From an uncultured Acidimicrobiales bacterium (GTDB taxonomy: Bacteria > Actinomycetota > Acidimicrobiia > Acidimicrobiales > SHLQ01): a stretch of 41,876 nucleotides of DNA. The DNA lies in contig CALKGG010000069.1 in the NCBI GenBank assembly GCA_938084885.1, positions 1 to 41,876 on the forward strand, read 5' to 3'. The notes beneath the pieces were generated by a model, which saw nothing but the letters and a program-made list of their open reading frames with translations, did not search any database and had not been told where the DNA came from. Position 1 is the first letter of the stretch. Each line of letters begins with the position of its first letter. The position numbers and the translations under genes are program-made. Shown here piece by piece: positions 1-41,876 of the stretch.

Positions 1-2
1 TC

Positions 3-95
3 GATATTGCCGAGACAGAACTTCGCGAACTCACCGTCCAACTCGCGGAGGGGCTCCGCCAAATCCAAACCGTCGTCTCCGACCTCGCGGGCTAA
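3..95 (+). CDS. C-terminal fragment of an unknown protein (5' end outside window)
   Basis: An open frame runs in from the left edge and stops at TAA (93-95), giving about 30 residues that are helical in character, alternating acidic and hydrophobic residues and ending in VVSDLAG. The fragment is too short to assign to a family. It ends about 15 bp before the left tip of the insertion sequence, so the element lies downstream of this gene rather than inside it. It is called only because the frame is open from the window edge and its composition resembles neighbouring coding DNA. Confidence 0.4.
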   Translation, partial: DIAETELRELTVQLAEGLRQIQTVVSDLAG

Positions 96-151
96 CCCTG
101 CATAGGAATCTGTGGTCTCTCAGCGGGTGCTGGTGATGCTGTGTTCTTTCA

Positions 152-188
152 GGACATAGCGAACAGGTGTCGCGGGACATAGCGAACA
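152..188 (+). repeat. Left-end tandem transposase-binding-like boxes
   Basis: Two direct copies of a GGACATAGCGAACA core lie at 152-165 and within 168-188. The inner 21-mer TGTCGCGGGACATAGCGAAC (plus a final A) recurs perfectly inverted at the right end. The paired arrangement suggests transposase binding sites; that role is inferred from position only. Confidence 0.75.
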
Positions 189-198
189 ACATGTTGGA

Positions 199-1362
199 AT
201 GGCTGGTGAGGTTCCAATGAGTGTGAAGAGGTTGGTTGCCACTGTTGATGTGGCCTCGATGAATGTGTCGGCGTTTTGTCGTGAGCATGGGATTGGGAGA
301 ACCCAGTTTTATGAGATTCGTCGACGGTTCGAGACCCAAGGCGAATCAGGACTGGAACCGAGGTCTCGTGCTCCGAAGTCGATCGCGAACAAGACTCCGA
401 TATGGATCGAGGACCAGATAGTGCTGTTACGTAAACAGCTCGACGAAGAAGGGTTAGACGCCGGGCCCGAAACAATCTCGTGGCATTTAGGCCAGCAAAT
501 AGATGCCAGTTTGGTTCCCTCGCGCACAACGATTTGGCGGATCTTGCGAGACCGTGGACTTGTTGTCGAGGACCCGTCAAAACGGCCGGGCAAGGTATGG
601 CAACGGTTCGAAGCCGATCGCGCCAACGAACTATTCCAAATCGATGGCACAAACCATGACCTCAGCAACGGAGACACCGTAAAGATCATCAACGTGATCG
701 ATGATGGCTCAAGATTCTGCGCTGCGTCACGGGCACACCCAGCAGAGTCGTTCACTGCAGCGTTCACGACGCTCATGACTGCTTTTAGATCAATCGGCAT
801 GTGCGCCCGACTGCTCTCAGACAACAGCAAAGCGTTCATCAAGCTCAACGGGCCACTCGCAGCGCTCGGCATTACCAAGATCGAGTCGACACCATTTCAT
901 CCTCAAACATGCGGAAAAGTCGAACGGTTCCACCAGACCCAAGCCAAATGGCTGCGATCTCGGCCCCAACCCGACACGCTCGAACAACTCCAAGAGCTAC
1001 TCGACGAGTTCACAACGATCTACAACTATCGGCGCCCTCACCGATCCATCGGCCGGCGAACACCCGCCGAGCAATGGGAGAACATGGCCAAGAGCGGGCC
1101 AACAGACCGGCCCCTACAAACCAACACCAAAACCGAATGGCACCAAACCAAAGTCGCTTCCAACGGTGCTCTACCCGTCAAAACCTACGCCATTTCTCTC
1201 GGCGCTGAACACGCCCACCAAACTGCTGACACCATCATCACGGGCAACAACTGTGACGTGTTCATCAATGGCCAACACATCCGCCACCTCACCATCGACC
1301 CAAACACCCGCGTTCAACCACTCCACAAAACCCCAGGCCGACCACGAAAGACCAAACCATGA
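199..1362 (+). CDS. IS481-family DDE transposase
   Basis: A 387-residue protein (381 if the second ATG at 217 is used). The N-terminal ~60 residues form a helix-turn-helix-like region (residues about 22-45), followed by a second DNA-binding segment to about residue 130. The rve/integrase catalytic core (about 140-290) carries the DDE triad: D149 in FQIDG, D208 in LLSDN and E242 in GKVERFHQ. The NYRRPHRSIG stretch after the core is characteristic of IS481 and IS3-like integrases. The C-terminal ~90 residues are Thr/Asn/His-rich and probably fold separately. Transposases of this family cut and paste the element via its inverted ends, present here on both sides. The frame is intact with all catalytic residues, so the enzyme is probably functional. 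It is the only gene in the element, on the strand opposite thioredoxin. Confidence 0.9.
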   Translation: MAGEVPMSVKRLVATVDVASMNVSAFCREHGIGRTQFYEIRRRFETQGESGLEPRSRAPKSIANKTPIWIEDQIVLLRKQLDEEGLDAGPETISWHLGQQIDASLVPSRTTIWRILRDRGLVVEDPSKRPGKVWQRFEADRANELFQIDGTNHDLSNGDTVKIINVIDDGSRFCAASRAHPAESFTAAFTTLMTAFRSIGMCARLLSDNSKAFIKLNGPLAALGITKIESTPFHPQTCGKVERFHQTQAKWLRSRPQPDTLEQLQELLDEFTTIYNYRRPHRSIGRRTPAEQWENMAKSGPTDRPLQTNTKTEWHQTKVASNGALPVKTYAISLGAEHAHQTADTIITGNNCDVFINGQHIRHLTIDPNTRVQPLHKTPGRPRKTKP

Positions 1363-1371
1363 CCACCAAAC

Positions 1372-1415
1372 TGTTCGCTATGTCCCGCGACATGTGTTCG
1401 CCATGTCCCGCGACA
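1372..1415 (-). repeat. Right-end tandem transposase-binding-like boxes
   Basis: Two direct copies of a 21-mer of the form TGTTCGC(T/C)ATGTCCCGCGAC plus A occupy 1372-1392 and 1395-1415 and differ at one base. The inner copy is the perfect inverted match of 168-188. Together with the left-end pair they give the element a two-box end on each side, inside the 17-bp terminal tips. Confidence 0.75.
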
Positions 1416-1457
1416 CCACAGCGGGAAGGGTCCCGCTGAGCGACCACAGGTCTTTTT

Positions 1458-1850
1458 CTAGTGGTTGCAGCCTGGACCGTGCTCGTGCTCGGCTTGGTGC
1501 TTTGCGATTTCGGCGTGGACAGCGTCCATGTCGAGCTCTTCGATCTTTTCGATCAGGTCCTCGAGGGCTGCTTCAGGAAGCGCACCAGGCTGGGAGAAGA
1601 CCTGCACACCATCTCGGAAGGCCATGATGGTCGGGATGGACTGGATGCCGAGGCCTCCAGAGAGGGCTTGTTCAGCTTGGGTATCGACCTTGGCAAAGGT
1701 GATATCGGTGTGCTTCTCGCTCGACGCTTCGTAGACCGGAGCGAATGATTTGCAGGGGCCGCACCAGTCGGCCCAGAAGTCGACCAGGACGATGCCATCG
1801 GCGAGGACGGTTTCTTCGAATTGTTCAGCGGTGATGTCGATCGTGCTCAT
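1458..1850 (-). CDS. trxA: Thioredoxin with a His/Cys-rich tail
   Basis: A 130-residue thioredoxin starting at the ATG at 1850 (MSTIDITAEQ); the longer frame upstream adds 15 residues with no family similarity and is rejected. The active site WCGPC is at residues 29-33 and the cis-proline at P73 in the SIPT loop, both standard for a disulfide-reducing cytosolic thioredoxin. The family is normally 105-110 residues; the extra ~20 residues form a tail rich in His, Glu and Cys (ending HEHGPGCNH), which could bind metal. The gene ends about 10 bp from the IS right tip. It is divergent from the large secreted protein gene across a 210-bp spacer. Thioredoxin reductase is not in the window. Confidence 0.9.
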   Translation of the reverse strand: MSTIDITAEQFEETVLADGIVLVDFWADWCGPCKSFAPVYEASSEKHTDITFAKVDTQAEQALSGGLGIQSIPTIMAFRDGVQVFSQPGALPEAALEDLIEKIEELDMDAVHAEIAKHQAEHEHGPGCNH

Positions 1851-1945
1851 GAGATGCGGGCTTTCTCTTAGGGGGTCCGCCCTTTCGAGCGTCACAAGTT
1901 AAGAACCGGGTGAGCGGCCCGCGTATTTCATCTGATCGGGTTGTT

Positions 1946-1963
1946 GTTGTCGATCGAGACAAC
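1946..1963. promoter_or_regulatory. Dyad in the trxA / secreted-protein intergenic region
   Basis: GTTGTC (1946-1951) and GACAAC (1958-1963) are perfect inverted half-sites around a GATCGA centre. A further GACAAC half-site lies at 2004-2009, closer to the start of the downstream plus-strand gene. This could be an operator for either divergent gene. No regulator is assigned and chance occurrence is possible. Confidence 0.3.
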
Positions 1964-2060
1964 TTGCCCTTGAAAATCTGGGCCAAATGACTCATTCAGG
2001 GTCGACAACGGGCGAAAGGAGTGGGATGCGTCACGCGGAACGGCGCCTGGGAGAATGAAC

Positions 2061-5000
2061 ATGAAACGTACAGCACTCATTGCAAGCACAACATCGCTGC
2101 TATTGCTCGGCATTGCTCTGGTCGCAATATTCAGTCTGACGAGCCTCGATCTTGAGTCGGCGAGCGAGGTTGCCTCGATTGCGCCCGAGAGTAAAGACAC
2201 AGCGGCGGAGCCCGTTGTCGATGACGAGGGGAGCGACGTTGACGACGAAGCCACGGCCCCTACCAGCAACGTCGTAGCCACCGAGTCTGTCAATCATGAA
2301 ACTCCCGAGCCGAAGACCCCTCCTGCACCTCAAGATGAGGCACAACCGTTGGAGGAAGCAGATCACTCTCGGTCGCTCATCGTCGCAAGTCCCTTTACCG
2401 GCGACGTTGAGGTCGACTTTCCTGCGAGCGACCCCGATGTGACGATCATCGAGGACGCCGGGGGTGTTGATATTCCGCTCTTCGATGCGACGTTGACTTC
2501 AGGTTGGGAGATTCGAGACATTCGATTCAAATATGACAGCGGATTGGATGAGTTCTTGGTCGGATTGAACTTCCTCGCAGTCGGGGGTGACCCCGAAGGC
2601 GACGGTAACCCCGCGACCGGAGCCCTCCTTGATGGGGCCGACAGAGCAGCGTGGGGCGGAACCGAGACCTTCGTGCTCGTCCTGGATCTCACAGGCGATG
2701 GTCAGGGCGATCTGATAGCCGGGCTTCCCTTCCAACAAGACATCTCTGGATTTAGCGTCAACGACGCTCTTCCGGGCGCGACGTTCAACCCAGTGTTCAG
2801 CTTCGGAAGCCCGCGGCCTGAGCTTGTTGGAATTTTGCCTGTCGACACGTCGGACACGTCTCCAGACATCGAGTTTTCAATTGCCGGCTTCTCCTCAATC
2901 TCTAGCCCTGACGTGGAATCGATCGGAGCGCTTGCTTTTGCTGGCTCGATCGATGACGGCGGGATTGGCGAAGAATTCGTATCAGGTGTCGGACAGGTTA
3001 CCGAGATCCCAAACCCGGTCTTCGTTCCCAGCGAACCTGAACTGACGATCGAAAAGAGCACCAACGGGGTAGACGCAGATACTGCTGACACTGCGCCGCA
3101 GCTCGCTGTTGGCTCAACGGCCACCTTCGAATACATCGTCACCAACACCGGCCAGCTCGACCTGGTCGAACTCGTCGTCACCGACGACATCCTCGGTGAT
3201 GTCTGCACGATTGCATCCCTCGCCGTTGGCGCGTCGGCGTCGTGTGAAGCAACAGCAACCGTCGTCGCTGGCGACTACGTCAACATCGGAAGTGCAAGCG
3301 GATTCGAAGACGACGGCCTCGGAAACCCAACAGGAGATCCCGTTACTGACACGGACCCGAGTAACCATCGCGGCGTCGCTCCTGGAATCAGGCTCACTAA
3401 GTCGCTCGACGGGCGAGACCTCGACAACCCCGACGAAGACTTCCTTCCCCTCCCAACGTTCGCTGTTGGTACAACGATCACGTTCGACTTCCTGGTCGCG
3501 AACAACGGCGACTTCGACCTCGTCGACATTGCACTCGTCGATGACGTACTCGGACCGATCAACTGTCCACAAATGACACTCCTCGTTGGCGAATCCATGA
3601 CCTGCACCGGTGACCATGTCGTCGTTGCCGGCGTGGCACAACGCAATGTCGGCACCGTCACTGCGCAACCAATTGACGCAGGCGGCGAACACGTCGGCGA
3701 TCCAATTGGCTCAGAGGATCCAGCGCATCACAGCGGCGCCGCCACCTCGATCACAATCGAGAAGGCAACGAACGGCATCGACGCCGATGATGCAACCGGT
3801 CCAGAGGTCAACGCCGGCGACATCGTCACTTTCACCTACGTGGTAACCAACAACGGCCCAGCAACCGTCCAAGACCTCGTCGTCACCGACGATATTGAAG
3901 GGCCGGTCTGCACTATCGACGTACTGTCACCCGGCGAATCAAGCGATTGCGCGCTGGAGACCACAGCAGGCGTTGGCCAGTACGTCAACGTCGGCACTGT
4001 CGTTGGCGATGCGGTCGACGCAGAGGGCAACGTCATCGACGCCGGCCTCACTGCCTCGGATCCAAGCCATCACGTTGGGGTGTGCGTCGACAGCCACGAT
4101 GGACCCGTTCTCTACCGAGGTGCCCGCACAATCTGGAACACCAACCTCGTCGCCGGAGACGATTCGACCATCGTCCTCACCACCAGCGAGAACGGCGACT
4201 CGCCAGGTCAGCCAAACGAGCAGGTATACATCGAGGTTGCTGGGGTCCTCTACGGCCCATCACCGGCGGGTCTTGGAACGATCGCACTCGACATTGCCGA
4301 AGGTGGCCAAGTTCGTGTCCTGCACATCTCCGAAGTCGAGGACGGTTTGTACAGCGCGAACAGTGTCGTGCCATCGCTTTGCGGTGACGACCTCGAAGAG
4401 ATCGTGCCGGTGTGCACCGATCTGGTTGGTGGGCCAGCGCTCTACGCAGGCGCACGCACCGAGTGGATGACTGGCCTCATTGCGCAGGACGACTCGACCA
4501 TTCGTGTGAACACCTCCGAGAATGGGGCGTCACCAGGTCAGCCGAACGAGCAAGTGTTCCTCCAAATAGGTGACGACATCTACGGCCCCACATTCGCCGG
4601 GCTCGGCGACATCGAGTTCGACATTGAGAACGGCGGGCCGGTCACGGTCTTGCATTACAGCGAGGTGACCAACGATCGTTCGTCGGCCAATAGTGTGGTG
4701 CCTGCAATCTGCGGAGACGCATTGGCGCCAGCACCCGGCCCAGCATGTCCAGACGTGGTGTCGGGTCCTCGCCTCTTTCAGGGTGGCGACACCATGTGGA
4801 ACTCTGGGTTCACCGCTGCTGCTGGTTCCGAGATCACCATCGTGACCTTCGATGACGTATCCGACTTCCGTCAGCCTCACGAACAGGTATACGTCCGCGT
4901 TGGAGAAATGGTCTACGGACCGACCCCTGCCGACTTTGGTGAGCTGACCTTCGTGGCAGCAACTGCTGGTCCTGTCACCGTGTTGCACTACAGCGAGATC

Positions 5001-5099
5001 AATGGTCTCCAGACCTCAGCCAACAGCGTCGAGTTCACCCTTTGCGGCGACGGGTTGACCGAAACCGTACAGAACTACCTCGACTCGCATTCGCGGTAA
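2061..5099 (+). CDS. Large secreted/anchored protein with DUF11-like repeats and three Cys-bounded C-terminal repeats
   Basis: About 1,012 residues. The start at 2061 is preferred over the ATG at 2055 because GGGAG sits 7 bp before 2061 but only about 1 bp before 2055. Residues 1-30 form a signal peptide or N-terminal anchor (basic start, then a long hydrophobic run). An acidic Pro/Glu/Thr linker follows to about residue 105, then a domain of unknown type (about 105-330). Next come three beta-sandwich repeats of the DUF11/DUF7507 kind (starting about 333, 442 and 564), recognisable by TIEKSTNG / FTYVVTNNGP / VTDDI motifs typical of extracellular surface proteins. The last third holds three ~110-residue repeats (starting at C675, C785 and C896), each opening with Cys and closing with a CGD Cys, probably a disulfide pair. 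No C-terminal sorting signal is visible. Function unknown; adhesin or surface-layer-like by architecture. Confidence 0.8.
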   Translation: MKRTALIASTTSLLLLGIALVAIFSLTSLDLESASEVASIAPESKDTAAEPVVDDEGSDVDDEATAPTSNVVATESVNHETPEPKTPPAPQDEAQPLEEADHSRSLIVASPFTGDVEVDFPASDPDVTIIEDAGGVDIPLFDATLTSGWEIRDIRFKYDSGLDEFLVGLNFLAVGGDPEGDGNPATGALLDGADRAAWGGTETFVLVLDLTGDGQGDLIAGLPFQQDISGFSVNDALPGATFNPVFSFGSPRPELVGILPVDTSDTSPDIEFSIAGFSSISSPDVESIGALAFAGSIDDGGIGEEFVSGVGQVTEIPNPVFVPSEPELTIEKSTNGVDADTADTAPQLAVGSTATFEYIVTNTGQLDLVELVVTDDILGDVCTIASLAVGASASCEATATVVAGDYVNIGSASGFEDDGLGNPTGDPVTDTDPSNHRGVAPGIRLTKSLDGRDLDNPDEDFLPLPTFAVGTTITFDFLVANNGDFDLVDIALVDDVLGPINCPQMTLLVGESMTCTGDHVVVAGVAQRNVGTVTAQPIDAGGEHVGDPIGSEDPAHHSGAATSITIEKATNGIDADDATGPEVNAGDIVTFTYVVTNNGPATVQDLVVTDDIEGPVCTIDVLSPGESSDCALETTAGVGQYVNVGTVVGDAVDAEGNVIDAGLTASDPSHHVGVCVDSHDGPVLYRGARTIWNTNLVAGDDSTIVLTTSENGDSPGQPNEQVYIEVAGVLYGPSPAGLGTIALDIAEGGQVRVLHISEVEDGLYSANSVVPSLCGDDLEEIVPVCTDLVGGPALYAGARTEWMTGLIAQDDSTIRVNTSENGASPGQPNEQVFLQIGDDIYGPTFAGLGDIEFDIENGGPVTVLHYSEVTNDRSSANSVVPAICGDALAPAPGPACPDVVSGPRLFQGGDTMWNSGFTAAAGSEITIVTFDDVSDFRQPHEQVYVRVGEMVYGPTPADFGELTFVAATAGPVTVLHYSEINGLQTSANSVEFTLCGDGLTETVQNYLDSHSR
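4083..5069 (+). repeat. Three tandem ~330-bp coding repeats
   Basis: Unit starts at 4083, 4413 and 4746, a period of about 110 codons. Conserved landmarks in each unit are an opening Cys, a W(N/M)(T/S)G-like motif, a QP(N/H)EQV segment, YGP, a V(L)H(I/Y)SE motif, SANSV and a closing CGD. Units 1 and 2 are also close at DNA level around CAGGTCAGCC, suggesting duplication; unit 3 is more diverged. Confidence 0.85.
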
Positions 5100-5150
5100 G
5101 CCATAGCTCGGGCGAACGCTCGAGCTGGAGAAACCACCCGACCATCAGGA

Positions 5151-5195
5151 TTTGTGAAGGATTTCGAACCCATACGGTTCAAAATCCTTCACAAA
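5151..5195. terminator. Bidirectional hairpin terminator between convergent genes
   Basis: A 20-bp stem (5151-5170 pairing with 5176-5195) with a single mismatch and a 5-base CATAC loop lies between the convergent stops at 5099 and 5219. The A/T-rich outer arms (TTTG...CAAA) give a short U-run in either direction. A second, weaker 6-bp stem is at 5105-5110/5121-5126. Confidence 0.7.
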
Positions 5196-5218
5196 TCTAG
5201 CGGCGTTGGGGTTTGGAG

Positions 5219-6232
5219 CTAGTTGCCTTCGTCGTCGAAGATTTTCTTGGCGTTATTGAAGAAGTTGGTCAACGCATCGTTGACGTACTTGTCGGTGTCG
5301 TCGAATATCTGATTGGCCTTGTCGGAGAAGTTCTTCCCAACGACCTTGATGTCGTCGGCGACGCTGTGCGGGTCGCCGTGTCGCAGGTAGTCACCACCGA
5401 GGATTTTCGCGTAGTCGCCCTCGTCGACCCAGTTGCGCAGTTCGGCCACACGAATGACGGGGAAGTCATGGCTGCGGCCGAGTGTGGCCATCAGCCGGTA
5501 GTACGCAGTGAGCCCACCCATGCTGCGATATTCGTCTGCTTGTTCGACGAACGCTTCGACGCTGAGCTCGTCGCGGCGGCCGCGAACACCTCCTGCCATG
5601 ACACAGTGCATGCCTTGGGCAGCGTGGAGATCTTGCACGGCGAGCAGACCCGCTCGGTCGCAGCTGATCTCTGCCTTTCGGCTCCATTCGAGCAGTGCAA
5701 GCATGATGGGAACGGCTGCTTGACCAACGATTGGGCTCACTCGGCTCGACATGTCGAGCAACAAAAACAACAGCGTGCGATAGAGAGCGTGGTCGCTCAT
5801 GATGTGGCCCACTTCGTGTCCGAGCACGACCTCGAGCTCGTCTGGAGTGGCGAGTTCGACGAGCGTCGAGTTGAGGACGATGAACGGATTGTCCATTCCA
5901 ACGGCACCAGCGTTAGCCATTGGCGTCTGCGAGATGAATAGGGGAGGCAGGTCGGTGTCGAGCACTTCGCACACCCGCACTAGGGAGTCGTGGATCTTCG
6001 GGTATTGCGTTGGCCCAACGCGAACCGCGGCTGCCGTGTAGATCATGCCAATGTTCTTCTCGCCGAACATGCCGACGAACTTGCGCAGGAGGCTATCGAA
6101 GCCAGGGATCTTCTGAAGTGACGCGAGCGCAGCCCGGTCGGTTGGGTGTTCCCACGTATGTGGGTGCACGTTGTCGAGAATGACTCGTCCCGAGGCGTGA
6201 AGGTCGAGTGCCTGAATTTTCTTTGCTGCCAT
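5219..6232 (-). CDS. M48-like zinc metallopeptidase, apparently soluble
   Basis: A 337-residue protein with the zinc-binding HEVGH at residues 139-143 (two His ligands and the catalytic Glu) and a third ligand candidate E188 in an EISCDRAG segment, the ExxxD pattern of M48 (HtpX/Ste24/Oma1-like) peptidases. The stretch MDNPFIVLNSTLVEL before the motif is also typical of M48. Many family members are membrane-embedded; here residues 151-185 are hydrophobic but broken by charged and polar residues, and there is no N-terminal signal, so a cytosolic or peripherally attached enzyme is likely. The last ~60 residues are charged and helical with repeated Asp, Lys and Asn. It is convergent with the secreted repeat protein and divergent from the amidase. 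Substrate unknown. Confidence 0.8.
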   Translation of the reverse strand: MAAKKIQALDLHASGRVILDNVHPHTWEHPTDRAALASLQKIPGFDSLLRKFVGMFGEKNIGMIYTAAAVRVGPTQYPKIHDSLVRVCEVLDTDLPPLFISQTPMANAGAVGMDNPFIVLNSTLVELATPDELEVVLGHEVGHIMSDHALYRTLLFLLLDMSSRVSPIVGQAAVPIMLALLEWSRKAEISCDRAGLLAVQDLHAAQGMHCVMAGGVRGRRDELSVEAFVEQADEYRSMGGLTAYYRLMATLGRSHDFPVIRVAELRNWVDEGDYAKILGGDYLRHGDPHSVADDIKVVGKNFSDKANQIFDDTDKYVNDALTNFFNNAKKIFDDEGN

Positions 6233-6322
6233 CGTTGTCTATGCCCAGGCTTCCGTATCGTTGGATTGTTCAAACGTAGTGGATCCCCCATTTCGGCGTA
6301 GTCATCAAGGAGACTTGAGTAA

Positions 6323-7429
6323 GTGCCTGCCGCCTCTACAACCTTCGCGTTTCCCGGTGGTTTTCGCCGCTCAAGCGTTCATGGGTGCATCGTTGCATGT
6401 TGTCTGCTGGTGTTGGCCGCGTGCTCGGCCGGAGCTGGTGAGCCAGATACCACCGCCAATCGCGAAGTGGTTTCTCCGACGTCGTCTTCGTCGACAACCA
6501 CAACAACAACCTCGACGACGACTACCACCACAACCACCATTGCCCCGGCACTCGACAACGACGAGGTGCCGCGTGTCGTGCGTACAACGACCGATGTCGT
6601 GCTTCCCGTGCTGAGCGTCGTGAGGAACGGCCTGCTCGTGCGAACGCCCTGTCAGAACACCGCAATCGTGCAGGGAGGCGAGGTCGAGGACCGCGTACAC
6701 ATCGTGCTCGATCCTGGACACGGCGGGAATGAAACCGGCGCGGTGAGTCCCGACGGGATCATCGAGAAAGACGTCAACTTAGAAATGTCGCTGCAAGCCG
6801 AGACGCTCCTCGAGGAACTCGGGTTTGAGGTGACGCTCACCCGCTACACCGACATCCGCGTCCCGCTCGTCACAAGGGTCGAGGTCGCCAACAAACTCGA
6901 AGCCGATCTGCTCATATCCGTCCACCACCAAGCGTCCGATCCGTTTCCGATCAGCGAAGAACCCGGTACCGAGGTGTTCTACCCCCGCTTCTCCGAAGAG
7001 GCAAAGCGATTCGCCGGCCTCCTCGTCGAGGAGAGCCACGCCTCCCTCGGGCAATTCGACATCGACTGGTTTGCCGGATCTGACGCCGGAGCCGTCTACC
7101 GGTTGAACGCCCGTACCGGCACCGACTTCTACGGAATGATTCGACTGCCCGAGGTTCCCGCTGTCCTGGCCGAGATGGGTTTTCTCGGCAACGAAGCCGA
7201 AGTCGCCTTGATGCGAAGCGGCGAGTTCCAAGAGGCGGGGGCCGAAGCCATTTCCAATGCGGTCGTTCGTTACTTCACCACCGATGACCCCGGCAGCGGT
7301 TTCGTCGAGCCGAGCTTCGAACTCACTGCGGCGGGCGCGGGCGGAGGCCTGGGTGGATGCGTCGACCCCGACCTCGGTGAGACCTTCGACCTCGCTGGAT
7401 CGCTTTCCGAGGCGTTGGCCGAGGGCTAG
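6323..7429 (+). CDS. N-acetylmuramoyl-L-alanine amidase (Amidase_3), lipoprotein
   Basis: A 368-residue protein from GTG at 6323, with an AAGGAG ribosome site about 9 bp upstream. The N-terminus is a signal peptide with a lipobox (LAAC, Cys34), so the enzyme is probably lipid-anchored outside the membrane. A Ser/Thr low-complexity spacer (about residues 54-72, almost all Thr) links it to the catalytic domain. The Amidase_3 zinc site is complete: His in DPGHGG, Glu in IIEKDVNLE, His in SVHHQ and the catalytic Glu in LAEMGFL. Such enzymes cleave the bond between muramic acid and the stem peptide during cell separation or wall turnover. It is followed within 40 bp by a glycosyltransferase gene, which fits an envelope-related neighbourhood. 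Confidence 0.9.
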   Translation: MPAASTTFAFPGGFRRSSVHGCIVACCLLVLAACSAGAGEPDTTANREVVSPTSSSSTTTTTTSTTTTTTTTIAPALDNDEVPRVVRTTTDVVLPVLSVVRNGLLVRTPCQNTAIVQGGEVEDRVHIVLDPGHGGNETGAVSPDGIIEKDVNLEMSLQAETLLEELGFEVTLTRYTDIRVPLVTRVEVANKLEADLLISVHHQASDPFPISEEPGTEVFYPRFSEEAKRFAGLLVEESHASLGQFDIDWFAGSDAGAVYRLNARTGTDFYGMIRLPEVPAVLAEMGFLGNEAEVALMRSGEFQEAGAEAISNAVVRYFTTDDPGSGFVEPSFELTAAGAGGGLGGCVDPDLGETFDLAGSLSEALAEG

Positions 7430-7456
7430 TTCGCTCGGTCCGAAGGGGCCATGGAC

Positions 7457-7462
7457 TACCCT
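7457..7462 (+). promoter_or_regulatory. -10-like box TACCCT for a leaderless GTG start
   Basis: TACCCT ends 6 nt before the GTG at 7469, the same box and spacing as at 18943-18948 and 18999-19004. It implies transcription starting at or next to the GTG. No good -35 is visible. Confidence 0.5.
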
Positions 7463-7468
7463 GACGGT

Positions 7469-8548
7469 GTGAAAGATCCGCTGAAAACGATCGCGAAGCG
7501 GTTCAGATCGTCAGGGGAGCGTACGTCTGAATTCACTCCGAAGGTAAGCGTCATCGTTCCAGCAAAGAACGCAGCCCCGTATCTTGGGGCATGTCTCGAC
7601 AGCATTCGTTCCCAAAGTCTCGCCGAGCTCGAGTGTGTGGTCGTCGACGACGGAAGTTCTGACGACACTGCTCGAATTGCGCAGCGAGTCGCCGACGTCG
7701 ACACGCGCGTCTCGCTCATCTCACACGTTGAATCTCGAGGTCCATCGGCGGCACGAAATACGGGGATTACAAACTCGTCGGCGCCGTTCGTGACCTTTCT
7801 CGATGCTGATGACTTCCTCTACCCCGAGTCGATCCAACTGCGGGTAGAAGCGCTGGAGAATGCCGATCCAGAAGTGGTTGCTGCAAGCTACTGCGACTGG
7901 CAGCCAACTCCGGAAGATCAGGGACAAGAGCCGCCCGAGCGTGCCCCGGCGAACCGGTCCAATTTGGGATTCGTTCACGGCCCAGAATGTCCGTTCATCG
8001 TGACGGCACCGGTTGTGCGCCGCCGGGCGCTGGAGCGGGTTGGCGGGTTCAACGAGTCGCTCCGGACCGCAGAGGACTTCGATCTGTGGGTCCGAATCCT
8101 GCGCAATGGACACACGTTCACCTACGTGCCGATCATCGGTGTGGCCTATCGCCAGAACTCGACCAGTCTCATGTTCTCCGAGTCAGCAGGCCACGCCGAA
8201 GCCTCCATGTCGGTGATGGACTGGCAATACGAAGACCTGTCGGCAAGTAACGACGCGCCCGTGCTCAGCCGCCCCGTGTCGTACTACCAGCTGGAGTGTG
8301 CAAAGGCCCGGCGTCTCCTGCGCACCTACGCGCTCGCCGCAGCGTGTGGCCACCACGAGGGTGTCGATCGAATCGGGCGACTGCTGCGAAACGACCTTCA
8401 CGCGCTGATTCGAGCCGGGCTCGACGTCGAGAACGAACTACGAGGCGGAGCATGGCGAGCGTCCAATGCGCTACCCGAGCTCCAGGACGGTGCGGCCCAA
8501 GAACGCCTCGTCCAGACGCTCGCAACACAACTACGAGAGCGCAGCTGA
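7469..8548 (+). CDS. Family 2 glycosyltransferase
   Basis: About 359 residues from GTG at 7469, chosen over the ATG at 7451 because the ATG lies upstream of a -10-like TACCCT box and has no properly spaced ribosome site. The GT-A fold is clear: VSVIVPAKNAAPYL at the start of the domain, VVVDDGSSDDT for nucleotide binding, SRGPSAARNTG, and the metal-binding DxD-type motif FLDADDFLYP. An acidic TAEDFDLWVRIL segment provides the probable catalytic acids. The C-terminal ~100 residues are helical. No membrane segment is present, so it acts in the cytosol, transferring a sugar to a glycan intermediate. It is convergent with the Stealth gene, with only 20 bp between the stops. Confidence 0.85.
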   Translation: MKDPLKTIAKRFRSSGERTSEFTPKVSVIVPAKNAAPYLGACLDSIRSQSLAELECVVVDDGSSDDTARIAQRVADVDTRVSLISHVESRGPSAARNTGITNSSAPFVTFLDADDFLYPESIQLRVEALENADPEVVAASYCDWQPTPEDQGQEPPERAPANRSNLGFVHGPECPFIVTAPVVRRRALERVGGFNESLRTAEDFDLWVRILRNGHTFTYVPIIGVAYRQNSTSLMFSESAGHAEASMSVMDWQYEDLSASNDAPVLSRPVSYYQLECAKARRLLRTYALAAACGHHEGVDRIGRLLRNDLHALIRAGLDVENELRGGAWRASNALPELQDGAAQERLVQTLATQLRERS

Positions 8549-8568
8549 ACGTCGGGTAGGACGCGAGG

Positions 8569-10203
8569 TCAGAACGGCTTTTCGGCCACGCTCAGCTCGT
8601 CGAATGCCGTGGTTAGGAATCGCAAAATCGTCTCTCCCCAATCCGGATCCCGAGTACTTCCGCCTCCGTCATTGAGACACAGCGAGAGCGGCAGGGCGGC
8701 GTAGTCGAAAGCCTGCATTGCCTGCTGGTAGGCCTCGAGTGTTTCTTCGTACGGATGGTTGACCGTCACCAGCGACGTTGGCGAGAAATCGATGATTGCG
8801 TTACCAGAGAGGTACGCGTAGTTGGGGTACATGAACGACGTGGGCGAGATATCGGTGATCGAACGAAACTTCTTGCTCCGAGTTTGCGAATAAGCCTCGG
8901 GAAACGTTGCTTCACATTCCTCGATGACCGACAGGCGCATTGATTGGGGAGAATGGGTGTGCACTCTGGTTGCGGTCTTTTCGAACCTTGTTTGCAGTAG
9001 CGCCTGTACGTTGCGGGCCGCGTTGACATAGTCCGGATCCTGCTCGTTGAGATCTCCGTGGATGATCCCGTACGGCTCGGGGTGAGTTCTCGCCAGCCCG
9101 TTGGGGAGAAAGAAGTCGGACTTGTTGACCGGCTTCACGAGGAACAGATCGTCGTTAAAGTACAAGAAGTGCTCGCTGAGACCCGGTATTCGATGGATCG
9201 ACGCCTCTATTGCATGGGAACTGAAGGTCGGCAGATTCTCCGGCTCGATGATCTCTTCGTGATACACCCACGTGACCCGCTCGTTGGTCTCGTCGAACCA
9301 CTCGGGTGGCTTGCAGTTGGTTACGACATAGACCTGTCGGACCCATGGGGCGAATGTGAGCAGCGATCGAAGTGAGTACCGCAGTTCGTCTCGGCTGACG
9401 TATCGATCCGGATCCAACGATTCGCTCGGGTCGGCGTTTCTTGCTGGTTCACGGGCGTCGTCGGGTGTTCGCGAGTGTTCGTTGAGTAGCGCCCTCCACT
9501 CGGGATCGTTGCCGTTGACCCACGTGTAGACGACGTCGACATCGAAGGTCGTCTCTTCGGCCATGGGTGTTGGGAAGAGCTCGTCGAGCGACGTGCCCGG
9601 CGAGGCCAGGAACGCTTTGGCCGACGGAGTGTCGAGATAGATCTTTCGAGTAATCGGGTTTGCCCTCGGCGCGTGAAGCACGCCGCCCTCGGTCGACCAC
9701 TTCTCGATGATGAACGCGAACTCGCGGTCGCCTGAGATCAGACGGATCTCGATTGCTGGCCGTGCAAGAAGATCGCGAAGCAGTTGGGCGTAGTTCGAGA
9801 TAAGCACCCGCTGACCTTCCAGCATGTACCCAAGCTGCAGGTTCGACTGCACGCTGACCGCAATGATCGAATCGACGAGCGCCCGGTAGCACTCGCTCGG
9901 TGCGCACAGCGACGGCATATAGCCGTCTGCGGTGATTGCGAAATACGATTTCAATGCCGGATCTTGGACCCCGGCAACACGCCTTCTCAACCAGTCGATC
10001 GTGAGAAAGTCTCGCTCGTTGTTCGCGGCTGCATAGTGGCGCTGAATCTCTTCGAGCTTGTCGGGCGACGCAACGAGAGAGGCAGCGACGCTCACCTCTT
10101 GGGCCGACGTCGCCGTGACGTAGCGAGCCCACAACGGATCGAGAAGTTTCCGAGGAAAGACCGCCTTCGTGACCTGCTTTGCGCCATCGACGAACTTATC
10201 CAT
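8569..10203 (-). CDS. Stealth-family sugar-phosphate transferase (capsule/exopolysaccharide)
   Basis: A 544-residue protein with the conserved regions of the Stealth family: CR1 DVDVVYTWVNGNDPEW (about 221-236); CR2 from SRDELRYSLRSL through VYVVTN and the metal-binding-like LYFNDDLFL (about 269-355); then a CR3-like HTHSPQSM segment (about 415-422) and a CR4-like C-terminal stretch ending near SLCLNDGGG. Family members transfer hexose-1-phosphate or related groups from nucleotide sugars to make phosphodiester-linked capsules. The first ~215 residues precede CR1 and are unusual in length; their role is unknown. No signal or membrane helix is seen. It lies next to a GT2 gene and 4 kb from a glycan operon, consistent with surface polysaccharide assembly. 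Confidence 0.9.
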   Translation of the reverse strand: MDKFVDGAKQVTKAVFPRKLLDPLWARYVTATSAQEVSVAASLVASPDKLEEIQRHYAAANNERDFLTIDWLRRRVAGVQDPALKSYFAITADGYMPSLCAPSECYRALVDSIIAVSVQSNLQLGYMLEGQRVLISNYAQLLRDLLARPAIEIRLISGDREFAFIIEKWSTEGGVLHAPRANPITRKIYLDTPSAKAFLASPGTSLDELFPTPMAEETTFDVDVVYTWVNGNDPEWRALLNEHSRTPDDAREPARNADPSESLDPDRYVSRDELRYSLRSLLTFAPWVRQVYVVTNCKPPEWFDETNERVTWVYHEEIIEPENLPTFSSHAIEASIHRIPGLSEHFLYFNDDLFLVKPVNKSDFFLPNGLARTHPEPYGIIHGDLNEQDPDYVNAARNVQALLQTRFEKTATRVHTHSPQSMRLSVIEECEATFPEAYSQTRSKKFRSITDISPTSFMYPNYAYLSGNAIIDFSPTSLVTVNHPYEETLEAYQQAMQAFDYAALPLSLCLNDGGGSTRDPDWGETILRFLTTAFDELSVAEKPF

Positions 10204-10436
10204 TCTGATGTGCCTCGTTATCCCAGTCGTCTACGTATCGCTGGTCGTTCACGTGCGGCTCCGAGCGTCGGGTTGAGTGGCAGAGAGCCCAAACGCCCCT
10301 CACAGCAGTCGAGCTCTTTGCAGGTTGCGCCGTCGGCATCCTAATTCTCCGCCCGCTCAATGAGCAAGGTTCTCCGCCGCCAGTCCGCACCCAACCCTGT
10401 CTGTGTATGTCGGCGGTCAGGAAAACATCGCCTGCG

Positions 10437-10465
10437 TTGGGGCATCGTTCTGCCTTCCGTAACCT
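10437..10465 (+). promoter_or_regulatory. purN promoter: TTGGGG - 17 bp - TAACCT, leaderless
   Basis: A -35-like TTGGGG (10437-10442) and a -10-like TAACCT (10460-10465) are separated by 17 bp. The ATG at 10474 begins 9 nt after the box, about where transcription should start. No Shine-Dalgarno is present before this ATG, consistent with a leaderless mRNA. Confidence 0.5.
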
Positions 10466-10473
10466 CTTGGTCC

Positions 10474-11046
10474 ATGCGGCTGGCCGTTCTTGTCTCTGGA
10501 ACCGGGACCCTTCTCGATGCAATGCTCGCTGCTGGGCTTCCCGTTGCACTCGTTGTTGCCGACCGGCCGTGTCGGGGGCTCGAGATCGCGAGTGAGGCCG
10601 GTGTGCCGGCAGAGTTGGTCGAACGCATCGACTTCACTGCCCGTTTCGACCGAGACGCCTACTCCCAGCTCATCGTGGACCGACTCATGTCCCACGAGAT
10701 CGATGGTATTGCCATGGCAGGTTTCGGAACCGTGCTCGGCAGTCCAATGTTCGACATGTTTGCCGGGCGCGTGATCAACACTCACCCGGCGCTCCTTCCG
10801 TCGTTCCCCGGTTGGCACGCCGTGCGCGATGCCATTGCGTACGGCGTCAAGGTGACCGGCTGCACGATTCATGTGGCAACAGCAAAGGTCGACGATGGTC
10901 CAATCCTTGCCCAAGAGGCCGTCGCTGTCCTCGATGGAGACGACGAAAGCAGTCTTCACGAGCGGATCAAATTGGTCGAGCGTCGTCTCTACATCGACAC
11001 GTTGGCCTCGGTGATCGAACGCGGCTACGTCCTCGACGGCCGCTAG
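10474..11046 (+). CDS. purN: Phosphoribosylglycinamide formyltransferase
   Basis: A 190-residue enzyme starting at MRLAVLVSGTGT; the frame is open further upstream but that part does not match the family. PurN transfers the formyl group of 10-formyl-tetrahydrofolate to GAR in de novo purine synthesis. The phosphate-binding loop (SGTGTLLDAM) departs a little from the usual GSGTN. The catalytic triad is present: N102 and H104 in NTHPALLPSFPG and D140 in KVDDGPI. It is followed by purH after 81 bp on the same strand, and folD, which supplies the formyl donor pathway, lies 17 kb away. Length is slightly short of the usual 190-215 but complete. Confidence 0.93.
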   Translation: MRLAVLVSGTGTLLDAMLAAGLPVALVVADRPCRGLEIASEAGVPAELVERIDFTARFDRDAYSQLIVDRLMSHEIDGIAMAGFGTVLGSPMFDMFAGRVINTHPALLPSFPGWHAVRDAIAYGVKVTGCTIHVATAKVDDGPILAQEAVAVLDGDDESSLHERIKLVERRLYIDTLASVIERGYVLDGR

Positions 11047-11127
11047 GGGACACATGCCACTGTCACCGATTGCGACCCGACGGGTTCGATCGGGTAGATA
11101 AGAGTTCAACGACTCACAAGGACATCC

Positions 11128-12642
11128 ATGGCGAAGCTCGCACTCCTTTCCGTTTTCGACAAGACCGGCATTACTGAACTGGCACAACGCCTCGTCGATG
11201 CTGGCTGGACTCTGCTTTCGAGCGGTGGAACGGCAGCAGCGATTTCTGACGCTGGACTCCCCGTTACCGACGTTGCCGATCACACCGGATCGCCAATCAT
11301 GCTCGGCCATCGCGTGGTCACGCTTCATCCCAAAGTGCACGGTGGCATCCTCGCCGACCGGAACAACGCCGAACACCAAGCCGACCTCGAAACCCACGAC
11401 ATCGAGCCAATCGACCTCGTCGTGGTGAACCTGTATCCATTCAGTAGCCAGCGCGAGATCGAGATGATCGACATTGGTGGGCCAACCATGGTGCGCGCCG
11501 CAGCCAAAAATCACGAGTTCGTGGGCGTCGTCGTCGACCCCGCCGACTACGACGCTGTCGCCGAAGAGATTGGACAGGGCGAGCTTTCACCGGCCACTCG
11601 CCGAGCGCTCGCACGCAAAGCGTTCGCCCACACCGCTGCCTACGATGCGTCGATCGTGTCGTGGCTCGACGACACCGACGAGGAACGTGACGCCACGGAC
11701 CCGCTTCCCGACTCGATTCACCTCGCCGCCGACCGTGTACAGGATCTGCGCTACGGCGAGAACCCTCATCAGGTGGGTGCTCGCTACCGCTTCGACGGGC
11801 AGCACAGCTGGTGGGACGACGCCATTCAGCACAATGGCAAAGCGCTTAGCTATCTCAATCTGCTCGACACCGAAGCGGCCTGGCAGCTGGTTCATTCCCT
11901 CGGAGCCGACCCCACCGCCGTTGTAATCAAGCACGCGAACCCGTGCGGAGCCGCAATCGACGACGACATCACCGTTGCCTACCAGCGGGCCCATGCATGC
12001 GATTCGATATCTGCGTTTGGCGGGATCGTGGCGGTCAACCGACAGGTCCCCACCGAGCTCGCCGAATTTCTCGCCGACGTTTTCACCGAGGTCATCGTCG
12101 CACCGGCATTCTCGCCAGGTGCCATCGACGTGCTCACCGCAAAGAAGAACCTTCGAATTCTCGAAGCGCCATCACCGTCAGTAGCGTTGCTGACGATGCG
12201 CTCGATCGATGGCGGGCTCCTCGTGCAAACGACCGACAGACTGCTCGCAACTTCGGACCAATGGACGGTCGCCACCGATCGGGCACCGACCCCCGAAGAA
12301 CTGGCCGACCTCAGCTTTGCCTGGCAGGTCGCGGCCCGAGTTACCTCCAACACGATCGTGCTCGCCAAAGATCGCCAAGCCGTCGGCATCGGTGCAGGCC
12401 AACAGAACCGTCGTGACGCCGGACGTATCGCCGCAGAAAAGGCTGACGGGCGCGCCGCTGGCGGAGCGTGCGCCTCCGACGCGTTCTTCCCATTCAAAGA
12501 TGGGCTCGAAACAGCTATCGCTGCTGGATGTACTGCGGTGGTGCAGCCGGGCGGCTCAGTCCGAGACGACGAAGTCATCGAGGCCGCAAACAAAGCCGGC
12601 ATCGCCATGGTCTTCACCGGCGAGCGGCACTTCGTTCACTAG
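11128..12642 (+). CDS. purH: Bifunctional AICAR formyltransferase / IMP cyclohydrolase
   Basis: A 504-residue enzyme catalysing the last two steps of de novo IMP synthesis. The start ATG at 11128 has AAGGA 5 bp upstream. Residues 1-140 form the MGS-like cyclohydrolase domain, with SSGGTA and the VVTLHPKVHGGIL signature. The rest is the AICARFT domain, with LRYGENPHQ, the catalytic KHANPCG loop, SAFGGIV, and near the C-terminus SDAFFPFKDG and VQPGGSVRDDEVI. All hallmark motifs are intact and the length is normal (about 500-530). It lies downstream of purN with an 81-bp spacer and may be cotranscribed or have its own promoter. It converges on the RNA helicase gene. Confidence 0.97.
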   Translation: MAKLALLSVFDKTGITELAQRLVDAGWTLLSSGGTAAAISDAGLPVTDVADHTGSPIMLGHRVVTLHPKVHGGILADRNNAEHQADLETHDIEPIDLVVVNLYPFSSQREIEMIDIGGPTMVRAAAKNHEFVGVVVDPADYDAVAEEIGQGELSPATRRALARKAFAHTAAYDASIVSWLDDTDEERDATDPLPDSIHLAADRVQDLRYGENPHQVGARYRFDGQHSWWDDAIQHNGKALSYLNLLDTEAAWQLVHSLGADPTAVVIKHANPCGAAIDDDITVAYQRAHACDSISAFGGIVAVNRQVPTELAEFLADVFTEVIVAPAFSPGAIDVLTAKKNLRILEAPSPSVALLTMRSIDGGLLVQTTDRLLATSDQWTVATDRAPTPEELADLSFAWQVAARVTSNTIVLAKDRQAVGIGAGQQNRRDAGRIAAEKADGRAAGGACASDAFFPFKDGLETAIAAGCTAVVQPGGSVRDDEVIEAANKAGIAMVFTGERHFVH

Positions 12643-12672
12643 CTCGTCCGTTGTCTCGTTCGGGGAGCGTTC

Positions 12673-12695
12673 ACGCCCGTCTTCCCGGCGGGCGT
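12673..12695. terminator. GC-rich hairpin between purH and the helicase gene
   Basis: ACGCCCG (12673-12679) pairs with CGGGCGT (12689-12695) around a 9-base loop, in the 53-bp gap between convergent stops. There is no U-tract, so terminator function is only probable. Confidence 0.4.
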
Positions 12696-14060
12696 CTAAC
12701 GCGTGCGGGAGCGGGACTTGTTTTGGTTTCCGCTCGAGCGTTTGCCCTTGGGGCCCTTTGACTGGCCTTGGCCACTTCGGCTCTGACCGTTTCGGTTTTG
12801 GCCACCCGATTTCGCGCCCCGGTTCTTGTTCTTCCCGCCGCCCTTGCCTCGGTTGCGGTTCTGACCGCCGCCGCCCTTGCCTTCGTTTGGTTGGATGATT
12901 GGTTCGCCGTGGTTCTGTTCGGCGACCGGCGTGGGGTCTTCAAACTCGCACTTGACACCGATCTGACGCTGCAGCTTCTTTGTGTCCTTGAGATCCTCAG
13001 AGGTCACAAAGGAGACCACGACGCCCGAGGCGCCAGCGCGAGCAGTACGACCAGAACGATGCGTATACGCCTTGTCATCCTCGGGCGGGTCGAAGTGGAC
13101 AACGCAGTCGACACCATCGACGTGGATTCCTCGCGCGGCCACATCGGTAGCGATCAGCGCTTGCGTCTTGCCCTCGACGAATGCCTTGAGCGCGTTGTCA
13201 CGCTGGTTTTGGGTCCGGCGACCGTGAATCACACCGGTCTTGACGCCGTACTTCTTCAATTGGCGTGCCACACGATCAGAACCATGACGGGTGCGGCAAA
13301 ACACGATCGACTGACCATGCGAGCGAACCTCGTGGGCTGCCAGCGACACCTTCTCGGTGCGGTCGATGCGGATGAACCGGTGGGTCATCCGGGTCATATC
13401 CGGCTTTGCCTCACCAACTTCGTGGGTGACGGCGTTGCGCTGATAGCGATCGGTGAGGACCTGAACTTCTTTGCCCAGCGTCGCCGAGAAGAACACCGTT
13501 TGACGCTTCTTGTTCGTCTGATCGAGAAGCTGCTTCACGACGGGGAGGAAGCCCATGTCGGCCATGCGGTCGGCTTCGTCGACGACGGCATAGGTAACCT
13601 GATCGAGATCGACCTGGCCCTGGTCGATGAGGTCGAGGAGACGGCCCGGACATGCAACGAGCATGTCGACACCGCGTTGGAGCGCCTTGAGCTGTGCGCC
13701 GAACCCGACGCCGCCGTAGACCGCGTGAACCGAACGTTTACGGGTTTCGGCCAACGGCTCGAGCTCACGACGAATCTGCTCTGCGAGCTCACGCGTGGGC
13801 GACAAGATGAGCCCTGTTGGCTTGTGCGGCCGAGCCTTATCGAGGCGAGCCACCATCGGGATGCCAAAGGCGAGGGTTTTTCCCGAACCCGTCGGCGCAC
13901 GACCCAGCACGTCGCGGCCGGCAAGCGCATCGGGAATGGTTGCGGATTGAATGGGGAACGGCGAAGTAATGCCTTCGATGTTCAGGCGCTCGACGAGATC
14001 GTCGGGAACACCGAGCTCGGCGAAAGTCGCGTTTGGGGAACTCGTAGATGAGTTCGACAT
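12696..14060 (-). CDS. DEAD-box ATP-dependent RNA helicase
   Basis: A 454-residue protein from the ATG at 14060 (MSNSSTSSPN), with GAGG 6 nt upstream; the longer frame adds 27 unmatched residues. Superfamily 2 motifs occur in order: Q motif with FPIQ (about 35-38), Walker A APTGSGKT (55-62), PTRELA, DEAD box as VVDEADRMADMGF, SAT (FFSATL), then in RecA domain 2 the FCRTRH, ATDVAARGI and HRSGRTARAG motifs. The last ~80 residues are Gly/Asn/Arg/Lys/Gln-rich and very basic, like the RNA-binding tails of RhlE/CsdA-type helicases. The likely role is unwinding structured RNA in ribosome assembly or mRNA turnover. It is separated by 85 bp from the glycan operon upstream on the same strand. Confidence 0.93.
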   Translation of the reverse strand: MSNSSTSSPNATFAELGVPDDLVERLNIEGITSPFPIQSATIPDALAGRDVLGRAPTGSGKTLAFGIPMVARLDKARPHKPTGLILSPTRELAEQIRRELEPLAETRKRSVHAVYGGVGFGAQLKALQRGVDMLVACPGRLLDLIDQGQVDLDQVTYAVVDEADRMADMGFLPVVKQLLDQTNKKRQTVFFSATLGKEVQVLTDRYQRNAVTHEVGEAKPDMTRMTHRFIRIDRTEKVSLAAHEVRSHGQSIVFCRTRHGSDRVARQLKKYGVKTGVIHGRRTQNQRDNALKAFVEGKTQALIATDVAARGIHVDGVDCVVHFDPPEDDKAYTHRSGRTARAGASGVVVSFVTSEDLKDTKKLQRQIGVKCEFEDPTPVAEQNHGEPIIQPNEGKGGGGQNRNRGKGGGKNKNRGAKSGGQNRNGQSRSGQGQSKGPKGKRSSGNQNKSRSRTR

Positions 14061-14145
14061 GGTTGGCCTCCAGAGACGTCGGCCCACGTCGCAGGAAAGA
14101 AACACGAGCCGCACCATGCTACCGATCGAACGGTCGTGCAAAGCA

Positions 14146-15345
14146 CTAGTGTGACGTCCGCATATTCTTCAGCACCGCCGAGATCACCGCTGCGGCTCGA
14201 GCGGCGCTCGGCGTGCCATTCATGTCGATCTGTGACCGGAAGTACGGCTCGGCAACCCGTCGGTACGACGGTCGGCTATCGATGGCCCTGCTGAGAGCAG
14301 GGCCGAGGTCGGCCGCCGAGCGGACATGCTCGAATGCCGGGTCGGGGTCGCCAAAGGCGGGGACCTGCTCGCCGTGGGGGTTGAAATAAACAAAGGGGGT
14401 TCCGTACGCGATTGCTTCGAAAGGCACGGTGCTGAACCGGGTGACGATCGCCTCGCAACCCGGCAGCATGTCCGACATCGATCGGTCGGTTCGGTACGTG
14501 GCGAGCTCGGGCGGCAGTTGCAGATCGGCCGGGTGCTGGCTGATGATGGGCACGAGGCCGAGGGACTGGATCGAAGACACCGCTTCGTGGAGGTAGCTGT
14601 CACGAACGTCGGTCAGCACGCCGTAGGTGAAATTCGAGTTGATGACGACTTCGCCGTTGCGGCCGCCCGCGGTTGGTCCCGTCTCCCACGCGGCCTCCAT
14701 GTTGGCGTTTCCAACCACGTGAAGGTTGCGACGATCGAGCGCTGCAATGTCGTTGTTGCCTTGGACGAGCACGTGATCTGCCGCCAGATATGGAAGCCGA
14801 ATTCGGCCCGTGTCGATGTCGTCAAAATCTTGGACGCCTTCGACCTTTGCGAACGACGGCACGCCTCGCACCCGGGCCAGGTGGTAGATGGCGCGAGAAG
14901 GTGCGCCCCAGTCGTTCATTGCAACGAAAGCTTCGAAATTCCCGAGCGCGAACCGGTCGTAGCCAGCAGAGGCGAGTACCCGTGGATGTGTGCCCAAATG
15001 CCGATCGATCACCTCGACCTTGTCTTCTTCGACGAGGAAGCTTGCGAGCTGACCACGATCACGCAGGGCATCGGCGACCGCCCCAAGTTCTTTGCCGTGG
15101 TATTCGGCAAGCGGCATGAGCAGGACCCCAAGGGCCGGCAACTCGCCGGGTTCGGTGTAGGAATCGAACACCGCCGCACGCGGCGGTGCCGGTCGCTCGT
15201 GCGGTGGTGGCGTGGGCACGGTGCTCCGATCGCCCGCTGATCGGCTGGCACCGAACGAGCGGGGGCCGGTTCTGATGGTGCCTTCAGGGCCCAGCGTTCG
15301 TTTCGCGAAGCGTGCAGCTCGCCGTGCGAAGTCCTTTGCGTCCAC
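14146..15345 (-). CDS. GT-B-like glycan biosynthesis protein
   Basis: A 399-residue protein with a GTG start, 6 bp after the SDR stop and thus translationally linked. I do not recognise a definite family. Visible features: a basic N-terminus and Pro/Arg-rich linker to about residue 58; then alternating beta/alpha segments as in two-Rossmann-fold GT-B proteins (LPALGVLLMPLAEYHG, HVLVQGNND, VVINSNFTYG, LVPIISQHPADL); then a late IVTRFSTVPFEAIAYGTPFVYFNP stretch. That last segment strongly resembles the donor-site region of CDP-glycerol glycerophosphotransferases and UDP-GlcNAc epimerase-like enzymes. No transmembrane helix is seen. Its place in the operon suggests transfer of an activated sugar, acid or polyol phosphate to a surface glycan. 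The family assignment is inference. Confidence 0.6.
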   Translation of the reverse strand: MDAKDFARRAARFAKRTLGPEGTIRTGPRSFGASRSAGDRSTVPTPPPHERPAPPRAAVFDSYTEPGELPALGVLLMPLAEYHGKELGAVADALRDRGQLASFLVEEDKVEVIDRHLGTHPRVLASAGYDRFALGNFEAFVAMNDWGAPSRAIYHLARVRGVPSFAKVEGVQDFDDIDTGRIRLPYLAADHVLVQGNNDIAALDRRNLHVVGNANMEAAWETGPTAGGRNGEVVINSNFTYGVLTDVRDSYLHEAVSSIQSLGLVPIISQHPADLQLPPELATYRTDRSMSDMLPGCEAIVTRFSTVPFEAIAYGTPFVYFNPHGEQVPAFGDPDPAFEHVRSAADLGPALSRAIDSRPSYRRVAEPYFRSQIDMNGTPSAARAAAVISAVLKNMRTSH

Positions 15346-15351
15346 GGGCAG

Positions 15352-16101
15352 CTACTCGGTGGAGAGCCGGATAGTGGCTCCGCCGTCGACCACGAGCATC
15401 TGTCCCGTCGTGTATTTCGACTGTTCGTTGTCTGCCAGGTGCAAGATGCTCGGCGCAATGTCATCAGCAGTTGCTACGAAACGCAACGGGGTCCGCTCGG
15501 CAAGGATCTTCAAGTTGCCTTCGGGGCCGTCGGGGTGCGGGCGCCTACCGAGACCGGAGCGGAGCATCTTGGTGTCGATCGCTCCGGGAAGCACCGCGTT
15601 GCATCGAATGCCATCGGCGGCGAGTTCCAACGCGGCCGACCGGGTCAGTGCAACGAGGGCGCCTTTGGAGATTGCATACACGGCGACGTTCATCGATGTG
15701 GCCAACGCATGCACCGACGAGACGTTCACGACCGCGCCGCCAACAGCAGTCAGGAGCGGGTGAGCTTCGCGGATGCACTGAAAGGCCGAGCGCACGTTCG
15801 TATTGATGATGTGCTCCCAGTCGGCATCGGTGGTCTCGACGATTGGTTTGTTGATCTGGGTCGCCGCGTTGTTTACGAGCGCGTGCAGGCCATCGAATTC
15901 GCGGTTGAGCTTCGTGAACAGATCGGCGATCTGTTCACTTTCAGCAATGTCGACAAGCTCGAACCGGTCGATCTCGATATCTTCGGTCGGTTCGGATCGG
16001 TCGATGCCGATCACCTCCCACCCAGCTCGCGAGAACGCTCGAGCCGACGCACTGCCGATACCTCCGCAGACGCCCGTGATGAGAACGTTTCGAGTGCTCA
16101 T
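15352..16101 (-). CDS. Short-chain dehydrogenase/reductase in glycan operon
   Basis: A 249-residue classical SDR. The cofactor-binding TGVCGGIG (residues 9-16) with an Asp at the end of beta-2 (IGIDRSE) favours NAD(H). NNAA is at 77-80, catalytic N102 in NTNVRS, Ser in VSSVHA (128-129) and the YxxxK pair Y142/K146 in YAISK. The C-terminal GQMLVVDGG signature is typical. Related SDRs sit beside CMP-sugar-acid cytidylyltransferases in flagellin or LPS modification clusters (PtmA/PtmB-like), the same combination as here. The substrate is probably a sugar or sugar-acid intermediate. It starts 52 bp after the upstream glycosyltransferase stop. Confidence 0.88.
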   Translation of the reverse strand: MSTRNVLITGVCGGIGSASARAFSRAGWEVIGIDRSEPTEDIEIDRFELVDIAESEQIADLFTKLNREFDGLHALVNNAATQINKPIVETTDADWEHIINTNVRSAFQCIREAHPLLTAVGGAVVNVSSVHALATSMNVAVYAISKGALVALTRSAALELAADGIRCNAVLPGAIDTKMLRSGLGRRPHPDGPEGNLKILAERTPLRFVATADDIAPSILHLADNEQSKYTTGQMLVVDGGATIRLSTE

Positions 16102-16153
16102 GACCGGCTACCAAGAATCCCACCGGCGGGTGATGTTTCGCGCTGATGAGCTG

Positions 16154-17302
16154 TCACGGCGCCGATGATAGCTGAGAAAGTGCAGTGGTAGCTTCGGTGA
16201 TCGCTACGGACTCACCGACAGTACGTCCAAGCAATTTCTCGCTCAGAACGAACTCGGCAACGACGCTGAGACGGTCCTCGGCGTGCAGGCTCGCGAGTTG
16301 GGGCGATCGTTCGCATATCTCGCCGATCGTCGCGTTCGGAGTCCGCAGGCGCCACAGTTCTTCGAGCGCGAACTGTGCTGCGGTGTTGTGCGTATTGAAG
16401 TTCTGAGGCAACGAGCGAGGGGCTCCCCGGCCCGAGATCGTCTCGGTAACCGCAGGTTCGATGGTTCCCGCCAACGTGATCTGGTCGAAGATCTCAGACG
16501 CAAGGTCGATGGGCGCAACCACATGGGTCCCCGGATCTGGGGTCGGCTTCGGTGCTGGGGCTGGCGACGTTCGCTGAGGTGCTGGCACATCTGGGTAACG
16601 GGTTCGCAGCGCCTGCTGCGACGCGGCGAGCAGCGAGTCACCATTGATCCGTTTGATGAAATGGCAGGTGTTCTCGACGGCGTGATGTCGGCCGCCGGAA
16701 TCTAGAACTGCCATGTTCCAGCTCCAATCCTCGTAGCCAAAACCGCTGTCGAGGTCGTTGCGGGGGTAGGGCAGCTCGGTAAGGAGCTCTCGTCTGACGA
16801 AACTCAGCGCTGTCCACGCGTTGTGCAGACAGAACCGTGACCATCTGAAATCGGGGCTCTCGGAATCGATGTGGTGGAGCAGCGAGTGGTGATCGCCAAA
16901 GATGATGTTCACCTGCGGATGGAACACGTCGTAGATGCCCGACGGCTGCGACGTCGCAGCGGTATGGGCCAGGACCAGCCAATGCTCGCCCCAGAGGTCG
17001 TCTGCATCGAGGAACGCAAGCCAACTCGCAGCCGTATGGGCTGTTGCAGCGTTGCGTGCGGCCCCGAGGTCTCCCTCGTGCACGGTCACCGAGTCAATCA
17101 CCGTGTCGACCGTGCTGCGGTTCGTCCACCGCGCCGCGACGTTGGTGGTCGCGGCGTCTGGGGAGTCGAGAACGAGCAGCACGCTGGCCGAGAGACCAGC
17201 GGCGATAGCTCGCTGGACCGATCGCCATGCGCTGATGATCGACGGCTCTGCCGTCATGCCTTCTCGATGCAGGTTGACAACGGCGGTGATTGTCTGGCTC
17301 AC
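16154..17302 (-). CDS. GT2-like glycosyltransferase with Pro-rich linker and C-terminal helical domain
   Basis: A 382-residue protein beginning at GTG 17302, whose GTGA overlaps the TGA stop of the upstream dehydrogenase; the frame is open far upstream but that part is antisense shadow of the dehydrogenase. The N-terminal ~240 residues look like a GT-A fold: TITAVVNLHREG, HEGDLGAARNAATAHT, then the DxD-type WLAFLDADDLWG and a later GFGYEDWSWNMAVLD acidic motif. A Pro/Ala/Thr linker (around RTSPAPAPKPTPDPG) joins a C-terminal helical domain (about 300-382) of unknown type. The overlap shows translational coupling. Probable role: adding the residue activated by the upstream cytidylyltransferase. 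Donor and acceptor are not deducible. Confidence 0.78.
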   Translation of the reverse strand: MSQTITAVVNLHREGMTAEPSIISAWRSVQRAIAAGLSASVLLVLDSPDAATTNVAARWTNRSTVDTVIDSVTVHEGDLGAARNAATAHTAASWLAFLDADDLWGEHWLVLAHTAATSQPSGIYDVFHPQVNIIFGDHHSLLHHIDSESPDFRWSRFCLHNAWTALSFVRRELLTELPYPRNDLDSGFGYEDWSWNMAVLDSGGRHHAVENTCHFIKRINGDSLLAASQQALRTRYPDVPAPQRTSPAPAPKPTPDPGTHVVAPIDLASEIFDQITLAGTIEPAVTETISGRGAPRSLPQNFNTHNTAAQFALEELWRLRTPNATIGEICERSPQLASLHAEDRLSVVAEFVLSEKLLGRTVGESVAITEATTALSQLSSAP

Positions 17303-18246
17303 GAGCGTTCTTCGGTCGAATCGAGTGCGGTGATGAGGTTGTTGATTGCATGCACGTGGGTGCGATGGCACGCCTCGAACGTGTTGCTGGCGTTGTGGGC
17401 TCCAAGGATGAGGTTCGGTAGCTTCCTTAGACGCTCGTCCTCGAGGGGTTCGACCTCGTATACGTCGAGGGCAGCGCCGGCGAGGTGACCCGAATCGATT
17501 GCGTCGGCCACGGCGTCGCCGACCACGATGGGGCCCCGCCCAATGTTGATCAGCCACGACCCCCGCTTCATGCCCGAGATGAACGCTGCGTCGACCATTC
17601 CCCGGGTGGCGTTGTTGAGCGGAGCGCAGATCATCACCGCATCGGCGTCGGCGGCAAGGCTCGCAGCATCGCCGATCTCGACCCCGGTGCGTGCAGCCCA
17701 GTCCGCTGCCATTGGTGAGGGGTCGGCGCTGGTCACGGTCACGCCGAGAGCGAGGAGTTTCTCGGCGAGCGTGCTGCCAATATTGCCGAGGCCGATCACC
17801 GTTACCGTCAGTGCGTTCATCGATCGGCTGGTCTGCTTTGGCCAACCGCCCGAGCGGACGGTGCTGTCGATGGAGAAGATGTCGCGGACGAGGGCGAAGA
17901 GATACGCGAGCCCGAGCTCGGCGACTTCGTTGCCAAACATGCCGGGAGTGTTCGTGACCACAATGCCACGTTGGGCGGCGTTCTCCAGATCGATTGCGTC
18001 GAGCCCGATACCCCACTTCGAGATTGCTTGGAGCTCGGGAAGTTGGGCCATGACCTCGCTTGTGAAGTGATCATCTCCGGCGACGACACCGACGATGTTG
18101 TCCAAGGCTGCAACAAGTTCATCGCCGCGAAGTTCCTGCCCGGCAATGTGGGGCAACACCACGTCGAGTCCGGCATCGGCGAAGGTCTGCCGGTACCCCT
18201 CGATGTCGCGAATCAAATGAGTACAGGTGACAGCGACGCGTTTCAT
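17299..18246 (-). CDS. D-isomer-specific 2-hydroxyacid dehydrogenase
   Basis: A 315-residue member of the phosphoglycerate dehydrogenase-like family. The NAD-binding Rossmann motif VIGLGNIGS spans about 150-158. Active-site residues are R237 in NIGRGP, the acidic pair in DVYEVEP (264-266) and H284 in GAHNAS. The catalytic-domain ISKWGIGLDAID segment is also typical. The first ~90 residues form the substrate domain. There is no C-terminal ACT domain, so it is not a standard regulated serine-biosynthetic SerA. Its position 9 bp after a cytidylyltransferase gene and overlapping a glycosyltransferase start argues for a role in making or trimming a sugar-acid or glycerate-like precursor of a surface glycan rather than in serine synthesis; this is inference from context. 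Confidence 0.87.
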   Translation of the reverse strand: MKRVAVTCTHLIRDIEGYRQTFADAGLDVVLPHIAGQELRGDELVAALDNIVGVVAGDDHFTSEVMAQLPELQAISKWGIGLDAIDLENAAQRGIVVTNTPGMFGNEVAELGLAYLFALVRDIFSIDSTVRSGGWPKQTSRSMNALTVTVIGLGNIGSTLAEKLLALGVTVTSADPSPMAADWAARTGVEIGDAASLAADADAVMICAPLNNATRGMVDAAFISGMKRGSWLINIGRGPIVVGDAVADAIDSGHLAGAALDVYEVEPLEDERLRKLPNLILGAHNASNTFEACHRTHVHAINNLITALDSTEERS

Positions 18247-18255
18247 GGGGCCGTT

Positions 18256-18936
18256 CTACTCCCCGGCCGCGTCTGGGTTGCGCATCTTCCACACGGATTC
18301 GGCAATGATGAAATCGCTTTCCTCATCGATGTCGAGCGAGTCGGTCGGGTCGGTTTCGATCATCCTTGGCGTCGATCCAATGCGCGAACCCGTCGAGGTG
18401 ATCAGCTCGCGTGAGAACACGAACGCACACGAGTTTTCGATGAACAACGGTGGAAGGTCTTGCGTTCTAAGGAGTACGTTTGGGTCATGGTTTAGGGGCT
18501 CGGTATGTGCATCCCACAGGCGCTGTTGGAGGCGAGTGACCGTGAACACCGAATCGCATGCTTCGTCTCGGAACACGCGAAGTGCTTCCTCGATCGAGGC
18601 GACCGGCAGGAGCGGGTTCGTCGAATGGGTTTGCACGATCGTGTCGGCGTTGGTGAAGGCGAGGGCGTGCTCGATGATGCGGTTCATCGGGATCTCGCCG
18701 GCGCGCAACGCTTCGGGTCGCTCGACGATGACGACGCTCGGGAAGTGCTCGGTGGCTTGTTCGATGATGATCGGGCTGTCGGTATCGATGAGTACTTCGT
18801 CGATCGATGGGCACCGAAGTAGCGTTCCAATGATGTGGTGAAACAGCGGGGCGTCGCCGAACATCCGATAGTTCTTGCCAGGGACCCGTTCGCTCGAATG
18901 ACGCATTGGAACCAAGGCGGCGATCTTGTTGGACAT
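18256..18936 (-). CDS. CMP-sugar-acid type cytidylyltransferase (NeuA/PtmB-like)
   Basis: A 226-residue protein from the ATG at 18936 (MSNKIAALVP); the upstream extension in the long frame is not family-like. The nucleotide-binding motif VPMRHSSERVPGKNYR (residues 9-24) matches the acylneuraminate cytidylyltransferase family, in the variant with MRH..SER instead of AR.GSKR. Further family features are VLIDTDS, VERPEALR, the substrate loop VQTHSTNPLLP and the C-terminal TDSLDIDEESDF metal-ligand region. These enzymes activate sialic, legionaminic, pseudaminic or similar keto-acids with CTP. No NeuB-like synthase is in the window, so the substrate is open. It is the first gene of the five-gene operon and has a leaderless-type start. 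Confidence 0.87.
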   Translation of the reverse strand: MSNKIAALVPMRHSSERVPGKNYRMFGDAPLFHHIIGTLLRCPSIDEVLIDTDSPIIIEQATEHFPSVVIVERPEALRAGEIPMNRIIEHALAFTNADTIVQTHSTNPLLPVASIEEALRVFRDEACDSVFTVTRLQQRLWDAHTEPLNHDPNVLLRTQDLPPLFIENSCAFVFSRELITSTGSRIGSTPRMIETDPTDSLDIDEESDFIIAESVWKMRNPDAAGE

Positions 18937-18942
18937 GGCGAC

Positions 18943-18948
18943 AGGGTA
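18943..18948 (-). promoter_or_regulatory. -10-like TACCCT, leaderless start of the glycan operon
   Basis: On the minus strand TACCCT is followed by 6 nt and then ATG (18936). It mirrors the identical box and spacing of the divergent plus-strand gene. No Shine-Dalgarno is present. Confidence 0.5.
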
Positions 18949-18998
18949 GTTGGATGCGGCAGGCGTGATCGCGTCTCTGCCAACGCAACCACGCTCGC

Positions 18999-19004
18999 TA
19001 CCCT
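18999..19004 (+). promoter_or_regulatory. -10-like TACCCT, leaderless start of the GGCT-like gene
   Basis: TACCCT, then 6 nt (GTGCAC), then ATG at 19011. It is the divergent twin of the 18943-18948 box; the two boxes are 50 bp apart. Confidence 0.5.
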
Positions 19005-19010
19005 GTGCAC

Positions 19011-19469
19011 ATGACGCTGGTGAAACTCTTTGTCTACGGAACCCTTCGAACACCGGCAGGCGCAAAGGACTCTGCGGAGCCTGACACGCGCAACCATCTC
19101 CGGATCGCGAACGAGATTCGCTCGTCGGAGCCAGCGCTGCTCCATGGCGCCCAACTGCTCTCGTTTATCCACTACCCCGGCATTGTCTCGGGCGAGGCAA
19201 CCGTGACGGGCGAGTTGTTCGAACTCACCGAAGAGGGCCTCGAGATTTGCGATGGCATCGAGTCGCACCCGGACTTCTTCTGGCGAACCGAAGTGTCGGT
19301 GCAGGCCTCGATCAGTAGCGAAGTGACCGCGTGGGTGTATTGGGCCCCCGACACCATGGTCGACTCCGGAACGCCAATCGCTTCAGGAGATTGGTTTGAT
19401 CGGGATCGTTCGGTCAGCGATGGCCGCACGCTCGAGAGTGCGTTGGCCGAGGACCGCGCCAAGTACTGA
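19011..19469 (+). CDS. Gamma-glutamylcyclotransferase-like protein
   Basis: A 152-residue protein with the GGCT-fold signature FVYGTLR at residues 7-13, which forms the substrate cavity, and a candidate catalytic Glu at about E84 in ICDGIESHPDFFWR, followed by the usual aromatic/Arg pattern. Family members cyclise gamma-glutamyl amines or peptides to 5-oxoproline, but many bacterial relatives have unknown substrates. The ATG at 19011 is preferred over the GTG at 19005 because it lies 6 nt after a -10-like box. The gene is divergent from the glycan operon and upstream of icd, with no obvious functional link to either. Confidence 0.75.
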   Translation: MTLVKLFVYGTLRTPAGAKDSAEPDTRNHLRIANEIRSSEPALLHGAQLLSFIHYPGIVSGEATVTGELFELTEEGLEICDGIESHPDFFWRTEVSVQASISSEVTAWVYWAPDTMVDSGTPIASGDWFDRDRSVSDGRTLESALAEDRAKY

Positions 19470-19603
19470 ACAGGTGCGAACTCGTTGACAGAATCGTGAG
19501 CACTGGGCGCAGGGGTCGGTAGCCTCAGAGTCGGCCGTTGGCGCAAAGTTCTCAGCCCAGGCCCCTTCCGAGACCCGATTTCAAAGAAAAGGCGTTCGCA
19601 CAC

Positions 19604-21829
<2,226 letters not shown>

Positions 21830-21923
21830 CCCAGGTTCGTGCTGGCCAGCGCAGGCTGACCCGTCCTCCTTGGGGATGACCTCGATCGTCCACAAGGCGG
21901 ATTACGCAGAACGTCCTGTGCGG

Positions 21924-21929
21924 TACGGT
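21924..21929 (+). promoter_or_regulatory. -10-like TACGGT before the histidine kinase gene
   Basis: TACGGT ends 5 nt before the ATG at 21935, and no ribosome site is present, consistent with leaderless transcription. Part of the TANNNT-plus-start pattern seen at several genes in the window. Confidence 0.4.
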
Positions 21930-21934
21930 CAGGT

Positions 21935-23137
21935 ATGGACTGGCAACAGCGCGTACATACCTGGACGAGCAAGAACTCCCGTCTTGTTGGGATTGTGCTC
22001 GTGCTGTTCTTTGGCATCGGGAGCACGATCGCGCTGATCTCGATCCCCATCAGTGGGAGCGAGCAACCGGCCGACTGGCTGGCATTCGCCCTCATCTGGG
22101 CGGTGGCAATCTGCGCGTACTGGAATCGTACGTATCCGCTGCAAGCACTGCTTGGCGCCGTGACGTTCATGGCTGTGTACTGGATTAGTGACTACCCCGG
22201 TGGCACCGAACCAGCAGCGTGGCTGCTGTTCTATAGCGCGACCCGACACGGCGGTGACGACCGTCGACGAGTGTGGCGGACCGTTGCGGTTGGGCTTGGG
22301 ATCATCACCATCGTTGCGACCATCGGCGTCATCGTGTCGACCGAAGACCTTCCCGCTCTTGCCATCCTTGGCCTATTCGTCCTTCACGGAACCTTCGCCG
22401 CGATCGGCGAAGCGTTCTATCAACGGAGCCGCTACGTCGAACAGCTCGAACAGCGCGCCGCCGACCTCGAAGCCGACCTCGAAAACAAGGCAGCACTCGC
22501 TGCTGTCGAGGAGCGCACCCGTATTGCACGCGAGATGCACGACATCATTGCGCACGGCATGAGCACTGTCGTCGTTCAAGCCCAAGCTGCGCAAAGCGTT
22601 GTCGACACCAACCCCGACAAGGTTCGCGAAGTACTCGAGACAATCGAAAATATTGGCCGATCGTCGGTCGACGAGATGCGCCGAATGTTGGGCGTGCTTC
22701 GAAGTAACGCGAACGAAGTGGAGCTCGAACCTCAGCCGGGGTTTGCACTGCTCGAAGAGTTGCGGTCACAGGTCGACGTTGCCGGCGTCGACGTCGATCT
22801 GATGGTCGTTGGTGACCTCACGATGTTGCCGCCGGGCATTGAACTGACCGGCTACCGGATTGTGCAAGAGGCATTGACGAACGTACTGCGTCACGCTGGC
22901 CGCCCGGTACAGGTCACTGCGCGGATCGACTGCGGGGATCGCGAACTGGCCATCACCGTCACCGACAATGGTCTCGGCGCTGCCGCACCAGTAGAAAGGG
23001 CGGGAAGCGGCCACGGGCTGCGAGGAATGCGCGAACGGGTCGACATCTACAACGGCACCTTCCAATCCGGCCCGAAGCCGGGCGGCGGATTCGAAGTGCA
23101 CGCGAAGCTGCCGCTTCCAGCAAAGGTGTCCGCATGA
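21935..23137 (+). CDS. Sensor histidine kinase, NarX/LiaS (HisKA_3) type
   Basis: A 400-residue membrane kinase. The N-terminal ~155 residues hold about five hydrophobic segments (roughly 18-38, 47-62, 68-86, 117-134, 140-158) with no sizeable extracellular domain, so it probably senses within the membrane. A coiled coil (about 163-190, Glu/Ala/Leu-rich) leads to the dimerisation/phosphoacceptor helix REMHDIIAHGMS with H202. The HATPase_c domain has the N box QEALTNVLRHAG, DNGLG and the GSGHGLRGMRERV glycine motif. It phosphorylates the response regulator encoded immediately downstream; the stop and next start overlap by 4 bp (ATGA). Similar intramembrane kinases pair with ABC transporters in envelope-stress or peptide-resistance modules, and one follows here. 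Confidence 0.92.
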   Translation: MDWQQRVHTWTSKNSRLVGIVLVLFFGIGSTIALISIPISGSEQPADWLAFALIWAVAICAYWNRTYPLQALLGAVTFMAVYWISDYPGGTEPAAWLLFYSATRHGGDDRRRVWRTVAVGLGIITIVATIGVIVSTEDLPALAILGLFVLHGTFAAIGEAFYQRSRYVEQLEQRAADLEADLENKAALAAVEERTRIAREMHDIIAHGMSTVVVQAQAAQSVVDTNPDKVREVLETIENIGRSSVDEMRRMLGVLRSNANEVELEPQPGFALLEELRSQVDVAGVDVDLMVVGDLTMLPPGIELTGYRIVQEALTNVLRHAGRPVQVTARIDCGDRELAITVTDNGLGAAAPVERAGSGHGLRGMRERVDIYNGTFQSGPKPGGGFEVHAKLPLPAKVSA

Positions 23138-23802
23138 TTCGCGTATGCATCGTCGATGACCAACAGCTGATGCGCACCGGGTTCGAGATGATCCTCGATG
23201 CCCAAGACGACATGGAGGTGGTTGCGATGGCCTCCAACGGTCGCGAAGGTCTTGAACGTGTTCGCCAAGCTCGGCCTCATGTGGTGTTGATGGATATCCG
23301 GATGCCCGAGATGGACGGGCTTGAAGCAACTCGACACATTGCCGACGATGACGACCTTTCTAGCCGAGTGCTGATACTCACCACATTCGATCTCGACTCG
23401 TATGTGTATGACGCCATCCGAGCCGGCGCGAGCGGGTTCCTTTTGAAGGACTGCCCCGCCGACGAACTACTGCGGGCCATTCGCCTCATCGCAAACGGCG
23501 AGGCGCTACTCGCCCCGTCGGTAACCCGGACGCTCATTGAAGAGTTCGCTCGGCACGCTCCCGATCAGCCAGTCGCTGCATCGCGGGCCGTCGAGTCGCT
23601 CACTGCGCGCGAAACCGAGGTGTGGCAGCTGATGGCCCGTGGACTATCGAACCAAGAGATTGCCGATGCGCTGATCCTCGGAGAGACGACGGTCAAAACG
23701 CACGTCAGTCGAGTCCTCATGAAGCTTGGGGTACGCGATCGGGTGCAGGCCGTTGTCGCCGCATACGAAAACGGTGTCATCCGTCCGGGCGACACAGGGT
23801 AG
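23134..23802 (+). CDS. NarL/LuxR-family response regulator
   Basis: A 222-residue regulator. The receiver domain (1-120) has the acidic pocket VDD at residues 8-9, the phosphoacceptor D54 in VVLMDIRMPEMDG, the Thr switch in LILTTF, and the conserved Lys in FLLKD. The LuxR-type helix-turn-helix (about 155-215) shows LTARETEVWQLMARGLSNQEIA and TVKTHVSRVLMKLGVRDR. It is the partner of the kinase with which it overlaps by 4 bp. Target genes are not shown by the sequence; the ABC transporter 113 bp downstream is a natural candidate. Confidence 0.95.
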   Translation: MIRVCIVDDQQLMRTGFEMILDAQDDMEVVAMASNGREGLERVRQARPHVVLMDIRMPEMDGLEATRHIADDDDLSSRVLILTTFDLDSYVYDAIRAGASGFLLKDCPADELLRAIRLIANGEALLAPSVTRTLIEEFARHAPDQPVAASRAVESLTARETEVWQLMARGLSNQEIADALILGETTVKTHVSRVLMKLGVRDRVQAVVAAYENGVIRPGDTG

Positions 23803-23903
23803 CGGCCGTCATCAGTAGGGATGACGACAACGTTCGGTCGAAACATCCGAGCGGGGGATGGGTGATCATCCTTGGTCCTGACGACCTGAGATGAGCCCGT
23901 CTT

Positions 23904-23909
23904 TACCGT
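23904..23909 (+). promoter_or_regulatory. -10-like TACCGT before the ABC ATPase gene
   Basis: TACCGT is followed by 6 nt (TGAGGC) and ATG at 23916. The GAGG lies too close to the ATG to work as a normal ribosome site, so a leaderless start is plausible. Confidence 0.4.
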
Positions 23910-23915
23910 TGAGGC

Positions 23916-24716
23916 ATGAACCTTTCACTGAATAGACGACCAGCAACATCGGCAACCAACTCCGCCCACGGCAGTGGCACTGCAGCTGCATCTGGTGCTG
24001 CAGCAACAGCCCACGGAGCGACCAAAATTTATGGCGATGGCGACACCCAAGTTGTGGCACTCAACAGTGTCGACGTGGAGTTTGATGCCGGGAAATTCAC
24101 GGCGATCATGGGGCCCTCTGGTTCGGGAAAGTCGACGCTCATGCATTGCATGGCGGGCCTCGACCGGCTGACCAGCGGCCAAGCGATCGTCGGCGGAACA
24201 ACCATCACCGAATCGAACGAGAAGGAGCTCACGCAGCTTCGCCGCGACCGTCTCGGCTTCATCTTTCAAGCGTTCAATCTGGTGCCGACCCTCTCGGCAG
24301 AGGAAAACATCACGCTTCCGGCCGCACTTGCCGGACGCAAGATCGACGCCGACTGGCTCGACCAAGTGGTCGCCGCTGTTGGCTTAGCCGACCGCCTCGG
24401 GCATCGCCCGAGCGAACTCTCCGGTGGACAGCAGCAACGCGTTGCCGTTGCTCGTGCGCTGGCGGGTCGGCCCGAGCTGATCTTCGCCGACGAACCAACC
24501 GGGAACCTCGATAGCACGACCGGTGCGGAGATCCTTGAGTTCATGCGCCAAGCCGTGCGTGAGTTCAACCAGACGATCGTGATGGTCACCCACGACCCGG
24601 TCGCTGCCAGCTATTCGGATCGCGTGCTGTTTCTCGCCGACGGTGACGTCGTGGGCGAACTGTTTGATCCAACGCCCGATCTCATCCTTGACCAAATGCG
24701 CGCCATCAGCGCATAA
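23916..24716 (+). CDS. MacB/LolD-type ABC transporter ATP-binding protein
   Basis: A 266-residue ATPase. The first ~32 residues are an Ala/Gly/Ser/Thr-rich extension not usual for the family; an internal start is possible but none is obvious. Walker A GPSGSGKST is at 66-74, the Q-loop in FIFQAFNLVP, signature LSGGQQQR at 168-175, Walker B with catalytic Glu LIFADEPTGNLDS at 188-200 and the H-loop MVTHDP. NLVPTLSAEENITLP is typical of the MacB/LolD/FtsE group that energises FtsX-like permeases by mechanotransmission. Its partner permease starts 52 bp downstream. The preceding two-component genes make a Lia/Bce-like sensing and transport cassette. Confidence 0.92.
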   Translation: MNLSLNRRPATSATNSAHGSGTAAASGAAATAHGATKIYGDGDTQVVALNSVDVEFDAGKFTAIMGPSGSGKSTLMHCMAGLDRLTSGQAIVGGTTITESNEKELTQLRRDRLGFIFQAFNLVPTLSAEENITLPAALAGRKIDADWLDQVVAAVGLADRLGHRPSELSGGQQQRVAVARALAGRPELIFADEPTGNLDSTTGAEILEFMRQAVREFNQTIVMVTHDPVAASYSDRVLFLADGDVVGELFDPTPDLILDQMRAISA

Positions 24717-24768
24717 CCGCCGTTCACCTACCTCATCACCTCACGCCATCACCTCAGGAGACCTCATC

Positions 24769-27297
24769 ATGATCGCCACCCTTACCATCAGAAACTTGCG
24801 AGCAAACCTCGGCCGCTTTGCCATGACCACCTTCGGGGTCGTGATTGCGGTCAGCTTCGTCGTCTCGGCCTTCGTGCTCAGCGACGGACTGCGCGACACG
24901 TTCGGGGACCTCTCGACCGACATTGTTGCCTCGACCGATTTCGAAGTTCGGCCAGTCGAGGCGTTTGGTTCGTCCGAGTTTCTCGACGATAGTGACGTCG
25001 CCAGAATCGCGGGAGTCGATGGTGTAGCCGTTGCCGCCGGTTCGATCTCGGCACCGGTGAATTCGGTTCGTCCAATCACTGCTTCTGGCCAGGAGATCCC
25101 TGTGACCGGGCCACCCCAACTGGCGTTCAGTTGGATCGACGCGCCGGGCTTCTCGCCATTTGAGATCGTCGAGGGGTCGGCGCCTCGGACCGGCGAGTTC
25201 GTGCTCGACCTCGACTCGGCCGACCGCCACGAGTTCGTCGTTGGCGATACCTACACCGTCATCACGGCCACGGGACGCCACGAGCTGAAGCTGTCAGGCC
25301 TCACCCGCTTTGGCGAGGACAACGCAACGGTCGGTGCAACGTTGATGGCGATGAATGCCGACCAAACCGACAGTCTCTTTGGGACCGAAGGATACGACAG
25401 CATCGCAGTCGGCGTGACCGAAGCGGCTCGCTCTGACCTGGCCGGAACCGAGGCGGCCATCTCGAACGCCGTGCCCGAACTCGACGTGCTCACCCAAGCA
25501 TCGCTCGCCGATGAGACCGCAGCCGAGTTCAACAGCCAGATCGACATCATTCAATATGTGCTCCTCGGCTTCGCTGGGATCTCGTTGCTCGTATCGATCT
25601 TTATCATCGGCAACACGTTTGCCATCGTGCTGCAACAGCGAACCCGTGAGATGGGTTTGCTTCGCCTTATCGGCGCCGACGCAAAGCAGCTGCGCCGCAG
25701 TGCACTGGGCGAGGCCGGCGCCATTGGGTTGGTCGCATCTGGCCTTGGCATCCCCGGGGGCATCGGCGTTGCGGCAGGACTGACCGCAGCACTCTCGGCG
25801 ATAGGCCTTGCGCTCCCCGAGTATGACATTGCCATCGCACCTCGCACTCTGGTGGTTGCGTTGGCGGTCGGTCTTGGCGTCACATTGGTCGCCGCGTGGT
25901 GGCCGACCCGTCGAGCCACGAGAATTTCTGCCCTCGCTGCGCTGCGCAGCGACGAGGCGGGTCGTAGCGACACGAGCCGAGCTCGTCTCGTCATCGGGGC
26001 CGCCCTCGGCCTCGCAGGAGTCATCGTTGCTGGGCTAGGCGTGGCCAGCAACGGGTCAACAGCAGCCGTGTTGACGATGATGGGCGTTGGTTCCCTCGTG
26101 ATCTTCATTGCCGTCACCATGATCAGCCCACGGTTGGTGGGCCCCGTTGCTGCAGCCTTCGCCATCGTGCTGGATCGATTGGGAATGCCTGGCCGGCTCG
26201 CTGTGCGCAACGCCTCACGTCAAGCTGGTCGAACCGCCACGACGGCCACTGCCTTGATGATTGGACTTGCTGTGGTCTCGATGGCGCTTGTCATTGGACA
26301 GTCGGTGAAGTCACAGATCAGCTCGGACCTCGAAACGGCTGTTCTCGCCGACTACCTCCTGACCGACCAAGCGTCCGAGGCAGGCTTTCCGTCTGCGATC
26401 GTCGACGAGATCGACGCCGATCCGACCTTCTCGGCAGTGACAGGATTTCGGCTTGCCGAGATGCAGATCGGCAACGACATCGTTGGTGTCACGGCTGTAC
26501 GCTTCGGTGATCTTCCAGAGTTGATCGATATCGATGTTTCCGACGGCGAGATCAGCGGTGCAGATTCGGGAGTTCTGGTGAGCCGGACACGAGCCGAACT
26601 CGACGGGCTCGCCGTTGGTGGAACGGTCGATGTCACGTTGGACAGCGGGGTTGAGACGACGCTGACCGTCGCGGGAATCTTCGATAGCGAATCGGTCATC
26701 CAACACGACTGGCTTGTCGATGTTGGTGTGTTCGAGAGCGCAGGAGTGACAGCCAGCGATCTGTGGATTGCGTTGCGGACCGCCGAGGGGATCGACGAGG
26801 CGGACGCGTCGGCTGCAGTGGACGCAATTGCTGAGCGCTACCCGCAGGGAGACCTCGAAACTTCAGCACAGTTCCAGGATCGGCTCGAAGGGTTGGTCGA
26901 CCAGATCCTGTCCGTGCTCAACGCACTCGTCGCCCTCGCCGTGATCATTGCACTGATCGGTATCGCAAATACGTTGGCGCTGTCGGTCAGCGAACGAACC
27001 CGAGAGATCGGCCTGCTGCGTGCGGTGGGCATGCACGGGCGGGGTGTGCGTCGCATGGTTCGCTACGAGTCGGCCGTGATCGCCGGCTTCGGCGCAGTCC
27101 TCGGTGTCGCAATGGGTATTGGTCTCGGTTGGCTCGCAGTGCAGGCACTACCGGGGTCGTTCGCTGCTGGCACCTCGATTCCCGTTGGCCAAATCCTGGT
27201 GCTGGTTGTCGTGGCTTCGGTCGCCGGGCTCATCGCTGCCCTGCTTCCCGCCCACCGGGCTGGTCGTATGAACGTGCTCGATGCGATCGGTGCGTAA
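24769..27297 (+). CDS. FtsX-like (MacB-type) ABC permease, fused double-domain form
   Basis: An 842-residue permease from the ATG at 24769, with AGGAG 8 bp upstream; the longer frame starts inside the ATPase gene and is rejected. Architecture: one membrane helix (about 17-40), a large extracytoplasmic MacB-PCD-like domain (about 45-255), an FtsX block of three helices (about 260-385), more membrane segments (about 405-520), a second extracytoplasmic domain (about 525-715) and a second FtsX block (about 720-835). The repeats TREMGLLRLIGA and TREIGLLRAVGM are the FtsX coupling signature, once per half. Such fused permeases act in lipid, lipoprotein or peptide export, or detachment from the outer leaflet. 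Substrate unknown. Confidence 0.9.
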   Translation: MIATLTIRNLRANLGRFAMTTFGVVIAVSFVVSAFVLSDGLRDTFGDLSTDIVASTDFEVRPVEAFGSSEFLDDSDVARIAGVDGVAVAAGSISAPVNSVRPITASGQEIPVTGPPQLAFSWIDAPGFSPFEIVEGSAPRTGEFVLDLDSADRHEFVVGDTYTVITATGRHELKLSGLTRFGEDNATVGATLMAMNADQTDSLFGTEGYDSIAVGVTEAARSDLAGTEAAISNAVPELDVLTQASLADETAAEFNSQIDIIQYVLLGFAGISLLVSIFIIGNTFAIVLQQRTREMGLLRLIGADAKQLRRSALGEAGAIGLVASGLGIPGGIGVAAGLTAALSAIGLALPEYDIAIAPRTLVVALAVGLGVTLVAAWWPTRRATRISALAALRSDEAGRSDTSRARLVIGAALGLAGVIVAGLGVASNGSTAAVLTMMGVGSLVIFIAVTMISPRLVGPVAAAFAIVLDRLGMPGRLAVRNASRQAGRTATTATALMIGLAVVSMALVIGQSVKSQISSDLETAVLADYLLTDQASEAGFPSAIVDEIDADPTFSAVTGFRLAEMQIGNDIVGVTAVRFGDLPELIDIDVSDGEISGADSGVLVSRTRAELDGLAVGGTVDVTLDSGVETTLTVAGIFDSESVIQHDWLVDVGVFESAGVTASDLWIALRTAEGIDEADASAAVDAIAERYPQGDLETSAQFQDRLEGLVDQILSVLNALVALAVIIALIGIANTLALSVSERTREIGLLRAVGMHGRGVRRMVRYESAVIAGFGAVLGVAMGIGLGWLAVQALPGSFAAGTSIPVGQILVLVVVASVAGLIAALLPAHRAGRMNVLDAIGA

Positions 27298-27307
27298 GTC
27301 GCAGGCC

Positions 27308-28087
27308 TTAGTCGTCGGAGTCGGCAGTGCTGTCGAGATCGTTCTCCAACTCGATCTCGAACCGGTCGAGGTCGAACGTTTCAACGCTGCTCGCATCGTC
27401 ATCGGCGGTATCGAGGCTTGCCGAATCGAGCTCGTCGATGTCGGTGGGGTCGCTGTCATCGAGATCAAACGACGCCCGGCTAAGCGCCGGAGGTGCCACT
27501 GTCATCGGCGTCGCAGTAGGGGCGAAATCTTCCCCCGCATCGGGGGCGGCCTTGCGTCGACGCCAGCCAAAGAACTCGCGTCCGATCATCGCCCCGAAGC
27601 TGAAGGCAAACGGTGTGGCCAAGATGGCGCCGACAACGAACCAGGTACGAGACGTCGGAACCAGATCGGTGGCGACGGTGTTCTCTTCGAGTCGGAAGTT
27701 TCGAAGATCATTTGCCCATTGGTTGACCTGGCGGACCTCGAGACGTTCGATCGACGGCCCATTGAGAACGAGCCAGTAGGTGGCGAGGGCCGCCAAGATC
27801 ACGAAGAGCACTTCGACGATTTCTTGAGCATCAGGCACTGCCCATTTCGTCGTTGGATCGAGACGGCCTCGACGTTCAAGCCGTGCACTCCAGCGGTAGC
27901 CGGCGGTACCAACGAACGCGCTGGCGATCGCAACGCCAGTGAAAAGCCATCGAGTTCCCGAGCCGAGCACACACGCCGAGCCATTGCACAGGAACGTCTC
28001 TTCACCGAACTGCGAACGGACAACGATGGTCAGCACAGCCGAAACAACAATGGCGAACACTAACGATTTAAGGCGGGACGTAGACAC
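27308..28087 (-). CDS. Membrane protein with acidic cytoplasmic tail, unknown function
   Basis: A 259-residue protein from GTG at 28087, with GAAGG about 9 bp upstream. It has four probable membrane helices (about 8-24, 45-65, 92-110 and 145-165). An extracytoplasmic loop with two Cys (CNGSAC) lies between the first two, and a helical hairpin region between helices three and four. The last ~80 residues are strongly acidic, with runs of Asp/Ser/Thr/Glu and almost no basic residues, and probably unstructured. I do not recognise the family. It is divergent from folD (120-bp spacer) and converges on the FtsX permease with 10 bp between stops. Confidence 0.65.
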   Translation of the reverse strand: MSTSRLKSLVFAIVVSAVLTIVVRSQFGEETFLCNGSACVLGSGTRWLFTGVAIASAFVGTAGYRWSARLERRGRLDPTTKWAVPDAQEIVEVLFVILAALATYWLVLNGPSIERLEVRQVNQWANDLRNFRLEENTVATDLVPTSRTWFVVGAILATPFAFSFGAMIGREFFGWRRRKAAPDAGEDFAPTATPMTVAPPALSRASFDLDDSDPTDIDELDSASLDTADDDASSVETFDLDRFEIELENDLDSTADSDD

Positions 28088-28194
28088 GGTCGATGGGCCT
28101 TCACAGGACGGGACTCCACCTATTCAATCACGTCCGAGTCGCGGGCTGGTCGTTGGCAAGCGGCTCGAATCGACCGCGAAATCTGAAGAGGCAG

Positions 28195-28200
28195 TAGATT
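28195..28200 (+). promoter_or_regulatory. -10-like TAGATT before folD
   Basis: TAGATT ends 7 nt before the ATG at 28208. It supports ATG 28208 rather than TTG 28199 as the start of folD and suggests a leaderless transcript. Confidence 0.45.
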
Positions 28201-28207
28201 GCTGCGA

Positions 28208-29065
28208 ATGACTGCTCAGTTTCTCGCCGGAGGCCCCGTGGCCGAGGCTGTTCTCGCCGACGTCCAGACCCGCGCCGCAGCGCTCAAAGAAACGGGTGTC
28301 ACCGTTGGGCTCGGGACGATCCTCGTTGGAGACGATGGGCCGTCCGCGTCGTATGTGAAGAAGAAGCACGAGACGTGCGAGGCGGTCGGTATTACATCGC
28401 ACCACAAAGAGATTTCCGCGGACGCAGGCCAACAGGCGCTGCTCGATGCGTTGGACGAGTTCAACGCCGACCCGAACGTCCACGGCTATATCTTGCAGCT
28501 TCCGCTCCCCGACGGCTTTGACTCTGCTGAAGCCCTCGCACGGATCGACCCGGCCAAAGACGCCGATGGCCTGCATCCTGAGAACCTCGGCAAGTTGGTC
28601 CTCCAAGAGCCCGGTCCGCTCCCATGCACCCCTGCGGGCATCATCGAGATGCTCAAGTTCTACGACGTCGACGTTGCTGGCAAGAACGTTGTCGTGGTCG
28701 GTCGAGGTACCACGCTCGGCCGCCCAATGGCCTTGCTCATGACGACCAAACAACAGGGAGCGAATGCAGCGACAACCGTTGTTCATACCGGCGTTCCCGA
28801 TATTGCGGCCTACACCAAGGAAGCCGACATCGTCATTGCCGCCGTTGGCCGGCCAGGCACCATCACCAAAGACATGGTGAAGCCGGGTGCAGTCGTGGTG
28901 AGTGGCGGAATCAGTTGGGAAGGCAAGAAGCTTCTGCCCGACGTCAACGAAGATGTGGGCGAAGTTGCGTCGTGGATCACACCACGACTCGGCGGCGTTG
29001 GTCCGCTGACCGTGGCGATGCTGCTCGCGAACACCGTCGCAGCTGCAGAACGAGCGCACTCCTGA
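28208..29065 (+). CDS. folD: Methylenetetrahydrofolate dehydrogenase / cyclohydrolase
   Basis: A 285-residue bifunctional enzyme interconverting 5,10-methylene-, methenyl- and 10-formyl-tetrahydrofolate. The catalytic site is in SASYVKKKH (Y49 and K53), with LQLPLPDGF, the DADGLHPEN loop carrying the conserved Asp, and PCTPAGIIEML. The cofactor-binding Rossmann segment has VVVGRGTTLGRPMA, slightly different from the usual GRSNIVGKP, and the domain ends with GGVGPLTVAMLL. It supplies the formyl donor for PurN and PurH, encoded about 16-18 kb upstream. The start at 28208 follows from the family N-terminus and the -10-like box just before it. Two ABC exporter genes follow after 26 bp and may be cotranscribed. 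Confidence 0.95.
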   Translation: MTAQFLAGGPVAEAVLADVQTRAAALKETGVTVGLGTILVGDDGPSASYVKKKHETCEAVGITSHHKEISADAGQQALLDALDEFNADPNVHGYILQLPLPDGFDSAEALARIDPAKDADGLHPENLGKLVLQEPGPLPCTPAGIIEMLKFYDVDVAGKNVVVVGRGTTLGRPMALLMTTKQQGANAATTVVHTGVPDIAAYTKEADIVIAAVGRPGTITKDMVKPGAVVVSGGISWEGKKLLPDVNEDVGEVASWITPRLGGVGPLTVAMLLANTVAAAERAHS

Positions 29066-29091
29066 CCGAGGTATCAATACTCCGGCGGGGG

Positions 29092-30831
29092 ATGCGGCTT
29101 ATTGGCCGCAGCTTTCGGTTGCACCCGGTTCCACACGCCGTGGCGACCACCGGCGCGATCATCTTTGCCGTCTCGGTCGTTGCATTAAGTCGGGCGCTTG
29201 GTTGGGTAACCGACACGCTCATCATTCCCGCGCTCGGCGATGACGCGGGCTCGACCGGGGCAGTGACAAATAGCCAGCTCGCCGTTGGCTTCTTCGTCAT
29301 CTTTGGGATTGCGTTGCTACGCGGCCTGGGTGCAATCGTGCGCCGGTACTTCTTAGCAATGGCCGAGTACCGGACGCAGGGCTCGTGGCGCTCACAGCTG
29401 TACGAGCAGTATCTGGAGCAACCGCTGAGCTTTCACCGCAACAACTCGACCGGCAAGCTGCTCTCCCACGCCGACAACGACCTGGTTGTTGCGGGCACTG
29501 TGCTCAAGCCGTTGGCATTCGCTATCGCCACCGTGGTGCTCGCCGTTCTCGCGATCATCAACCTTTCGCTGTTGCATCCGACCTTCGGTCTCGTCGCCGT
29601 TGTGCTGTTGCCGATCCTGTTCGTGGTCAACCAGGCCTACTCGTCACGAGTTGCAGGGCCCGCTGCCCAAGTGCAGCAGGCCGTCGCCGAGGTCACAGGC
29701 GTTGCCCACGAGAGTTTCGATGGCGTGATGATGGTCAAGACGTTGGGTCGAACCAATGCCGAGATTGCTCGCATGGAGTCCGCGGCGAGCGACCTTCGAT
29801 CGAAGCGACTCCTCGTCGGAAGGCTTCGAGCAGTCTTTGAGCCCCTTCTCGAAGCGTTACCCGAGGTCGGGATCATCGTGCTCTTGCTCGTCGGGGCTGG
29901 ACTGGTCGAGTCCGGAAGCGTCACCACGGGCGAACTCATCGGCGCACTGTCGCTCTTTAGTGTCCTGTCGTTGCCGATCCGTATCGTTGGGTTCTTCCTG
30001 CAATCCATGCCGCCGTCGGTGGTTGCGCTCGAACGCATCGATGAGGTTCTTGATCTGCCAGCGCCGCAGCGAACCGACGGGCACATCGACACACTCACCA
30101 ATGGCCCGCTTGCGCTCGACTTCGATAGCGTGTCGTTCTCCCACGGTGACCATCAAGTCCTCGACGGATTGAGCTTGTCCGTTGCGGCAGGTGAAAACGT
30201 TGCGTTGGTCGGAGCGACTGGCTCAGGGAAGACCACGATCATCGAATTGGCAGCTGGCCTTGTGCCTCCATTGCAGGGCAGTATCTCGCTCGGAGATGTG
30301 GACTATCGCGACCTTCAAGCGAAAGCTCGGGCCGAACGGCTTGGGGTTGTGTTCCAAGAGAGCTTTCTCTTCGCTGAATCGATCGAACACAACATCACAA
30401 TGGGCGACGCTGCCGACCGGGCCGACGTCGAAGCTGCAGCACGCACATGTCGAGCCCACGACTTCATTCTCGAAACCCCACACGGGTACGGCACCATCGT
30501 TGGCGAGCGCGGCGTGACGCTCTCAGGCGGGCAACGCCAACGGGTCGCCCTGGCCCGTGCGGTCTTTCGTCAGCCAGCGTTGCTGCTGGCCGACGATGCC
30601 ACGTCAGCGCTCGATCCAAGCGTCGAGGCCGAGATCCTCGAAGGCCTCGATGCAACAGCGATGACGGTGCTGATGGTAGCGCATCGGTTATCGACGATTG
30701 CCCTGGCCGATCGGGTTGCCTATCTGGCAAACGGACGAATCGTCGCGACGGGAACACACGACGAGCTGCTGGTCCACGAGGGCTACCGAGTGCTCGTGCA
30801 GGCCTACGAAGAAAAGCCTGCGCATGGCTGA
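29092..30831 (+). CDS. ABC exporter half-transporter A, with degenerate Walker B
   Basis: A 579-residue half-transporter from the ATG at 29092; the much longer upstream frame is out-of-frame folD DNA. The type IV ABC exporter membrane domain (six helices, about 18-300) is followed by the ATPase: Walker A GATGSGKTT (374-382), signature LSGGQRQR (477-484), Walker B ALLLADDATSALDP and H531 in VAHRLS. The residue normally the catalytic Glu after Walker B is Asp (D502). In heterodimeric exporters such as TM287/288 and BmrCD, one subunit carries just this Glu-to-Asp change, making a non-hydrolysing ATP site. The next gene overlaps by 8 bp and supplies the matching partner. Substrate unknown; lipids or drugs are usual for this family. 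Confidence 0.9.
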   Translation: MRLIGRSFRLHPVPHAVATTGAIIFAVSVVALSRALGWVTDTLIIPALGDDAGSTGAVTNSQLAVGFFVIFGIALLRGLGAIVRRYFLAMAEYRTQGSWRSQLYEQYLEQPLSFHRNNSTGKLLSHADNDLVVAGTVLKPLAFAIATVVLAVLAIINLSLLHPTFGLVAVVLLPILFVVNQAYSSRVAGPAAQVQQAVAEVTGVAHESFDGVMMVKTLGRTNAEIARMESAASDLRSKRLLVGRLRAVFEPLLEALPEVGIIVLLLVGAGLVESGSVTTGELIGALSLFSVLSLPIRIVGFFLQSMPPSVVALERIDEVLDLPAPQRTDGHIDTLTNGPLALDFDSVSFSHGDHQVLDGLSLSVAAGENVALVGATGSGKTTIIELAAGLVPPLQGSISLGDVDYRDLQAKARAERLGVVFQESFLFAESIEHNITMGDAADRADVEAAARTCRAHDFILETPHGYGTIVGERGVTLSGGQRQRVALARAVFRQPALLLADDATSALDPSVEAEILEGLDATAMTVLMVAHRLSTIALADRVAYLANGRIVATGTHDELLVHEGYRVLVQAYEEKPAHG

Positions 30832-32596
30832 GCTTCTCGACGAAGAACAACCGCCGGCCCTTCAGACCCTCGGCCGCGCATGGCGGGCAAGTCCCGAGCT
30901 TCGCCAAGGTCTCGGAATCACGATTGGATTCGCGCTCTTGAGCGCCGCTGCTCGACTCGTGCTCCCGATACTGATTCAGCAGGCCATCGACCGCGGGTTC
31001 CAGGTCGATCCGGTAGATGTCGGGTTCGTGACGCGAGCAACGATTGCGGCCGGCGCACTTATCGTGGTCATCTATCTATTGACGACGGCCACCTACAAGC
31101 GAGTGATCCAGACAGCAGAAAACACCCTGAAGGCCACACGGGTGCGTACGTTTGCCCATATCCAGCGGTTGAGCCTCGCCGACCACACCGCAACCAAAAA
31201 GGGCGTGCTCACCGCACGGGTCACAAGCGATGTCGAGACACTTGCCCAGTTCGCCCAATGGGGAGCGCTTGCATGGGTGGTGAACTCGGCGTTGATACTC
31301 GGAACGCTCGGCGTCATGACGTTCTACAGCTGGCAACTCGCCCTACTCACCATCGTTGTCTACCTGCCGCTTCTACCGATTTTGCGATCGGTGCAAGGAC
31401 GTCAGCTTCGGGCATACAACGACGTGCGAAGCAAGACCGCCGAAACGATCGGACGGACATCTGAAGCAGTGTCTGGGGCAGCGACCATCCGGGCCTACGG
31501 CTATCAATCTGAGGTGGGGGACCGGTTGGAGGATGCCAACCGGGCGCTCGTTTCTTCGCAGACGAACGCACACAAGTTCTTCTCCATCTTGGCGCCGACG
31601 ATGGACTTCTTCGGAGGGCTCGCAACCGGCGCTGTGGTCGTGGTCGGCATCTTGCTCGGGCCCGATTCGCTCAGCGCCGGCGAAGCAACGGCGTTCCTGC
31701 TCCTCGTCACGATCCTCGTGTCGCCCATTAGCCAGCTCGGTGAGGTCCTCGACCAAACGCAGACCGCCCTCGCTGGCTGGTCCAAGATCCTCGAGATCTT
31801 CGATACCGACATCGAGGTCGTCGAAGCCGTGCCAGGCGTGGAGGTCGGTGCGTCCGCACCAGAAGTAGTGCTCGATTCGGTCGACTTCTCGTATCGAACC
31901 GGCGGACAAGTCTTGCATGGCGTGTCGTTTACGATTCCGGCCGGAACCTCGGTCGCGGTTGTTGGAGAGACCGGTAGCGGAAAGACGACCGTTGCCAAAC
32001 TGCTCGCTCGCCTCGCTGACCCAACGAATGGAACCGTCCGCATTTCCGGTGTCGATCTGCGGGAAATCTCCGAGACGAGCCGTAATTCCCTGATCAGGAT
32101 GGTTCCCCAAGACGGGTTCCTCTTTGACACGAGCCTTCGGGAAAACATTCGATTCGGTCGACCCGCCGCCACCGATGCCGAGATCGACGTTGCGATCTCG
32201 TCGCTCGGCCTCACCGATTGGATTGACACCTTGTCGGCGGGCCTCGATACCCCGGCAGGTGAACGAGGTGAGGCAATCTCGGTTGGCGAGCGTCAACTGG
32301 TGGCGTTGATACGAGCCGAGCTCGCGAACTCGGGTCTGCTCATCCTCGATGAGGCAACGAGCGCGGTCGATCCTGAGACCGAAGTTCGGATGGCCGTTGC
32401 GCTCGAACGCCTGAGCGAAGGGCGAACCACCATCTCGATCGCCCATCGCCTGTCGACTGCCGAACGCGCCGATTTGGTGATCGTGATGGACAGCGGACGC
32501 GTCGTCGAGTCGGGCACCCACGATGCGCTCGTTGCACAAAACGGCATCTACGCTGCGCTGCATCGAGATTGGGTTGGAAATACAACCGCTTCGTAA
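30824..32596 (+). CDS. ABC exporter half-transporter B, with degenerate signature motif
   Basis: A 590-residue partner starting at the ATG at 30824, inside the end of the previous gene. The membrane domain spans about 30-320. The ATPase has Walker A GETGSGKTT (381-389), Walker B LLILDEATSAVDP with the canonical catalytic E510, and H541 in IAHRLS. Its signature, normally LSGGQ, reads ISVGE (485-489). In the heterodimer its good Walker A/B faces the good LSGGQ of subunit A, forming the active site, while its poor signature faces the Asp-bearing Walker B of A, forming the degenerate site. The two deviations are thus complementary, as expected for a functional asymmetric exporter rather than decay. 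Confidence 0.9.
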   Translation: MAELLDEEQPPALQTLGRAWRASPELRQGLGITIGFALLSAAARLVLPILIQQAIDRGFQVDPVDVGFVTRATIAAGALIVVIYLLTTATYKRVIQTAENTLKATRVRTFAHIQRLSLADHTATKKGVLTARVTSDVETLAQFAQWGALAWVVNSALILGTLGVMTFYSWQLALLTIVVYLPLLPILRSVQGRQLRAYNDVRSKTAETIGRTSEAVSGAATIRAYGYQSEVGDRLEDANRALVSSQTNAHKFFSILAPTMDFFGGLATGAVVVVGILLGPDSLSAGEATAFLLLVTILVSPISQLGEVLDQTQTALAGWSKILEIFDTDIEVVEAVPGVEVGASAPEVVLDSVDFSYRTGGQVLHGVSFTIPAGTSVAVVGETGSGKTTVAKLLARLADPTNGTVRISGVDLREISETSRNSLIRMVPQDGFLFDTSLRENIRFGRPAATDAEIDVAISSLGLTDWIDTLSAGLDTPAGERGEAISVGERQLVALIRAELANSGLLILDEATSAVDPETEVRMAVALERLSEGRTTISIAHRLSTAERADLVIVMDSGRVVESGTHDALVAQNGIYAALHRDWVGNTTAS

Positions 32597-32696
32597 TGCG
32601 TTGTATCGCCGTGAACCGGCCGAACCGTCTAGATTTAGCCACTACATGCACCGCCTGCAGCGTTTGGCGGGATGCGCAACAAAAGGACCAACAACT

Positions 32697-32951
32697 ATGT
32701 TCTCAATCATTGGAGCAATCATCGGTGGCACGATCACTGGATTACTCGCCCGTGCCGTGCTTCCCGGAACCCAAAACATTGGCTGGGGCAAGACGATTGG
32801 CCTTGGTGTCATCGCAAACTTGATCGTCGGTGTCTTCTTTGGCGCCATTGCTGGCCCAATCACCGGCCTCATCCTCGGTGTCCTTGTCGGTGCTGGCCTT
32901 CTGTGGTTCTCGATCAAGAAGGGCTGGCTCAACTCGGCGAGTCACGCCTAG
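32697..32951 (+). CDS. GlsB/YeaQ/YmgE-family small membrane protein
   Basis: An 84-residue protein from the ATG at 32697, with AAGGA about 9 bp upstream; the upstream frame is rejected. It has three hydrophobic Gly-rich helices, opening with FSIIGAIIGGTITGLLARAV and continuing through IGLGVIANLIVGVFFG and a third helix ending near LLWFSIKK. This is the transglycosylase-associated protein family, whose members are often general-stress induced; their biochemical function is not established despite the name. Length is standard (about 80-85). A strong hairpin terminator follows, so it is probably a single-gene transcript. Confidence 0.85.
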   Translation: MFSIIGAIIGGTITGLLARAVLPGTQNIGWGKTIGLGVIANLIVGVFFGAIAGPITGLILGVLVGAGLLWFSIKKGWLNSASHA

Positions 32952-33000
32952 CCACATTCCCTACACACGCCGTAGACACATCTCGGCGAACCGATCGACA

Positions 33001-33038
33001 AACCGCTGCACGTTGTTTATCAACCGCGTGCAGCGGTT
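33001..33038 (+). terminator. Strong intrinsic terminator after the GlsB-like gene
   Basis: A perfect 12-bp stem (33001-33012 AACCGCTGCACG with 33027-33038 CGTGCAGCGGTT) encloses a 14-base loop and is followed by a T-rich stretch (TGTTGCTTTT). It lies 50 bp past the stop at 32951 and 100 bp before the mdh start. Confidence 0.8.
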
Positions 33039-33051
33039 GTGTTGCTTTTGA

Positions 33052-34125
<1,074 letters not shown>

Positions 34126-34286
34126 CGATCAGCCTGGCGCGGCCCGCCCGCACATCATGATCACTCGCTACTCGCCACGGGCCATTCTTGGCCTGTGGCT
34201 TTTGGCTCTTCCCCCGACCGGTTTGAGCGGTATACAGTGGAAGCGTTGGCGGACAACGATCAGTTGCGGGTTCAGGAGTTACAAAG
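34126..34286 (+). promoter_or_regulatory. Upstream region of the secreted LAGLIDADG-like gene
   Basis: This 161-bp spacer contains TATACAGT (34231-34238), a good -10-like sequence, preceded by a weak GC-rich -35 region. AGGAG sits about 9 bp before the ATG at 34287, a normal ribosome site, so this gene is leadered unlike many neighbours. No clear terminator for mdh is visible beyond a weak GGCC...GGCC dyad. Confidence 0.35.
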
Positions 34287-35726
34287 ATGCGTACGCGGAG
34301 CTGGCTTACGTCAGGTATTGCAGCGATGCTGCTCACGGCGGGCATTGTGCTCGGCGTGGGTGTGAGTGCCGGAGTCGACGCTGACGAAGCGCAAGCACTG
34401 ACCCCGACCCCGACCATTCAAGAGACTGCTCGTCTCCTCGGCTACATGTGGGGCGATGGCGAGCAAATTGGCGGCGGTGTTTGGGATGTCAACGGCCCAA
34501 GCGGAACATCCAGCCTCATCGAAGAGTTGATCGAGCGTCATGGTGGCACGTTTGTTGATCGTGGCCGTTTGCACTTCAGACTGCCCGCCCCATATGACTG
34601 GGACGAGTGGATCACCGGACTTCCAGATGATTCGTCGACGGTTCGCGCTGCTGTGCAGAACCCACACTTCCTCGCTGCGGTACTCGAGACCGAAGCTTCC
34701 GTCGGCGGCCAGATCTACGATCAGAGCGCGTGTTGCGTAAACGGCTACACCGTTGGACGCCTTACCGAGCTCCGCGATTTGCTGCGGTCATCGGGGTATT
34801 CAACGGCATCGGTTGCGTTGTTCGCAAACCCAAATAGCGGTCGAGTCACGGTGGCTGCTTCACAGTGGGACGACATGCGCCGAGATCTCCGCTTTGTCTG
34901 CCCGGCGTTGAACTCCGACATCCGCATTCCCGGAGGCACCAACCTCGACCGCTACGGCAACCTCCTGTGGATTGGATCAGGGTCGCCTTGGGCCGATGTC
35001 ATCCGGACCGACTGCACGAGGGGCTCTGCGGTTCCCGACGCTCGTCCGCAGGCGGGTAGCTGTTCGATGTCGCTCCAGGGCGACAAGCTTCGGCTCGACT
35101 GGACCTACACCCGCGGCGACGTGGTCATTCGCGTCAATGGAGACTTTCGAGCCACCGTCTCGGGCCGTGACCGTTCATGGACTGGATCTGTCGGGGGTGG
35201 CAATCACAACGCCACGATTCGCGTCTTCTCATTCGGGACACAAACCACTGCAGACTGCGGCGCCACAAACCGGAACGGCGAAGCAACCCCGGTGGGCGGA
35301 TGTGTGGCCACTGCTGCGGGAAGTTCGGTCGCACTCGATTGGAACAATGTCGGAGCATCTTCATATTCGGTTCGCCGAAATGGCAAGTGGGTAAAGACTG
35401 TGACCAGCACGTCGACTACCGCACGCGGCTCGACAGGCGACGCGTGGATCATTCGCTATCGACAAGCAAACGGAACAGTCGTCGACGTGAGCTGTTCGTC
35501 TGCTGCTGGCGACACGAGTCCGTGCTCGATCACAAACCGGGACCGCGGTGTACGCGTCGATTGGGATGGCGTCGATGGAATCGACGACTATCAGGTTCGC
35601 CGAAACGGCGCATGGATCGGCGAAGCAACCGGTGCCAGTCGTTTCGATGACCTGTCGGGTTCGGTGAACGACGACTACGAGATTCGCTACTTCGTTCGAG
35701 GGAACCGTCGATCCATCAGCTGCTAA
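34287..35726 (+). CDS. Secreted protein with LAGLIDADG-like domain and beta-repeat tail
   Basis: A 479-residue protein with a clear signal peptide (basic start, hydrophobic 8-28, Ala-rich cleavage zone). Residues about 45-205 resemble a LAGLIDADG endonuclease/WhiA-like fold: a first motif ARLLGYMWGDG (48-58) and a second FLAAVLETEASVGG (128-141), each followed by beta-strand and helical elements in the usual order, including TVGRLTELRDLLRSSGY. The catalytic Asp is kept in motif 1 (GDG) but replaced by Glu in motif 2. Cys149, Cys150 and Cys205 suggest disulfides. From about residue 255 come three short beta-rich units, the last two with a (S/D)Y(S/Q)VRRNG(K/A)W motif, each bounded by Cys. Nuclease activity cannot be assumed; the fold assignment is mine, by motif. 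Confidence 0.7.
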   Translation: MRTRSWLTSGIAAMLLTAGIVLGVGVSAGVDADEAQALTPTPTIQETARLLGYMWGDGEQIGGGVWDVNGPSGTSSLIEELIERHGGTFVDRGRLHFRLPAPYDWDEWITGLPDDSSTVRAAVQNPHFLAAVLETEASVGGQIYDQSACCVNGYTVGRLTELRDLLRSSGYSTASVALFANPNSGRVTVAASQWDDMRRDLRFVCPALNSDIRIPGGTNLDRYGNLLWIGSGSPWADVIRTDCTRGSAVPDARPQAGSCSMSLQGDKLRLDWTYTRGDVVIRVNGDFRATVSGRDRSWTGSVGGGNHNATIRVFSFGTQTTADCGATNRNGEATPVGGCVATAAGSSVALDWNNVGASSYSVRRNGKWVKTVTSTSTTARGSTGDAWIIRYRQANGTVVDVSCSSAAGDTSPCSITNRDRGVRVDWDGVDGIDDYQVRRNGAWIGEATGASRFDDLSGSVNDDYEIRYFVRGNRRSISC

Positions 35727-35766
35727 CACCGCTCGCCTCGGCGCTGCTCGGCTTGTGCCTGGCGGG

Positions 35767-36609
35767 CTACTTCAGGAACTTCGACGTCGTGTTGTCGGCG
35801 AGAACCTTGCCATTGGTCTGGCACGTTGCGCAGTAGTTAACCGAGTACTTCACGTAGGCGACCTCGCGAATCGTGTCGTCGCAGTCAGGGCAAGGCTCCC
35901 CGGTCTTGTTGTGCACAGCGGACGGGCGCTTCTTCGAGGCGACGATCTCTGTTTGCGAACGCTCGAAATCGAGTGACGTATCGATGCAGGCACCGATCGC
36001 CGAGTGCAGCGCCCCCACCTGATCGGTGGTGAGTTTCGATGTGGTAGCGAACGGCGAAATCTTGGCGTGATGACACACGTCGTTGGCGAGTCTTCGCCCG
36101 AGGCCAGCAATGATGCCCTGACGTCGGAGCAGCCCGTGTATGCGCATGGAGTGATCGCTTAGAATTTCGGCGAGTAGATCAGGGTCGATGGCATCGGCGT
36201 TTGGCCCGAGCTTCGATAGAGGTTCGACCGTCTCGATGTCCGTCGAGTTGTCGAACAACCAAATGCCGGCGCGTTTGTCGCTACCAGCTTCGGTGAGCAG
36301 CAGCGCCGTGCCGTCGTCGAATGTCCAACGCGCTTGTCCGCCGCGAGGTTTCGCTGTTTGTTTCTCGTCGGGTCGGAGTCGTCCTCCCTGCATGAGGTGG
36401 ATGAGAAACGTGACCTCATCGAAGTTCAGCTGGAGGTACTTCCCTCGGGTCGTGACCGAACGGAGTGTCTGCCCGTGAGCAATCGATGGGTCGGGGGCAA
36501 ACGTCTTGAGTACATAGAAGGTGATCGGGCGGAAGGCGGTGAGCGTCTTTCCCGACCAGTCCGCTTCGAGACGTTCGGCGTGCGCTTGGATCTCACCAAT
36601 CTCGGGCAT
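35767..36609 (-). CDS. Fpg/Nei-family DNA glycosylase, divergent
   Basis: A 280-residue base-excision-repair glycosylase/lyase. The N-terminus MPEIGE keeps the catalytic P2 and E3 of the family, K57 in TRGKYLQLNF corresponds to the conserved beta-lobe Lys, and a four-Cys zinc finger is intact at the C-terminus (C240, C243, C260, C263). The helix-two-turn-helix segment reads GLGRRLANDVCHHAKISP, where Fpg and Nei normally have a conserved Asn (GIGN.YADE); here it is Arg, so lesion or DNA recognition may differ. It is probably one of several paralogues. It is convergent with the secreted LAGLIDADG-like gene and followed on the same strand, 11 bp away, by an SCP2 gene transcribed first. Confidence 0.88.
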   Translation of the reverse strand: MPEIGEIQAHAERLEADWSGKTLTAFRPITFYVLKTFAPDPSIAHGQTLRSVTTRGKYLQLNFDEVTFLIHLMQGGRLRPDEKQTAKPRGGQARWTFDDGTALLLTEAGSDKRAGIWLFDNSTDIETVEPLSKLGPNADAIDPDLLAEILSDHSMRIHGLLRRQGIIAGLGRRLANDVCHHAKISPFATTSKLTTDQVGALHSAIGACIDTSLDFERSQTEIVASKKRPSAVHNKTGEPCPDCDDTIREVAYVKYSVNYCATCQTNGKVLADNTTSKFLK

Positions 36610-36620
36610 GCGCGACCTCG

Positions 36621-36995
36621 TTAGCCCTGCGGTTGCGCTGCCAGGAGGCTGCCGAGAAGCGGGCCATGTTCGATCAGCTTCGCGACGTCACCATCGACCG
36701 AAAGGCGCCCGGTGAGAAATGCGCCTTGCGCGTGCAAGCTGCCGTCTCGAAGGGCTTGAGCTGTCGCTGCGTCTTGTTTGATCGTGACATCTGGTGTCTG
36801 TGCTGGGCCCGAGTGCACTGAGGCTATTCCTGAGCGCAGCACGAGGTGATAGTGCCCGACGGTCGCGCCGTGTTCGGTAATCAGCTGCTCGATCGTTAGA
36901 TCGACGTCCTCGCCGATCTGGCTGCCATCGACAAATGCGATCGCTCTCGCGGTGTGTGCTGCATACTCGTCGAGCTGGCCGTGCTCCATATGCAT
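36621..36995 (-). CDS. SCP2-like sterol/lipid-carrier domain protein
   Basis: A 124-residue protein from ATG 36995 (or 36989); the longer frame reading in from 37385 is antisense to the next gene and rejected. The fold pattern fits a single SCP2 domain: TIEQLITEHGATVGHYHLVLRSG, the central DVTIKQDAATAQALRDGSL segment and the helical end GRLSVDGDVAKLIEHGPLLG, where SCP2 proteins typically read G.l.i.Gd...l..l. It probably binds a hydrophobic ligand such as a fatty acyl-CoA or sterol. It is divergent from the lipocalin-like gene with only 25 bp between starts, so the two promoters must overlap. Confidence 0.8.
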   Translation of the reverse strand: MHMEHGQLDEYAAHTARAIAFVDGSQIGEDVDLTIEQLITEHGATVGHYHLVLRSGIASVHSGPAQTPDVTIKQDAATAQALRDGSLHAQGAFLTGRLSVDGDVAKLIEHGPLLGSLLAAQPQG

Positions 36996-37020
36996 AGTCT
37001 GCCCTATCGTTGGTCTCGTT

Positions 37021-37839
37021 GTGACCTCCACTGACCCATTGGCAAATTCGAGCCCCGTCGGCTCCGAGAACCTGCACGAGAGCAACGGGCATCCGGGCTG
37101 GGTCGAGGTGTTCGACAATTGGTTCGTCATACCCGGGGAGCAGGCTGGCGGGTATGTCCGGTTGACCATTCGGCCGCACGATTCCATGTGTTGGTATTGG
37201 GGTTCGCTAATCGGCCTTGGCGGCAGGTCGTTGGTGACGGTGCTCGCCGACGACCTGCCCTTGCCAAATGGACGATCGATGGAGCTTCGAGGGCCAGGGA
37301 TTTGGACCGAAACCACCGTGCTTCGACCGTTCGAACACCTCACGACCGACCTCGAAGCGTTCGGAGTGTCGATCGAACATCCCACCGATGTCTGGACCGG
37401 GGCCTACGGCGATCGCGTGGCGGTCGGGTTCGAATTCGACTGGGACACTGATGGGGCGCCAGGTCCGTCGCCGGTCACGGGAACCACCGGCTATCGGTTG
37501 GTCGGAAAGATGCACGGCGAGCTCCTGCTCGACGAGAGCAAGTGGGAACTCGTTGGCATTGGCGTTCGCGATCACTGGTGGGGAGTTCCCGATGAGACGT
37601 CCTCGTGGAACGCATGGGCGAGTCGTGATGGCGAGCTTGTTCACTCAGACGGGGGCCCGCTCGATACGAGCGATGAGGGAGTCGACATCAACGCCATCGT
37701 TGGTGGCTTGCCGGTTGGCGAGGTCTACCCCGGGCTTCGCGTCGCCGGTTGGGCGCCAGCGGGTGGGGCGGGCAAACGGCATGCACGTGCGCTACTCGTC
37801 GACGAACGCGGCGGCGGTTGGCTCGAGATCATTCGATAG
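37021..37839 (+). CDS. AttH/CrtC-like (lipocalin-type) hypothetical protein
   Basis: About 272 residues from GTG 37021; the frame from 36952 runs back into the SCP2 promoter and is less likely. The protein is beta-rich throughout, with many Trp, Asp and Gly. The segment WELVGIGVRDHWWGVPD (around 180-196) matches the RDHSWG hallmark of AttH/carotenoid-hydratase-like and DUF7064/7065-type proteins, which have two lipocalin-like beta-barrels and often sit in steroid or lipid catabolism loci. TATCGT at 37005-37010 is a possible -10 box. Pairing with an SCP2 gene fits a role with hydrophobic metabolites. No catalytic function can be assigned. Confidence 0.6.
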   Translation: MTSTDPLANSSPVGSENLHESNGHPGWVEVFDNWFVIPGEQAGGYVRLTIRPHDSMCWYWGSLIGLGGRSLVTVLADDLPLPNGRSMELRGPGIWTETTVLRPFEHLTTDLEAFGVSIEHPTDVWTGAYGDRVAVGFEFDWDTDGAPGPSPVTGTTGYRLVGKMHGELLLDESKWELVGIGVRDHWWGVPDETSSWNAWASRDGELVHSDGGPLDTSDEGVDINAIVGGLPVGEVYPGLRVAGWAPAGGAGKRHARALLVDERGGGWLEIIR

Positions 37840-37917
37840 CGAGCCGTGGTCTGGCGCTCCCCGGTTCTGGCTCCCGGATTTCCGAAAAGTACGCACCGCA
37901 CAAATCAGCCTGCTTGA

Positions 37918-38301
37918 ATGAACGGTATGGAGTGCGGTCGCAAGATTGATGTCATCGATGAATGGCATCTACTTGAGATTTTGGAGACGATGGTAGAACT
38001 CCTGGTCGAGACACGTGGTGCATACGGTGTGGTCACCGTCGACGAACCCGAGTTTATGCAGGTCATGGCATTCGACGATGGTGCGCTTCGAGTGGAGAGC
38101 TCGGCGAGCGACAAGGTCTTCGCTGCCGACCTGGGCTTCAACGAACGGGTCGAGGAGTACGAGCACATCGCAGCGGCGACTATCCCGGCGTCGTGGCCAG
38201 CGAGAGTCAAGATGGTCGCAAAGACCATGGCGGTTCTCGCGGTCGAGGTGCATCAGGTGCAGTTTCCGACCAGCCTCGAGTTCCAGCTCGACCATGCGTA
38301 G
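37918..38301 (+). CDS. Small conserved-looking protein, possibly TY-Chap/YbjN-like
   Basis: A 127-residue acidic protein with ATG at 37918 or 37927. The order helix - strand (FMQVMAFDDGALRVESS) - acidic helices, with a buried Trp in ASWPARVKMV, loosely resembles the YbjN/TY-Chap chaperone-like domain of actinobacteria; I am not certain. No signal peptide or membrane segment. It ends 5 bp before the convergent stop of the DUF368 gene. No function is deducible. Confidence 0.5.
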   Translation: MNGMECGRKIDVIDEWHLLEILETMVELLVETRGAYGVVTVDEPEFMQVMAFDDGALRVESSASDKVFAADLGFNERVEEYEHIAAATIPASWPARVKMVAKTMAVLAVEVHQVQFPTSLEFQLDHA

Positions 38302-38305
38302 AAGA

Positions 38306-39235
38306 TCAGGCGTCGACCGTCTCTGGCGCTGGCGACTCGCTCTTGGGCTGTGCCATCGCGCTGACCGCAACGACGACCACGGCGGACACGACCGCAGCAA
38401 TGACCGCACCCACCCACGGAGCGCCGTTGGGAAGTTCGAGGCCAGTGCCCGGGATGATCTCTTCGGGTTCGATAATTCCTACGCCGTTCGGCCACGGCCA
38501 AAGGACGCGTAGCGACCCGAACATCAGGCCAATCAGTACGGCCATCACGGTGTCGTGGTACGTCTCGAGCAGGTGATTGAGTAGCGACGAAAAGAGGGCG
38601 AGACCAATGATGGCGCCGATGCCGACAAGCGCAATGTCGCCAATGATGCGCTCGTCTACGGCGTTGAGCACGGCGGCGTACATGCCGATCATCAAGAGAA
38701 TGAATGATCCCGAGATGCCGGGGAGGATGAGCGCACAGACGGCGAGCGCTCCGGACCCAATCAGCATGAGCGCGCTGGGATCGGCGACTGGGCCGGACTG
38801 AAATCCAAGAAAGATGAACACGGCGACCGCAACAACAGCAACGATCGCGCCGTGGGCTGAAGTGGGTGACTTGAGCAGGCTGCGAGCAACCACAATGGAG
38901 CCAATCACGAGACCAAAGAACAGTCCAGCCATGGTTTCGGGGAAGTCGTGGAGTGCGTCTTCAATGATGCCCGAGAGCAGCAGGACGGCGCTAAAGACGC
39001 CGGTTACGAGTGGGATGAGGAAGAGCCAGTTGACGGCTTTCATTCCGTCGACGAACCCCCCGACGTCGCCCTTCACTAGCTTGCCGAGCGCCTTTGAGCC
39101 GGTGCTCACGGCGGTGATCAAGTCTCCATAGATGCCGAGGATGAGCGCGACCGTGCCTCCCGAGACCCCGGGAACAACATCGGACGCTCCCATAAGGAAG
39201 CCCCGAACGTATTGGCTGAGAACGCGTGTAATCAT
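38306..39235 (-). CDS. DUF368 membrane protein, polyprenyl-phosphate translocase (PopT-like)
   Basis: A 309-residue polytopic membrane protein from ATG 39235; the frame from 39529 has an unmatched 98-residue extension. The N-terminal FLMGASDVVPGVSGGTVALILGIY is the DUF368 hallmark, and its inverted counterpart ALILPGISGSFILLMIGMY occurs in the second half, so the protein is a two-fold pseudo-repeat with about 9-10 helices. DUF368 proteins (PopT) have been shown to flip undecaprenyl phosphate back across the membrane for reuse in wall and polysaccharide synthesis. Here it could serve the glycan genes of this window as well as peptidoglycan. The acidic Pro/Glu end is cytoplasmic or disordered. 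Confidence 0.88.
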   Translation of the reverse strand: MITRVLSQYVRGFLMGASDVVPGVSGGTVALILGIYGDLITAVSTGSKALGKLVKGDVGGFVDGMKAVNWLFLIPLVTGVFSAVLLLSGIIEDALHDFPETMAGLFFGLVIGSIVVARSLLKSPTSAHGAIVAVVAVAVFIFLGFQSGPVADPSALMLIGSGALAVCALILPGISGSFILLMIGMYAAVLNAVDERIIGDIALVGIGAIIGLALFSSLLNHLLETYHDTVMAVLIGLMFGSLRVLWPWPNGVGIIEPEEIIPGTGLELPNGAPWVGAVIAAVVSAVVVVAVSAMAQPKSESPAPETVDA

Positions 39236-39243
39236 CAGTGAAA

Positions 39244-39249
39244 ACTCTA
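39244..39249 (-). promoter_or_regulatory. -10-like TAGAGT before the DUF368 gene
   Basis: On the minus strand TAGAGT is followed by 8 nt and then ATG at 39235. No ribosome site is present, giving another leaderless-type start in this window. Confidence 0.4.
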
Positions 39250-39282
39250 TCGGCACGCCATAGTGAGAATGTGATTCATTCG

Positions 39283-40152
39283 ATGCCTGAAACTCCGGGG
39301 CTTCAGCACCGCACTCGACCCGTTGCACATGGAGCCATATCGCTGCACACCGAATCACTGCTACCCGCCGGTGGCGTGCGTGATTCACCCGTGGTGCTTC
39401 TTTCAGAAGCCGAAGAGCCCAGCAGTCGATGGCCAATCGAATTGCTGAGTTCGCTGGCGGAGCGCACCGGCGGTGCAGTGTGGTTCGACACCCGCGATAT
39501 CGGTCGTAGTTCGTGGGTCGATGAGCCATACGACATCATCGACCTCATGGCCGATGCGCTGACCGTGATGGACGCCCACGACGTGGGGAGTGCCCACTTG
39601 GTGGGCCGCGGTATGGGCGGCCAGATCGCGCAACAACTCGCGCTGGCGCTGCCCGATCGAGTGAGCTCGCTCACGCTGATCAGCTCGACTCCTGGCCGCC
39701 GAGAAGAGTTTGGGATGCCCGAAGAGTGGCTCGTCGACAAGATGAGCGAGCGGCTCTTCGCCGAACCTCCGACCGACCCACACGAGTTGGCCGAGTGGAT
39801 GGTCCAGCAACTCGAATGGTTCAACGGGCCGGTCTTCCCGTTCGACCGTGATGCTGCCTTAGCTCGTGCTGCGAGCGAAATCGATCACGGGTGGCGAGGG
39901 CCGAACGGCCACGGCACAGCGGTCGTGGACGCCCCCGACATCGTCGATTTTCTCGGCAACCTCCTCGTGCCAGCGCTCGTTCTTCATGGAACGAGTGATC
40001 CGGTGTATCCAGTCGAACATGGACAAGGGCTGGCCGATCGCATACCGAACGCCGAGCTCGTGTTGATCGAAGGCATGGGCCACGAGCTGCCCACGAGCTT
40101 CGTGCCACAGCTCGTGTCGCTCTTCGAAGAACGGATTCTCGCCGGGCAATAA
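39283..40152 (+). CDS. Alpha/beta-hydrolase-fold protein with Gly at the nucleophile position
   Basis: About 289 residues from ATG 39283; GTG 39271 is possible. The fold is clear: WFDTRDIGRSSW (oxyanion-loop region), then the nucleophile elbow VGRGMGGQIAQQLAL, the acid D239 in LHGTSDPVYP and H267 in EGMGHELP. In active relatives the elbow reads GxSxGG; here the middle residue is Gly110 (codon GGT), so the serine nucleophile is absent although acid and His remain. Serine loss by one base change (AGT to GGT) is possible. Some fold members act without a nucleophile, for example as cofactor-independent dioxygenases or ligand-binding proteins. It is divergent from the DUF368 gene with 47 bp between starts and upstream of an acyl-CoA-ligase-like gene. 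Confidence 0.85.
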   Translation: MPETPGLQHRTRPVAHGAISLHTESLLPAGGVRDSPVVLLSEAEEPSSRWPIELLSSLAERTGGAVWFDTRDIGRSSWVDEPYDIIDLMADALTVMDAHDVGSAHLVGRGMGGQIAQQLALALPDRVSSLTLISSTPGRREEFGMPEEWLVDKMSERLFAEPPTDPHELAEWMVQQLEWFNGPVFPFDRDAALARAASEIDHGWRGPNGHGTAVVDAPDIVDFLGNLLVPALVLHGTSDPVYPVEHGQGLADRIPNAELVLIEGMGHELPTSFVPQLVSLFEERILAGQ

Positions 40153-40277
40153 CGTCGTTGCTGAGGCCCCGATTGCGTCTCGTCTGGCTAACCCTGACTT
40201 GGACTGCGTCGCTAGGTGAGACGGTTGACACATCGGCGTCTACACTCGTGCCACCGCCCAACGAGAGTGAGCCTCAC

Positions 40278-41822
40278 GTGTACACATCAAATCTCCCCGA
40301 CGTCGAGATTCCCTCAGGCATTTCGATTACCGACTACACGCTACGAATGGCAGACGAGCTCGGCGATAAGCCAGCGATGATCGATGGCCCGAGCGGCCGA
40401 ACGCAAACGTTCGCCGAACTAAAACAGGGCATTCAGCTGATCGCTGGCGCGCTCGCCGAGCGGGGATTCGGACCTGGCAGCACGCTCGGGATTATGGCCC
40501 CCAACATTCCCGAGTACGCCTCCTTTTTCCATGGCGCTGCCTACGCCGGGGGCACGGTCACGACGATCAACCCCACCTACACCGCCGGAGAGGTTCGCCA
40601 CCAACTGCTCGACTCTGGAGCAACGATTCTCGTGACGATCAGCATGTTCCTCGACGTTGCCCGAGAAGCAGCGGAAGGAACGTCGGTGACCGAGCTCGTC
40701 TCGATCGACCCGGTCGACGGCGTATCGTCGATGTTCGACTTTCTCGCCAGCCCACCGCTGACCGAGCAAGTTCCCGTCGATACCGATTCTGTACCCGTCG
40801 TACTGCCGTACTCATCGGGAACTACCGGCAAAAGCAAGGGCGTCGTCCTTAGCCACGACAACCTCACCGCCAACATCGAACAGTGCAAGCACGTCCTGAA
40901 CTACGGCCAGAACGACGTCGCGCTCGCGATCCTGCCGTTCTTCCACATCTACGGGATGCAAGTCCTAATGAACGGCCTGCTCGCCAACGGCGTAACGATC
41001 GTGACGATGCCCCGCTTCGACCTCGAACAAGCGCTCACCGTAATTCAAGACCACAAAGTCTCGTGGTTCTTCGCGGTCCCACCAATCGTGCTGGCGCTCG
41101 CCAAGCACCCGCTCGTCGATGACTACGACACCGACTCGCTTACCGTCGTGTTCTCCGGAGCCGCCCCGCTTTCGGGCGAGCTCGGTGAGGAAGCCGCTGC
41201 ACGGCTTGGATGCTCGGTAATCCAGGGCTACGGCATGACCGAGCTCTCCCCGGTCTCGCACGCCACCATCCCCGGGGAAGGCAAAGCCGGTTCGTCGGGC
41301 ATCACCGTGTCAAACACCGAATGCCGGATCGTTGGCCCAGAAGGCAATGATCTGGCTGTCGACGAAGATGGCGAGCTGTGGATTCGTGGCCCGCAGGTGA
41401 TGAAGGGCTACCTCAACAACGAGGAAGCAACCGCCGCCACGATCGACGAAGACGGATGGCTGCACACCGGCGACGTTGCCCACTTCGATAGCGACGGCCA
41501 CATCTACATCGTCGATCGCATCAAGGAACTCATCAAATACAAGGGCTTCCAAGTGCCGCCAGCCGAGCTCGAAGGCCTGCTCCTCACCCACCCCGCAATA
41601 GCCGATTCGGCAGTCATTGGCATTCCCGACGACGAAGCCGGAGAGATCCCGAAGGCATTCGTTACGTTGAAGCCGGGCGCAGCGGCGACCGCCGAAGAGA
41701 TCCAAGAGTTCGTGGCTGGTCAGGTGGCCAGTTACAAGCAGGTACGCATCCTCGAGTTCATCGATGAAATTCCAAAGTCGGCGTCCGGCAAGATCCTGCG
41801 CCGCGAGCTTCGCGACCGATAG
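40278..41822 (+). CDS. AMP-dependent acyl-CoA synthetase, 4-coumarate-CoA-ligase-like
   Basis: About 514 residues from GTG 40278, chosen because the family-like sequence begins VYTSNLPDVEIPSGIS; GTG 40248 is possible and the ATG/TTG further upstream is unlikely. Adenylate-forming motifs are complete: P-loop YSSGTTGKSKG (A3), IQGYGMTELSPVSH (A5), WLHTGDVAHFD (A7), DRIKELIKYKGFQVPPAELE (A8) and the catalytic Lys of A10 in PKSASGKILRREL (K505). It activates a carboxylic acid as acyl-AMP and then acyl-CoA. Similarity to plant 4CL is structural; a fatty or aromatic acid substrate is equally possible. It follows the nucleophile-less hydrolase by 125 bp and ends inside its own terminator stem. Confidence 0.92.
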   Translation: MYTSNLPDVEIPSGISITDYTLRMADELGDKPAMIDGPSGRTQTFAELKQGIQLIAGALAERGFGPGSTLGIMAPNIPEYASFFHGAAYAGGTVTTINPTYTAGEVRHQLLDSGATILVTISMFLDVAREAAEGTSVTELVSIDPVDGVSSMFDFLASPPLTEQVPVDTDSVPVVLPYSSGTTGKSKGVVLSHDNLTANIEQCKHVLNYGQNDVALAILPFFHIYGMQVLMNGLLANGVTIVTMPRFDLEQALTVIQDHKVSWFFAVPPIVLALAKHPLVDDYDTDSLTVVFSGAAPLSGELGEEAAARLGCSVIQGYGMTELSPVSHATIPGEGKAGSSGITVSNTECRIVGPEGNDLAVDEDGELWIRGPQVMKGYLNNEEATAATIDEDGWLHTGDVAHFDSDGHIYIVDRIKELIKYKGFQVPPAELEGLLLTHPAIADSAVIGIPDDEAGEIPKAFVTLKPGAAATAEEIQEFVAGQVASYKQVRILEFIDEIPKSASGKILRRELRDR

Positions 41823-41854
41823 GAGAAGGGCTTCGCCCCGATTTTCTCCTATCG
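41817..41854 (+). terminator. Intrinsic terminator overlapping the acyl-CoA synthetase stop codon
   Basis: CGATAGGAGAA (41817-41827) pairs perfectly with TTCTCCTATCG (41844-41854). An inner GGGC-TTC-GCCC hairpin lies between the arms, making an extended stem. The TAG stop (41820-41822) is inside the left arm. Confidence 0.75.
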
Positions 41855-41876
41855 TCCGCTTCGCACTATTTCCCGC

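Follow-up and report, generated by a model that had tools for sequence, protein, structure and literature searches.

An exported protein family from one genus of Acidimicrobiales with a predicted LAGLIDADG-fold head

Between a malate dehydrogenase gene (mdh) and an Fpg/Nei-family gene, a contig of an uncultured Acidimicrobiales bacterium carries a gene whose product was described, in a sequence-only reading, as an exported protein with a LAGLIDADG-type fold. The questions are whether this protein belongs to the LAGLIDADG superfamily, and what such a fold would do outside the cell. The known LAGLIDADG proteins (homing endonucleases, inteins, RNA maturases, and WhiA) bind nucleic acids inside the cell. 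Searches of the open-access literature found no secreted, surface, or repurposed-for-export LAGLIDADG protein. The features of the locus are listed in Table 1, where positions are those of the window, the whole stretch of 41,876 nucleotides that was analysed.

Table 1. Features of the gene, its product, and its neighbours, in window coordinates.
Feature	Position	Strand	Basis
Malate dehydrogenase gene (mdh), upstream neighbour, locus marker	33139..34125	+	Ldh_1_N/C; synteny
AGGAG Shine-Dalgarno sequence	34274..34278	+	8 bases 5' of the ATG at 34287
Whole gene, exported protein of 479 aa	34287..35726	+	ORF; orthologues elsewhere in the genus
Signal peptide, residues 1-37	34287..34397	+	Hydrophobic core, A-x-A sites, kept in 18/18 members
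Predicted two-repeat LAGLIDADG-fold head domain, residues about 44-200	34416..34886	+	AlphaFold2 model, fold comparison, hhalign with shuffled control
Motif 1, ARLLGYMWGDG, residues 48-58, invariant D57	34428..34460	+	Conserved in 18/18
Motif 2, FLAAVLETEASVGG, residues 128-141, invariant E134 and E136	34668..34709	+	Conserved in 18/18
YDQSACC, residues 144-150, invariant Y-D-Q and adjacent Cys pair	34716..34736	+	Family conservation
C-terminal extension of the head, residues 201-245	34887..35021	+	Invariant C205 and C243
FN3-like domain 1, residues about 255-328	35049..35270	+	Model and fold match
FN3-like domain 2, residues about 336-405	35292..35501	+	Model and fold match; module widespread among secreted proteins of the bacterial family
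FN3-like domain 3, residues about 411-479	35517..35723	+	Model and fold match
Fpg/Nei-family gene, downstream neighbour, locus marker	35767..36609	-	Domain match; synteny

Near-full-length orthologues, with 46-54% identity, were found from seven other genomes of the genus when 59 related genomes were searched, and tandem paralogues adjoin the orthologues in congeners. In total, 18 head domains are present in nine of the 11 genomes of the genus. A search of the genome collection returned the same loci again, all from metagenome-assembled genomes (MAGs) of Acidimicrobiales. In one genome (G007), a match to the end of the head on contig C43 overlaps the cut end of contig C231, and this match is probably the rest of the C231 gene after an assembly break.

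The head domain was not found in eight genomes of the other genera of the family, and no head domain was found at a convincing E-value from the order outside the genus. Among 295 other genomes sampled across the class, there was none save one weak match broken by stops, and among 395 genomes across the phylum there was none. The leftover matches in class, phylum, and order are short or broken and chance-like. Phages, plasmids, and viral contigs yielded no relative of the head. The genomes are mostly draft MAGs, and single absences may therefore be gaps; mdh itself was not found in G004.

The N-terminus of the protein has the composition of a signal peptide: a K/R start is followed by GIAAMLLTAGIVLGV (15-residue hydropathy 2.28) and by A-x-A sites, with likely cleavage at VSA-G (28/29) or AQA-L (37/38). 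All 18 copies (the window protein and 17 homologues) have a hydrophobic stretch near the N-terminus and, after it, sites of the A-x-A type, the calls of export resting on simple hydropathy and A-x-A criteria. Among other loci of the phylum with LAGLIDADG_3 (PF14528), none of 30 showed a signal-like N-terminus, about half of them being cut at the 5' end and beyond judgement. Scans of the whole protein against Pfam and NCBIfam gave no convincing match; a match of the tail to RGI_lyase (E 0.014) was weak, below the cut-off, and was rejected.

Conservation within the head is centred on two motifs, which rank among the most conserved stretches of the family. Across the 18 copies, T-A-R-L-L-G...D-G in motif 1, including D57, and F-L-x-A..E-x-E in motif 2, including E134 and E136, are invariant. 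Other invariant positions include W66, H85, R92, W108, Y144-D145-Q146, R158, R198, C205, and C243. The last two cysteines likely form a disulphide in the C-terminal extension of the head, part of which (within residues 201-245) is modelled with low confidence. The dN/dS of the head is 0.015-0.05 in close pairs, which indicates strong purifying selection. As a separate observation, the pair Cys149-Cys150 (34731-34736) is present in 15 of the 18 copies and both residues are absent in the other three; presence or absence as a pair would suit a vicinal disulphide.

The structure of the head was predicted by AlphaFold2 from the 18-sequence alignment without templates, with pLDDT 83.1 and pTM 0.86 (the other models had pLDDT 75 to 58). 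The predicted secondary structure, H-EE-H-EE-(H)-H-E-H-EE-H, corresponds to two LAGLIDADG repeats. In the model, the hairpin of repeat 1 is short, and ahead of the second helix of repeat 2 only one strand is clear, against two in the canonical fold. In the VIA structural comparison, all of the 50 best PDB entries listed are LAGLIDADG proteins. The top neighbours are I-Tsp061I (Z 11.1 over 157 residues, 3.4 A), WhiA (Z 10.8), I-SceI (Z 10.5), and I-DmoI (Z 10.3). The same proteins rank first in Foldseek, but with modest E-values (best 0.013), and the matches to viral structures in BFVD are mostly homing endonucleases and inteins.

Profile-profile comparison with hhalign relates the head to intein endonucleases independently of the structure. 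Against seven intein endonucleases from other actinobacteria, the score was 32.3 (P 5e-4) and both motifs aligned with their counterparts, while the maximum of 200 column-shuffled controls was 22.7 and the reversed profile gave 14.2. The hhalign probability of 27-31% is of moderate strength, yet far above the shuffled controls. The comparison of repeat 1 with repeat 2 of the head was not significant (P 0.58). Scans of the head against Pfam, NCBIfam, and PHROGs, and an HMM search of PDB sequences, returned no usable match. By the predicted fold and the sequence-profile relationship together, the head is assigned a two-repeat LAGLIDADG core.

The observations of the sequence-only reading are borne out, and its interpretation is supported in part. 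Its signal peptide recurs in every homologue, its two motifs lie exactly at residues 48-58 and 128-141, and the conserved positions of the homologues fall on these motifs rather than avoiding them. The helix and strand elements that it described run twice in LAGLIDADG order in the prediction, with one strand fewer in repeat 2. Structure prediction, fold comparison with known LAGLIDADG proteins including I-DmoI and WhiA, profile-profile comparison, and the signal peptides all agree with an exported LAGLIDADG-fold protein.

The monomeric homing endonucleases I-DmoI, I-Tsp061I, and I-SceI share with the head the two-repeat core and the interface acids, with Z 10-11 over about 155 residues. I-DmoI also shares the D in motif 1 and the E in motif 2. 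The family differs from these three enzymes in being exported, acidic rather than basic, and without the catalytic lysine positions, and the identity is 10-14%. It also differs in having hairpins that are short where the enzymes read DNA, in its fusion to FN3-like or RTX modules, and in its inheritance at a fixed locus. The gene does not qualify as part of an intron, intein, or mobile element; it is a free-standing gene for a secreted protein at a fixed syntenic locus.

The N-terminal domain of WhiA (DUF199) is a domesticated LAGLIDADG fold in Gram-positive bacteria and resembles the head with Z 10.5-10.8. WhiA is a cytoplasmic DNA-binding transcription factor with a helix-turn-helix (HTH) and without nuclease activity, whereas the window protein is exported, has no HTH, and has kept the acids. 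The window protein shows no Pfam match to HTH_WhiA (PF02650) or LAGLIDADG_WhiA (PF14527). Neither profile was detected in the genome of the window, nor PF14527 in 39 related genomes. WhiA may be lacking in these Acidimicrobiales or be present in a form that the profiles miss. An origin of the head from a WhiA of the same genome is unsupported, since no WhiA domain was detected there. The intein endonucleases (LAGLIDADG_3, PF14528) are related through the profile score given above and have a similar motif order, whereas the window protein has no splicing domain, no useful Pfam match, and a mostly opposite net charge. Lacking a mobile element, a basic surface, and an HTH, the protein is placed in the fold superfamily, neither as a homing endonuclease nor as a WhiA.

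The part downstream of the head, described in the sequence-only reading as Cys-bounded beta units, consists of three FN3-like domains. In a second model (whole-model mean pLDDT 67), the tail forms three FN3-like beta sandwiches, and its fold match to FN3 arrays has E 6e-8. The predicted tail thus has the tandem seven-stranded FN3-type sandwiches that define an FN3 array. The tails differ by paralogue group: they are FN3-like in one group and consist of RTX repeats (PF00353) in the five members of the other that were scanned. Both FN3-like domains and RTX calcium-binding repeats are extracellular module types. In the tree, one branch of modest support (65/93) separates the FN3-tailed from the RTX-tailed copies.

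The FN3-like tail (35049-35723) has close relatives that are common in an expanded set of other secreted proteins of the family, a single genome having as many as 20 or more matches. There they are joined to DUF5122 beta-propellers or to F5/8 type C domains. These FN3-array proteins have the tail modules in common with the window protein but differ in their heads, which are beta-propellers or discoidin-like, that of the window protein being LAGLIDADG.

The gene order around the locus, ABC-ABC-GlsB-mdh-[LAG]-Fpg-SCP2 with further genes, is kept across the genus; it includes two ABC-transporter genes and a GlsB-like gene, and [LAG] denotes the gene under study. The congener G002 has an empty site (L102:10538-10603), where mdh and Fpg are about 60 bases apart with no LAGLIDADG gene. 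In four genomes from three other genera of the family, mdh lies near Fpg with other or no genes between them. The copies kept differ among genomes: only the FN3-tailed copy is present in the window, only the RTX-tailed copy in G001, and neither in G002. In the simplest account, the genus would have gained the gene at the mdh-Fpg locus, duplicated it in tandem, and partly lost it. Farther downstream in the window, the ORFs 36952-37839 and 37918-38301 have no Pfam matches; the former adjoins the SCP2 gene and shows 69-78% identity across the genus.

These data are best read as an exapted LAGLIDADG fold, secreted on a stalk of FN3-like domains and used as a head that binds a ligand. That the protein carries a domesticated LAGLIDADG head on three FN3-like domains and binds an extracellular ligand is given about an even chance. 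The ancestor of the genus would have captured a LAGLIDADG domain of homing-endonuclease or intein type, which became joined to a signal peptide and extracellular modules; the basic surface for DNA binding and the positions of the catalytic lysines would have been lost. The saddle between the repeats (W66, R92, Y144-D145-Q146, R158) would now bind the extracellular ligand, these residues being placed there by alignment and secondary-structure order only. D57 and E136 possibly hold a divalent metal that aids ligand binding. The ligand would most likely be a carbohydrate or another surface polymer, and the glycan binding suggested in the sequence-only reading may hold. The FN3-like tail would give the protein reach or retain it at the cell surface or in the extracellular matrix, as the RTX tails would in the paralogues.

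About half as probable is that the head is a structural scaffold only, either a rigid extracellular spacer or a protein-protein interface, in which the acids serve helix capping and packing at the repeat interface. The exchange of FN3-like and RTX tails among paralogues that keep the head would suit such a role, and because LAGLIDADG helices pack against each other, conservation of xDG can be structural. However, the invariant W, Y-D-Q, and R outside the core motifs suggest a ligand site. WhiA, moreover, lost the motif acids yet kept the fold, which would make the acids dispensable for folding.

The acids themselves bear on a further alternative. The LAGLIDADG acids of I-DmoI are D21 and, within the VAEGD of its motif 2, E117; an E117A mutant of I-DmoI is among the listed structural matches. 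By motif alignment, D57 and E136 match these acids, which end both motif helices and serve homing endonucleases as metal ligands, and both are invariant in the 18 copies. The Glu in motif 2, which had been taken for an alteration from Asp, is therefore the normal state and no departure, since the functional I-DmoI has it as well. That the acids are retained suggests a continuing role for the interface site, perhaps in holding a metal, and could equally be a sign that catalysis has been kept.

Accounts of the protein as an exported metal-dependent nuclease or phosphodiesterase, which still cleaves extracellular DNA or another phosphodiester polymer, draw on this invariance, as positions that lose their function usually drift, and secretion suits an extracellular nuclease. 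WhiA, in contrast, is reported to be without nuclease activity (PMC11701221, PMC7282813), and HO is a domesticated LAGLIDADG protein with activity (PMC7282813). The composition of the head argues against a nuclease. Across the copies, its net charge is -4 to -20, its pI 4.1-5.3, and its number of lysines 0-4, with none in the stretch counted in the window protein, whereas six of the seven intein endonucleases have +4 to +13 (the other has -4) and I-DmoI has +14. By composition, rather than by mapped electrostatics, the head is without a basic DNA-binding surface. It also lacks the usual catalytic lysines, the position of K120 in I-DmoI being occupied by Val, Thr, Ile, and similar residues, and the beta hairpins for DNA reading are short. 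An acidic and nearly lysine-free head makes DNA binding or cleavage unlikely, and it disfavours the earlier suggestion of a DNA-binding protein; the nuclease, though one of the main alternatives, is rated unlikely, behind the scaffold.

Somewhat less probable still is an exported enzyme of another kind, whose conserved LAGLIDADG acids would hold a metal and hydrolyse some polymer outside the cell that is not DNA. If true, the protein would be the first enzyme on a LAGLIDADG fold that acts on something other than nucleic acids.

It is improbable that the head has no LAGLIDADG kinship, its motifs resembling LAGLIDADG by chance and its fold being a modelling artefact or convergence. The lack of sequence-family matches, Foldseek E-values above 0.001, and the low diversity of the head alignment (Neff about 2) would agree with this view, but the template-free structure has exclusively LAGLIDADG neighbours among the 50 listed, and the profile-profile score, obtained independently of the structure, far exceeds the shuffled controls with both motifs in register. 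A mobile homing element with an incidental signal-like N-terminus is very improbable: presence and absence at one mdh-Fpg site is as expected for an inserted element, but inheritance at a single locus, tandem duplication, extracellular tails, a signal peptide in all copies, the low dN/dS, and the lack of copies in phages, plasmids, and viral contigs stand against it.

For annotation, the family would be a warning that an exported LAGLIDADG-like domain is not necessarily an intein or a nuclease. It offers a clean and testable case, being found in one genus at one locus, with relatives in which the site is empty and paralogues with exchanged tails. If acidic proteins inherited at a fixed locus are exported and still have the active-site acids, the LAGLIDADG fold would be shown to be transferable to another compartment and, probably, to a new ligand.
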